NCBI GenBank assembly: GCA_016190205.1
Contig: JACPQZ010000035.1
Location: 1-47,974, forward strand
Length of the DNA: 47,974 nucleotides
Source of the DNA: Candidatus Omnitrophota bacterium
GTDB taxonomy: Bacteria; Omnitrophota; JACPQZ01
Direction of reading: 5' to 3'
In this document: piece by piece, positions 1 through 47,974 of the stretch
How positions within the stretch are numbered: the stretch's first letter is position 1
How the letters are laid out: each line of letters opens with the position of its first letter
Notes under the pieces: generated by a model
What the model saw: the letters and a program-made list of their open reading frames with translations, nothing else
Databases searched by the model: none
What the model was told of the DNA's origin: nothing
Translations under genes and position numbers: made by a program

Positions 1-21
1 GGCGCCCTTCGGAGCGAACCT

Positions 22-80
22 CATTTTTTGCGCAGCAGGGTCCGCCGGCTCGTCAGGAAGTTTGCGGTGCGCAAAAAATG
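22..80. repeat. Perfect 13-bp inverted repeat with 33-bp loop
   Basis: CATTTTTTGCGCA at 22-34 is the exact reverse complement of TGCGCAAAAAATG at 68-80. The T-run lies on the outer side of the stem, not after it, so this does not read as an ordinary terminator. It could be an operator, a cruciform or one end of a repeat element. Confidence 0.5.
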
Positions 81-228
81 CAGAGTGAGCGCCTCGCTGG
101 GGCGCGAACGTTTCGCGGAGAAGGGTGCCGGCCCCGGGTGCTGTATCCTGGATGCTTGAGATCGGCCCGCATGGCGGCCAAAGGGACCGAGCCGGGCCTT
201 TCCGTATGTATGGTTCATAGGGCACATA

Positions 229-257
229 TGGCCAAGGCGCGGACGTTGTGCTACAAT
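229..257 (+). promoter_or_regulatory. Possible sigma-70 promoter for pilMN
   Basis: A -10 like TACAAT (252-257) lies 17 bp downstream of a weak -35 like TGGCCA (229-234). Transcription would start near 264, giving a leader of about 50 nt to the GTG at 313. The -35 matches TTGACA at only four of six bases. Confidence 0.3.
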
Positions 258-312
258 GAGTTCCTGTTACATATTCCTGCATAAGCGGTTATAACTTTTC
301 GAGGGCGGAGCG

Positions 313-2028
313 GTGGATATCCCTGATCTTAGGGAACGGATCATCCGCTTGAAAAACGAGGTGAGCGCGGAGGTCGTTTCTTTTCTGACGGCCTTAAAGG
401 TAATCCCACGCAGGACGCCGGTCCTGGGAATCGACATCGGGAGGGGATACCTCAAGTTGGTTGAGGCTGAGGGAGGTGAGGGTGAGGTGCGGGTTCGTGC
501 CTGGGCCGCTTCGGAGATTGCGCACAGTAAAGCGGATGAGATCAATGAGCAGGCAGTGGCCGACGGGATTCGCGCCCTCCTCTCGAAGGGCGGCTTTACT
601 TCTCGAGATGCCGCCCTTTTGGTTTCAGGTCCGGACGTTCTGTTCCGGCGCCTTCTGCTTCCGCACATTCCTTCGGAGGAGATCCGCGAGGCGGTCCACT
701 GGGAGCTTAAGCAGGATGAGGGCCTCAAACTGGAGGAGCTGGCTTGGGATTTTGCGGTGGCCAGGCGCGATATTCGCGCAGGGGACATCAGAAAGTTGGA
801 GGTGCTCGTGGCGATCGCCCCGTTGCGCGAGACCGAGAGGGCGGTCAGGATCGCCCGTCTGGCGGGCCTCGAGCCCATTTCGATCGCGAGCGCACCCTTT
901 GCCGTAGCGGAGCTCTTTCAGGCGCGGTTGGCCCCCGAAGACGCAGAGGTCACCGCCGTGGTGGATCTGGGTGAGCGCTCCGGACTAATGAGTTTTGTCA
1001 AAGGGCGCGACTTAATCTTCGTGCGGGAGCTCAAATGCGGGGCGGCCGAGCTTATGGAGGCGCTCGCGGAGATGCTCGCGCGGGATGGGGGCGATCCGGC
1101 TGCGGCCCGTCAGGCGGCGCGCACGTTGTGCCGTGAAGTAGGGATTCCGGAGAAGGAAGGTTTTCAGACGGGCGGCCGGGAATTTTCCCCGGCCCAGATT
1201 GTAGGCGTCATGCGCCCCATCCTGGACAACTGGGTGCAGGAATTTACGCGCGCCCTGGCGTATTTCAAACAGAGCACGGGAGAACCCGTGGTACATCAAG
1301 TAGTACTCTCGGGTGGGGGCTCCAATATCAGAAATTTAGTCGAGTTTCTCTCCAACCGTCTGGAGGTAACGGTCGCTCTGGCTTCGCCTGAAGACCTCCG
1401 GGTCCGCTTCGCGCCGGGTACGGAGACGTCCGAAGCGGGAGCGCTTTGCCGTACGCTCGCCCCTGCCCTGGGCCTCTCGCTCATGCAGGATAAAAAAGTC
1501 AACCTCATCCCCCGCGAACTCAAGGTAGAGAAGGTCAGAATCCTTCAGGCCCTTACCGTTCGCGTGATCGGCGTTACGTGTGCCGCCCTTCTGGCCGTCT
1601 CATCCCTCCTCCTGGCTGCGGAGGTGGGCATCCTGAAGGGGCAGATCGCGCAAAAATCGCGGCAGTGGCAGCTCCTCATGCCGTACGTGGATGAGGTCAC
1701 CGCCCTTAAGGAAGTGCGCGCGAGACGGCTCGCCCTTTTTGAACACATCACGAAGGGCCGTGCCGATACCCCGGAGCTCATGCGCGCCTTAAGTCACCTT
1801 ATCCCTGAGGGGGCGCACCTCGACTCCCTGTCATTGAGCGCGAATCTAAGATCAGTCCGGCTTAAAGGGACGGTTTATATCACGGACGAAAGCGCTGAAG
1901 CGGTGCTCTCTAAATTCATCCTGTCGCTGGAACAGTCCGGCGCCTTTCAGAGGGTGAATCTATTGACCAGCCAGCGCAAGGGTGAAGAGACTTCCGAATT
2001 CGACATGATCGCAAAACTGGAGTTGTGA
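313..2028 (+). CDS. PilM-PilN fusion, type IV pilus/T2SS platform protein
   Basis: 571 residues. Residues 1 to about 370 are a PilM-type actin-like ATPase domain. The opening strand reads VLGIDIGRGYLKLVEAE, a later phosphate loop is VVDLGERSG, and the adenosine loop is VVLSGGGSNIRNLVEFL. From about residue 395 the PilN signature VNLIPRELK appears, followed by one transmembrane helix (around 410-435) and a coiled/ferredoxin-like periplasmic part. PilM is normally cytoplasmic and binds the N-terminal tail of PilN, so the fusion joins two known partners. The start is GTG with GAGGG seven bases upstream. The pilO-like gene follows 3 nt later. Assignment to a pilus rather than a type II secretion platform (GspL-like) is inference, because no secretin or pilin lies in the window. 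Confidence 0.85.
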   Translation: MDIPDLRERIIRLKNEVSAEVVSFLTALKVIPRRTPVLGIDIGRGYLKLVEAEGGEGEVRVRAWAASEIAHSKADEINEQAVADGIRALLSKGGFTSRDAALLVSGPDVLFRRLLLPHIPSEEIREAVHWELKQDEGLKLEELAWDFAVARRDIRAGDIRKLEVLVAIAPLRETERAVRIARLAGLEPISIASAPFAVAELFQARLAPEDAEVTAVVDLGERSGLMSFVKGRDLIFVRELKCGAAELMEALAEMLARDGGDPAAARQAARTLCREVGIPEKEGFQTGGREFSPAQIVGVMRPILDNWVQEFTRALAYFKQSTGEPVVHQVVLSGGGSNIRNLVEFLSNRLEVTVALASPEDLRVRFAPGTETSEAGALCRTLAPALGLSLMQDKKVNLIPRELKVEKVRILQALTVRVIGVTCAALLAVSSLLLAAEVGILKGQIAQKSRQWQLLMPYVDEVTALKEVRARRLALFEHITKGRADTPELMRALSHLIPEGAHLDSLSLSANLRSVRLKGTVYITDESAEAVLSKFILSLEQSGAFQRVNLLTSQRKGEETSEFDMIAKLEL

Positions 2029-2031
2029 TAG

Positions 2032-2655
2032 ATGAAGCGAATGGGCGCCCGGCTTAAGGCGCGGCTCGATGTGAGCCAGCTGCGCATACTTATCTGGGCC
2101 GGCATTTCTCTGTTGTCCATCGTTCTGTTCTGGGTGTTGATCTATAGTCCTCTCCAGACGAAGCGGGGAGAGCTGAAGCAGGAGCTCGGGGGACTGAAGG
2201 CCAGGATCAAAGTTGCAGACGAGATGATCGGCGGCGCCGCAGATGCGGAGTCGGGCGTCCGGGCGCTTAAGGATGAATTGCGACATCTGGGGGCACAACT
2301 TCCGGACGAGGAACGGTTTTCTCTTATCTTGAGGGAACTTTCTGTACTGGCCCAGGATCACCACATCAATATTCTCTCCATCCGCCCGAAGCCGGCCGAG
2401 ATATACTGCGACGAAAACGGACATCCCGTTATGATCGAGGAACTCACGTGCGTGCGCGTTCCCATCGCCATAGAGGCCAAGTGCCGGTACAAGGCCCTGG
2501 CCCAATATCTTAAATCGGTCTCCGAAAAATTGGAGGTAATCACAACGGTGGATGCGCTGGACATTGAGCGGGACGAGGAGCTTCTGCCGTCCATCCGGAC
2601 CTCTCTCGAGATTTCCACGTACAGCCTGACTGCAGAACCGCCTGGGGAGGGCTAA
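2032..2655 (+). CDS. PilO/GspM-like inner-membrane platform protein
   Basis: 207 residues. A short cytoplasmic basic start precedes one transmembrane helix (about residues 18-38). A coiled-coil (about 42-85) and a periplasmic ferredoxin-like domain follow (LPDEERFSLILRELSVLAQDHHINILS). This is the standard PilO layout, and the gene follows directly after the PilM-PilN fusion. PilO pairs with PilN to form the periplasmic ring that links the motor platform to PilP and the secretin. Family assignment rests on layout and position more than on conserved residues, which are few in PilO. Confidence 0.75.
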   Translation: MKRMGARLKARLDVSQLRILIWAGISLLSIVLFWVLIYSPLQTKRGELKQELGGLKARIKVADEMIGGAADAESGVRALKDELRHLGAQLPDEERFSLILRELSVLAQDHHINILSIRPKPAEIYCDENGHPVMIEELTCVRVPIAIEAKCRYKALAQYLKSVSEKLEVITTVDALDIERDEELLPSIRTSLEISTYSLTAEPPGEG

Positions 2656-2660
2656 GCGCG

Positions 2661-3134
2661 ATGCCCGCGAAAAAAGAGACCCTTGAGATTGCGGCCACGA
2701 TCGCCGCCGTTCTCGCGCTCGTGGTTCTGGTGGCCGTTCGCATGGGCGGGTCTGGAAAACGGCAAGTGCCGCCCTCGCCGGTGGTGGTGGAGGAGACAGC
2801 CTCTGGCTTGACGCAGTCTGCGCCCCGACAGGTCGTCAAGAAAGCCCCTGCGGTCAGCATCCCGGAGGGGTGGGGAAGGGATCCTTTTCTGTCCGTGAAA
2901 GAGCACGGCGCGCCCCGGGAGGCGCCCGCGGGACCTCTCAATCTTGAACTCTTCGGGATCGTGAGCGATCCCGAGCGCCCCGGAGAGTCCTATGCCATCA
3001 TCAACGATGAAGTCGTGCGGGTGAACGAGTCCATCGAGGGGGCACGTGTGGTGGAGATAAAGCGCGGCTCGGTGGCCGTCCAGCGGGGCGGCCAGGTGTT
3101 CACATTGACACTGCCGGTCGAGCCGGATGAATAA
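2661..3134 (+). CDS. PilP/GspC-like periplasmic linker protein
   Basis: 157 residues. One N-terminal transmembrane helix (about 8-27), a proline-rich linker, and then GWGRDPFLSVKE, the RDPF motif typical of PilP and GspC. A small beta-rich homology domain with LFGIVSDP and a PDZ-like end (VVEIKRGSVAVQRGG) follows. PilP joins the PilN/PilO ring to the secretin PilQ. The stop overlaps the start of kdsC by 8 nt, so platform and Kdo genes are co-transcribed. No pilQ follows. Confidence 0.7.
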   Translation: MPAKKETLEIAATIAAVLALVVLVAVRMGGSGKRQVPPSPVVVEETASGLTQSAPRQVVKKAPAVSIPEGWGRDPFLSVKEHGAPREAPAGPLNLELFGIVSDPERPGESYAIINDEVVRVNESIEGARVVEIKRGSVAVQRGGQVFTLTLPVEPDE

Positions 3135-3651
3135 ACTTGCTCGGGCAAAGCGCATAAAGCTTCTTCTCCTGGACGTCGACGGCGTCCTGACGGATGGAAG
3201 GATCATCTACACGAACCGGGGCGATGAGATCAAGGCATTCGACGTGCAGGACGGGTTTGGTCTTGTCCTCATCGACAGGTCGGGTTTGAAAACGGCCCTC
3301 CTAACAGCCCGCGCCTCAAGGCTCCTTGAAAGGCGGGTGCGTGATCTGTGCGTCCATGCGCTGTACCAAAATGCCCGTAATAAGGCGGTTGCGTTTCGCC
3401 GCGTCAAAAGAGATTTCCGGGTGACCGACGCCGAGGTGTGCTTTGTGGGCGATGAGCTTCTAGACCTGGGCGTCATGAAGCGCGTCGGTTTGGCGGTGGC
3501 GGTCAAAAACGGCCGCCCGGAGGTGAAACGGGCGGCTCACCTGGTGACGCGCCGTGAGGGCGGCCGGGGGGCCGTCCGCGAAGTGGTAGAGTTTATCCTT
3601 AAAGCCCAGGGCAAGTGGTCAAGGCTCCTGTATAATTTGACATTACAATGA
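3127..3651 (+). CDS. kdsC: 3-deoxy-D-manno-octulosonate 8-phosphate phosphatase
   Basis: 174 residues, the usual KdsC length. HAD-superfamily motif I is LLLLDVDGVLTDG with the nucleophile Asp16 and the acid/base Asp18. The substrate loop DVQDGFGLVLI, motif II in LLTAR and motif III/IV (VGDELLDLGVM) match KdsC, which removes phosphate from Kdo-8-P to give Kdo for the lipopolysaccharide inner core. The protein is a cytoplasmic tetramer without a cap domain. It starts inside the end of the pilP-like gene. A promoter for the next gene lies within its last codons. Confidence 0.93.
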   Translation: MNKLARAKRIKLLLLDVDGVLTDGRIIYTNRGDEIKAFDVQDGFGLVLIDRSGLKTALLTARASRLLERRVRDLCVHALYQNARNKAVAFRRVKRDFRVTDAEVCFVGDELLDLGVMKRVGLAVAVKNGRPEVKRAAHLVTRREGGRGAVREVVEFILKAQGKWSRLLYNLTLQ

Positions 3652-3664
3652 GATGTGTTAAAAT
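3637..3664 (+). promoter_or_regulatory. Strong sigma-70 promoter before lpxL-like gene
   Basis: TTGACA (3637-3642, a perfect -35) and TAAAAT (3659-3664, five of six) are separated by 16 bp. Transcription would start near 3671, only about six bases before the ATG at 3677, so the first gene could be read from a nearly leaderless mRNA. The -35 lies inside the 3' end of kdsC. Confidence 0.6.
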
Positions 3665-3676
3665 AGCCGTCTTACC

Positions 3677-4639
3677 ATGAAGCACCGGAAGAGGAGAATG
3701 CTCGTGCTTTGCGGGCTCGTTCTCCTTCGCCTTTTTGTGCTTTGTCTTCCACGGTCTTTATATTTGATACTCGGTAGATGGGGTGGATGGCTCGCATATA
3801 GTCTATTGGCTGGGGAAAGGCGCAAGACCGAAAGCAATCTCAAACTTGCGCTCGGCAGCGAGAGGAGCGATACCGAGCTAAGAGCCATCAGCCGGGCGGT
3901 CTTTGGGCACCTGGGACAGAACCTGGTCGAGTGGATCAGCCTCGCTAAATTTACCCCCAGTAACATTGATTCCATTATTGAGGTGCGCGGCCTGGAAAGG
4001 ATGCGCGCGGGGCTTGCGCAGGGGCGGGGGGTGATCCTCATCGGATCCCATTTCGGGAATTGGGAGCTCATCTGCCCCGTGCTCGTCATGAAGCTGGGGG
4101 TTCCCGAAATAACCGTTGTGGGAAGACGGATTTATTTTGACAAGTACAACGAGCTTATTGTCCGCGCGCGCAGGGAGAAGGGTGTTAGGACCTTCTATCG
4201 GGACGACCCCCCGAGGAGAATACTCGGGGCGCTGAAGCAGAATCAAGTGGTGGGCCTCGTGCCCGATCAGGACGTGGACAGTGTGGATGGCATATTTGTC
4301 AACTTTTTTGGAAGGCCGGCCTATACGCCGACGGGCCCTGCGAGACTGGCCCGCGCGGCCCGCGCGGTGCTTATACCCTGCTTTATGATCCGCCAGGGCT
4401 CAAGATACCGTTTCGAGATCTGTGACCCGATTGAGGTGGACATGGCGCGGGGGAAAGATGAGGCCATACGGGAAGCCACTGAAGGCTGGAGCCGTGTGGT
4501 GGAAGACACCATTCGACGTTATCCTGAGCAATGGGCGTGGATGCATCGGCGATGGAAGACGCAAGAAAACGCCCCGAAGGACGAAGGAAGTGGGACGAAG
4601 GCAGTGGGACGTGGGACGAGAGGGGTGCCAGACGAATGA
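3677..4639 (+). CDS. LpxL/HtrB-family lipid A acyltransferase
   Basis: 320 residues. One N-terminal membrane helix (about 8-27) precedes the acyltransferase domain, which has the HX4(D/E) catalytic motif GSHFGNWE near residue 124 and downstream motifs VGRRIYFDKYNELIVRARR and GLVPDQDVD. Members of this family add the secondary acyl chain to Kdo2-lipid IVA on the cytoplasmic face of the inner membrane. The last 25 residues or so are encoded by a 7-bp tandem repeat (GTGGGAC units, 4590-4624) and are polar and low in complexity, unlike the family. The stop overlaps the next start (ATGA). Which acyl position it modifies cannot be told. Confidence 0.85.
   Translation: MKHRKRRMLVLCGLVLLRLFVLCLPRSLYLILGRWGGWLAYSLLAGERRKTESNLKLALGSERSDTELRAISRAVFGHLGQNLVEWISLAKFTPSNIDSIIEVRGLERMRAGLAQGRGVILIGSHFGNWELICPVLVMKLGVPEITVVGRRIYFDKYNELIVRARREKGVRTFYRDDPPRRILGALKQNQVVGLVPDQDVDSVDGIFVNFFGRPAYTPTGPARLARAARAVLIPCFMIRQGSRYRFEICDPIEVDMARGKDEAIREATEGWSRVVEDTIRRYPEQWAWMHRRWKTQENAPKDEGSGTKAVGRGTRGVPDE
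4590..4624 (+). repeat. 7-bp tandem repeat, GTGGGAC units, inside lpxL 3' end
   Basis: Five units in 7-bp register: GTGGGAC at 4590, a GAAGGCA variant, GTGGGAC at 4604 and 4611, then GAGAGGG. A looser copy extends left to about 4576. The array is coding and forms the tail of the acyltransferase. Confidence 0.75.
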
Positions 4640-5553
4640 TGACAAGTAAAATCTCCCCGCTATTCATTGCCATCTTGCTTGTGCTTGCCCAGGGCTGCGG
4701 CCCGACACACCCTCACTCCGCGGCACCTGATCTTCCCGAAGGCATGCGCGCCTCCGCTCAAGATAAAGAGGGCGGCATGGACCAGAAGATGCTCACCTTT
4801 ACTTTTTCCGAATATACGAACGACGGCCGCAAGAAGATGGATATCGAAGGGGATTCTGCGGACATCTTCTCCGCCAGCGTAGACCTCTTTAACCTCATAG
4901 CGCACGTCTATAACTCCGACCAGGACATCACCATAACGTCTGACACCGGGACCTTCGACCGCGCAACGAATCACGTGGAGCTCGTGAGTAACGTCATCGC
5001 CCGCTCCCAGGACGGCGGCATGGTGCAGACGAATTCCATGGATTATGATTCGGACAGCGGCGTGGGCACAACAGAAGACCAGACTTGGATCACGCAAGAG
5101 GGCATGATCTCCAATGGAAAAGGGGCCGTCGTTCATTCCAAAGAACGGCGGGCGGAGCTTAAGCGGGATGTGCATGTCCTTTTTGTGAACCGCGACGACG
5201 AAGAAAAAGGCCTCACGACCATCACCTGCGACGGACCGCTTGAGGTCGATTCCGAAGCGCGCCTGGCCGTCTTCCAAAACAACGTGCTCGTCCAGGACCA
5301 CAGGGGCACCGTGGCCAGCGACCGCATGGAGGTCACCATCACCCGGGAAGAGCAGAAGATAGAAAGAATCATCTGCACGGGAAATGTGAATATCCGGCAG
5401 GGTCAAAGCTCCACCTTAAGTGAACGGGCAGTTTACCTTGCCCAGGAGGGTCGGGTGGTCCTGACGGGCGCCCCGCGGCTTGTCATTTATCCTGACGAGC
5501 TGGAAGAGACCGATGCGATTATTAGAAACCAAGGGTCTGGTCAAGACTTATAA
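4636..5553 (+). CDS. LptC-LptA fusion, periplasmic LPS transport
   Basis: 305 residues. A hydrophobic N-terminus (about 5-20, ending LAQGC) looks like a signal or lipoprotein signal. A LptC-like domain follows (about 45-170; [26 protein letters not shown] and [20 protein letters not shown]). A second OstA/LptA-like stretch (about 185-295) contains [20 protein letters not shown] and [12 protein letters not shown]. LptC receives LPS from LptBFG and hands it to the LptA bridge, so the fusion joins consecutive parts of the route. The ATG at 4636 is chosen because it overlaps the preceding stop (ATGA) and begins the signal sequence; an in-frame extension upstream would be repeat-derived. It overlaps lptB by 41 bp. 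Confidence 0.8.
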
Positions 5554-6235
5554 GAAGCGCGCCGTTGTAAACCGGGTCGACATCCACGTGGATGTCGGCG
5601 AGATCATCGGGCTTCTGGGGCCTAACGGCGCAGGAAAGACCACCTCTTTCTACATGATTGTGGGTCTGGTCAAGCCTGACGAGGGGAAGATCTACTTTAA
5701 AGGCGGGGATATTACCCGGGCGCCCATGCATGAACGCGCCCGGCGCGGGATCGGTTACCTGGCCCAGGAGCCATCCATCTTTCGCAAGCTCACCGTTGAG
5801 GAGAATATCGAGGCCATCCTGGAGACCCTCAACCTCTCGAAGCGCGAGCGGCGCCACCGCCTGGAGCAGCTCCTCGAGGAACTCAACATTTCCTATCTCG
5901 CCAAGAACAAGGCCTATACCCTCTCCGGAGGGGAGCGCAGAAGGCTTGAGATTACGCGCGCCCTGGTGACCCGCCCTTCATTCATCCTTTTGGACGAGCC
6001 CTTCAGTGGGGTCGATCCCATCGCCGTGTTCGAGGTTCAGCAGATCATCAAAGATTTGAAAAACCGGGGTCTGGGGATCCTGCTCACGGATCACAGCGTG
6101 CGGGAGACGCTTGCCATCACGGATCGTGCGTACATCATGGCCGAGGGGAGGGTGCTCATCTCGGGCACCGCCCAGGAGCTGGCCACCGATCCGAAGGCGC
6201 GGCAGATTTATCTGGGCGAGAAGTTTACGCTATAG
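5513..6235 (+). CDS. lptB: LPS export ABC transporter ATPase
   Basis: 240 residues, normal LptB length. Walker A is [11 protein letters not shown] (about 39-49), the Q-loop is YLAQEPSIF, the signature is LSGGERRR, Walker B is [15 protein letters not shown], and the switch histidine sits in LLTDHSVRE. The shortened signature and the FSGVDPIAV segment are typical of LptB. It powers extraction of LPS through LptF and LptG, which are encoded here on the opposite strand at 16.8-19.0 kb. The start at [15 protein letters not shown] lies 41 bp inside lptCA; a start further on would remove the first strand, so the overlap looks real. Confidence 0.95.
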
Positions 6236-6255
6236 GAGGGCACGAGAGGGTACCT

Positions 6256-6720
6256 ATGAAGATCATGGATTTTTTATGTCAGCAAGCGATTTCAGCGAAT
6301 CTTAAGGCGTCTGATAAGGAAGGCGTACTCCGCGAGCTTACGGGGTTGTTGGCCGCTTCGCAATCCATCAGCGATCCGGACGAGGTGTTGAAGGCCTTGG
6401 TGGATCGCGAGGCCCTGGGCTCCACAGGCATCGGGCACGGGGTGGCCATACCCCATGGCAAATCCGGTTCGGTCAAGGACCTCGTGGCGGCCTTCGGTAT
6501 ATCCCGCAGGGGCATCCGGTTCGAGGCCTTGGACGGGGAGCCTGTGTACATCTTCTTTCTCCTGGTCGCCCCGGAAGATACCTCCGGTCCTCACCTTAAG
6601 GCACTGGCCCGGATCTCTCGCCTTTTGAGAGACAAGTATTTTAGGGACAGCCTCATAAGCGCCAGGGATGAGCAGGAGATTCTTCGCGTCATCCAGCTCG
6701 AAGACAGCAAGAAGGTTTAA
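6256..6720 (+). CDS. ptsN: PTS EIIA-Ntr regulatory protein
   Basis: 154 residues. The EIIA-type fold carries the phosphorylated histidine His67 in GHGVAIPHGK. The lptB-ptsN neighbourhood is known from proteobacteria, where rpoN and hpf normally lie in between. Here both are missing and only 20 bp separate the genes. EIIA-Ntr is a regulatory phosphoacceptor without a sugar permease. No EIIB or EIIC gene is present, which supports a regulatory PTS. The ribosome binding site GAGAGGG lies six bases before the ATG. Confidence 0.92.
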   Translation: MKIMDFLCQQAISANLKASDKEGVLRELTGLLAASQSISDPDEVLKALVDREALGSTGIGHGVAIPHGKSGSVKDLVAAFGISRRGIRFEALDGEPVYIFFLLVAPEDTSGPHLKALARISRLLRDKYFRDSLISARDEQEILRVIQLEDSKKV

Positions 6721-6723
6721 GAC

Positions 6724-7686
6724 ATGGCGGTGGTCACGGTAGGCAACCTTCTGGAGGACAAGGGCAAGGAGTTTAAACTCCAGCTCGTCAACCGGAAGGC
6801 CAATCTCAAGAAGACCATCAAGGTGGTCGAGCCCCACCGGCCGGGCCTTGCGCTCGCCGGCTGGTATGAGTACTTTGCGTACGATCGGCCGCAGATCCTG
6901 GGGCAGACGGAGATTTTTTATCTCAAGTCTTTAAGCTCCCGCGAGCGCCGCAAGAATTTGGACAAGTTTTTCAGTTACGACATACCCTGCCTCCTGGTTG
7001 CGCGCGGTCTCACCGCCCCCCGGTACCTCCTCGAGTACGCCAACAGAAAAAGGATCGCCGTCATCCAGTCGCCCTTTGAAACGGCGATCCTGATGAGCAA
7101 GGTCACCCTGTACCTTGAGGATCGCTTCAGCCCCCAGACAAGCATCCACGGCACCTTGGTGGATGTGTACGGCGTGGGGGTGCTCATTTTGGGTAAGAGC
7201 GGCGTGGGAAAGAGCGAGAGCGCCCTGGAGCTCGTCGAGCGCGGCCATCGCCTGGTCGCAGACGACGTGGTGGACATTCAGCTTCTGGATGGTGAGATCT
7301 TAATGGGGAGCTCCGCGGCGATCATCCGTCATCATATGGAGATTCGGGGCTTGGGGATCATCAACATCAAAGAGATCTTCGGCGTAGGGGCGGTGCGGAA
7401 CCGAAAGCGTATCGGCCTCGTCGTCACCCTGGAGAAATGGGATCAGCGCAAGGAGTACGAGCGCCTGGGGCTTGAGGAGCAAAAGCATAAAATTCTGGGA
7501 GCCGCCCTGCCGCATTTTGTGATTCCCGTAAGACCCGGCCGCAACCTCTCGATCTTGATCGAGGTCTCTGCCTTGAACGAGCGGTTGAAACGGATGGGGA
7601 CCTATCCCGCGCGGGAACTCAATCAGCGCCTTATCGCAGCCATGAAGGGCGGGTTTAAGGGGCGCGGGCCGGATGACATTTATTGA
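6724..7686 (+). CDS. hprK: HPr kinase/phosphorylase
   Basis: 320 residues, full length. The N-terminal domain is followed by a Walker A loop GKSGVGKS at 157-164 and the HprK signature EIRGLGIINIKEIFG (about 207-221). The enzyme phosphorylates and dephosphorylates the regulatory serine of HPr. The gene starts 3 nt after ptsN and is followed by ptsH and ptsI, so sensor, phosphocarrier and EI are in one unit. In Gram-negative bacteria HprK usually comes without CcpA and acts on the PTS-Ntr branch. Confidence 0.95.
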   Translation: MAVVTVGNLLEDKGKEFKLQLVNRKANLKKTIKVVEPHRPGLALAGWYEYFAYDRPQILGQTEIFYLKSLSSRERRKNLDKFFSYDIPCLLVARGLTAPRYLLEYANRKRIAVIQSPFETAILMSKVTLYLEDRFSPQTSIHGTLVDVYGVGVLILGKSGVGKSESALELVERGHRLVADDVVDIQLLDGEILMGSSAAIIRHHMEIRGLGIINIKEIFGVGAVRNRKRIGLVVTLEKWDQRKEYERLGLEEQKHKILGAALPHFVIPVRPGRNLSILIEVSALNERLKRMGTYPARELNQRLIAAMKGGFKGRGPDDIY

Positions 7687-7713
7687 GCTTTCAGCTTTCA
7701 GCTATCAGCCATC
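7686..7713 (+). repeat. 7-bp tandem repeat, AGCTTTC units
   Basis: Four units in strict register directly after the hprK stop: AGCTTTC (7686), AGCTTTC (7693), AGCTATC (7700) and AGCCATC (7707). The first base of the array is the last base of the hprK TGA. It lies in the 66-bp spacer before ptsH. Confidence 0.8.
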
Positions 7714-7752
7714 TGCTGGAGCTAAATATAACGATTTGCGCAGGAGTTATCT

Positions 7753-8022
7753 GTGGTCGTGGAACGCGCGATAGAAGTTAAGAACCGGCTGGGGCTTCAT
7801 GCCCGCCCCGCGGCCCTGTTCGTTCAGACCGCCAATAAATTCCGGTGCGAGATTGAAGTGCGCAGGGGCCGGCAGAAGGTCAACGGGAAGTCGATCATGG
7901 GTATCATGATGCTGGCCGCTGGAAAAGGCACGCGCATCAACGTGCGCTGCGAAGGTCAGGACGCTGACCGGGCCATCAGAGCCCTCCAGAAGTTGCTGTC
8001 TACGGAAATAGATAAGGAATAG
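7753..8022 (+). CDS. ptsH: Phosphocarrier protein HPr
   Basis: 89 residues. The active-site histidine His16 is in LGLHARPA, and the regulatory serine Ser47 is in KVNGKSIMG with the conserved following hydrophobic stretch and AAGKGT. Both sites being present fits control by HprK (Ser) and EI (His). The start is GTG at 7753 with AGGAG six bases upstream; a second GTG two codons on is less well spaced. Upstream lies the AGCTTTC array, downstream an 82-bp palindrome. Confidence 0.95.
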   Translation: MVVERAIEVKNRLGLHARPAALFVQTANKFRCEIEVRRGRQKVNGKSIMGIMMLAAGKGTRINVRCEGQDADRAIRALQKLLSTEIDKE

Positions 8023-8032
8023 GCGATTCTAT

Positions 8033-8114
8033 GTCATTGCGAGCCCGCCACTAATTCTTCGGCGGGCGAAGCAATCTCACGAGATTGCTTCGCGCCTGCG
8101 GCGCTCGCAATGAC
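8033..8114. repeat. CATTGCGAG-type palindromic repeat
   Basis: 82 bp beginning GTCATTGCGAGC and ending in its exact complement GCTCGCAATGAC. Inside, CGAAGCAATCTC is followed almost at once by GAGATTGCTTCG, and a side hairpin pairs CCCGCC with GGCGGG. It sits between ptsH and ptsI and ends 14 bp before the ptsI start. A longer relative is at 16639-16780. From memory, similar strings occur in many unrelated bacterial genomes, so this is probably a known class of non-autonomous palindromic element. Confidence 0.8.
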
Positions 8115-8128
8115 GGCAGACGAATATT

Positions 8129-9880
8129 ATGGACATCCTCAAAGGCATCCCCGTCTCACCCGGCATTGTGATCGGAAAGGCTTTTATCCTCGATCCCGAG
8201 GATATCAAGATCCCCCGCACGACGATCGAGGAGGCCGATATCCCAAAGGAGATCGCGCGCTTCGAAGACGCCCTCACGAGGACCCGCGCCCAGATCCTTG
8301 AGATCCAAGAGCGTATCGGCAGGGAAATGGGAGCCGAGCACAGTGATATCTTTACCGCCCATGTACTTGTCTTGGAGGACCGGATGCTGATCGAAGAGGT
8401 GATCCGGGATCTCAAGACCAAGAGGCAGGCGGTGGAGCATATTTTTATGGAGGTCCTGAAGCGGTACGGCAACGCCTTCTCCAAGATAGACGACGAGTAC
8501 CTGCGCGAACGGGTGAGCGATATCCAGGACGTGGGCAAAAGGGTGCTGCACAACCTGATAGGCTCGGAGCGGTTCAACCTCGCCAACTTAAATGACGAGG
8601 TCGTAGTCTTTGCATACGACCTTTCCCCTTCCGATACCGCCACCATGCACCGGGAGCGCGTCGTGGGATTCGCGACCGATATCGGGGGTCGCACGTCGCA
8701 CACTGCCATTATGGCGCGTTCTCTGGAGATACCCGCCGTGGTGGGATTGGGAGATGCCACGCAGAAGGTGCAGTCCGACGACCCCGTGATCGTGGACGGA
8801 AACCACGGGCTGGTTATTATCCAGCCGGACGCGCCCACGTTGGAGAAATACATCCGAGCCCGGGGCCGTTTTGAGGACTTCGTACGCACCCTGGACAAAT
8901 TCAAGGAGCTGCCGGCCCGTACCACAGACGGGCATGAGGTCACGCTGGCCGCCAATATCGAGCTTCCGGACGAGATCCCGCACTGCATCTCTCACGGGGC
9001 ACAGGGGATCGGGCTCTACCGGACCGAGTATTTTTATATGAACCGGGTGGATCTGCCGTCTGAAGATGAGCATTTCGAGGCCTACCGGAACGTGGCTGAA
9101 AAGGTGAAACCCCACCCCGTTATTATCCGGACCCTGGATCTGGGCGGCGACAAGTTCCTTTCGAGCCTTGAGGTGCCGCGGGAGATGAATCCGTTTTTGG
9201 GATGGCGCGCCATCCGCTTCTGCCTGGCGCGGCCTGATATTTTTAAGGTTCAGCTCCGGGCCATTCTGCGCGCGGCGGTCCACGGCAAGTTAAAACTCAT
9301 GTACCCCATGATTTCGGGTCTGGAGGAGCTTCGCCAGGCCAATCAGATTCTGTCCGAGGCCAAAGAGGCCCTTCGGCGCGAAGGCAAAGAGTTTGACGAA
9401 CATATCGAGGTGGGGGCCATGATCGAGATCCCCTCCGCGGCCCTCACGGCCGACGTGCTGGCCAAGGAGTCGGCCTTTTTCTCCATCGGATCGAACGACC
9501 TCATCCAGTATTCTCTGGCCGTGGACCGCGTGAATGAAAAGATTGCCTATCTTTATGAGCCTGCCCATCCTGCCATTTTGAAGCTGATCAAGAATGTTAT
9601 CGACGCCGGACACCGGAACAAGATCTGGGTCGGGATGTGCGGGGAGATGGGCGGAGATCCGGTGCTCGCCGTCATCCTCCTCGGACTGGGCCTGGACGAG
9701 TATTCCATGAGCCCCGTGATTATCCCTGAAATCAAGAAGGTCATCCGTTCCATCTCGCTCAAGGAGGCGCAGGAGATCGCCCTTAAGAGCCTTGAGCTCA
9801 CCACCGGTGCCCAGATCCGCAGCTTTGTGCGGGAGCGCATCAAACATATCCTCCCTGAGGTCCTGGGAGAGGAAGGGTGA
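8129..9880 (+). CDS. ptsI: PTS enzyme I, PEP-protein phosphotransferase
   Basis: 583 residues. The N-terminal HPr-binding and swivelling domains carry the phosphohistidine near residue 190 in GGRTSHTAIMAR. The C-terminal PEP-binding barrel shows GIGLYRTEYFYM, MIEIPSAALTADVLA, SIGSNDLIQYSLAVDR and the catalytic cysteine loop GMCGEMGGDP. EI transfers phosphate from PEP to HPr. No Shine-Dalgarno sequence is evident before the ATG because the palindromic repeat ends there. The stop overlaps the pgi GTG start (GTGA). Confidence 0.96.
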   Translation: MDILKGIPVSPGIVIGKAFILDPEDIKIPRTTIEEADIPKEIARFEDALTRTRAQILEIQERIGREMGAEHSDIFTAHVLVLEDRMLIEEVIRDLKTKRQAVEHIFMEVLKRYGNAFSKIDDEYLRERVSDIQDVGKRVLHNLIGSERFNLANLNDEVVVFAYDLSPSDTATMHRERVVGFATDIGGRTSHTAIMARSLEIPAVVGLGDATQKVQSDDPVIVDGNHGLVIIQPDAPTLEKYIRARGRFEDFVRTLDKFKELPARTTDGHEVTLAANIELPDEIPHCISHGAQGIGLYRTEYFYMNRVDLPSEDEHFEAYRNVAEKVKPHPVIIRTLDLGGDKFLSSLEVPREMNPFLGWRAIRFCLARPDIFKVQLRAILRAAVHGKLKLMYPMISGLEELRQANQILSEAKEALRREGKEFDEHIEVGAMIEIPSAALTADVLAKESAFFSIGSNDLIQYSLAVDRVNEKIAYLYEPAHPAILKLIKNVIDAGHRNKIWVGMCGEMGGDPVLAVILLGLGLDEYSMSPVIIPEIKKVIRSISLKEAQEIALKSLELTTGAQIRSFVRERIKHILPEVLGEEG

Positions 9881-11475
9881 CCCTCGCCCTCCTCAAGGAG
9901 AAGCAATTTTCAAGGCGCATTCTGGAGCGCGACGCCTCTCTCTGGACGGACGACCCGGAAGAAATGCGCGTCATTCGGAACCGCCTGGGCTGGCTTTTTG
10001 CCGTCCAGGCGATGAAACAAAAGGCGCGGGAGTTAAAGGCCTTCGCGCAGGAGCTTAGGCGCGAGGGCTTTGACCGTGCCCTGGTCCTGGGGATGGGCGG
10101 CTCCAGCCTTTTCCCAGACGTGTGCCGCAGGCTGTTTGGAGCGTCACGCGGGGGTCTTAAGCTGGACGTGCTGGATTCCACGGATCCGGCGTGGATTCTT
10201 GAAAAGGCGCGTTGGTGTGCGGGCGGCAAGACCCTATTTATCGTTTCGAGCAAATCGGGCACCACGGCGGAGACGATGGCGCTCTTCAGTTATTTCTATG
10301 ACTGGGTCCAGCAGGCGGGTGGAACGGCAGTCGGCAAGGCGTTTACCGCCATTACGGATCCGAATACTCCGCTCGAGGGCCTGGCGGGCGAGCGGGGCTT
10401 CCGCCGCACTTTTTTGAATCCGCCGGATATCGGGGGGCGTTACGCGGCCCTTTCCTTTGTGGGTCTTGTGCCCTGCGCCCTATTGGGAGTGGATGTGGAC
10501 GTGCTTCTGGAACAGGCGCGGGGCATGGAGGAAGAGTTAATGCGTCCGACCTACTCGGGAGAAGGAGCGGAAAACCCGGGGATCGAGCTCGCGGCCCGGC
10601 TTGCCGAGTGCGCCGCGGCGGGAAGGGACAAGATTACGTTTGTTTTTTCTCCTTCTCTTGCGAGTTTTGGCATCTGGCTTGAGCAGCTTATTGCGGAGAG
10701 TACGGGGAAAGAGGGGAAGGGGCTCATCCCTGTGGATGGGGAGGTTTTGGGTGAGCCGGACGTCTATGGTCTTGACAGGGTTTTTGTGAGCGTGGGATTG
10801 AAGCGGGATGAGGACGCCGTGACCCAAAGGCGGCTTGGCATGCTTGAGAAGCGGGGCCATCCGGTTCTGCGTTTTACGCTCGACGGGCCGCTTTCGATCG
10901 GAGCGGAGTGCCTTCGCTGGGAATATGCCACCGCGGCCCTCGCATCCCTTTGGGGGATCAACCCGTTTAACGAGCCCGACGTGGATTTGAGCAAGGACCG
11001 GGCTCGTGCCCTGTTGGAAGCGGCGGGTAAGCCGCAACGGGAAGAACCCTCGCCGCGTTCCATGGGCGAGTCCTTGGCCGATTTTTTACATGCGGCCCGG
11101 GAAGGAGATTATGTGGTCTTTATGGCTTACCTGGCACCCACTCCGCAAGTGGACTCCGGCCTCCAGGCATTGAGGATTAAGGTGCGCGATCGCTTTCGCA
11201 AGGCAACCGTCGTGGGTTACGGCCCGCGCTTTTTGCATTCGACCGGACAGCTCCATAAGGGCGGACCCGGTACAGGTGTTTTCATACAGCTCACGGCCGA
11301 TGATACCGACGACATGCCTATTCCCGGGAAACGCTACTCTTTTGGGGCGCTCAAGCGGGCGCAGGCGATGGGAGACCTCGAAGTCCTGAAGACAAAGGGC
11401 AGGAGATGCATGCGCATCCATCTGGGTCAGGAGGCATACCCAGCGCTCAACTGTCTGCGTGAGGCGCTTGCGTGA
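9877..11475 (+). CDS. pgi: Glucose-6-phosphate isomerase
   Basis: 532 residues. SIS-fold motifs: LVLGMGGSSLFPDV near 67, the phosphate loop VSSKSGTTAETMALF near 125, and a C-terminal segment LHSTGQLHKGGPGTGVF. These match the isomerase module that is often fused to transaldolase in other bacteria; here it stands alone. It interconverts glucose-6-P and fructose-6-P, feeding hexosamine and nucleotide-sugar synthesis. It is coupled to ptsI by a GTGA overlap and to the next gene in the same way. Confidence 0.85.
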   Translation: MTLALLKEKQFSRRILERDASLWTDDPEEMRVIRNRLGWLFAVQAMKQKARELKAFAQELRREGFDRALVLGMGGSSLFPDVCRRLFGASRGGLKLDVLDSTDPAWILEKARWCAGGKTLFIVSSKSGTTAETMALFSYFYDWVQQAGGTAVGKAFTAITDPNTPLEGLAGERGFRRTFLNPPDIGGRYAALSFVGLVPCALLGVDVDVLLEQARGMEEELMRPTYSGEGAENPGIELAARLAECAAAGRDKITFVFSPSLASFGIWLEQLIAESTGKEGKGLIPVDGEVLGEPDVYGLDRVFVSVGLKRDEDAVTQRRLGMLEKRGHPVLRFTLDGPLSIGAECLRWEYATAALASLWGINPFNEPDVDLSKDRARALLEAAGKPQREEPSPRSMGESLADFLHAAREGDYVVFMAYLAPTPQVDSGLQALRIKVRDRFRKATVVGYGPRFLHSTGQLHKGGPGTGVFIQLTADDTDDMPIPGKRYSFGALKRAQAMGDLEVLKTKGRRCMRIHLGQEAYPALNCLREALA

Positions 11476-12224
11476 CAGAGGTCATCATCCTCTGCGCCGG
11501 CTATGCCACGCGGCTGTATCCTTTAACCAAGAACAGGCCGAAGCCGCTCCTTCCGATAGCCGGGCGGCCCCTTCTGGATTACACCCTGGACCGGCTTAAA
11601 GGTGTCCCCGGCCTTGGAGAGATGTACTTGATCACGAATCACAGGTTTGTGACGCATTTTCAAGCGTGGGCGTCCGGGCACAAAGAAGCCCAAATCCAAG
11701 TCATGGATGACGGGACGTCCACCAACGAAGACCGGCTGGGTGCAATCGGCGACATTGATTTTCTGCTCAAACGGCGCGACGTCCGGTCGGACTGCCTGGT
11801 TGTAGGCGGCGACAATCTGTTTGACTTCGAGCTTAAGGGTTTTGTGGAATTTGCGCTCAAGAATAAGCCGGCGCTCTCGATCGGGGCCTATGATTGCAAG
11901 AGCCTCGAGGCGGCCAGGCAGTTTGGGCTGGTGAAATTGGACGCCCGTCACCGGGTGGTTGAGTTCCAGGAAAAACCTGCAAACCCCCAGAGCACACTTG
12001 CCGCCATGTGTCTGTATTTTTTCCCTCATTCCACGCTGTCGCGGATCGCGGAATACATGGGCTCGGGTGAAAACCGGGATGCACCCGGGCACTACATACA
12101 ATGGAACGCGAAAAAGCATCCCGTTTACGCTTACGTCTTTGATGAACCCTGGTTTGACATCGGTCATATAGAAGCATATCAAAAAGCAGAGGAGGAGTTC
12201 CGTGCGAAGGCAAAGTCCCGGTAG
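11472..12224 (+). CDS. Sugar-1-phosphate nucleotidyltransferase
   Basis: 250 residues. The NTP-transferase signature [28 protein letters not shown] stretches over residues 4-31 (key Arg and Lys in TRLYPLT and RPKPLL). [10 protein letters not shown] is the metal-binding Asp motif and VEFQEKP the sugar-binding strand. There is no C-terminal hexapeptide-repeat domain. The family includes RmlA, HddC and MurU types; the sugar and nucleotide cannot be chosen from sequence. It starts GTGA-coupled to pgi, and its end overlaps metK by 23 bp. Confidence 0.8.
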
Positions 12225-13361
12225 AGGTTCCTATCTTTTTACGTCAGAGTCTGTTACGGAGGGCCATCCGGATAAAGTCGCCGACCAGATCTCCGATGCG
12301 GTCCTGGATTCCATCTTGGCCAAGGATCCCACGGGACGCGTCGCCTGCGAGACCCTGGTCACCACGGGGCTCGCGTTCGTAGCGGGGGAGATCACGACTT
12401 CTTGTTATGTGGATATCCCCAAAATCGTCCGGGCCACGATCTTAAAGTGCGGATACGATTCCCCGGCTTATGGGTTTGACCACCAGACCTGCGCCGTAGT
12501 AACGGATATCCAGGCACAGTCGCCCGACATCGCCCTGGGGGTGGACACGGGAGGGGCGGGAGATCAGGGGATGATGTTTGGGTATGCTACCGACGAGACG
12601 CCGGAATTTATGCCCATGCCCATTCTCTTGGCGCACAAGCTCGTCCGGCGGCTAGCCCAAGTGCGCAAGGAAAAGGTGCTGAAGTACCTGAGGCCAGACG
12701 GGAAGAGCCAGGTGACGGTTCAATATGAAAAAGGCCGCCCCAAGCGGGTGGATACGGTTGTCTTGAGTGCGCATCACGGCCCGCGCGTGGCAAGTCCCGA
12801 TATCCGCCATGACTTAAAGAAGTGGGTGGTGGACCATGTCATCCCCAAGGGGCTGATGGATAAAAATACAAAACTTTATGTCAATCCGACCGGCCGTTTT
12901 GAGGTGGGCGGCCCGCAGAGCGACACGGGGCTGACAGGCCGCAAGATCATCGCGGATACCTATGGGGGGGTCGGAAGCCACGGAGGGGGGGCCTTCTCCG
13001 GAAAAGACCCAACCAAGGTCGACCGCTCCGCGTCCTACATGGCCCGGTATATCGCCAAAAATATCGTGGCGGCCGGCATCGCAAGTCAGTGTGAAATCCA
13101 GGTGGCGTATGCCATCGGCGTCGCCCATCCCGTCTCTGTCATGGTAGAGACTCATGGCACGAGCCGGGTTTCGGACGCAAAGATCATAAAACTCATTCAG
13201 AATAATTTTGATTTGACCCCGCGGGGAATCATCCAAAATCTCAAGCTACGCCGCCCCATCTACAGCGCCACCGCGGCTTACGGGCACTTCGGCCGGAACG
13301 AAACGGGTTTCACTTGGGAGGAGATAGATAAGGCCGAAACCCTGAAGAAGCAGGCCTTTCG

Positions 13362-13365
<4 letters not shown>
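12202..13365 (+). CDS. metK: S-adenosylmethionine synthetase
   Basis: 387 residues. Motifs: the ATP-site segment [20 protein letters not shown] (about 15-34), [13 protein letters not shown], and the C-terminal [16 protein letters not shown]. It makes S-adenosylmethionine from ATP and methionine. The GTG start at 12202 is supported by a strong purine run AGAGGAGGAG just upstream, inside the end of the nucleotidyltransferase gene. It is followed with a 4-bp overlap by the adenosylhomocysteinase, so SAM production and SAH recycling are coupled. Confidence 0.97.
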
Positions 13366-14618
<1,253 letters not shown>

Positions 14619-14638
14619 GCATTGGATTACTGGGGGAA

Positions 14639-14647
14639 TGGTATAAT
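14639..14647 (+). promoter_or_regulatory. Extended -10 promoter for hicBA
   Basis: A perfect TATAAT (14642-14647) is preceded by TGG, giving an extended -10. No good -35 is present at normal spacing. Transcription would begin near 14654, 15 bases before the hicB ATG, with AAGAGG at 14656-14661 as ribosome binding site. Confidence 0.55.
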
Positions 14648-14668
14648 AGGGTTCTAAGAGGTGCTTCG

Positions 14669-14875
14669 ATGCGTTTAAGGGTATTTATCGAACGAGATGA
14701 GGACGGTATATTCGTAGCGGAGTGTTCTACCCTACCCGGTTGCGTGTCGCAGGGGAAGACCCGGAGCGAGGCACTGCGCAATGTTCGCGACGCCATTCGA
14801 GGTTATCTCGCGAGCCTTAAAAAGCACCGGGAGCCTATCCCACCCTCCATTTCTGAAGAAGTCATCGAGGTGTAG
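14669..14875 (+). CDS. hicB: HicB-family antitoxin (short form)
   Basis: 68 residues. The HicB partial RNase-H-like fold is visible: RVFIERDEDGIFVAECSTLPGCVSQGKTRSEALRNVRDAI. It has no C-terminal DNA-binding domain, so autoregulation through this protein is unlikely in the usual way. It lies two bases before a hicA homologue and would neutralise it by direct binding. The order hicB-hicA is the reverse of the Escherichia coli locus but common elsewhere. Confidence 0.85.
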   Translation: MRLRVFIERDEDGIFVAECSTLPGCVSQGKTRSEALRNVRDAIRGYLASLKKHREPIPPSISEEVIEV

Positions 14876-14877
14876 TC

Positions 14878-15102
14878 TTGCCGAAATTGCCCGTCGTCAG
14901 CTCCCAGGAAGCTGTCAGGGCCCTCCGTCGCTTAGGTTATCTTCCCGACCATCAGACAGGTAGCCACCTTATCCTGCGTCAGCAGGATCCGCCGCATCGG
15001 CGCCTGACCGTGCCGCGGCACCGCGAATTGGCAAAGGGGACTTTGCGGGCGCTCATCCGCCAGGCGGGGTTGACGGTGGAAGAGTTCGTCCGGTTGCTTT
15101 AA
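14878..15102 (+). CDS. hicA: HicA-family mRNA interferase toxin
   Basis: 74 residues. The dsRNA-binding-like HicA fold shows SSQEAVRALRRLGYLPDHQTGSHLIL with the catalytic histidine in GSHLIL, then VPRHRELAKGTLRALIRQAGLTVEEFVRLL. HicA cleaves mRNA independently of the ribosome's A-site and is held inactive by HicB. The start is TTG at 14878, two bases after the hicB stop. The active histidine is intact, so the toxin is probably functional. Confidence 0.87.
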   Translation: MPKLPVVSSQEAVRALRRLGYLPDHQTGSHLILRQQDPPHRRLTVPRHRELAKGTLRALIRQAGLTVEEFVRLL

Positions 15103-15108
15103 GCCGGT

Positions 15109-15528
15109 ATGTATCAGTTGCCTGTATCCGAAGCGAAGCGTTTGGCGCTCAAACGCCGCATGGAGAAGTGCGGAGTCCGGGAGGCCGATTTAGAGGAGTC
15201 CTTCATCCGCTCCTCCGGACCCGGCGGCCAGAACGTCAACAAGGTTTCCACGCAGGTCCAGCTCGCCCACCGGCCCACCGGTATCACAGTCAAATGCCAG
15301 CGTGAGCGCTCCCAAGCCCTCAACCGCTACTTGGCGCGCGTCCTTCTCGTCAGTAAGATTGAGCAAGCAGTTCTGGGAAGGGAAAGCGAGGAGCGCAAGA
15401 GAACAGAAAAAATCCGTCGCCAAAAGCGCCGCCGCAGCAAACGGGCAAAGGAAAAAATGCTGAAAGAAAAACGCCACCGCTCAGAGAAGAAAGGATTGCG
15501 CCGAAGCCCTGATGTTGAGGAATGGTAG
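15109..15528 (+). CDS. RF-1-domain ribosome-rescue protein (ArfB / mtRF-R-like)
   Basis: 139 residues. The class I release-factor catalytic motif SGPGGQNVNKVST (GGQ at about 37-39) lies in a stand-alone RF-1 domain without codon-recognition domains. LAHRPTGITVKCQRERSQALNRYLA completes the domain. The remaining 50 or so residues are extremely rich in Arg and Lys. ArfB uses such a tail to sense the empty mRNA channel. The segment before and after GGQ also resembles the mitochondrial protein mtRF-R (C12orf65), which acts on split large subunits. Which of the two modes applies is not decided by the sequence. Confidence 0.8.
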   Translation: MYQLPVSEAKRLALKRRMEKCGVREADLEESFIRSSGPGGQNVNKVSTQVQLAHRPTGITVKCQRERSQALNRYLARVLLVSKIEQAVLGRESEERKRTEKIRRQKRRRSKRAKEKMLKEKRHRSEKKGLRRSPDVEEW

Positions 15529-15546
15529 GGATGGAGCCGTGCGAGT

Positions 15547-16572
15547 CTAACGGGCTAGGATGGTTTTATTGCCGAATTTATCTTCCCAGGAGCGGGCGCC
15601 CGTGGCAAGCACCGCATTGAGGGCCTGGATGTTTTTGACGCCGCGATCGGCGAGCCACGCGTCGAAAGCCTTAACTCCCTGTTTGGCGTAGATGGGGATC
15701 CCATCCTTCCAAGTGGCGCGGCCGCAGAGGACCCCTGCAAAATTGATGCCCGCCTCAATCGCAATCTCCAGGCTCTCTCGAAATTCATCGTCGCCCACGC
15801 CGGCAGATAGATAGATGAAGGGCTTGGTCGCAGATTTCTCGGCCGTCCGGTAGTGCTCCACGGCTTCATCCATTGTATACGCGACGCCCTGGTTCTTGAA
15901 GGCGCGCGTCCCCTGCGTGAACTTGAGGTTCACGGGTATCTCCACTTTTAGGACGTCCACGCCGTATTTGTCCTTCGAAAACTCGCGCATACTTCCCGCC
16001 ACGATCTCCGGCTTTTTCTTCGCGTACTCGAGACCCTTCTCGTCACCTCCATCCGGATCGTAACCTACGAATTCCAGAAAGAAAGGCATGTCGTTTTGGG
16101 CACACTCGTCGCCGATTTTTTTAACCCACTCGTGTTTCGTGGCATTGATATCGCGCTTTTCGAATGGCGTGTAATAAAGCAGGATCTTGATGCAGTCTGC
16201 CCCGGCCTCTTTTGATTTTTTCACGCTCCAGTTCGGGATGAGCATGGGGATGCGGCCCGGCGTCGTCTGGTCATAACCGGTGGACTCGTAGGCGAGGAGG
16301 AGCCCCGCGTTCTTGGAGCGAGCCTTGGCTGCCGGGAGACCGAATTCGGGGTCGAGGAGTATGGCCGAGGCATAGGGGGTGAGCGCCTTCGAAACGGAGG
16401 TCTTAAACTCCTCCATCTCTTTCTGCGTCACGGCCTTGGCGTCCACGCCACGCTCTTTGGCGATTGCCTTGCGCAAGGACCCGCGCTGGTCCATGGCCGC
16501 CGCGCGTATAACACCCTTTTTATCCGCGACCGCCCGCAGGCCTTTCAGTTTTCCAGGTGTGAGTTTTGTCAT
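15547..16572 (-). CDS. lacD: Tagatose 1,6-bisphosphate aldolase, LacD family
   Basis: 341 residues. The N-terminus has AVADKKGVIRAAAMDQRGSLRKAI, the middle LLDPEFGLPAA and GLLLAYESTGYD, and the Schiff-base lysine is probably in VDVLKVEIPVN. Class I LacD-type aldolases cleave tagatose-1,6-bisphosphate and usually also fructose-1,6-bisphosphate, so in the absence of a lactose/tagatose pathway it may serve glycolysis. That role is inference. It stands alone on the minus strand, convergent with the rescue-factor gene, with its own likely promoter. Confidence 0.88.
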   Translation of the reverse strand: MTKLTPGKLKGLRAVADKKGVIRAAAMDQRGSLRKAIAKERGVDAKAVTQKEMEEFKTSVSKALTPYASAILLDPEFGLPAAKARSKNAGLLLAYESTGYDQTTPGRIPMLIPNWSVKKSKEAGADCIKILLYYTPFEKRDINATKHEWVKKIGDECAQNDMPFFLEFVGYDPDGGDEKGLEYAKKKPEIVAGSMREFSKDKYGVDVLKVEIPVNLKFTQGTRAFKNQGVAYTMDEAVEHYRTAEKSATKPFIYLSAGVGDDEFRESLEIAIEAGINFAGVLCGRATWKDGIPIYAKQGVKAFDAWLADRGVKNIQALNAVLATGARSWEDKFGNKTILAR

Positions 16573-16580
16573 AGGGACCT

Positions 16581-16609
16581 ATCCTATCGGTTGCACTTCT
16601 GCATGTCAA
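16581..16609 (-). promoter_or_regulatory. Possible promoter of lacD
   Basis: Read on the minus strand, TTGACA (16609-16604) and TAGGAT (16586-16581) are 17 bp apart. The transcript would start near 16574, only about two bases before the ATG at 16572, so translation would be essentially leaderless. The -35 is perfect and the -10 matches at four of six bases. Confidence 0.4.
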
Positions 16610-16638
16610 GTGACGCTTTGTTGCAGCACGTCTCATAA

Positions 16639-16780
16639 GTCATTGCGAGGAGGCGCTTCAGTGCCGACGAAGCAATCTCAATGAGGCCATGAGTTGCTTT
16701 TAGCAACTCATTTGGCCGAATTGATCCCGAGCGCGTCTTACTGAGATTGCTTCGGCTGCCTCCGGCAGCCTCGCAATGAC
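16639..16780. repeat. CATTGCGAG-type palindromic element, long form
   Basis: 142 bp. The left end is GTCATTGCGAGG and the right end is its exact complement CCTCGCAATGAC. Internal CGAAGCAATCTCA faces TGAGATTGCTTCG. The loop of about 60 bp contains a further perfect 10-bp hairpin (ATGAGTTGCT, loop TTT, 16689-16711). A lone end, GCTCGCAATGAC, follows at 16803-16814. The element fills the 249-bp space between lptG and lacD; no gene is seen there. Confidence 0.75.
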
Positions 16781-16821
16781 GCGCGAGGGATCTCCTCGGC
16801 GGGCTCGCAATGACATGTTTC

Positions 16822-17910
16822 TCAAGTTTTCGCCAGCATCGTGCCGCCGATGCCAATAAAGAGCGCGTTGGTAAACCAGGATGCCACGGCGGGCGGCAGG
16901 AGATGTGCCCGGCCGAGCGCGAGGCAAACGGCCAAGAGGCCGTACACCAAAAGACCCATCGAGATGCTGATGACGATCCCCACCCAGGTCCCCGAGCCGC
17001 GGTTGGAGGTGCTCAATACGGCCGGAATGCCCAGGAGTACCGCCACAAAGGTAATAAAGGGAATAGCGATTTTAGAATGCAGGGCGATGAGTTCCCGGTT
17101 GGGCCGGTAACCGCCGCTCTCCAGGATGCGGATATAGGATAAAAGTTCTCTGAAGCTCATGCTGTCCAGGTTCTTGCGCGCCTGGCCGAATTCCTCCGGT
17201 GTCTCCGGGATGGGAATTGTTTTCTGTGCCTGAAAAAGCGGTTCCCCCAGGATCTGCCCCTTCGTGCCGAGGCTGTACGAGATGGAGTCGTAGAAGGTCC
17301 ACTCCCCCTCCAGATAACGGCCGCTTTTTGCGACGACCTTTTCCCGGATCACATGGCGGTCATCATGGACGAGCATGGTGATGTTTTTGAAGAGCGCCTT
17401 CTTGGTGTCGAAGCTTTGGATGTAGTACATGCGGTTTCCGTGGCCGTATAAGGTGACGTCTTTTAAAATGCCCTGCGTCTCCTGACTTGTTTTAAGCTCG
17501 ATCCGCTCCTCCTTTATTTTTTGACTCACGAGGGTGGCCTGGGGGACCACGCTGTCATTGATGAGCATGATCATGGCGCTGACGAGGAGACCGCTCAAAA
17601 GGTATGGGCTCACGATTCTCAAAACGCTCAACCCGCTGGCCCGAAGCGCCGTAATTTCGTTGTTTTTATTGAGGTTTCCCAGGGAATAAGAGGTTGCGAT
17701 GAGGGCGGCCAGCGGCGTCGTCTGCACAAATATGATCGGCACAAAGCTCAAATAGTACTGGAGGAGCGTCCGGATCGCGGTATTGGCCTTGAGGATTTCA
17801 TCCAAGTTTCCGAAGAGGTCGATCACGATATAAAGGAAAAGAAAAAGGAGCAGACAGTAGACGAACGGATTCAGGAAATGGACGGTGAGATAGCGGTCGA
17901 CGATCTTCAC
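16822..17910 (-). CDS. lptG: LPS export ABC transporter permease LptG
   Basis: 362 residues. The start is taken as GTG at 17910 (MKIVDRYLTVHFLNPF), which overlaps the lptF stop (GTGA); a longer in-frame extension lacks membrane character. Three N-terminal transmembrane helices, a periplasmic beta-jellyroll (about 130-260) and three C-terminal helices form the LptF/LptG family layout. With LptF and LptB it extracts LPS from the inner membrane and passes it to LptC, here the LptC-LptA fusion encoded at 4.6 kb on the other strand. F and G are told apart by order only. Confidence 0.88.
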   Translation of the reverse strand: MKIVDRYLTVHFLNPFVYCLLLFLFLYIVIDLFGNLDEILKANTAIRTLLQYYLSFVPIIFVQTTPLAALIATSYSLGNLNKNNEITALRASGLSVLRIVSPYLLSGLLVSAMIMLINDSVVPQATLVSQKIKEERIELKTSQETQGILKDVTLYGHGNRMYYIQSFDTKKALFKNITMLVHDDRHVIREKVVAKSGRYLEGEWTFYDSISYSLGTKGQILGEPLFQAQKTIPIPETPEEFGQARKNLDSMSFRELLSYIRILESGGYRPNRELIALHSKIAIPFITFVAVLLGIPAVLSTSNRGSGTWVGIVISISMGLLVYGLLAVCLALGRAHLLPPAVASWFTNALFIGIGGTMLAKT

Positions 17911-19031
17911 TGGGCTACGGTCTTGCGCGTCAGGACGAGGCCGATGGTGACCAACAGGATATTGGGAAACCACATACACAGGGCGGGGGGAAGGCCTTCT
18001 TCCTGAGCGAGACCCTTCCCCATCGCAAGAAGGACATAATAGGCCGCCATGACGCCCAGGGAAACGAGGAAGTTTATGGAACGCTCTTCGCGTCGGGTCA
18101 CGACCCCCAGGGGGAAACCAATAAAAACCACCGCGAGACAAGCGAAGCCCAGGGAGATCTTCTGGTGGACCTCGGTCGTATACACAGTGACCATGTGGCG
18201 GCGCTCGTCTGCGCCCTCAGCGCCGCTCCCGTTTTTGAGCTCTCCCAGCTCATGACGGAGCTCTGACAGGGTCATGTCCTTGGGCTTTTTCTCAAGCAGG
18301 GAGCGGTCCTCCTCGCCCGACATGTCCAGGGTCAAGTAATAGGTATTGAAATTCAGCTTGTAGTACGCGCTCGGGTCCTTGCGGTTGGGCTCGTCGCTCG
18401 TCCCGTTGACCAGCTTGAGCACGATGGAATTTCCCTCGGGGGAGGGGATAAATTCCCCTTTCTGCGCGATGATCGTGCGGGTCGGGCGGTCTTCCTCCTG
18501 CGGCTCGTAGATGCGGATGTGGCGGAGCTTGTTTCCCCTGATCGAATGGATCCAGATGATGTAATTCTGAAAGGTCTTGATGAAGGTGCCCGGCTCCAGG
18601 TACGCCGCAGGTTTCTTGAGGCCGATCTCTTTCAATGTCTGGCGGCTCGCGAAGTGGGCGTGCGGAAGGATCTCGCTGTTCAAATTCACGCCGAAGAGGG
18701 AAAAGATAAGACCCACCATGAGGATGGGGTACATGATGCGGCTTAGAGATACCCCGCAGGCGCGGATCGCGGTCACTTCGTTGTCATGAGATAGGCGACC
18801 CATGGCGAGCAAGAGGCCGGTCAAAATGGACATGGGCAGGGTGTAGCTCAAAAGATAGGGTATGAGAAAGAGGAGGAGTTTGCCGACGTCAATGATGTTG
18901 ACGCCTTTGTTGATGACGAGCTCGGCCAGCTTGACGATGTTGCCCATGAGCAGGACAAACGTGAGCACGACGAGAGAAAGTGCAAACGGCCCCGCGAACT
19001 CCTTAAGGATATATCGTCTAATCAGTTTCAT
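17907..19031 (-). CDS. lptF: LPS export ABC transporter permease LptF
   Basis: 374 residues. The ATG at 19031 gives the typical start MKLIRRYILKEFAGPFALSL and overlaps the comF stop (ATGA). Three N-terminal helices include YTLPMSILTGLLLAMGRLSHDNEVTAIRACG, the coupling region that contacts LptB. A periplasmic jellyroll follows, then three C-terminal helices. Together with lptG it forms a minus-strand operon behind comF. Confidence 0.9.
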   Translation of the reverse strand: MKLIRRYILKEFAGPFALSLVVLTFVLLMGNIVKLAELVINKGVNIIDVGKLLLFLIPYLLSYTLPMSILTGLLLAMGRLSHDNEVTAIRACGVSLSRIMYPILMVGLIFSLFGVNLNSEILPHAHFASRQTLKEIGLKKPAAYLEPGTFIKTFQNYIIWIHSIRGNKLRHIRIYEPQEEDRPTRTIIAQKGEFIPSPEGNSIVLKLVNGTSDEPNRKDPSAYYKLNFNTYYLTLDMSGEEDRSLLEKKPKDMTLSELRHELGELKNGSGAEGADERRHMVTVYTTEVHQKISLGFACLAVVFIGFPLGVVTRREERSINFLVSLGVMAAYYVLLAMGKGLAQEEGLPPALCMWFPNILLVTIGLVLTRKTVAQ

Positions 19032-19720
19032 GATTCTTTTCCATGCACGGGACTCGCAGCAAGCGTCAGGACGTCTACCCTCCGCGCCCCCTTCTCTTTG
19101 AGGACCCGCGAACATTCATTTACGGTGCTGGCCGTGGTCACCACATCATCTACGAGCAAGACATCCTTTCCGGAAAACCCTTCCGGGGCGGAGACCTCAA
19201 AACTGCCCAGCGGGTTTGTGAGGCGCGCCCGCCGGCCCAGCTTTTCCTGGGGAGGACGCCTGCCCGCTTTTCGAAGCAGGGCCGATGGCCTTATGATACC
19301 GGCCTGGCGGGCCACCGCCCGCGCCAGGACTTCCGCCTGATTGTAGCCGCGCGAGACTTGTCTTAGGCGGTCCATTGGGACGAAGGTGATGTATGCGTAA
19401 TGCCCCAAAAGCAGTTGGCGCGCGGCATAGTCAGCCAGCAATTTGCCCAGAAATTCGCCCGCGCGCCTTGACTCACCGTACTTGAACTTTAAGACCACGT
19501 TCTTGAGCGGGGCGCAGTACAGATACGGGCTTAAGATCGTGTCGAAATAGCGCGTCTGGAATGAAAATAGTCCGGATCCACGCCCCTGCCAGACTGCCAC
19601 TTGAGCCATGCACTCCTGGCAAAGCACATCTCCCCGGTCTGGGTTTAAGGCCCCACACCCCATACAGCGATGGGGAAAAAATAGGCCCAACAGGGCCTTT
19701 GGGATACGCCTCGCGATCAT
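19028..19720 (-). CDS. comF: ComF-family phosphoribosyltransferase-like protein
   Basis: 230 residues from ATG 19720 (MIARRIPKALLGLFFPHRC). An N-terminal double zinc-ribbon has CMGCG and CQEC. The type I phosphoribosyltransferase domain has the PRPP loop VLLVDDVVTTASTVNE near the C-terminus. ComF is needed for DNA uptake in competent bacteria, where it acts in the cytoplasm with the ComFA helicase and DprA; many genomes carry it without known competence. The upstream in-frame ATG at 19792 is rejected because a strong promoter lies between it and 19720, so it would be outside the transcript. It is coupled to lptF by an ATGA overlap. Confidence 0.87.
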   Translation of the reverse strand: MIARRIPKALLGLFFPHRCMGCGALNPDRGDVLCQECMAQVAVWQGRGSGLFSFQTRYFDTILSPYLYCAPLKNVVLKFKYGESRRAGEFLGKLLADYAARQLLLGHYAYITFVPMDRLRQVSRGYNQAEVLARAVARQAGIIRPSALLRKAGRRPPQEKLGRRARLTNPLGSFEVSAPEGFSGKDVLLVDDVVTTASTVNECSRVLKEKGARRVDVLTLAASPVHGKES

Positions 19721-19744
19721 AATGCCAGTTTTTTCGAATATACT

Positions 19745-19773
19745 ACTATACTCATATTTGCCCTCAAAGTCAA
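19745..19773 (-). promoter_or_regulatory. Sigma-70 promoter of comF-lptF-lptG
   Basis: On the minus strand TTGACT (19773-19768) and TATAGT (19750-19745) are exactly 17 bp apart. Both boxes match the consensus at five of six bases. The predicted start is near 19738, about 18 nt before the comF ATG. Confidence 0.65.
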
Positions 19774-19853
19774 ATAACTCTAACCCTTGCAATAAGTAGC
19801 GATAACGTCGAGATTTAGATATACCGGTCGCAGGGGGCGCGGCTTAAGCTCGG

Positions 19854-19882
19854 TTGCAAAGGGGTTTTGGAAGTGCTATGAT
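19854..19882 (+). promoter_or_regulatory. Sigma-70 promoter of nadE with extended -10
   Basis: TTGCAA (19854-19859) and TATGAT (19877-19882) are 17 bp apart, and TGC precedes the -10, making it an extended -10. Transcription would begin near 19889 and give a leader of about 35 nt to the GTG at 19924. The spacer 19793-19923 thus holds the divergent nadE promoter and no gene. Confidence 0.65.
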
Positions 19883-19923
19883 ATTGCAACTCACTACAAA
19901 CACTTAAGTAACGGAAATTTTCT

Positions 19924-21699
19924 GTGAAGATCGGTATCGCCCAAATTAACACAACGGTAGGTGACCTGGCTGGGAATCGCCGGAAGATCCTAACTTACTC
20001 CGAACGGGGTGAGCGCGAAGGGGTGGATCTGGTGGTTTTTCCAGAGCTGGCCATCACGGGGTATCCGATTATGGACCTTACCTTCCGCAAGGATTTTGCG
20101 CGCGAGGCGCAGCGGGAGCTGGACCAAATTGCGGCGTGGAGCCGGGGCCGCAGCGTCGCCCTTGCGGTAGGAGGCTTCGAAAAGGCGGAACTTAAGGATC
20201 GGAAGGGCTATAATACCCTGTTTTTCATACAAGGCGGCCAGATCCTGGCGCGCCAGCGCAAGAGCCTGCTCCCGACCTATGACGTGTTTATAGAAGAGAT
20301 GTTCTTCAAGCCGGGGTCGGATTTTCCGGTGATCCGCTTGAAAGGCCAGACGGTGGGGGGGACTGTGTGCGAGGATATTTGGGACGAGGCCTATACGCTC
20401 AAGCCTTTGGCCAAGCTTAGGGAAGGGGGGGCCGGGCTCGTAGTAAACGCGTCTGCTTCTCCCTTTCATGCAGGCAAGTCCAGCCTGCGCGAGGAACTAG
20501 TTCGGACGCAAGCCGCTCGCCACCGCGTAGCAATCGTCTTGGCTAATCTGGTGGGCGGGCAGGATGACCTCATATTTGACGGCCGGTCGCTTGCGGTGGA
20601 CCGGGATGGGAACCTCATCGCCCGCGGTTCTTCATTTTCTGAAGATTTTATCGTTGTTGAGCTGGACACCCATTTGCGGGGGCGCCCGCGGGACCTCGGA
20701 CCGCAGCAGTCGGAGGAGGAAGAGATATACGCCGCGCTGTGCCTGGGCCTGCGGGATTATGTGAGAAAGAACGGTTTCGCGAAGGTGGTCATTGGCCTTT
20801 CCGGAGGAGTTGACTCATCCCTCGTGGCTGCCATCGCCGCAGACGCCCTGGGACCGGAGAACGTGGTGGGCGTGTCCATGCCGGGCCCTTATTCTTCCCC
20901 AGCCAGCCTGGAAGACGCGCGCCTCCTCGCCCGGAATCTAAAGATTGCCTTTCGCGTGCGTCCCATCCGGGCCCGCTACCGGGCGCAAAAGGCCGAGATG
21001 CATCGAAGCGAACTTAAGGAGAGTCTTTCGTCCGGCCCTGGGTCCGCCCGGCGCTGGCTGGGTTGGATGGCCCAGTTTATGCCGCTCGCGTGCTTCGCCA
21101 ACCACGAGACGGACCTTGCGAGCGAAAATTTGCAGGCCCGTCTGCGCGGAGAGCTGCTCATGTACGTATCGAATGCGGAAGGGTGCCTCGTGCTTTCGAC
21201 GGGAAACAAGTCCGAGCTCGCGATGGGCTACTGCACTCTTTACGGTGACATGTGCGGGGGCTTGAGCGTCCTGGCTGATGTTTATAAAACCCAGGTCTGG
21301 CGCCTCGCCCGCTACCGGAACCGCGCGGGGGGTGTGATACCCGAGCAAGTGATCCAAAAGGCCCCATCGGCCGAACTCAAGCCCAATCAGACAGATCAAG
21401 ACAGTCTGCCTCCCTACGAGGTATTGGACGTCATTTTGCACGATTACATCGAGGAAGACTGCGATGTTGAAGAGATCGCGCGGCATCTCGACGAAAAGGG
21501 GTTATCTGTCAAAAGCGGCCTGTCCACTCCGGACCTGGTCCGCGATGTGGTGCAGAAGGTGGATCAGAACGAATACAAGCGGCGGCAGGGGGCGCCCACC
21601 CTGCGCGTGAGTCCCAGGGCCTGGTACGGGCGCCGGATGCCTATTACCAATAAGTTTAATTTAAAACACTATTCGCGAGCCAGCGATCAGGAGATGTGA
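19924..21699 (+). CDS. nadE: Glutamine-dependent NAD+ synthetase
   Basis: 591 residues, the two-domain form. The N-terminal nitrilase-like glutaminase has a Glu-Lys-Cys triad: VVFPELAITGY, a Lys in ARQRKSLLPTYDVF and a Cys in GGTVCEDIWDEA. The C-terminal ATP pyrophosphatase domain begins with the P-loop GLSGGVDSSLVAAIAADALG (about 292-311), with LSTGNKSELAMGYCTLYGDM further on. It amidates deamido-NAD with ammonia from glutamine. The start is GTG. The next gene starts on its stop. Confidence 0.95.
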   Translation: MKIGIAQINTTVGDLAGNRRKILTYSERGEREGVDLVVFPELAITGYPIMDLTFRKDFAREAQRELDQIAAWSRGRSVALAVGGFEKAELKDRKGYNTLFFIQGGQILARQRKSLLPTYDVFIEEMFFKPGSDFPVIRLKGQTVGGTVCEDIWDEAYTLKPLAKLREGGAGLVVNASASPFHAGKSSLREELVRTQAARHRVAIVLANLVGGQDDLIFDGRSLAVDRDGNLIARGSSFSEDFIVVELDTHLRGRPRDLGPQQSEEEEIYAALCLGLRDYVRKNGFAKVVIGLSGGVDSSLVAAIAADALGPENVVGVSMPGPYSSPASLEDARLLARNLKIAFRVRPIRARYRAQKAEMHRSELKESLSSGPGSARRWLGWMAQFMPLACFANHETDLASENLQARLRGELLMYVSNAEGCLVLSTGNKSELAMGYCTLYGDMCGGLSVLADVYKTQVWRLARYRNRAGGVIPEQVIQKAPSAELKPNQTDQDSLPPYEVLDVILHDYIEEDCDVEEIARHLDEKGLSVKSGLSTPDLVRDVVQKVDQNEYKRRQGAPTLRVSPRAWYGRRMPITNKFNLKHYSRASDQEM

Positions 21700-21701
21700 T
21701 G

Positions 21702-22127
21702 ATGCAGAAATTCTGTTTTGTGCTGATGGTCACGGTCCTAGGTGTTTTTCCCGCCGCCCTGCCGGCCTGCGCGCAGGACATAAGCGAAGAGGAGGTCTTG
21801 GATCTTCCCAGGATGCACGTGCTGGACGAAGAGGATGGGGAGGCGGCCGGCCTCGCACCTGAGGATGATTTGCTCACGTTTACCGAGGAGGCGGGAGGGG
21901 AGGTCACGTTCATTTCCGAAGAGGGAGCGGAGGAGGCCGCCACTGGGGGAGAAAAAGGCCCCCGAATTCTGCCCCAGAATGTTGAAAAAAGCATAGGTGA
22001 GGGCCTGCGCGGGATCGAAGAACTTACCGAGCCCCTGGTCAAACCTCGAAGGCTAAGCTCCGAGGAAGATGAGACAAATGTTGAATTTGATCCTGCCAGC
22101 GGAAAAGTTTTAAAGATAGAGTTTTGA
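21702..22127 (+). CDS. Small acidic secreted protein of unknown function
   Basis: 141 residues. The signal peptide (about 1-24, ending ALPACA before QDISEE) predicts export to the periplasm or beyond. The mature part is very acidic in its first half, low in complexity, and ends FDPASGKVLKIEF. No family is recognised. Three starts in a row compete (GTG 21696, ATG 21699, ATG 21702); AGGAG at 21689-21693 is best placed for 21702. It is translationally coupled to nadE and followed by an AT-rich spacer and a terminator. Confidence 0.6.
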   Translation: MQKFCFVLMVTVLGVFPAALPACAQDISEEEVLDLPRMHVLDEEDGEAAGLAPEDDLLTFTEEAGGEVTFISEEGAEEAATGGEKGPRILPQNVEKSIGEGLRGIEELTEPLVKPRRLSSEEDETNVEFDPASGKVLKIEF

Positions 22128-22286
22128 TTTTAGCGCGTTAGTATATAAATTTAGACGTTTTGGACATTATGTCTATTAACATGGACGTTTGTGTGCCTTA
22201 TAAAAATTTATGAGAATGGAAGTATCTGGTATGTTCATGCTTCGACGAAAATAATCTAACTTAATAAATTTTCTATTGTTACGTCA
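22128..22286. other. AT-rich spacer
   Basis: About 160 bp with clearly lower GC than its surroundings, containing TATATAAATTT and several A/T runs. No reading frame, no clear promoter pair and no tRNA-like fold were found. It ends in an intrinsic terminator. It could be the 3' untranslated region of the nadE transcript or encode a short non-coding RNA; neither is shown. Confidence 0.4.
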
Positions 22287-22316
22287 TAAAAACCCTCAAG
22301 ATGGAGGGCTTTTTTT
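22287..22316 (+). terminator. Intrinsic terminator, possibly bidirectional
   Basis: CCCTC (22293-22297) pairs with GAGGG (22304-22308), followed by CTTTTTTT. An A-run on the left side (TAAAAA) would act as the U-tract in the other direction. It separates the nadE unit from glmU. Confidence 0.75.
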
Positions 22317-22337
22317 ATACTGGCACGTATCCTGCTT
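22316..22337 (+). promoter_or_regulatory. Sigma-54 (RpoN)-type promoter before glmU-like gene
   Basis: TGGCACG (22321-22327), four bases, then CTGCT (22332-22336). The invariant GG (22322-22323) and GC (22334-22335) are 10 bp apart as required. Only one base differs from the consensus TGGCACG-N4-TTGCW. It stands right after the terminator and 15 bp before the ATG at 22352. No bound activator site was identified. Confidence 0.5.
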
Positions 22338-22351
22338 CAAACCCTCCTGTC

Positions 22352-23158
22352 ATGTCATTCCAACAATTGTCCATCGTGGTCCTCGCCGCAGGTAACGGCC
22401 GGCGGATGAAATCAAGACAACAGAAGGTAATGGTACCCCTTTGGGGAAAGCCGCTCCTGGGCTGGGTGCTGGATTCGGCCTTTGATCTAGCTCCGGAACG
22501 GGTGCTTGTGGTGATTGGCCATGGTGCTGACGAGGTCCGTGCATATGTGGATGCCTGCTACGGGGAGCGCGTCTCGTTTGTGGTGCAGGAGGAGAGGCGC
22601 GGAACCGGGCACGCTGTTCAGCAGTGCCGGCCGCGGTTGGGCGATGTGGAAGGGAACGTGTTGGTCCTGTGCGGCGACGTCCCTTTGATCCGGCCCCAGA
22701 CGCTGGCACTCTTTCTTCACTTCCACCGCCAGGGCAGTTTTAAGGCTTCTCTTCTTTCAGGACTCGTGGACGAGCCGCAAGGCTATGGAAGGGTGATACG
22801 GGACGCCGGCGGCAAAGTGGCTCGCATTGTGGAAGACCGGGAGGCCGGCCCGTCCGAAAGGGTTGTCCGGGAGATCAACTCGGGGGTTACTTTGTTTGAC
22901 CGAAAGGCGCTTTTCGCCGCGCTGGAGGAAATCGAGCCCGCAAATGCGCAAGAGGAATTATACCTCACCGACGTCTTTCACACCCTTAAAGCGAAGAAGC
23001 AGCCTATAGGCGCCTTCGTCCATGATCAGGCGGAGGAGCTTTTCGGAGTCAATTCCCGTGCACAGCTCAATGACATGGGTGCCATGTTGGTGCGTCGCTG
23101 GAGAGAGCAGGGCGAGGAACTGGATCTAGCCAATATCCTCCGCAGGATCAGTGTATAA
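22352..23158 (+). CDS. GlmU-type N-acetylglucosamine-1-P uridylyltransferase (N-domain only)
   Basis: 268 residues. The signature VVLAAGNGRRMKS, the Lys in QKVMVPLWGKPLL, VLCGDVPLIRP, GYGRVIRD and INSGVTLFD match the uridylyltransferase half of GlmU. The left-handed beta-helix acetyltransferase half is absent, so it would need GlcN-1-P already acetylated by another enzyme. The product UDP-GlcNAc is the likely feedstock for the dehydrogenase and epimerases of the following locus. ATG 22352 is used; a longer frame from 22301 would be read from the terminator hairpin. The mRNA leader from the sigma-54 promoter would be very short, and a TTG five codons on is an alternative start. Confidence 0.82.
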   Translation: MSFQQLSIVVLAAGNGRRMKSRQQKVMVPLWGKPLLGWVLDSAFDLAPERVLVVIGHGADEVRAYVDACYGERVSFVVQEERRGTGHAVQQCRPRLGDVEGNVLVLCGDVPLIRPQTLALFLHFHRQGSFKASLLSGLVDEPQGYGRVIRDAGGKVARIVEDREAGPSERVVREINSGVTLFDRKALFAALEEIEPANAQEELYLTDVFHTLKAKKQPIGAFVHDQAEELFGVNSRAQLNDMGAMLVRRWREQGEELDLANILRRISV

Positions 23159-23182
23159 TCTTTCTTTTTTTTCTACCGCCTT

Positions 23183-23211
23183 TTCCAGGACATACTAGGA
23201 CAGACCTGGAA
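23183..23211. promoter_or_regulatory. Inverted repeat upstream of MerR-like gene
   Basis: TTCCAGG (23183-23189) and CCTGGAA (23205-23211) are perfect inverted arms 15 bp apart. They lie 30 bp before the MerR-like start. This is a candidate operator for that protein, or a weak terminator of glmU because a T-run follows nine bases later. A TATAAT at 23154-23159, overlapping the glmU stop, could be the -10 of a promoter here, but no good -35 is seen. Confidence 0.35.
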
Positions 23212-23240
23212 GTGATTATTTTTTCAAACGGGGTTTTAAA

Positions 23241-23426
23241 ATGTCAGACATGACACGGATGACCATTACGGAAATCGCGCAAAAGATCGGAGTTACGCCC
23301 AAGACTATTCAGCGCTGGGAGAGGGCCGGCAAAATCCGGAAGACCAAGCGCGACTGGAGGGGATGGCGTGTTTATGACGTCACTGCCCTAACTGAAATTC
23401 GGTCTTTTTACGAAGGCGTCTACTGA
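23241..23426 (+). CDS. MerR-like helix-turn-helix mini-protein
   Basis: 61 residues. The whole protein is one winged helix-turn-helix: MTITEIAQKIGVTPKTIQRWERAGKI, followed by a basic wing with WRGWRVYDVTALTEI. The effector and dimerisation helix of true MerR regulators is missing. It sits alone between glmU and the export operon, flanked on both sides by palindromes (23183-23211 and 23441-23462). A role as local regulator of the exopolysaccharide genes is inference. Confidence 0.75.
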   Translation: MSDMTRMTITEIAQKIGVTPKTIQRWERAGKIRKTKRDWRGWRVYDVTALTEIRSFYEGVY

Positions 23427-23440
23427 ACCGGGAACGTCTG

Positions 23441-23462
23441 CCAGACACGACAGCGTGTCTGG
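23441..23462. promoter_or_regulatory. Perfect 9-bp palindrome before the export operon
   Basis: CCAGACACG (23441-23449), loop ACAG, then its exact complement (23454-23462). No T-run follows, so it is not a terminator. It lies 23 bp before the Wza-like start. It is a candidate operator or a stable mRNA leader hairpin just ahead of the ribosome binding site GAGAGG. Confidence 0.5.
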
Positions 23463-23485
23463 ATCACAAGAGAGGACAACGAAAC

Positions 23486-24283
23486 ATGCTAAGGCTTAGT
23501 ATTTTGATCATAGGATTGTTGGTGAATCTTGTTTATACAAATGCCGCCTGGTGCCGCGAGACATATGGTCATACGAACATCTCTGTGCCCGGGCCCGAAG
23601 TAGTGCAGACGGAAGAACCCTGGTCTGAACAACAAAAGGAAGGGATCGTCATAACCATTCCGGAGGACCTTCACACTCCTCCGCCTCCCGCTCCCCTTGA
23701 GCTTTCTAATCCGTACACCCTGGGTCCTGGGGACGTCATCAACATCAGCGTCCTGCGCCACCCGGAATTTAGCGGCGATTTTGTCATCGATCCTTATGGA
23801 AACATTCAGTACCCCTATGTAGGCGATGTCAAGGCGGAGGGGCGAAACAAACATGAGCTCCAGGGTGACCTGCGCGAGAGGCTGCGCGTGTACGTGAAGG
23901 TGCCCGAGGTCAGCGTGACCATTAGGGAATACATGAGCAAGAGTGTCTATATCATGGGCCAGGTTTCCCATCCCGGGAAATACAACATGCGCGGCGACAG
24001 CATCACGCTGCGCGAGGCGGTGTTTCAGGCCGGGCTTCCCACGGACGTGGCGCAGCTTCGGTCGGTGCACGTGATCCACCCGGTGGAGGAAGGCAAGCCT
24101 GTCGTGGAAAAGGTGAACCTCAAAAAGATACTCTACGAAGGCAATCTGGCCGGAAACGTTGTTCTCGAGCCGGGCGACATTGTGGTCGTCAATGCGACCG
24201 CACTGCATAAGGTCTGGAGCTTCATCAACAAGCTGCTGGCACCCGTTACGAACGCGGCCACGGCCTATTTTCTTTTCGACTAA
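23486..24283 (+). CDS. Wza-like polysaccharide export outer-membrane protein
   Basis: 265 residues. A signal peptide (about 1-24) precedes a proline-rich linker (TPPPPAPLELS). The poly-export domain (about 72-150; YTLGPGDVINISVLRHPEFSGDFVIDPYGNI) and one SLBB domain (about 152-240; YIMGQVSHPGKYNMRGDSITLREAVFQAG) follow. The C-terminus ends in a hydrophobic stretch with TAYFLFD. Such proteins form the outer-membrane channel for group 1-type capsule or exopolysaccharide. It is followed by its periplasmic partner (Wzz/GumC type). Confidence 0.9.
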   Translation: MLRLSILIIGLLVNLVYTNAAWCRETYGHTNISVPGPEVVQTEEPWSEQQKEGIVITIPEDLHTPPPPAPLELSNPYTLGPGDVINISVLRHPEFSGDFVIDPYGNIQYPYVGDVKAEGRNKHELQGDLRERLRVYVKVPEVSVTIREYMSKSVYIMGQVSHPGKYNMRGDSITLREAVFQAGLPTDVAQLRSVHVIHPVEEGKPVVEKVNLKKILYEGNLAGNVVLEPGDIVVVNATALHKVWSFINKLLAPVTNAATAYFLFD

Positions 24284-24306
24284 CACCCTAAAAGGAGTCA
24301 TGGCAC

Positions 24307-25755
24307 ATGGCGTTTCCGATTAAGCGGTCCGACATCGATTGGCGGGATTACTGGCGGCTTCTCGTCCGCCGCCGCTGGTTCTTCGTAGTTCCCGCCGCCT
24401 CGATTTTTCTCGTTATTTTCCTTTGGAGCCTCACCCTGCCCCGGGTTTACCGCGCCGACACCCTGATCCGGGTGGAGGAAGAAAAGATGATCAATCCGCT
24501 GATCAAGGATCTGGCCGTGTCCACATCGGTCCGCTCACGGCTGGATACCCTTCGGGAGGAGATCTTGAGCTGGCCGCGGATCGTGGAGCTCGTCACGAAG
24601 CTCGACATGGCGAAAAAGATCCGCAGCAAGCTGGCTTTTGAAAATCTGGTGGAGGACATCCGCAGGCGGATTGAGGTCAAGATGAAGGGGGAAGAGCTCA
24701 TCACCATCTCCTTCGAGGACCGCCATCCTGCGGTGGCGCAAAAGGTCGTTCAGACCATTACCGACGTATTTATAGAAGCCAACCTCATGAGCCAAACAGA
24801 GGAGTCCCGGGTGGCCATTGATTTCGTAACCCGGCAGCTCGGTGTGTATGAGGGCAAGCTGGAGCACTCCGAGAAGCTCAAGACCCTGTATGAAATCCAT
24901 GTGAGGCTTGAGGAGCTCGAGCGGGACCGCACGATCATCGTGGAGCAGATGTCGGGGCAGAGGAAGGTGGTGGTGGCGGAGGTCATGACCCAGGCCAACC
25001 CCGTGATGGTGCACTTAAGGGAGCGCCTGGCCGGCCTTGAGATGGAGCTCACGGACGCCCTGGTCGATTCCACCGAGGCCCACCCGCGCGTCATCATGCT
25101 CCGGAGGGATATCGCAGAGACGAAGGCGAGGCTTTCGCAGGAGAGCGAGAGTATTGTGGCGAGCGAGAAGAGCACGACCAACCCTATTTATCAAGCCCTG
25201 GAGGAAAGGCTCAAGTCCATGGAGGTGGAGATCCTGGCCCTGCATGCCAAGGAAAAAGAACTCAAAGAGGTCATCGGGATCGACACCGGCGAAAAAATAG
25301 CCCAGCACGATCTCGCGACGGCGGAGCGGAACAACCGTGTGAACGAGCAGATCTACGCCATGCTCCTCAATAAGCTCGAGACCGCGCACATTACCGAGCG
25401 CCTGGAGGCATCCAAGCAGGGCACGCGTTTTGAAATCATCGAACCGCCCAGACTCCCCTTAAAACCCATTAAACCCGAGCGGCTTAAGATCATCTTCATG
25501 GGGTTATTGCTGGCCCTGGGCTGCGGGGCCGGCTGCGTCGTCCTGGCGGAGACCTTTGATCACACCGTGAGGACCGCGGAGGAGGCCCGCGCCATGCTCA
25601 AGTTGAGTTTCCTGGGGGCCATCCCCAAGATCGTGACCGACGAAGACCGGACCCAGGCGAGGCTCAAGAGGGAGGAGGAGCTCCGCCGGATCATTTCCGC
25701 GATCCCCTTCATCGGCAGACGCCTCCAGATGCTGGAGAAATTCATCCATGTATAA
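24307..25755 (+). CDS. Wzz/GumC-family polysaccharide chain-length protein
   Basis: 482 residues. A first transmembrane helix (about 25-46, ending before LPRVYRADTLIRVEE), a periplasmic Wzz domain, long coiled-coils (about 170-340) and a GNVR-like stretch (ERNNRVNEQIYAMLLNKLETAHI) precede a second helix (about 395-415). No cytoplasmic kinase is fused; the kinase is a separate gene at 27141. The domain order fits the chain-length determinants of exosortase A-associated loci. SD AAGGAG lies nine bases upstream. It overlaps the next gene by 8 bp. Confidence 0.88.
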   Translation: MAFPIKRSDIDWRDYWRLLVRRRWFFVVPAASIFLVIFLWSLTLPRVYRADTLIRVEEEKMINPLIKDLAVSTSVRSRLDTLREEILSWPRIVELVTKLDMAKKIRSKLAFENLVEDIRRRIEVKMKGEELITISFEDRHPAVAQKVVQTITDVFIEANLMSQTEESRVAIDFVTRQLGVYEGKLEHSEKLKTLYEIHVRLEELERDRTIIVEQMSGQRKVVVAEVMTQANPVMVHLRERLAGLEMELTDALVDSTEAHPRVIMLRRDIAETKARLSQESESIVASEKSTTNPIYQALEERLKSMEVEILALHAKEKELKEVIGIDTGEKIAQHDLATAERNNRVNEQIYAMLLNKLETAHITERLEASKQGTRFEIIEPPRLPLKPIKPERLKIIFMGLLLALGCGAGCVVLAETFDHTVRTAEEARAMLKLSFLGAIPKIVTDEDRTQARLKREEELRRIISAIPFIGRRLQMLEKFIHV

Positions 25756-26584
25756 GGATTTTTTTTCGCTTAAGGATTTTCCCTTCGGGATGGCGCCCGA
25801 TCCCGCGTATTTCTATCCCAGCAAGCGGCATCAAGAAGCCTTGGACTGCCTGCTGTACACCATCGCCGAGCGCAAGGGGTTCTGCGTGGTGACCGGACCC
25901 GTGGGGTCGGGCAAGACGACGCTCTGCCGCACATTTATGTCCCGGCTTGATGCCGACTCGCAGATCGCTATGATCACGCATACGCTCATGACCTCCAAAC
26001 AGCTCATCATGAGCATCCTGACAGAGCTCGAGATCCCCTATGATGAGCGCAGCTCCAAGACGACGCTTCTTAACCGCTTCAATGAATTCTTGATCGAGAC
26101 CTTTGCCCAGAACCGGCACGTGGTCCTCGTGATCGATGAGGCCCAGAATTTGACACCGTCGCTTCTGGAGGAAGTTCGTCTCCTTTCAAATCTGGAGACG
26201 GAGAGGGAGAAGCTCATCCAGATTATCCTTTTGGGTCAGCCGGAGCTTTATGACAAGCTCTGCCAGCACCGCCTGCGTCAGCTGCGGCAGAGGGTGGCCC
26301 TGCAGGTTCGTCTCGAGGGACTGACCCTGGAGGAGACAAGGGGTTATGTGCGGCACCGCTTGGAGCTCGCGGGCGCCAATGGGGAACTGGATTTCACGGA
26401 ATCTGCCATCCGCTCGATTTATGAGCACTCGAACGGGGTTCCCCGGCTCATCAATCTGATTGGAGACGCGGCCCTCCTGGTTGGCTACGCGACCAAACGG
26501 CACACGATCGACCGGCCGCTTATTGAGGAGGTCGTCCGGGATCCGATGCATAACTTCGCCCTTCAACACGATCGTGAATCGTGA
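25748..26584 (+). CDS. ExeA-like AAA ATPase of the exopolysaccharide locus
   Basis: 278 residues. Walker A GPVGSGKTT (50-58), Walker B VVLVIDEAQNLTP (about 120-132) and the sensor stretch IILLGQPELYDKL are those of the ExeA/GspA and XrtA-associated ATPase group. The start MYKDFFSLKDFPFGMAPDP is a hallmark of the family. There is no peptidoglycan-binding C-terminal domain. In XrtA-type loci a close homologue lies in the same position between the chain-length protein and the tyrosine kinase. The last five codons (HDRES) are read from a CGTGAAT tandem repeat. Confidence 0.85.
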   Translation: MYKDFFSLKDFPFGMAPDPAYFYPSKRHQEALDCLLYTIAERKGFCVVTGPVGSGKTTLCRTFMSRLDADSQIAMITHTLMTSKQLIMSILTELEIPYDERSSKTTLLNRFNEFLIETFAQNRHVVLVIDEAQNLTPSLLEEVRLLSNLETEREKLIQIILLGQPELYDKLCQHRLRQLRQRVALQVRLEGLTLEETRGYVRHRLELAGANGELDFTESAIRSIYEHSNGVPRLINLIGDAALLVGYATKRHTIDRPLIEEVVRDPMHNFALQHDRES

Positions 26585-26814
26585 ATCTCAAGATAAAGAA
26601 ACCAGATACCAGTTACCAGAAACCAGAAGAAACCAGAGACCAGACACCAGATGAAATCCGAAATTCGAAATCCGAAATCCGAAGAATTTCGAAGCCCGAA
26701 ATTCGAAACGGTTGGTTTTGAATTTCGAATTTCGTGCTTTAGATTTGTTCGTGCTTCGAATTTCGAGGTTCGGATTTGAACACTGTCGAATCACGAATCA
26801 CGAATCACGATCCG
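26573..26814 (+). repeat. Element D: nested heptamer inverted repeats, no gene
   Basis: It starts at the stop of the ATPase gene. Layers from outside in: CGTGAAT x2 (26573-26586) facing CGAATCA x3 (26787-26807); ACCAGNN units (26601-26652); and GAAATCC/GAAATTC units (26653-26700), which pair with AATTTCG-rich sequence at 26721-26778. The ACCAG left arm is nearly identical to that of element E (one difference in about 60 bases), but the matching right ACCAG arm is missing. No protein is encoded. It ends 20 bp before the next gene. Confidence 0.8.
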
Positions 26815-26834
26815 GGCTGATAGGAGAAGTTAAA

Positions 26835-27131
26835 GTGAGCAAAGTCCAGGACATGTTGTACAGGGCGCTAAACGAAAGATACGGAAAGATGTATGGCGTG
26901 TCGAATGACGTGGAAGTTCTGCGCAGTGAAATCAGCGAGATGGAGCGGCGCCTCAAGAAGACCCGGAACGAGCTCGCGCAAGAAGAGTGGGTCCGCAGCC
27001 AGTTGGAGCGCGAGGCCGAAAACCTTATGCGCGGGTTGAGTCAGCAGGAAATCAGCGCTCGGGAATCGGGATTCGGGAAACGGGACACGCAGTACGCAGA
27101 ACGCAGTACGCAGTACGACCGCGCTCGCTAG
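26835..27131 (+). CDS. Coiled-coil protein of unknown function with repeat-derived tail
   Basis: 98 residues from GTG 26835 (AGGAG eight bases upstream). Residues 1-25 (VQDMLYRALNERYGKMYG) look like a short helix pair. About 26-70 are a charged coiled-coil (EISEMERRLKKTRNELAQEEWVRSQLEREAENL). The last 24 or so residues are coded by a 7-bp tandem array (27060-27115) and are probably not an ancestral part. No family is recognised. Its place between the ATPase and the tyrosine kinase suggests an adaptor role, which is inference. The longer upstream frame is read from element D and is rejected. Confidence 0.6.
   Translation: MSKVQDMLYRALNERYGKMYGVSNDVEVLRSEISEMERRLKKTRNELAQEEWVRSQLEREAENLMRGLSQQEISARESGFGKRDTQYAERSTQYDRAR
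27060..27115 (+). repeat. 7-bp tandem array, CGGGANN then CGCAGTA units
   Basis: Eight units in unbroken 7-bp register: CGGGAAT, CGGGATT, CGGGAAA, CGGGACA, CGCAGTA, CGCAGAA, CGCAGTA, CGCAGTA. The array forms the 3' end of the coiled-coil gene and ends 15 bp before its stop. Confidence 0.9.
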
Positions 27132-27140
27132 GAGGAAGTA

Positions 27141-27938
27141 ATGAGTTACATCAGCCAGTTGATGCAGAGGAAGTATCGGGAGAAGCAGGTCGTCCAAAAG
27201 GCTTCCACCCGCGAGGGCCCGCGCAAGAGAGTTTCTGTGAACGTGGAGCCGCATATCGTCACCCTCACCCAGCCCAGCTCGCCGGCGGCAGAAGAATACC
27301 GCATCCTGCGTACGACCTTGAGCAGGCTGGGCGCCAAGAAACCGTTAAAGACCGTTATGATCACGAGCGCCGGCGCGCAGGAGGGAAAGACGCTGACCAG
27401 CGTGAATCTGGCGGTGGCGATGGCGCAGGGCACAGGTCAGAGAATTCTGCTCGCGGATTGCGACTTAAGACGCGGCCGCGTGCATGAACTTTTAGGCGTT
27501 GAGCCGGATGAAGGACTGGGCGATGTCCTCCTGAATGGCACGGACCTCTCGGCCGCTCTTTACGACACGAGCGTGGAAAACCTTACCGTTCTTCCCTGCG
27601 GGCGCTACCCGGCGAACCCTGCGGAGCTTTTGGGTTCGCAAAAGATGAACGGCCTCATCGCGCAGTTAAAACTTCAGTTCAGCCTGTGTATCTTTGACAC
27701 GCCGCCGGCCCTGGCGCTGACGGACGCCGCGGTCTTGGCGTCCCAGGCGGACGGAGTCATCCTGGTCGTGCAGGCGGGAAAGACCACCTGTGAGGCAGTC
27801 GAGGAGGCGGGCCGCGTGCTCACCCAGGCCCACGCGAATGTGCTGGGGTTTATCTTGGTTGGTGTAGAGGAACCGGGCCCAGGCTATGCGTACCGGTATC
27901 ACCGGCAGGCGAGCAAGGCCGATGGTCGTGCATCGTGA
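27141..27938 (+). CDS. CpsD/CapB-type bacterial tyrosine kinase
   Basis: 265 residues. EEYRILRTTL opens the domain. Walker A is SAGAQEGKTLTS with Lys83, Walker A' is LLADCDLRRG (about 104-113), and Walker B is CIFDTPPAL (about 183-191). This is the cytoplasmic BY-kinase that controls chain length with the Wzz-type protein at 24307. The C-terminus has only a small Tyr group (YAYRYH) instead of a long Tyr-rich tail. AGGAGG lies five bases before the ATG. Its last codons run into element E. Separate kinase and chain-length genes are typical of XrtA-type loci. Confidence 0.88.
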   Translation: MSYISQLMQRKYREKQVVQKASTREGPRKRVSVNVEPHIVTLTQPSSPAAEEYRILRTTLSRLGAKKPLKTVMITSAGAQEGKTLTSVNLAVAMAQGTGQRILLADCDLRRGRVHELLGVEPDEGLGDVLLNGTDLSAALYDTSVENLTVLPCGRYPANPAELLGSQKMNGLIAQLKLQFSLCIFDTPPALALTDAAVLASQADGVILVVQAGKTTCEAVEEAGRVLTQAHANVLGFILVGVEEPGPGYAYRYHRQASKADGRAS

Positions 27939-27941
27939 TTC

Positions 27942-28210
27942 GTGGATCGCAAGAAAAGAAACCAGATACCAGTTACCAGAAACCAGAAGAAACCAGATAC
28001 CAGACACCAGATGAAATCCGAAATTCGAATATCGAAATTTGAAACAAATCCGAAGCCCGCAACCCGTAAGCAAGATTTGATATGTTTGAACCTCGGTCAT
28101 CCGAATTTGTTACGTGCTTCTAATTTCGAGCTTCGAATTTTCTGTTTTTTTCTGGTATCTGGTTTCTGGAATCTTCTGGTTACTGGTTTCTGGTTACTGG
28201 TTTCTATAAG
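27942..28210 (+). repeat. Element E: ACCAG inverted-repeat element, no gene
   Basis: It starts 3 bp after the kinase stop with GTGGATCGCAAG. The left arm of ACCAGNN heptamers (27961-28012) and the right arm of CTGGTNN heptamers (28151-28205) align as inverted repeats without gaps, including a shared AAGA phase break at the same place in each arm. The interior holds GAAATTCG-type repeats. The 97-codon frame across it is a translation of the repeats. It ends just before the ribosome binding site of the next gene. Confidence 0.85.
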
Positions 28211-28236
28211 TTATGCGCATTTTGGAGAAATTTAAA

Positions 28237-29214
28237 ATGCCGTCTAGAGTACTGGTGACGGGCGGCGCGGGATTCATCGGGTCACATCTCGTGGCCAGAT
28301 TGGTGGACTTGGGCTATGGTGTCCGCGTCCTCGACAATTTTGAAACGGGGGACATCCGGAATTTAGACGAGCTGCGGGAGCGGATAGAGCTCATCAAAGG
28401 AGACGTGCGCGACCCCGCGGCGGTCCGAAAGGCCGTGCGCGGCACAGAGTTCATCTTTCACGAGGCCGCCCTTGCTTCGGTCCCGCGCTCGATCAAAGAC
28501 CCCGTGAGCGCGCATGAGGTCAATACGAGCGGTACGCTTCTGCTTCTCGAGCAGGCTCGCGAGGCGGGGGTCCGGCGCGTCATCTACGCGGGCTCATCCT
28601 CCGCCTACGGCGATCAGGAGGCCGAACTCAAATCGGAGGAGCTGGTGCCCAGGCCCCTTTCTCCTTATGCCGTTTCGAAGCTTGCCGGGGAGGCCTACTG
28701 CCGGCTTTACAGTTCGATCTACGGTCTCGAGACCGTCATTTTAAGATATTTTAACGTGTTCGGCCCGCGGCAGAGCCCGGATTCTCAATATGCCGCTGTC
28801 GTACCGCTTTTTATCGACGCCCTGGCAAGAGGGAAACAGCCTCTCATTTACGGAGACGGGGAGCAGTCGCGCGATTTCACTTATGTGGATAACGTCGTGG
28901 ACATGAATCTTGCCGCAGCTTTTAAAGAGGGTCTTTCGGGAGAGGTGATCAATGCGGGCTGCGGAGATCGCATTACGGTAAACCGGCTCGCCCGGGAGAT
29001 CGCGCGGCTCACGGGCAAAGAGCTCCGGCCGGAATATGGGCCTCCACGCGCGGGGGATGTGCGCCATTCGCAGGCGGACACGGCCAAGGCCCGCGCGCTT
29101 CTGGGCCTTGTGCCCGCTGTACCTTTTGAAGAAGGTTTGAGGAGAACGGTGGACTGGTTTTTGAAGACGACAACGGGGAGGTCTCGATCGGAATGCAAAC
29201 CGTTAAAAGTTTAG
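28237..29214 (+). CDS. UDP-sugar 4-epimerase, extended SDR (WbpP/GalE type)
   Basis: 325 residues from ATG 28237, where GGAG is suitably spaced; an earlier ATG at 28213 lacks a site. The NAD loop is VTGGAGFIGSHL, the catalytic motif YxxxK is in SPYAVSKLAGE, and RYFNVFGPRQSPDSQYAAVVP is the substrate segment. The last part matches UDP-GlcNAc or UDP-GlcNAcA 4-epimerases such as WbpP. The next gene is a UDP-HexNAc dehydrogenase, so UDP-GalNAcA is a plausible end product. It overlaps that gene by 22 bp. Confidence 0.85.
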   Translation: MPSRVLVTGGAGFIGSHLVARLVDLGYGVRVLDNFETGDIRNLDELRERIELIKGDVRDPAAVRKAVRGTEFIFHEAALASVPRSIKDPVSAHEVNTSGTLLLLEQAREAGVRRVIYAGSSSAYGDQEAELKSEELVPRPLSPYAVSKLAGEAYCRLYSSIYGLETVILRYFNVFGPRQSPDSQYAAVVPLFIDALARGKQPLIYGDGEQSRDFTYVDNVVDMNLAAAFKEGLSGEVINAGCGDRITVNRLAREIARLTGKELRPEYGPPRAGDVRHSQADTAKARALLGLVPAVPFEEGLRRTVDWFLKTTTGRSRSECKPLKV

Positions 29215-30527
29215 CCGGGAACGCGCTTAAGCTGGAAGAAAAGATCGCCTCCCGCCAGGCGCGGGTAGGCGTCATCGGCATGGGCTATGTGGGGCTGCCG
29301 CTTGCCGTGTCATTTGCCGAGGTAGGCTTTACGGTGACCGGCATTGATATCGACGCCCGGCGCGCCCGGGAAATCAACGCGGGCCGCTCTTACATAGGAG
29401 ATGTGGATTCTGCGCACTTGAAGGCCCTGGTGGAGGCCGGGGTTCTTTCAGCGACGAGTGACACCTCCGTGCTGGGGGAACTCGATACCGTCAATATCTG
29501 CGTCCCCACGCCATTGAGGAAGACGCGGGAACCGGATATCTCCTTTATCGTAGCCGCCTGCCAGAAAATCCAGGAGCACCTCCACGCCGGACAGATGGTT
29601 ATTTTAGAGAGCACGACGTATCCGGGCACCACGGAGGAGGTCATCCTCCCCATGCTCACCGGCTCAAATCTTAAAGTAGGCGAAGACATCTTCCTCGCGT
29701 TCTCGCCGGAGCGTGTGGATCCGGGGAACCGGCACTACAATACCCGCACCATCCCCAAGGTGGTGGGTGGGATAACCCCTGTCTGCACCCGGCTCGCCGC
29801 CCAACTTTACCAGACCACCATCCACGAGGTTGTGCCGGTCTCTTCTCCCCGGTCGGCCGAGATGGTGAAGCTTTTGGAGAACACCTTTCGGAGCGTCAAC
29901 ATCGGACTCGTCAATGAGCTCACGCTCATGTCTGCCAAACTCGGCGTCAATATCTGGGAGGTGATCGACGCGGCGGCCACCAAGCCCTTTGGGTTTATGC
30001 CTTTCTATCCGGGCCCGGGCCTGGGGGGGCACTGCATCCCCATCGACCCGCATTACCTTTCCTGGAAGGCCAGGGCGCATGGTTTTAATCCGCGCTTCAT
30101 CGAACTCGCGAGCGAGGTGAACCGCGCCATGCCGGACTATTGCGTGGAGCGCGTCACCCAGATTCTGAACGACCGGAAGAAAAGCGTCAACGGCTCCAGG
30201 CTCCTTGTCCTGGGAGTGGCGTACAAGCGGGACGTAAACGACTGGAGGGAGTCTCCGGCCCTGGACATCTTGCAAAAGCTGCTTGCGCTGGGGGCCGAAG
30301 TGGCCTACCACGACCCCCATGTCCCCGAGATTCAGTTTGAGGGGATTACCATGAAGTCCAATGAGCTCACGGATGACCTCTTGCGGGAGACGGACTGCTG
30401 TATTATTGTGACCGACCACTCCCGCTTCGATATCGAAACCATCGCGCACAAGACTTCCGACATTTTGGATGCGCGCAACGCCACCAAAGGATTGTCAGGC
30501 ACCCATGCCCGAATCACCCGAATCTAA
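29193..30527 (+). CDS. UDP-N-acetylglucosamine 6-dehydrogenase family
   Basis: 444 residues. NAD loop VGVIGMGYVGLPLA (about 26-39), VNICVPTPL, the ESTTYPGTTEE segment, and the catalytic Cys in GPGLGGHCIPIDPHYLSWKA. The GHCIPIDP form is that of UDP-GlcNAc/UDP-ManNAc dehydrogenases (WbpA, WbpO, WecC), not UDP-glucose dehydrogenase. It oxidises C6 twice to give a uronic acid. It lies between two epimerase genes and overlaps both, so the three probably act in sequence. Confidence 0.9.
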   Translation: MQTVKSLAGNALKLEEKIASRQARVGVIGMGYVGLPLAVSFAEVGFTVTGIDIDARRAREINAGRSYIGDVDSAHLKALVEAGVLSATSDTSVLGELDTVNICVPTPLRKTREPDISFIVAACQKIQEHLHAGQMVILESTTYPGTTEEVILPMLTGSNLKVGEDIFLAFSPERVDPGNRHYNTRTIPKVVGGITPVCTRLAAQLYQTTIHEVVPVSSPRSAEMVKLLENTFRSVNIGLVNELTLMSAKLGVNIWEVIDAAATKPFGFMPFYPGPGLGGHCIPIDPHYLSWKARAHGFNPRFIELASEVNRAMPDYCVERVTQILNDRKKSVNGSRLLVLGVAYKRDVNDWRESPALDILQKLLALGAEVAYHDPHVPEIQFEGITMKSNELTDDLLRETDCCIIVTDHSRFDIETIAHKTSDILDARNATKGLSGTHARITRI

Positions 30528-31557
30528 TTCGACGACTCCCGCTTCCCGCTTCCCGCTTCCCGCTTCCCGATCGGAGCGGGAGACCATCCTGGTCACCGGA
30601 GGCGCCGGGTTTATCGGCAGTCATTTGTGCGAATCTCTGCTTACGGACGGGTTTCGTGTGGTCGTTGTCGATGATTTCAACGGCTATTACGATCCATTGG
30701 TCAAGCGCAGAAATATCCAAGCCTGCCTGGGTCGTGACGGGTTCGTGCTGTTCGAGGGTGACATCCAAGACCCTGACCTTTTGAGCAGGGTATTCTCGCA
30801 GGAGCGGATCGACCGGATCGTGCACCTCGCGGCCCGCGCGGGCGTGCGGCCCTCGGTGGCGGATCCGGTTCTCTATGAACGCGTCAATGGCATCGGGACC
30901 TTGAGGCTTTTGGACTGGGCCGTGCGGGCGCGCGTCAGGAATTTCTTGTTCGGATCATCCTCCAGCGTCTATGGAAGGTCGGCGCCGCCTTTTAAGGAAG
31001 ACAGCGGGACAGACCACCCCATCTCTCCCTATGCGGCGACCAAGAGGGCCGGAGAACTTTTGGCGTACACGTACCATCACCTTTACGAGCTTCCGGTGAC
31101 GGCCCTGCGTTTCTTCACGGTCTATGGGCCCAGACAGCGCCCCGACATGGCGATTCACAAATTTACCCGCGCGATTAACGAGGGGTGTCCCATCGAGCTC
31201 TATGGCCGGGGACATTCCAGCAGGGATTATACGTACATTTCGGACATCGTGCGGGCCATTCGGATCGCCTTGGACAAGCCCTTCACGTACGAGATCATCA
31301 ACCTGGGGGCCTCTTCCACCACGGAGCTCGTCGAGCTCATCGGGATGCTGGAAGAGGCCCTGGGGCGCAGGGCCATTATGAAGAAGACGGCCGATCAACC
31401 GGGGGATGTTCCGATTTCTTGGGCCGACACGGCCAAGGCCGAGAGGCTCCTGGGCTGGCGGGCGCAGGTGGATATCCGGGAGGGGGTGCGGCGCTTTGTG
31501 GAGTGGTACCGCGCTGAACAGGGGGCCGGGCAATATGAGCCACTACAGCGCGTGTGA
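30505..31557 (+). CDS. UDP-glucuronate 4-epimerase-like SDR
   Basis: 350 residues from ATG 30505. Residues 12-23 or so are encoded by CCCGCTT heptamers. The NAD loop is VTGGAGFIGSHLCESLL, followed by DDFNGYYDPLVKRRN, a mark of the UDP-uronate epimerase group. Catalytic YxxxK is in SPYAATKRAGE, and the sequence continues RFFTVYGPRQRPDMAIHKF. It would interconvert UDP-uronic acids. The start lies inside the dehydrogenase gene (23-bp overlap). A slightly later start past the repeat is possible but no better site is seen. Confidence 0.87.
   Translation: MPESPESNSTTPASRFPLPASRSERETILVTGGAGFIGSHLCESLLTDGFRVVVVDDFNGYYDPLVKRRNIQACLGRDGFVLFEGDIQDPDLLSRVFSQERIDRIVHLAARAGVRPSVADPVLYERVNGIGTLRLLDWAVRARVRNFLFGSSSSVYGRSAPPFKEDSGTDHPISPYAATKRAGELLAYTYHHLYELPVTALRFFTVYGPRQRPDMAIHKFTRAINEGCPIELYGRGHSSRDYTYISDIVRAIRIALDKPFTYEIINLGASSTTELVELIGMLEEALGRRAIMKKTADQPGDVPISWADTAKAERLLGWRAQVDIREGVRRFVEWYRAEQGAGQYEPLQRV
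30538..30572 (+). repeat. 7-bp tandem array, CCCGCTT units, coding
   Basis: Four perfect CCCGCTT units (30538-30565) and one CCCGATC. They encode PASRFPLPASR near the start of the epimerase. Just upstream, CCCGAATCA and CCCGAATCT form a related pair. Confidence 0.9.
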
Positions 31558-32464
31558 GATCTCCGTTGTAGTTCCAATAATGAACGAAGAGGAATGCGTC
31601 GCGGTCCTCTTCGAGCGCATCCGGACCGTGCTTCAGAACCTGGGCCGGCCGTATGAGGTGATCCTCGTGGACGACGGCTCCATGGACGGGACCTACGGTA
31701 TTCTGTGTGAGCTTGCCCGCGCGTGGAAGGGTATCTTGCGCGTCGTGCGGTTTAGGCGCAACTATGGCCAGACCGCCGCTATGAGCGCCGGTTTTGACCT
31801 CGCGCGCGGCAAGACAATCGTGACGATGGACGGGGATCTACAAAATGACCCCGCGGATATCCCTAGGCTTTTAGAAAAGCTTGAGCAGGGTTATGACCTT
31901 GTGAGCGGGTGGCGTATCAAGCGCCAGGATGCCTCCCTCACCCGAAAACTCCCCTCCTGCGCGGCGAACTGGCTCATTTCGAGGTGCACCGGTGTTCGGA
32001 TACACGATTACGGTTGTTCGCTCAAGGCCTATCGCGCCGAGGTCCTCAAGGGACTCCGTTTCTATTCCGATATGCACCGGTTCTTTCCGGCCCTGATCGC
32101 AAATCTCACGGGGGCGCGCGTGGCTGAAATCCCGGTAGCCCATTATCCCAGGACGACAGGCCGGTCCAAGTACGGGCTCGCCCGCACGTTTCGCGTCATG
32201 GCGGATATCATCACCCTGGTGGTCTTGACCCGTTTTGTGACAAGGCCCATCTACTGGTTCGGCTTCTGCGCCGTTCCCTTCCTCTTATTGGGAACGATGC
32301 TCGCCTCTTTTTCGGGCCTTATCGGCGCGTCGTTTGCGCTTTTTACAGCCGGTTTTTTGTTTGTCACGCAGGGGATTCTGTGTGAGTACGTGGTGCGTAC
32401 GGGTGAGTTCTCTTTGGCGTCGAACATACGTTTGAGCGAAGCAGGCGGGGTGGGCCATGCCTGA
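31535..32464 (+). CDS. DPM1/GtrB-like family 2 glycosyltransferase
   Basis: 309 residues. ISVVVPIMNEEE opens the GT-A fold. VDDGSMDGT and the catalytic DXD in VTMDGDLQNDP (Asp99, Asp101) are intact. Two C-terminal transmembrane helices (about 235-295) are present. Enzymes of this type move a sugar from a nucleotide donor to a polyprenyl phosphate. The ATG at 31535 is inside the end of the epimerase gene (23-bp overlap). The next gene is a paralogue that has lost the DXD. Confidence 0.85.
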   Translation: MSHYSACEISVVVPIMNEEECVAVLFERIRTVLQNLGRPYEVILVDDGSMDGTYGILCELARAWKGILRVVRFRRNYGQTAAMSAGFDLARGKTIVTMDGDLQNDPADIPRLLEKLEQGYDLVSGWRIKRQDASLTRKLPSCAANWLISRCTGVRIHDYGCSLKAYRAEVLKGLRFYSDMHRFFPALIANLTGARVAEIPVAHYPRTTGRSKYGLARTFRVMADIITLVVLTRFVTRPIYWFGFCAVPFLLLGTMLASFSGLIGASFALFTAGFLFVTQGILCEYVVRTGEFSLASNIRLSEAGGVGHA

Positions 32465-33443
32465 CCTGATGCTGACGGAGTCCGCTAAAGAGCGTGTTTT
32501 GGAGACGGAAGCGCCCGACGTCTCCGTGGTGGTCTACGTGGATGAGCATCTGTCGGACGCGGTCGGGCTTTACCGTGAGACGGCGGGTGTCCTCAAGGCG
32601 TGCGGCCGGACCTTCGAGTTTCTCTTTGTGGATGACGGGACTGATCCCGGCGTTTTTGCCCAGCTTGAAGACCTTTCGCGGTGGGTGAGGCACGTCCGGG
32701 CCGTCCGTCTCCCCCGCACGTTCGGGTCATCCACGGCCATGAGCATCGGGTTTGAGAAGGCTCGGGGCCGTCTCATTCTCACGCTGGGCCCCTTCCTGCA
32801 GGTTGAGCCTGCCTCCATTGGCCGGATGTTTGAACTTCTGGAGGAGGGCTATGACTTTGTGAACGGCTGGCGGGTTAAACGCACAGATTTCTTCTTAAAC
32901 CGACTGGAATCCTGGGGCTATAACGCCCTGGTGCGCTGGGTTTCGAAGGTTCCCCTCCATGACTCAAACTGCACGGTGAAGCTCTTCAGGCGTGAGGTGG
33001 CACAGGAGCTGGCCGTGTACGGGGATTATTACCGCTTCATTCCCATCCTTGCGGCCCGGCGGGGATTTCGCGTCGCCGAGGCCGTACTGAAGCACCGGGC
33101 AGAATCCAACGCGACCGGTATTTACCATCCGGGGGTTTTCATGCGCCGCGCCCTGGATCTTTTGGCCCTCTTATTTATCGGCCGTTTTACGCAGAAGCCG
33201 CTGCGTTTCTTTGGGCTTGTGGGTTCTGCCCTTTTTCTGGCGGGGATGGCGGTCAACACGCATCTGGCCTGGATCAAATATGTGTACGGAGAGGGGATCA
33301 GCGGCCGGCCCCTGCTACTTCTGGGGATGCTCCTCATGGTCTTGGGGCTTCAGACGGCTTCCGTGGGGCTTATCGGTGAGCTCATTATTTTTACGCATCA
33401 CAAGGGCATTCAGGATTACCGCATCGAACGGGTGATCGAGTGA
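32457..33443 (+). CDS. GT2 paralogue with lost DXD motif, probable pseudo-enzyme
   Basis: 328 residues. It aligns along its full length with the preceding glycosyltransferase, including GWRVKRTDFFLNRL, HDSNCTVKLFRREV and the two C-terminal helices. The metal-binding DGD is replaced: LTLGPFLQVEP stands where the neighbour has VTMDGDLQNDP, so Asp99 becomes Gly111 and Asp101 becomes Phe113. The opening VVPIMNEEE is also degraded (VVYVDEHLS). VDDG is kept. The reading frame is intact and overlaps both neighbours, so it is translated. It may act as a scaffold or partner of the active enzyme, as some inactive GT2 proteins do; that is inference. Confidence 0.75.
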   Translation: MPDLMLTESAKERVLETEAPDVSVVVYVDEHLSDAVGLYRETAGVLKACGRTFEFLFVDDGTDPGVFAQLEDLSRWVRHVRAVRLPRTFGSSTAMSIGFEKARGRLILTLGPFLQVEPASIGRMFELLEEGYDFVNGWRVKRTDFFLNRLESWGYNALVRWVSKVPLHDSNCTVKLFRREVAQELAVYGDYYRFIPILAARRGFRVAEAVLKHRAESNATGIYHPGVFMRRALDLLALLFIGRFTQKPLRFFGLVGSALFLAGMAVNTHLAWIKYVYGEGISGRPLLLLGMLLMVLGLQTASVGLIGELIIFTHHKGIQDYRIERVIE

Positions 33444-34627
33444 AGGACACCCCTTCCAGAATTTTGGTGATCGCCCCCCAGCCTTTTTTCACGCCCAGGG
33501 GAACTCCTTTAAGCGTGTACCACAGGCTGCGGGTCATGGCCGCTCTGGGATACCGCGCCGATCTGCTCACCTATCCTTTGGGGAAAGACGTCGCGCTTCC
33601 GGGCGTCGTGATCCATCGCTCGCGCGGCATGCCTTTTATTAAGGCGGTGCGGGTGGGTCCCTCATGGCAGAAGCTGGTTTTGGATTTTTTCCTGATGTTC
33701 AAAGGGCTCGCGATGCTGGCCAGCGGGAGATACACGTGTCTCATCGTGCATGAGGAGGCGGTGTTTTTCGCGCTGGTGTACAGGGTCTTCTTTAAAGATA
33801 TCCATCTGGTATACGACATGCATTCATCCTTACCGGAACAGCTCAAAAACTTCGGTTCCACAAAGGTGCGGCTCGTCACCCTAGTCTTCGAGTGGCTTGA
33901 GCGGCAGGCCATACGCCGCGCCGACTGGATTCTGACCATATCGCCCCGGCTGGATGAGCGGGTGAGGAGCGTTTACCCCCGGGCTAAAACCATCCTCATA
34001 GAAAACTCCCTATTCGACCCCGTGGTGATGCTGAGTGCGGATGGCGAGCTGGACGAGGAGTTCATCGCGTGGGATCGCTTCGCCGGCAAAAAGATTGTGC
34101 TCTACGCAGGCACCTTTGAGCCCTACCAGGGCCTGCGTCTCATTTTGGAATCTGTCGGGGCGGTGGTGGAGCAGGAACCCGGTGCCCTGTTTGTCCTCGT
34201 GGGCGGGTCCGGGGCTCAGGTGGCGGAGATGCGCGCGCTCGCGCGCAGGCTGAACATCTCCGGGCACACGGTCTTCACCGGGATCCTTCATCCCAACACC
34301 GTCAAGCTTTTCGTGCGCAGGGCCGATTGTCTCGTCTCTCCCCGAAACCGCGGCACGAACACGCCGCTCAAGATATATGAATATCTGGCCAGCGGAAAGC
34401 CCATCGTGGCCACGCGGCACGTGACGCACACCCAGGTATTGACGGACCGCGAAGCCGTCCTGGTGGAGGCCCAGCCGCAGAAGTTCGCGCAGGGAATCCT
34501 CTCGGTCTTGAACGGCTCCGGAAAAGGAGTCTGGCTTGCCGAGCACGCCCGGAGTCTTTACGAGCGCGCGTATGGATATGAGTCATACTGCTCGCGCATG
34601 AAAGAGGTCCTGAATGATGTCGCCTGA
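33440..34627 (+). CDS. Family 4 glycosyltransferase
   Basis: 395 residues. GT-B fold: the N-terminal half begins ILVIAPQPFFTPRGTPLSVYHRLRVMAALG. The C-terminal half shows KKIVLYAGTFEPYQGLRLILESV, the HTVFTGILHPNTVKLF segment, and the donor-binding EX7E-like region NTPLKIYEYLASGKPIVAT. It transfers a hexose from a nucleotide sugar in the cytoplasm. The GTG start overlaps the previous stop (GTGA). Confidence 0.88.
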   Translation: MKDTPSRILVIAPQPFFTPRGTPLSVYHRLRVMAALGYRADLLTYPLGKDVALPGVVIHRSRGMPFIKAVRVGPSWQKLVLDFFLMFKGLAMLASGRYTCLIVHEEAVFFALVYRVFFKDIHLVYDMHSSLPEQLKNFGSTKVRLVTLVFEWLERQAIRRADWILTISPRLDERVRSVYPRAKTILIENSLFDPVVMLSADGELDEEFIAWDRFAGKKIVLYAGTFEPYQGLRLILESVGAVVEQEPGALFVLVGGSGAQVAEMRALARRLNISGHTVFTGILHPNTVKLFVRRADCLVSPRNRGTNTPLKIYEYLASGKPIVATRHVTHTQVLTDREAVLVEAQPQKFAQGILSVLNGSGKGVWLAEHARSLYERAYGYESYCSRMKEVLNDVA

Positions 34628-35384
34628 AGCCTCAACTTTACGCGTCCAGAGCTACTGGGATGCGCACATCCACGATTCGGTCATCGCGCGGCAGGAGGCC
34701 GGAACGGAGTTATTTTTTCAAGAACTGGCGGAATATCACTTTGACAAGTTGGACTATCTCATGCGCGTGGCGGGTTTCGACCGGTACGCCGGTAAGCGCG
34801 TTTTGGAAGTCGGCTGTGGGATCGGCATTGACCTCGTCCGCTTTGCGCGGGGGGGTGCGCGGGTGACCGGCGTAGACCTTTCCGAGCGCGCCGTGGAACT
34901 TGCCGGGAAAAATTTTTCGTACCAGGGGCTTGCAGCACAGCTTGAGGTCATGGATGGCGAGGCGCTCAAGTATGCGGACTCGAGCTTTGATTTCGTGTAC
35001 GCGCATGGAGTGCTTCAATACACCCCCAATCCAGAAAGAATGGTTTCTGAAATCCGAAGGGTACTTAAGCCCGGCGGGGAGGCCCTCCTTCAAGTGTATA
35101 ACCGGTGGTCATGGCTCAATGCCCTGTCGAAGATCACGCGCGTGGATATAGAGCACCTTAATGCCCCGATCTTGCGTCTCTATTCCCCGGAGGAATTTAA
35201 GAGGCTCGTGAGCGCCTTTGCAAGTGTCAGCATTTTTACGGAGCGCTTTCCCGTCAAGAGCCGTCTCCATCGAGGGGTTATGGCCTTTTTTTATAATTCG
35301 TTATTTGTACCCGCGTTTAATTTGATCCCGCGTATATTCGTGAAATCCTTCGGCTGGCACCTGATTGCGAAAGCGGTGAAGTAA
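34614..35384 (+). CDS. Class I SAM-dependent methyltransferase
   Basis: 256 residues. Motif I is VLEVGCGIGIDLVRFARGGARVTGVDLSERAV (about 63-94), then DSSFDFVYAHGVLQYTPNPERMVSEIRRVLKPGGEALLQVYN. This is the Methyltransf_11 class. It probably methylates a sugar residue or lipid-linked intermediate of the polymer; the target cannot be told. It has two adjacent ATG codons (34614, 34617). It overlaps its neighbours by 14 bp and 1 bp. Confidence 0.85.
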   Translation: MMSPEASTLRVQSYWDAHIHDSVIARQEAGTELFFQELAEYHFDKLDYLMRVAGFDRYAGKRVLEVGCGIGIDLVRFARGGARVTGVDLSERAVELAGKNFSYQGLAAQLEVMDGEALKYADSSFDFVYAHGVLQYTPNPERMVSEIRRVLKPGGEALLQVYNRWSWLNALSKITRVDIEHLNAPILRLYSPEEFKRLVSAFASVSIFTERFPVKSRLHRGVMAFFYNSLFVPAFNLIPRIFVKSFGWHLIAKAVK

Positions 35385-37051
35385 TGCGGCGCGATCTGGA
35401 CGGACTTAAGGACAAGGTATTTGATCTCGCCGTCGTGGGGGGCGGTATCTACGGCGCTTTTTGCGCCTGGGACGCGGCCCTGCGCGGGCTCTCCTGTGTG
35501 CTGTTGGAAAAAGATGATTTTGGGGGGGCGACCTCCGCGAATTCGCAGAGGATCCTGCACGGGGGCCTGCGTTATTTACAGTATTTGGACTTTAAGCGGA
35601 TGCGCGAGTCGATCCGTGAGCGGGGCATCTGGATGAAGATCGCGCCCCACCTCGTCCGGGTGATGCCGTTTCTCATGCCTACCTACGCGCACGGACCGCG
35701 CCAAAGGTGGATGCTGCGCGGGGCCCTCATGGTGAATGACCTCGTCGGCTGGGACCGGAATACCGGCCTTGAGGATCCCGGCAGGCGTTTCCCCGCAGGG
35801 GCCGTCCTATCTCGGGAGGAGGTCATCCAGAGGGTGCCGGGTGTGAAGCAGGAAGGACTCACCGGCGGTGTCATTTGGTACGACGCCCAGATGACGCATT
35901 CGGAGCGCCTGACGCTGGCTGTCGTCAAATCTGCCGGAGAAGCCGGCGCCCGGGTGGCCAATTATGCAGAGGTCAAAGGCTTTCTCCGTTCGGGATCCCG
36001 GATCGCCGGGGTGCGCGTCCGCGATCACATGAGGGGCAAGACCCGCGATATCAGCGCGCGGGTTATCCTCAACGCGGGCGGGCCCTGGTTGAGCCGGATC
36101 GCGGGTCTTGCAGGCATTGAGCGGCAGCCCGTCCGCTTTACCCAGGCGGTCAATATCGTGACGAAACCTTTTCTCAAACGTTTTTCGCTGGCCACACCTA
36201 TCTCCGGGGACGGCCCGGGAGGCGCGCGGATTCTGTGTATGACTCCGTGGAGGGATGTTACGATCGTTGGCACGAATTATTTCTCTTTAAACGGAAATCA
36301 GGATGCCCGTGAGGTCTCGGAAGAGAAGATCCAAACGCTCATCGACGCAGTAAATGACGGTTGTCCCGGGGCCATTACACGCGATGATGTCCTGGGCGTG
36401 CAGTCGGGACTTCTGCCGCTCGCTTCAAACGGAGATGCGCGCGGCTCGATGGGTCTCATGAGCGCGTATTCCATTACGGATCACACGGCCGAAGGCCTGG
36501 AAGGCTTCATCTCTGTCCTGGGCGTGAAATACACGACGGCCCGCGATGTGGCGGCGAAGACGGTGGACCGGGCGGTCAAGAAGCTGGGCCGTTCCGGATT
36601 GAGATCATCCAGTCACAAGACTTCTCTCGCGGGCGGTTCTATCGGGCACTTGGACAGCTATGTCCGGGATGAAATCAGAAAAAGGCCGGCGTCCTTAAGC
36701 CCAGATGTCATCCGGCGGCTGATCGAAAACTACGGCACCGGCTATACAGAGGTCTTGGAATATATAAAGGAAGACGGCACTTTGATAGAACCTCTGGCGC
36801 CGGGAACACCTGTTACGCGCGCCGAGGTGGTGCATGCGGTGCGTATGGAGCTCGCGCAGCATCTGGCGGACGTGGTGTTCCGCCGCACGGACCTGGGGAC
36901 TCAAGGGTTTCCGGGTGAGGCGGCTCTTAACGCCTGCGTTGCGATTATGGCGCGCGAGCTCGGCTGGGACTCCGGCGAGAGCGCTCAGGAACTTGAACGT
37001 GTCATGAAAAGGTTTAGGGGTCAGACGTTATGTGCGGAATCAGTGGCGTAG
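35384..37051 (+). CDS. GlpD-like FAD-dependent glycerol-3-phosphate oxidoreductase
   Basis: 555 residues. FAD loop VVGGGIYGAFCAWDAALRG, then VLLEKDDFGGATSANSQRILHGGLRYLQ, a variant of the GlpD/GlpA motif that normally reads SSRSTKLIHGG. A conserved VGTNY and a C-terminal four-helix domain (ARDVAAKTVDRAV onwards) complete the family. Glycerol-3-P dehydrogenase is unusual inside a polysaccharide locus. It may act on another sugar or polyol phosphate that decorates the polymer, or it may simply have been recruited. The ATG shares one base with the preceding TAA. Confidence 0.82.
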   Translation: MRRDLDGLKDKVFDLAVVGGGIYGAFCAWDAALRGLSCVLLEKDDFGGATSANSQRILHGGLRYLQYLDFKRMRESIRERGIWMKIAPHLVRVMPFLMPTYAHGPRQRWMLRGALMVNDLVGWDRNTGLEDPGRRFPAGAVLSREEVIQRVPGVKQEGLTGGVIWYDAQMTHSERLTLAVVKSAGEAGARVANYAEVKGFLRSGSRIAGVRVRDHMRGKTRDISARVILNAGGPWLSRIAGLAGIERQPVRFTQAVNIVTKPFLKRFSLATPISGDGPGGARILCMTPWRDVTIVGTNYFSLNGNQDAREVSEEKIQTLIDAVNDGCPGAITRDDVLGVQSGLLPLASNGDARGSMGLMSAYSITDHTAEGLEGFISVLGVKYTTARDVAAKTVDRAVKKLGRSGLRSSSHKTSLAGGSIGHLDSYVRDEIRKRPASLSPDVIRRLIENYGTGYTEVLEYIKEDGTLIEPLAPGTPVTRAEVVHAVRMELAQHLADVVFRRTDLGTQGFPGEAALNACVAIMARELGWDSGESAQELERVMKRFRGQTLCAESVA

Positions 37052-38967
37052 CGTTCCGGGATCCGCTTGAGGGTCCCGAAGAGGAGCTCTTGAAGTCGAT
37101 GGCGGAAGCCATGCGGCACAGGGGGCCGGACGATGAGGGTTTTTACAAGGCGCCCGGCATCGGCCTCGCCATGCGCAGGCTTTCCATCATCGATCTAGAA
37201 GGCGGCCGCCAGCCGCTTACGAATGAAGACGGCACGGTCCAGGTCATCTTAAACGGAGAGATTTATAACTTTCAGGAGCTCACGCAGAAACTGGAGGGCC
37301 GCGGGCACCGGTTTCAGACCCGTAGCGATACCGAAGCAATCGCGCATCTTTATGAGGAATACGGAGACCGGTGCGTGCATTACCTGCGCGGGATGTTTGC
37401 CTTCGCCCTCTGGGATGTGCGGCGCAGGCGTCTTCTTCTTGCGCGCGACCGGGTGGGAAAAAAGCCCCTGCACTATTGTGAGTTGGCGGACAAGCTCATC
37501 TTCGCCTCGGAGATCAAATCCATATTGGCGGATCCCCGGGTTCCGCGCGATATCGACCCCGACGCGCTCGACCAGTTTCTCACGTTCGAGTATATCCCAG
37601 GGGAGAGGACGATTTTTAAAGCGGTGCGCCGGCTTTTGCCGGGACACTTCCTGATTTGGGAAGGGGGCCGGTTGAGGACGGAGACCTACTGGGAACCTGA
37701 TTTCACTCCGGAAAATGGGTTGGCTGAAGGAGAATGGATTGAGCGGTTGGAGGCGGAGCTGTGCGAGAGCGTCCGGCTGCGTCTTGTGAGCGATGTCCCC
37801 CTGGGGGTCCTTTTAAGCGGCGGGATTGACTCCAGTATGCTGGTGGCGCTCATGCGCAAGGTCCACAGGGGCAAAATTCGTACTTTTTCTGTAGGTTTTC
37901 AGGACGCATCTTATGACGAGCTTCCATACGCCCGTCTCGTAGCCGGGCGGTTCGGAACGCAGCATGAGGAGACGATCTTGAAGGCGGATGTGACCCAGCT
38001 CGTGCCGGAGCTTGTCCGTTATTTTGACGAGCCCTTCGCCGACGTCTCTGCGATTCCCACTTATCTCGTTTCCAAGATGGCCCGCCGGCACGTGACGGCA
38101 GCGCTCGGAGGGGATGGAGGCGATGAACTCTTCGGCGGTTATGACACGTATCTTGCGCAAAAGCTCGCGGGCGCATATGAGCGCATACCCGGTCTGCTTC
38201 GCGGCCTTTTGGTGGAGGCGTGGGCCAACCGGCTGAAGCCGCAAGCCCAGAAGAAGGGCGTCGTCAATCGTATTAAGCGCTATGTGGAAGGGTTCGAATA
38301 TCCGAGGGAACTAGGTCATGCGCGCTGGATGGCGTATCTCACTCCAGGGGATAAAGAGAAGCTCTACACGTCGGATTTCCGCGCGGCGCTTTATGGGCGG
38401 AGCGGGTATGAGCCCATGGTTCAGCGTGGCCGGGGCCTCGCGGCTTTGGACCCCCTGGCAAGGGCCATGGCCGTTGATTTTCTAACCTATCTTACCGACG
38501 ACATCTTGGTCAAGGTGGACCGCATGAGCATGGCAGCCTCACTCGAGGTCAGGGCCCCCTTTCTGGATCAAGAGGTGGTGGGGCTCGTCCATCGGATGCC
38601 ATCCCATTTAAAGGTCCGGGGCTTCAAGACCAAGTACATCCTGCGGCAATTGGCCCGGCGCCATCTGCCGCGCGAAATCATCCAAAAACCAAAACAAGGC
38701 TTCAGCATCCCGGTCAAGAACTGGCTGTGTCAGGAGCTTAAGGCCATGATGATGGAGACGCTTTCGAAAGAGCGTGTGCAGCGCCATAGTTTTTTTAATC
38801 CGGAGGTCGTGTCGCGGTGGATGCACGAGCATCTGTCGGGGACGCATAACCACGCCCACCGCCTGTGGCCGCTCATGATGTTTGAGCTGTGGCGCGAAGC
38901 CTATCTCATGCCCCGCAACGACAAAGCGGTACCGAAAGAATACTCGGCTGCAGGATCATTCCGATGA
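37030..38967 (+). CDS. asnB: Asparagine synthetase-type amidotransferase
   Basis: 645 residues. The nucleophile Cys2 is in MCGISGVAF. The glutaminase domain spans about 2-210. The ATP-binding synthetase domain has VLLSGGIDSSMLVAL (about 257-271) and LGGDGGDELFGGYDTYL. Exosortase A-type loci contain a paralogous family (XrtA-associated amidotransferase) in the same setting. The substrate may be asparagine or an uronic acid carboxyl of the polymer, which would fit the uronate-forming genes upstream; this is inference. Its TGA overlaps the ATG of the four-helix-bundle remnant in element A. Confidence 0.88.
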   Translation: MCGISGVAFRDPLEGPEEELLKSMAEAMRHRGPDDEGFYKAPGIGLAMRRLSIIDLEGGRQPLTNEDGTVQVILNGEIYNFQELTQKLEGRGHRFQTRSDTEAIAHLYEEYGDRCVHYLRGMFAFALWDVRRRRLLLARDRVGKKPLHYCELADKLIFASEIKSILADPRVPRDIDPDALDQFLTFEYIPGERTIFKAVRRLLPGHFLIWEGGRLRTETYWEPDFTPENGLAEGEWIERLEAELCESVRLRLVSDVPLGVLLSGGIDSSMLVALMRKVHRGKIRTFSVGFQDASYDELPYARLVAGRFGTQHEETILKADVTQLVPELVRYFDEPFADVSAIPTYLVSKMARRHVTAALGGDGGDELFGGYDTYLAQKLAGAYERIPGLLRGLLVEAWANRLKPQAQKKGVVNRIKRYVEGFEYPRELGHARWMAYLTPGDKEKLYTSDFRAALYGRSGYEPMVQRGRGLAALDPLARAMAVDFLTYLTDDILVKVDRMSMAASLEVRAPFLDQEVVGLVHRMPSHLKVRGFKTKYILRQLARRHLPREIIQKPKQGFSIPVKNWLCQELKAMMMETLSKERVQRHSFFNPEVVSRWMHEHLSGTHNHAHRLWPLMMFELWREAYLMPRNDKAVPKEYSAAGSFR

Positions 38968-39211
38968 GATACCAGATACCAGTAACCAGTTACCAGAAGA
39001 AACCAGATACCAGAAACCAGAAAATAGAGGGGAAAGATTACCAGTTTGATTTTGAGAACTTGAAAGTCTATCAAAAGGCACTTGGGTTTATCGATCGCAC
39101 TAAGGGCTCTCATCCTATGATTCTGGTTTCTTTTTCTACGGTTCTGGTATCTGGTATCTCTAATCTTCTGGTATCTGGTAACTGGTTTCTGGTTTCTCTT
39201 TCGGAGTATCT
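38964..39211 (+). repeat. Element A: internally deleted copy of the IVP element
   Basis: The left arm (38966-39020) and right arm (39143-39196) of ACCAG/CTGGT heptamers are inverted repeats that align without gaps. The first 137 bp match element B (40209 on) with about four differences. Then it jumps to CTAAGGGCTCT, matching the 3' end of the B gene and its right arm. So A is B with about 250-300 bp removed from the middle. It occupies the whole space between asnB and the next gene. Confidence 0.88.
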
Positions 39212-39215
39212 ATGA
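38964..39215 (+). pseudogene. Truncated four-helix-bundle (IVP) gene
   Basis: An open frame of 83 codons starts at ATG 38964 on the asnB stop (ATGA). Residues 1-46 match the protein of element B (RYQIPVTSYQKKPDTR, then DFENLKVYQKALGFIDR). The helices with the conserved NIAEG motif are deleted, and the rest is read from the right repeat arm (VLVSGISNLLVSGNW). It is therefore a remnant, not a working gene. Confidence 0.8.
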
Positions 39216-39228
39216 GGATTTTAGGCAT

Positions 39229-40212
39229 ATGAACTGCCTTGTGACCGGAGCGACGGGTTTTACGGGAGGGCATGTAGCCAGGGAACTCATCCAGAGGGGG
39301 CACTCGGTGAGGGCGCTTGTGCGCGATCCAAGAAAAGCCGCTGGGCTCACGGCCATCGGAGTGGAGTGCGTTCCGGGCGATCTGCGCGATCCCTTGGCGG
39401 TCAACCAGGCGGTGCGGGGATGCGCTTGGGTCTTTCACATCGCCGCGCTATATCGCGAGGCCGGGCTTCCGGATTCGGTGTACTACGACGTCAACGTGGC
39501 GGGGACGCGAAATGTCCTTAAGGCCGCCGAGCGTGACAAGCATGTGCGGAGGTTCGTACACTGCAGCACCGTGGGGGTCCACGGCGATATCGCCCATCCT
39601 CCGGCCGGCGAGGAAGCGCCCTTTAACCCCGGTGATATTTATCAGAAGACGAAACTCGAAGCCGAGCAAGTCGCTATGCAGTTTTTTCAGAACGGGGTCT
39701 GCGGAACCGTATTTCGCCCGGCGGGGATCTACGGACCTGGCGACACGCGCTTTCTCAAGCTCTTCCGCACGATTTATAAGGGACAATTCCGTATGTTCGG
39801 AACCGGCAAGACGCTGTATCACCTGACCTACATAGATGACCTGGTGGGTGGAATTCTTACCTTGGCGGAGCATCCGGCGGCCCCGGGCCGCGTGTACATT
39901 CTGGGAGGGGCGCGGTCTACGACACTCGAAGAGCTCGTCAGGTCGATCGCGGAGGCGCTCGGCGTGCGTTCTCCCAAAGGACACTTGCCCCTTTGGCCGC
40001 TCAAGGCCGCGGCCACTGTCTGCGAGGCGGTCTCCAAGCGTTTGCATATCGAGCCGCTTCTTTATCCGCGCCGCGTGGACTTCTTTTACAAGGACCGGGC
40101 CTTCGATATCACGCGGGCGCGCACCGAGATTGGGTATGAGCCCAAAGTTGATCTCGCCACTGGTCTCAAACGAACAGCGGAGTGGTATCGGACGCAAGGG
40201 CTATTGCGATGA
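39229..40212 (+). CDS. Extended SDR, NAD-dependent epimerase/dehydratase-like
   Basis: 327 residues. The dinucleotide loop is VTGATGFTGGHVARELI; the catalytic region DIYQKTKLEAEQ has the Tyr and Lys; IYGPGDTRFLKLFR follows. It belongs to the dihydroflavonol-reductase/HpnA-like branch rather than GalE. Substrate unknown. The ATG overlaps the stop of a 6-codon frame (ATGAGGATTTTAGGCATA, 39212-39229) that is a copy of the start of the carbamoyltransferase gene at 40699, so translation is probably coupled. The gene is sandwiched between elements A and B. Confidence 0.8.
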   Translation: MNCLVTGATGFTGGHVARELIQRGHSVRALVRDPRKAAGLTAIGVECVPGDLRDPLAVNQAVRGCAWVFHIAALYREAGLPDSVYYDVNVAGTRNVLKAAERDKHVRRFVHCSTVGVHGDIAHPPAGEEAPFNPGDIYQKTKLEAEQVAMQFFQNGVCGTVFRPAGIYGPGDTRFLKLFRTIYKGQFRMFGTGKTLYHLTYIDDLVGGILTLAEHPAAPGRVYILGGARSTTLEELVRSIAEALGVRSPKGHLPLWPLKAAATVCEAVSKRLHIEPLLYPRRVDFFYKDRAFDITRARTEIGYEPKVDLATGLKRTAEWYRTQGLLR

Positions 40213-40628
40213 GATACCAGATACCAGTAACCAGTTACCAGAAGAAACCAGATACCAGAGGCCAGAAAATAGAGGGGAAAGATTACCAGTTTGACTTTGA
40301 GAACTTGAAAGTCTATCAAAAGGCACTTGGGTATATCGATCGCATTTTCATACTGCTTAAAGCACTGCCAACAGAGTATCGGTATTCGATAGGTGATAAT
40401 CTCTTGCGCGCCGCTATGTCAATCTCAAACAACATTGCCGAGGGTAACGACAAAGTATCCAGGAAAGAACGCACTCGTTATTTTAGGACTTCCTCAGATT
40501 CCACACGGGAGTGCGTGTCGGTGATGAATGTTTTAATGAGGCAGCAGCTCATCGACCATGAAGCATATGTCACTCTTCGCAATGATGCCAGAGAAATCAC
40601 AAGCATGTTAAGGGCTCTTATTCTTTAA
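40209..40628 (+). CDS. 23S rRNA intervening-sequence protein family (four-helix bundle)
   Basis: 139 residues from ATG 40209, which overlaps the preceding stop (ATGA). The first 29 residues or so are translated from the repeat arm (RYQIPVTSYQKKPDTRGQ). The conserved family core follows: DFENLKVYQKALGYIDRIF, LLRAAMSISNNIAEGNDKVSRKERTRYF, and a C-terminal helix REITSMLRALIL. The family (S23/IVP) is encoded in intervening sequences of some 23S rRNA genes, and its fold is shared with the Avd accessory protein of diversity-generating retroelements. Here neither an rRNA gene nor a reverse transcriptase is nearby. Biochemical function is unknown. Confidence 0.85.
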   Translation: MRYQIPVTSYQKKPDTRGQKIEGKDYQFDFENLKVYQKALGYIDRIFILLKALPTEYRYSIGDNLLRAAMSISNNIAEGNDKVSRKERTRYFRTSSDSTRECVSVMNVLMRQQLIDHEAYVTLRNDAREITSMLRALIL

Positions 40629-40698
40629 TTCTGGTATCTGGTATCTGTAATCTTCTGGTTTCTGGTAACTGGTTTCTGGTTTCTTCTTCGGAGTATTT
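40209..40698 (+). repeat. Element B: full IVP-containing inverted-repeat element
   Basis: 490 bp. The left arm (about 40211-40265) and right arm (40631-40687) are built from ACCAGNN heptamers and align as inverted repeats without gaps; about 39 of 47 positions agree by eye. Between them lies an intact four-helix-bundle gene whose 5' end is formed by the left arm. A transcript could fold into a long stem with the gene in the loop. The element fits exactly between the SDR stop and the carbamoyltransferase ribosome binding site. Confidence 0.88.
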
Positions 40699-42423
40699 AT
40701 GAGGATTTTAGGCATACAAGACGGGGTATCCGCAGGGGCTGCGATTCTGGACGACGGCAAGATCGTTGCGGTCGTGAGCGAGGAGCGGCTTGACCGAAGG
40801 AAGATGTCCACAGGCTTTCCGGAGCACTCGATCCGGGAGTGCCTTAAGCTGGCGGGCTTAAGGGCGGGGGACGTCGACCGGATTGCAGTCGCAAACCGCA
40901 CGGGGCTTTTCAAGCGGCCGGCCTTCGAGTATCCCGGCTGGTTCAGCAAACGCGAGGACCCGCGCAAGAAAATACTGTTCGGGGCCGCGGCACTTGTCTC
41001 GCGCCGGCTCCTGGGATATGACTGGGTTCGGCGCGCTGCCTATCGCTTGCGCGCGGGGCTTTTCGCGGGCCGGAGGCCCAAGCTTTTCGAAGTACTGCGC
41101 GGTGAATTCGGGTTCACGTGCCCTATCGAGTTTGTGGATCACCACCTGGCCCATGCCGCGTCGGCCTACTTTACGAGCGGCCTGGACGACGCCCTGGTAC
41201 TCACTCTCGACGGAGCGGGGGATGAGTGCTCGTCGCACGTTTATGCCGTGTGCCAAGGTTCCTTTGAGCTGAAGCATAAGGTGGACAGCTTCAATTCCCT
41301 GGGAAATTACTATGGATATGTCACGCATCTCTTGGGCTTTAAGGCCCACCGGCATGAAGGAAAGATCACGGGGCTTGCGGCTTACGGAAAGCCCTCGTTT
41401 CAGGATAGGTTGCGCCGACTCATCCGCTTTCGCGAGGGGACCATCGAAAACACGGGGCGGGTGTTCAATCAGTCGGCCTTGGCCGCGATCCGCCGCCTGC
41501 TGCCGAAGGATTATAAAAATGAAGACGTGGCGGCGAGCATACAGGGGCTTCTGGAAGAGATTGCCCTCGCTTACATCCGGCACTGGGTGGTCGAGACGGG
41601 CCTCAAAGACCTGGCCCTGGCCGGCGGGGTCTTCGCGAACGTCAAGCTCAATCAAAGGATTCATGAACTTGAGTGCGTGCGTACGCTCTTCATCCATCCC
41701 GGCATGGGAGATGAGGGGCTTGCCCTGGGGGCGGCCCTTATGGTGGTGGACCGCCTGGCGCGCGAAGCAGGAACGCGCGTCAAACCGGAGAGGCTGAAGG
41801 ATGTCTACTTCGGTCCCGCGTATACGAACAGGGAGATTGAAAAGGCCGTTCGGGATGCGGGTGTCCAGGCGGAGTACGCGCCTGACATTGAGGATCGCAT
41901 TGCCAAGCTTCTGGCTCAAGGCAAGGTGGTGGCGCGCTTTGCGGGCCGTATGGAATACGGGCCGCGCGCGCTGGGGAACCGCTCCGTGCTGTACCAGGCC
42001 ACCGATCCGACCGTAAACGACTGGCTCAATAAAAGATTCAACCGCACTGAATTCATGCCCTTCGCGCCGGTCACGCTCGATGAGCACGCAGAGAAGTGCT
42101 ACGTGAACCTGGACGGCAGCCGCTATCCGGCGCGCTTCATGACGATCACCTTTGACTGCACGGATTGGATGAAGGAGCACTGCCCGGCCGTAGTGCATGT
42201 GGACGGTACGGCCCGGCCGCAGATCATTACGCGCGAATCCAATCCGAGCTACTACCGCATCTTGGAGCGCTATTACGAGCTCACGGGGCTTCCTTCGATT
42301 ATCAATACGAGCTTTAACATGCACGAGGAGCCCATCGTCTGCTCGCCCCAGGACGCGATCCGGTCGTTTCAGCAGGGCAGCCTGGACTACCTGGCGTTGG
42401 AGAATTGGCTGGTTTCGCAATGA
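40699..42423 (+). CDS. NodU/CmcH-family carbamoyltransferase
   Basis: 574 residues. The N-terminal Kae1-like domain opens MRILGIQDGVSAGAAILDDG, with VDHHLAHAASAY and LTLDGAGD as metal and nucleotide motifs and HPGMGDEGLALGAAL further on. The C-terminal carbamoyltransferase domain has RMEYGPRALGNRSVL and NTSFNMHEEPIVCS. It transfers a carbamoyl group from carbamoyl phosphate, through carbamoyl-AMP, to a sugar hydroxyl. In this locus it probably decorates the polysaccharide or its lipid-linked precursor. SD CGGAG lies just upstream, at the edge of element B. Confidence 0.9.
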   Translation: MRILGIQDGVSAGAAILDDGKIVAVVSEERLDRRKMSTGFPEHSIRECLKLAGLRAGDVDRIAVANRTGLFKRPAFEYPGWFSKREDPRKKILFGAAALVSRRLLGYDWVRRAAYRLRAGLFAGRRPKLFEVLRGEFGFTCPIEFVDHHLAHAASAYFTSGLDDALVLTLDGAGDECSSHVYAVCQGSFELKHKVDSFNSLGNYYGYVTHLLGFKAHRHEGKITGLAAYGKPSFQDRLRRLIRFREGTIENTGRVFNQSALAAIRRLLPKDYKNEDVAASIQGLLEEIALAYIRHWVVETGLKDLALAGGVFANVKLNQRIHELECVRTLFIHPGMGDEGLALGAALMVVDRLAREAGTRVKPERLKDVYFGPAYTNREIEKAVRDAGVQAEYAPDIEDRIAKLLAQGKVVARFAGRMEYGPRALGNRSVLYQATDPTVNDWLNKRFNRTEFMPFAPVTLDEHAEKCYVNLDGSRYPARFMTITFDCTDWMKEHCPAVVHVDGTARPQIITRESNPSYYRILERYYELTGLPSIINTSFNMHEEPIVCSPQDAIRSFQQGSLDYLALENWLVSQ

Positions 42424-43454
42424 AGAGCGACCCGGTCGGAATCGTTATCATCAATTACAACGAGGGAGAGCGCCTTGTGGAAGCTCTTGCCTCCATCAAA
42501 AAGCTGGTGACGCCTGTTCAGGAGGTCGTGCTCGTGGATGACGGCTCGACGGACGGGAGTGTGGAGTGGGCCAAGCAAGCGTATCCCGGGATACGGGTCA
42601 TTGGACCGGAGAAAAATATGGGTAACGTGAGCCGTCTCCGAAACTTAGGGATGGGCGCCCTTCGGTCGAATAAGATTTTCATTACGGACAGCGATATCGT
42701 GCTTGAACCCGACTGTATTGAGCAATTGCTTGAGGCGCATAAACGTCTGCCAGGGGCAGCCATTCTTACCCCGCGGCTTCTCTATGCAGAACAAAAGGAG
42801 CGTATCTACGCGGATGGCCAGAAACTGCATTACCTCTGCACGACTATTGCCCCCAGCCGCAACCGGAGTGTGGGTGAGGCAGAGGGTGAGATCACCGAGA
42901 CTGCGGGGTGTGGAATTATGCTCCTGGATAGAACCCGGCTCGATGGAACCTGCTATTTCGACGAAGCCATTCCCTGGGGGTGGGGGGATGACGGCCAGAT
43001 TTTTCGGCGGGCACAGCTTGCGGGATATGGGTGTTATAACGTGCCGCAGGCCGTTGCCTTCCACTACGGCAAAACTCGGACAACAGAACGAGCGCAGTTT
43101 CAGGTTCAGAACCGGTGGTCCCTTATCCTGGAGACGTACCAGTTCAGGACGATTCTTCTCATCTTTCCGGCTCTCGTTTTGTATGAATTTTTTCTTTTTG
43201 CCTTATTGGTGTCCAAAGGCGCTCTAGGAGCATATTTTCGGGGCAATGCTGCGGTGCTCAAAAACCTTCCCCGCATTTGGGCCAAGCGTAAGCGTATTGC
43301 GCAGATTCGCACGGTGGGTGATCGCGAGACACTGACGTCGGGCCCGCTGTATGTATCACCGGCCCTCGTCGCGAACCCTTTTTTGAATGCCGCCCTGCGC
43401 GCGGCGAGTGCCGTGTTTAATTTTTACTGGTTCTGCGTCAGGAGATTTATCTAG
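42420..43454 (+). CDS. Family 2 glycosyltransferase
   Basis: 344 residues from ATG 42420, overlapping the carbamoyltransferase stop (ATGA). VGIVIINYNEGERLVEAL opens the GT-A domain. VDDGSTDGS and the metal site ITDSDIVLEPD (DXD form) are intact. AIPWGWGDDGQIFRRAQLAGY contains the ED/DD catalytic-base region. A C-terminal hydrophobic helix pair (about 235-265) may anchor it to the membrane. It probably adds one sugar of the repeat unit. Confidence 0.87.
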   Translation: MKSDPVGIVIINYNEGERLVEALASIKKLVTPVQEVVLVDDGSTDGSVEWAKQAYPGIRVIGPEKNMGNVSRLRNLGMGALRSNKIFITDSDIVLEPDCIEQLLEAHKRLPGAAILTPRLLYAEQKERIYADGQKLHYLCTTIAPSRNRSVGEAEGEITETAGCGIMLLDRTRLDGTCYFDEAIPWGWGDDGQIFRRAQLAGYGCYNVPQAVAFHYGKTRTTERAQFQVQNRWSLILETYQFRTILLIFPALVLYEFFLFALLVSKGALGAYFRGNAAVLKNLPRIWAKRKRIAQIRTVGDRETLTSGPLYVSPALVANPFLNAALRAASAVFNFYWFCVRRFI

Positions 43455-44423
43455 ATGCGAAAGTTCTCTCTGAGCCTTCTAAAGATTATGGTCAGCGTGG
43501 GGCTCATGGTTGCCCTCATGTGGAAGGTAGATCTTTCACAGATTGCCGTTTCTTTTAAGACGGTCGCGCCCGCCTTTTTGCTGGCCGCGTTTGCACTCTT
43601 GGCAGCCGGGCGGCTCATGATGTGCTTGCGGGCCCGCATGCTCCTCGGCGCCAAAGGCATCCCCATCTCGTTTTGGGAGGTGGTAAAGCTCTATTGGAAG
43701 TGTGACTTTGCGGGGGTATTTCTGCCGGGAACCGTGGGCGGGGACGCCCTGCGTATGCTGGGGCTTGCCCGCGGTTACACCGAGACCAGACACGCGGTGA
43801 CGGCGGTGGCCATGGACCGCGCGCTGGGTATGCTTGCTTTTCTGGTACTGGGTTTTGTGGGCGTATTTCTTGCGGGTCTTGCGGGTCTTGTACCGGGGAA
43901 TTTGACCTGGGTCTTCGCGGAGGCCGTCGGAATCGCGGCCTTGGCGGTGTTCTACTTTTTCAGATGGGGGGGCATGGGGCTTTTCCGGAGGGCTGGAGGC
44001 GGGCCAGCCCTCGTCGCGAGGCTTAAGTCGTGGGTCGCTGCGTTTTTGGAATACGGCCGGCACAAACGCCTGCTCGCTAAGGGCCTTGCGCTCTCTCTGG
44101 TCGTGCAGATCATGCGGGTGATCACCACCTATATGCTTTCCCTGGGGTTAGGGATGGATGTTTCACTGGCCTATTATTTGATCTGTGTCCCCGTGGCCTT
44201 CCTGGCTGTTCTCCTTCCGGTCTCTATGGGGGGCTGGGGCATGCAGGAGGGTGCGTACGTCGTTATGCTCACGGCTGTGGGGGCGGATGCGGCCGACGCA
44301 TTCACCTTGTCCGTGCTTTCCTCGCTTATCACGATCGCCGTGTCCTTGCCGGGGCTTGTGTTTTTCCTGAAGGAAGGATTTGTAGGCAGGAAAGAAACAG
44401 TTGTGGAAGCGGTGACCCGATGA
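43455..44423 (+). CDS. Flippase-like membrane protein (LPG synthase TM/AglD type)
   Basis: 322 residues, about eight transmembrane helices. Family marks: GDALRMLGLARGYTETRHAVTAVAMDRALGML near residues 95-125 and LLPVSMGGWGMQEGAYVVML near 255-275. Members occur in polysaccharide loci and in lysylphosphatidylglycerol synthases; the transported or modified lipid is not known. It begins with the base following the glycosyltransferase stop. Confidence 0.83.
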   Translation: MRKFSLSLLKIMVSVGLMVALMWKVDLSQIAVSFKTVAPAFLLAAFALLAAGRLMMCLRARMLLGAKGIPISFWEVVKLYWKCDFAGVFLPGTVGGDALRMLGLARGYTETRHAVTAVAMDRALGMLAFLVLGFVGVFLAGLAGLVPGNLTWVFAEAVGIAALAVFYFFRWGGMGLFRRAGGGPALVARLKSWVAAFLEYGRHKRLLAKGLALSLVVQIMRVITTYMLSLGLGMDVSLAYYLICVPVAFLAVLLPVSMGGWGMQEGAYVVMLTAVGADAADAFTLSVLSSLITIAVSLPGLVFFLKEGFVGRKETVVEAVTR

Positions 44424-45229
44424 TTGCGCCGATTATGCGACATGCCGGGGAGGTATCCCGGGAAATGCGCTATCTATTGACGGGTTCGTATCCCGCGTTC
44501 GTCACGGACCGGAATCCGGCGTGGACGGGCGACGAGGTCCCCGTATTCGTCTATCACTCTGTGGAGCCAAAGGAATTCGCGGGGGAGATGGAATATCTGG
44601 CACGGAACGGTTATTCCACCATCACGGTGGGCGAGCTTCTGTCCTTTTTGGAGTGGGGGATCCGTCCGGCCCAACGGCCCGTCATGCTGACCTTCGACGA
44701 TGGTTACGCAAGCGTGTGGACAGAGGGCGGGCCCATCCTTAAGAAGCACGGCTTTGTGGGCGTTGCGTTTATTGTGCCGGACTGGATCGGGCGTCCGGGT
44801 TATCTTTCCTGGGACGAGGTCCGTGCGATGCAGGAGTCGCGTATGTTTGACGTCCAGTCGCACGGCTTGTCACACCGCATCATGCAGGGGGCGGGTGAGC
44901 CGGACCTCAAGGGAATACGGTATGAGCTCGTGGAATCCAAAAGGGTTATTGAAGAGCAATTGCCCGGGCACCGCGTTCAGGATTACTGTTTTCCACGGGC
45001 GGAGGGTTCCGAGGAAGCTGTGCTTATTGCTCGGGAGACAGGCTTCCGCACCGCGTTTTGGGGAGTCATGAACGGCCGCGCGGTCAATCGAAAAGGCGAC
45101 TCGCCCTACCACATCGCCCGGCTCAAGCACGATTTTCTAGTCCGCCTTCCGGGAAAGAACCGGAAATCCATGGCCTCCGTGATGTGGGGAAAGTCCATTC
45201 GGAGATTGAAAGGGCAGCCTTATGCTTAG
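44420..45229 (+). CDS. Polysaccharide deacetylase family protein
   Basis: 269 residues. The NodB domain shows VPVFVYHSVEPKEF, the catalytic Asp-Asp motif MLTFDDGYASVW (about 90-101) and the zinc His pair in QSHGLSHRIM. No signal peptide is seen, so it may act on lipid-linked intermediates on the cytoplasmic side or be anchored otherwise. A deacetylase is a constant member of XrtA-type loci. It starts on the previous stop (ATGA). Confidence 0.87.
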   Translation: MIAPIMRHAGEVSREMRYLLTGSYPAFVTDRNPAWTGDEVPVFVYHSVEPKEFAGEMEYLARNGYSTITVGELLSFLEWGIRPAQRPVMLTFDDGYASVWTEGGPILKKHGFVGVAFIVPDWIGRPGYLSWDEVRAMQESRMFDVQSHGLSHRIMQGAGEPDLKGIRYELVESKRVIEEQLPGHRVQDYCFPRAEGSEEAVLIARETGFRTAFWGVMNGRAVNRKGDSPYHIARLKHDFLVRLPGKNRKSMASVMWGKSIRRLKGQPYA

Positions 45230-45261
45230 TCGCATGGCGCTGATCAAGGAGGTTGCCTGAT

Positions 45262-45840
45262 ATGCCGTCACCCGTGGGGCACTCGATAGCAGGCTGGCTC
45301 TTGGGGCGGAGGGAGCTTAAATCGGCAGAGGGACGACGCAGGTTCTGGCTGCTTTGGGTATGGATCGTTTTTGCTGCCAATGCTGCAGATCTGGATTTTC
45401 TGCCCGGGATATACGCGGGCCAGTTCAAACTTTACCACCACGGGATGACGCATAGTCTCGCGTGGGCAGCTGCCTTTGGAGCCGTTTCAGCCTTGGTTTT
45501 CAAGCGTTGCTGGGGCTGGTCGCTTAAGAGAGGATTTATGCTCTGCTCGTTTCTCTATGGGTCGCACATCCTGTTGGATCTATTTGGCATAGACAGTGAT
45601 TATCCCCGCGGCATGCAGCTCTTCTGGCCTTTTTCGGATGTGTATGTGATGAGCCCCATCGCTTTTTTTCCGGGTCTCGCCAATGCGAGCCTGGCCGCGG
45701 TGTTTTCACTGGGAAACTTGAAAAAAATCGCCGTCGAATGCCTGTATATGATACTGCTCGTTCTCGCAGCGTACCGCGCCCAGATCGCGCAGCTCTTTCG
45801 TGTCTCGCGGAGCGCTTCGACAATCAAGGAGGGGGTTTAG
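45262..45840 (+). CDS. YdjM-like membrane-bound metal-dependent hydrolase
   Basis: 192 residues. Conserved metal-ligand motifs of the family are present: PVGHSIAGW at the N-terminus, NAADLDFLPG, HHGMTHSLAW and GSHILLDLFG. About four transmembrane helices alternate with these motifs. The ATG at 45262 is chosen because AAGGAGG (45246-45252) lies nine bases upstream. Family members are predicted hydrolases of unknown substrate. Just upstream is the deacetylase gene, just downstream a GT39 transferase. Confidence 0.8.
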   Translation: MPSPVGHSIAGWLLGRRELKSAEGRRRFWLLWVWIVFAANAADLDFLPGIYAGQFKLYHHGMTHSLAWAAAFGAVSALVFKRCWGWSLKRGFMLCSFLYGSHILLDLFGIDSDYPRGMQLFWPFSDVYVMSPIAFFPGLANASLAAVFSLGNLKKIAVECLYMILLVLAAYRAQIAQLFRVSRSASTIKEGV

Positions 45841-45844
45841 GGCT

Positions 45845-47833
45845 ATGAGCAGAAAATGGACCATCTGTCTCGTTGCAGCGCTTACCCTCGTCGGCCTCGC
45901 CCTGCGCTTGCGGGGGCTGGGAAACTTAGGATTTTGGGGAGACGAGGCATACCAGGCTTTGGCTGTCGAGGGTATTCTTAAGCATGGCTATCCCCTTTTG
46001 CCGAGCGGGGCGGTGTACCTGCGCGCCCTGCCCTTTCAATATCTGCAGGCTGTGAGCGCGTTTGTTTTCGGCCTCAATGAATTTGCGTTGCGGTTTCCGG
46101 GCGTCTTGTTTGGAGCCGCTGTGATTCCGGCCATCTATCTTCTGGGAAGGGATTTGTTTGGCCGCGGGGCGGGGATACTGGCCGCGGCGGTGCTTGCTTT
46201 TTCCGTCATGGAAATCGACATGTCCCGCTTTGCGCGCGTCTATACCATGCTCCAATTCGTTTATGTACTGGGGCTGTGGTCGTTTTACAGGGGTTTTATG
46301 AAAGGAGAGAAAAGATTCCAGCTGCCAGCTCACGCGCTCGCCGTGCTGGCTGTACTGCTGCACCAGATCGGGCTCTTTCTCGTGCTTGCGTATTTTATCC
46401 CCCTTTTTATCAAAGGGTATCAAGTTGCAGGCAGGGCCAAGCTCGCCATGACGGGTGTGGCGATCGCCGTGGGTGGAAAACTTTTGGGTTCTGTTGAGCA
46501 CGCTTTAAGTTATGGCCGCGTGCTGGAGCACTCGGCCCAGGGTGGGGCAGGGGGACTCGCCGGGAAATTTTCAACACTGTTTGTGCCCATCCGGCTCGAT
46601 CTGTTTGATCCATTGATGAATTCCGGCGGCCTCTTGACCCTCGTCTTCATCGCTCTTTCTGCGCTGGCGGGGATTTATCTTGTCGCTTGTGGAATAAGAA
46701 CCCGCCAATGGGGTATTGCCATCTCGCTTTTTATAGTTCTCATCTTTTCGATCCTGCAGCAGCTGGGATTGACCGTCCTCGTCTTGGCGGGTCTTATGCT
46801 CATGACCTGGCGCGATCCCAAATTACACAGCCCGTGGGCATATCAGGCCGCACTCTCCATCATCGCGGGATACGGCGCCTTCTGGTTTTCGTATGGAGTT
46901 GCGAGCCCCCAGTGGTACGAAGCCACCCGCATGGCTGCGGAACCGCAGCCGGCCCTGTGGGTCAAGCTCGCCAGCCTCATCGGTCATTATCCGCGGGTGG
47001 GGGAGCGCTTTTTGTTTCCGTATCTAAAAGCCTGGCCTGTGATCACCGTGGTTTCACTGGGCGCGGCCCTTGCCTTAATTTTCCGTCACATCCTACGGGG
47101 AAGGGCGGGAGGCGATTTTTTTGCAGCCGCCATTTACTTTTTCCCGTTATTTTTGGTCGGCGTAGCCCAGAACGACAATTCGAACGCACGTTATCTCTTT
47201 CCGGTCTACGCGGTCATGATCTTACTCCTGGCCTGGATGGTTTTGGAATTTGCGGGGCGGACGGCCCGCAACCCCGTGATGCGATGGGCGCTCGCCCTTA
47301 CCCTTGCGCTAGTTGTGTGCACGGATGCCGATCCCGTTGCGGCATGGGGCGTGGCGAGTCAAACCTATGCGACGTCGCTCGAGGCAGAAAAGGGTGTCAC
47401 GAGCGATAACTATGGTTTTCACAAGGACCATCAGGCGGCTGGCCGCTTCGTGCGGGGGCGCGCCGGGAGCGAGGACGTCATCATCTCATTCAATGGCGCC
47501 CTGGATTACGTGTACGCGGGGCGCATCGAGTATTACTTTGTCGGTAATCAAATGGACATTTTCAAGGATGACGGCTACCGGAAGGACGTTTTTACCGGCG
47601 TTCCGCTCATCAAGGGGATGGATGATTTTTACCGGGTGCTTTTCGCAAACGGCGGGCGCAAGATTTGGATACTGGGATTTAGTCAGCGCGACTACGCGAA
47701 GGAGATTTACCCGGCCGAGGTCTTGCGCTTTTTCGAGGCGCTGGAACCCCAGCGCGTATTTACCGCCCGCGATGCGAGGACTCCGGTGTACATGATTGAC
47801 GGGAAGGCGGAGCCTCTGGAGATCATCCTGTGA
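45845..47833 (+). CDS. GT39/ArnT-like membrane glycosyltransferase
   Basis: 662 residues. About eleven to thirteen transmembrane helices. The first periplasmic loop has the acidic pair in GFWGDEAYQ (about 28-36), and MEIDMSRFARVYTMLQF follows, as in dolichyl-phosphate-mannose mannosyltransferases and ArnT. A hydrophilic C-terminal periplasmic domain starts about residue 515. Such enzymes use a polyprenyl-phosphate sugar, which the DPM1-like gene at 31535 could supply. AAGGAGG lies eleven bases before the ATG. The TGA overlaps the GTG of the next four-helix-bundle frame. Confidence 0.82.
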   Translation: MSRKWTICLVAALTLVGLALRLRGLGNLGFWGDEAYQALAVEGILKHGYPLLPSGAVYLRALPFQYLQAVSAFVFGLNEFALRFPGVLFGAAVIPAIYLLGRDLFGRGAGILAAAVLAFSVMEIDMSRFARVYTMLQFVYVLGLWSFYRGFMKGEKRFQLPAHALAVLAVLLHQIGLFLVLAYFIPLFIKGYQVAGRAKLAMTGVAIAVGGKLLGSVEHALSYGRVLEHSAQGGAGGLAGKFSTLFVPIRLDLFDPLMNSGGLLTLVFIALSALAGIYLVACGIRTRQWGIAISLFIVLIFSILQQLGLTVLVLAGLMLMTWRDPKLHSPWAYQAALSIIAGYGAFWFSYGVASPQWYEATRMAAEPQPALWVKLASLIGHYPRVGERFLFPYLKAWPVITVVSLGAALALIFRHILRGRAGGDFFAAAIYFFPLFLVGVAQNDNSNARYLFPVYAVMILLLAWMVLEFAGRTARNPVMRWALALTLALVVCTDADPVAAWGVASQTYATSLEAEKGVTSDNYGFHKDHQAAGRFVRGRAGSEDVIISFNGALDYVYAGRIEYYFVGNQMDIFKDDGYRKDVFTGVPLIKGMDDFYRVLFANGGRKIWILGFSQRDYAKEIYPAEVLRFFEALEPQRVFTARDARTPVYMIDGKAEPLEIIL

Positions 47834-47974
47834 GCACGGATCGCAAAAAAAGATACCAGATACCAGTAACCAGTTACCAGAAGAAACCAGATACCAGAGG
47901 CCAGAAAATAGAGGGGAAAGATTACCAGTTTGACTTTGAGAACTTGAAAGTCTATCAAAAGGCACTTGGGTATA
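47830..47974 (+). CDS. Four-helix-bundle (IVP) gene of element C, cut by window end
   Basis: A GTG at 47830 overlaps the stop of the GT39 gene (GTGA) and opens a frame that runs to the window edge: a short start STDRKK, then RYQIPVTSYQKKPDTR, DFENLKVYQKALGY. From 47851 to 47974 the DNA is the same as element B, by eye without differences. The right arm and the conserved core lie beyond the window. The leading GGATCGCAA is shared with element E. Confidence 0.75.
   Translation, partial: MSTDRKKRYQIPVTSYQKKPDTRGQKIEGKDYQFDFENLKVYQKALGY

Follow-up and report, generated by a model that had tools for sequence, protein, structure and literature searches.

The window analysed here is a 47,974-nt stretch of DNA (contig JACPQZ010000035.1) from a Candidatus Omnitrophota bacterium, in which a gene for an intervening-sequence protein (IVP) is lodged between two protein-coding genes of an operon (Table 1). 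The open reading frame (ORF) extends from the ATG at 40209 to the stop codon at 40626–40628 and matches PF05635 with an E value of 4e-24 in a profile search; in the sequence ATGA, its start codon overlaps the stop of the preceding gene. The two inverted ACCAGNN arms are 56 nt each and 82% complementary, which confirms the intact IVP gene between inverted arms described in a sequence-only reading of this DNA, and the shared phase break (AGA/AAGA) reported there is real in both arms. That reading also placed the ORF in the loop of a hairpin: the gene is indeed flanked by the arms, but it begins upstream of the left arm and runs through it, with about the first 20 IVP codons lying in the arm. On the other side, about 14 nt separate the end of the right arm from the next ATG (40699). 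RNA folding supports the proposed stem, as the 601-nt RNA reaches −189.9 kcal/mol, compared with −160.2 (s.d. 5.5) in 20 shuffles, none of which folds as well (z = −5.4). The element is set exactly between the two operon genes, in keeping with the residence in a protein operon that had been claimed for it.

Table 1 Features of the IVP element, its neighbours and related copies in the window
Feature	Position	Strand	Basis
IVP gene (23S_rRNA_IVP, PF05635), 139 aa	40209..40628	+	ORF and profile match, structure model
Left arm: four ACCAGNN heptamers, AGA phase break, three further units	40212..40267	+	Sequence
Right arm: inverted heptamers immediately 3′ of the IVP stop codon	40629..40684	+	
NAD-dependent epimerase-like ORF, upstream in the operon, with its stop codon directly at the element	39229..40212	+	ORF; name by sequence resemblance
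Downstream operon gene: NodU-like carbamoyltransferase ORF	40699..42423	+	ORF; name by sequence resemblance
Second element copy: IVP gene largely deleted, first 46 codons 93% identical	38971..39193	+	Internal-deletion derivative
Third copy: left arm and IVP start, remainder cut off by the contig end	47855..47974	+	
IVP-less ACCAG hairpin with a loop of CGAAATN-type heptamers	27961..28201	+	
Lone ACCAG arm	26601..26650	+	

The AlphaFold model of the window IVP has pLDDT values above 90 over most of a four-helix bundle and predicts disorder for residues 1 to 23, most of which the left arm encodes. Its fold matches are 2gsc (TM-score 0.92 by target length), 2rld and the Avd structure 4dwl. The two IVP relatives 2gsc and 2rld contain five chains each, and 2gsc is described as a homopentamer (PMC4990558).

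Further copies of the element, implied by the earlier suggestion that it had moved, are present in the genome. ACCAG arms are dispersed through its 1.65 Mb, and the pattern ACCAGNNACCAGNNACCAG occurs 93+85 times, compared with 3+6 times for a reversed control pattern. In the extracted regions and the window, 23 full ACCAG arm pairs were recognized, along with many more arms; they are mostly gene-less, and the loops of most of the 23 hairpins are non-coding and 10–200 nt long. The window itself holds five ACCAG sites, one of them an internally deleted copy. Because one such deletion step is visible in the window (38971–39193), the gene-less hairpins are plausibly deletion derivatives of IVP elements. 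Between this deleted copy and the start of the epimerase-like gene, positions 39212–39229 read ATGAGGATTTTAGGCATA, the 18 nt with which the NodU-like gene begins at 40699; this suggests joint duplication of the element and its 3′ flank. The end of contig C15 is probably the other (3′) half of the third copy at 47855. The window element is one copy of a dispersed mobile hairpin element, and its arms are not special to that copy.

Other heptamer families (CGAAATN, CGTGAAT, GCGGGAA, ACGCAGT, GTCCCAC and ACCAGCG) are nested inside or around the ACCAG hairpins (window positions 26601–28201 and loci L068–L106). At the same loci, ACCAG arms are either 50 or 51 nt long, with a 3- or 4-nt phase break; 13 of the 23 hairpins combine the two lengths, and two 51-nt arms never occur together, which may point to distinct element ends.

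We surveyed 133 distinct IVP loci, from Omnitrophota and a scan of a genome collection, with 135 other ORFs from these loci as controls; the sample leans towards well-conserved IVPs and the statistics ignore phylogeny. Tandem arrays occur in 158 of 266 IVP flanks and in 32 of 270 control flanks, with a period of 7 or 14 in 122 of the 158 and periods of 8 and 9 next commonest. The inverted similarity of the two flanks has a median of 17 for IVP genes and 9 for controls, and is at least 18 in 59/133 and 0/135, respectively. The arms are inverted rather than direct: in 72 of 75 cases, the unit of the 5′ arm recurs as its reverse complement in the 3′ arm. The arms are conserved as inverted repeats in relatives, though they consist of other heptamers. 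With these arms and the further copies in the window genome, the outcomes that the sequence-only reading had named as refuting it did not materialize. Heptamer arrays accompany 62/84 Omnitrophota and 13/41 Bacteroidota IVP genes, and a further 14/41 in the latter phylum have 8- or 9-mers. Arrays of 7- or 8-nt units accompany 15 of the 16 plasmid-borne IVPs, which come from Cyanobacteria, Gemmatimonadota and Azospirillum, and most of 11 IVPs on viral contigs, several of them near-identical, share the same design. The architecture of an IVP gene between inverted tandem arrays thus extends across phyla. The match between the two sides is poorer at three plasmid loci (L297, L299 and L304).

The heptamer sequence differs between elements and tracks IVP identity (Mantel r = 0.27; best permutation, 0.11). 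The similarity of units disappears below about 50% IVP protein identity, and above that level co-inheritance alone could explain part of the correlation. The unit length varies as well. Units of 8 nt were observed at L161, L143, L303, L305 and L406, and one of these loci, L161, falls in the subclade of the window protein itself, which is incompatible with a strict 7-nt ruler. The modal number of units per arm is five, which lies close to the detection limit, below which shorter arrays escape; four units are almost as common.

Heptamer arrays are also abundant genome-wide. In 724 kb of the window genome, there are 247 period-7 arrays, compared with 11 for the remaining periods between 4 and 12 combined, and 152 of the 247 are intergenic, compared with 26 at random placement. 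Across 20 IVP-positive Omnitrophota genomes, selected for high IVP counts, and 20 IVP-negative ones, the density of period-7 arrays is 9.7 and 1.1 per 100 kb, respectively (p = 0.002), whereas that of arrays with other periods is 3.3 and 4.6. The densest accumulation among the sampled relatives, 21 heptamer arrays in 31 kb, lies on contigs C1 and C2 of genome G153 (L360 and L400).

A three-gene module on Nostoc plasmids is found both with and without the element. An IVP element occupies one junction of the module in pNsp_a and pC052_D, a different IVP element occupies the next junction in pNsp_c, and pNsp_b, pC052_A and pC052_B carry the same module with neither. Sites occupied and empty at two positions demonstrate mobility, and both neighbouring genes are kept at these insertions. 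Moreover, copies from Nostoc, Aulosira and Trichormus/Scytonema have only the ~420-bp element in common and are flanked by unrelated DNA at three sites, so one element resides in unrelated contexts. The cyanobacterial IVPs have dN/dS values of 0.10–0.14 at dS of 0.9–1.2, and their arms are about 90% identical, as judged by eye on the alignment; this combination of purifying selection and arm identity indicates that protein and arms are kept together. Of the hallmarks of a classical MITE of a DNA transposon, namely terminal inverted repeats and a target site duplication, the inverted arms are present, and candidate target duplications of 5 bp (TTCTA) and 3 bp (ATG) are both ambiguous. The cas6–cas4 loci of Anabaena sp. 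90 and Dolichospermum were considered as an empty-site pair and rejected, as other DNA fills the gap.

The elements are oriented with respect to transcription. Both neighbours lie on the same strand as the IVP gene in 69 of 76 cases, and in none is the gene antisense to both; the corresponding figures for a small-ORF control are 53 of 76 and 3 (p = 0.002 for 69/76 versus 53/76). Among plasmid IVPs, 3 of 16 are antisense. The sense placement suggests dependence on host transcription and is compatible with movement via RNA as well.

Our best model, to which we assign a probability of about 0.68, is a selfish mobile hairpin element with an IVP ring that recognizes its tandem units. The element measures about 400–480 bp and consists of an IVP gene with an inverted tandem array on either side, each of some five units of 7 nt (in some cases 8 or 9 nt); every element lineage has its own repeat unit. 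It inserts between operon genes, mostly in sense, so that a host promoter can express the IVP and both neighbours stay intact, and copies that lose the gene would persist as short hairpins. The architecture, the mobility, the purifying selection on IVP, the conservation of the arms, the excess of heptamer arrays in IVP-bearing genomes and the sense bias are seen in the data; the role of the protein is an inference. The solved relatives of IVP are five-subunit rings, and its distant relative Avd works in an RNA–protein complex. By this model, the pentameric IVP ring would bind the tandem units in single-stranded form, one per subunit, in a TRAP-like manner; bound IVP would mark its own hairpin for mobilization, acting as a mobility factor, and would serve IVP-less copies in trans. 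The 23S rRNA intervening sequences (IVSs) would be copies that landed in rRNA. Against the model count the many heptamer families of the window genome for which no resident IVP was found, and the IVP genes that lack arrays by our threshold (18/84 in Omnitrophota and 14/41 in Bacteroidota). We also know of no catalytic residues in IVP, which likewise counts against the model. More tentatively, and with the odds somewhat against it, we suggest that these elements represent a categorically new class among bacterial mobile elements. Its pentameric ring, which has no known nuclease or transposase domain, would recognize lineage-specific heptamers and mobilize hairpins within transcripts, in sense orientation and possibly via RNA; the long-unexplained heptameric repeats of bacteria would originate in this way, with 23S IVSs as one outcome.

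The sequence-only reading had suggested an IVS-like RNA-processing role, in which RNase III cuts the co-transcribed stem, splits the exopolysaccharide mRNA and sets relative expression, the IVP gene being a relic. The folding of the arms into a long stem, the sense bias in operons and the excision of 23S IVSs by RNase III (PMC4990558) all agree with such a role. However, arms of the same hairpin are no more complementary (37.1 of 45 positions) than arms of different hairpins (39.5 of 45) among the 23 ACCAG hairpins, giving no sign that pairing itself is selected, and the IVP is under purifying selection where this is measurable. The same design also recurs in unrelated operons, which makes an operon-specific role unnecessary. 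Mobility and repeat recognition explain more than splitting of the mRNA by RNase III, which may occur; as an account of the element, we consider RNA processing unlikely. We think it somewhat less likely still that a host Y1 (RAYT-like) or other transposase moves the hairpins with IVP as mere cargo. The window genome does encode four Y1_Tnp genes (L319–L322), and dispersed palindromes are similar to REP/REPIN families (PMC3116915), but inverted heptamer arms are absent from all four Y1 loci, array density tracks IVP presence in genomes grouped by IVP alone, and the gene inside the arms across phyla is IVP rather than Y1.

The remaining explanations are far less probable. Heptameric simple sequence repeats (SSRs) are over-represented in many bacteria (PMC4692102) and the unit sequences are very diverse, as would befit ordinary repeats grown by slippage that accompany IVP genes through a tolerance of intergenic gaps; this is hard to reconcile with the inversion of arrays around the gene, the enrichment of period 7 only and the movement of the whole element as a unit. 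Equally improbable, in our estimation, is that IVP is a host accessory protein, such as a CRISPR-associated or diversity-generating retroelement (DGR) factor, whose expression the arms regulate. Its gene positions between cas6 and cas4 and between cas10 and cmr3, its inclusion among cas-locus genes (PMC3936711) and its fold similarity to Avd favour that idea, but neighbouring genes are unrelated between loci, a closely related Dolichospermum cas6–cas4 operon lacks IVP, and the window genome (assembly about 93% complete) has no reverse transcriptase (RVT_1) match.

IVP elements lie inside CRISPR operons of cyanobacterial plasmids (cas6/cas4 and cas10/cmr3; L301, L303 and L304), and the cas6–IVP–cas4 and cas10–IVP–cmr3 arrangements match cas-locus IVPs listed in PMC3936711. 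There, the IVP gene may have been mistaken for a cas gene; more generally, an IVP gene in a CRISPR or other operon may have inserted there and need not be a functional partner. These elements look like a widespread kind of mobile element, of which the known rRNA-gene insertions would be a special case. The kind is apparently undescribed: in the open-access literature, we found no paper linking IVP with heptamer arms in general, and the novelty lies in this general rule rather than in the single window copy. The proposed rule, by which each subunit of a ring protein would bind one repeat, joins three questions, namely the function of the IVP/S23 protein, the origin of sporadic rRNA intervening sequences and the abundance of heptamers in some bacteria.

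Among known systems, the closest parallel is with the 23S rRNA IVSs of Leptospira and Coxiella, which are sporadic, are thought to spread horizontally and carry an IVP/S23p ORF, in sense with the transcript, in the loop of a stem formed by inverted repeats. The Coxiella IVS has heptameric repeats (GACAGAT) directly before the S23p ORF, and RNase III cuts at the first repeat (PMC4990558). The IVS-like nature first proposed for the window element is borne out by the shared protein family, the inverted-repeat stem around the insert, the S23p/IVP ORF in the loop, the sense orientation and these Coxiella heptamers. Unlike 23S rRNA IVSs, the present elements lie between protein genes of operons, the window copy included, have many gene-less copies and carry a lineage-specific heptamer. 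The earlier suggestion that the window element had moved out of 23S rRNA finds no support here: no 23S rRNA gene was found in the window genome's assembly (about 93% complete), and no rRNA near 20 related IVP genes.

RAYT–REPIN systems (PMC3116915) likewise comprise dispersed, gene-less palindromic repeats between genes, tied to one gene. In the present elements, that gene encodes a four-helix-bundle IVP rather than an HUH tyrosine transposase and the arms are tandem heptamers; membership was rejected, as none of the four Y1 genes lies in inverted heptamer arms. The heptameric intergenic repeats of Xanthomonas, Nostoc and cyanobacteria (SSRs and STRRs) resemble the window arrays in their tandem 7-nt units and intergenic position. 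An IVP gene, XCC0516, is present in Xanthomonas. The Xanthomonas GGGAATC repeats form 70–75 inverted pairs, often convergent, and the Nostoc heptamer is GGGGATT (PMC4692102). Open-access papers on the Xanthomonas, Nostoc and STRR heptamers describe no IVP link, whereas the Nostoc plasmids analysed here carry IVP within such arms. Avd of DGRs (4dwl and 8ub7), which is part of an RNA–protein complex, shares the IVP fold (TM-score 0.86 by target length) but only 8% identity, and the element was not assigned to DGRs, as no reverse transcriptase partner was found in the roughly 93% complete assembly. The TRAP ring of Bacillus, which functions in attenuation, binds one RNA repeat per subunit. Its fold is unrelated to that of IVP, and it is by analogy only that we propose the same principle, one repeat per subunit of a ring, for the IVP pentamer and its tandem units.
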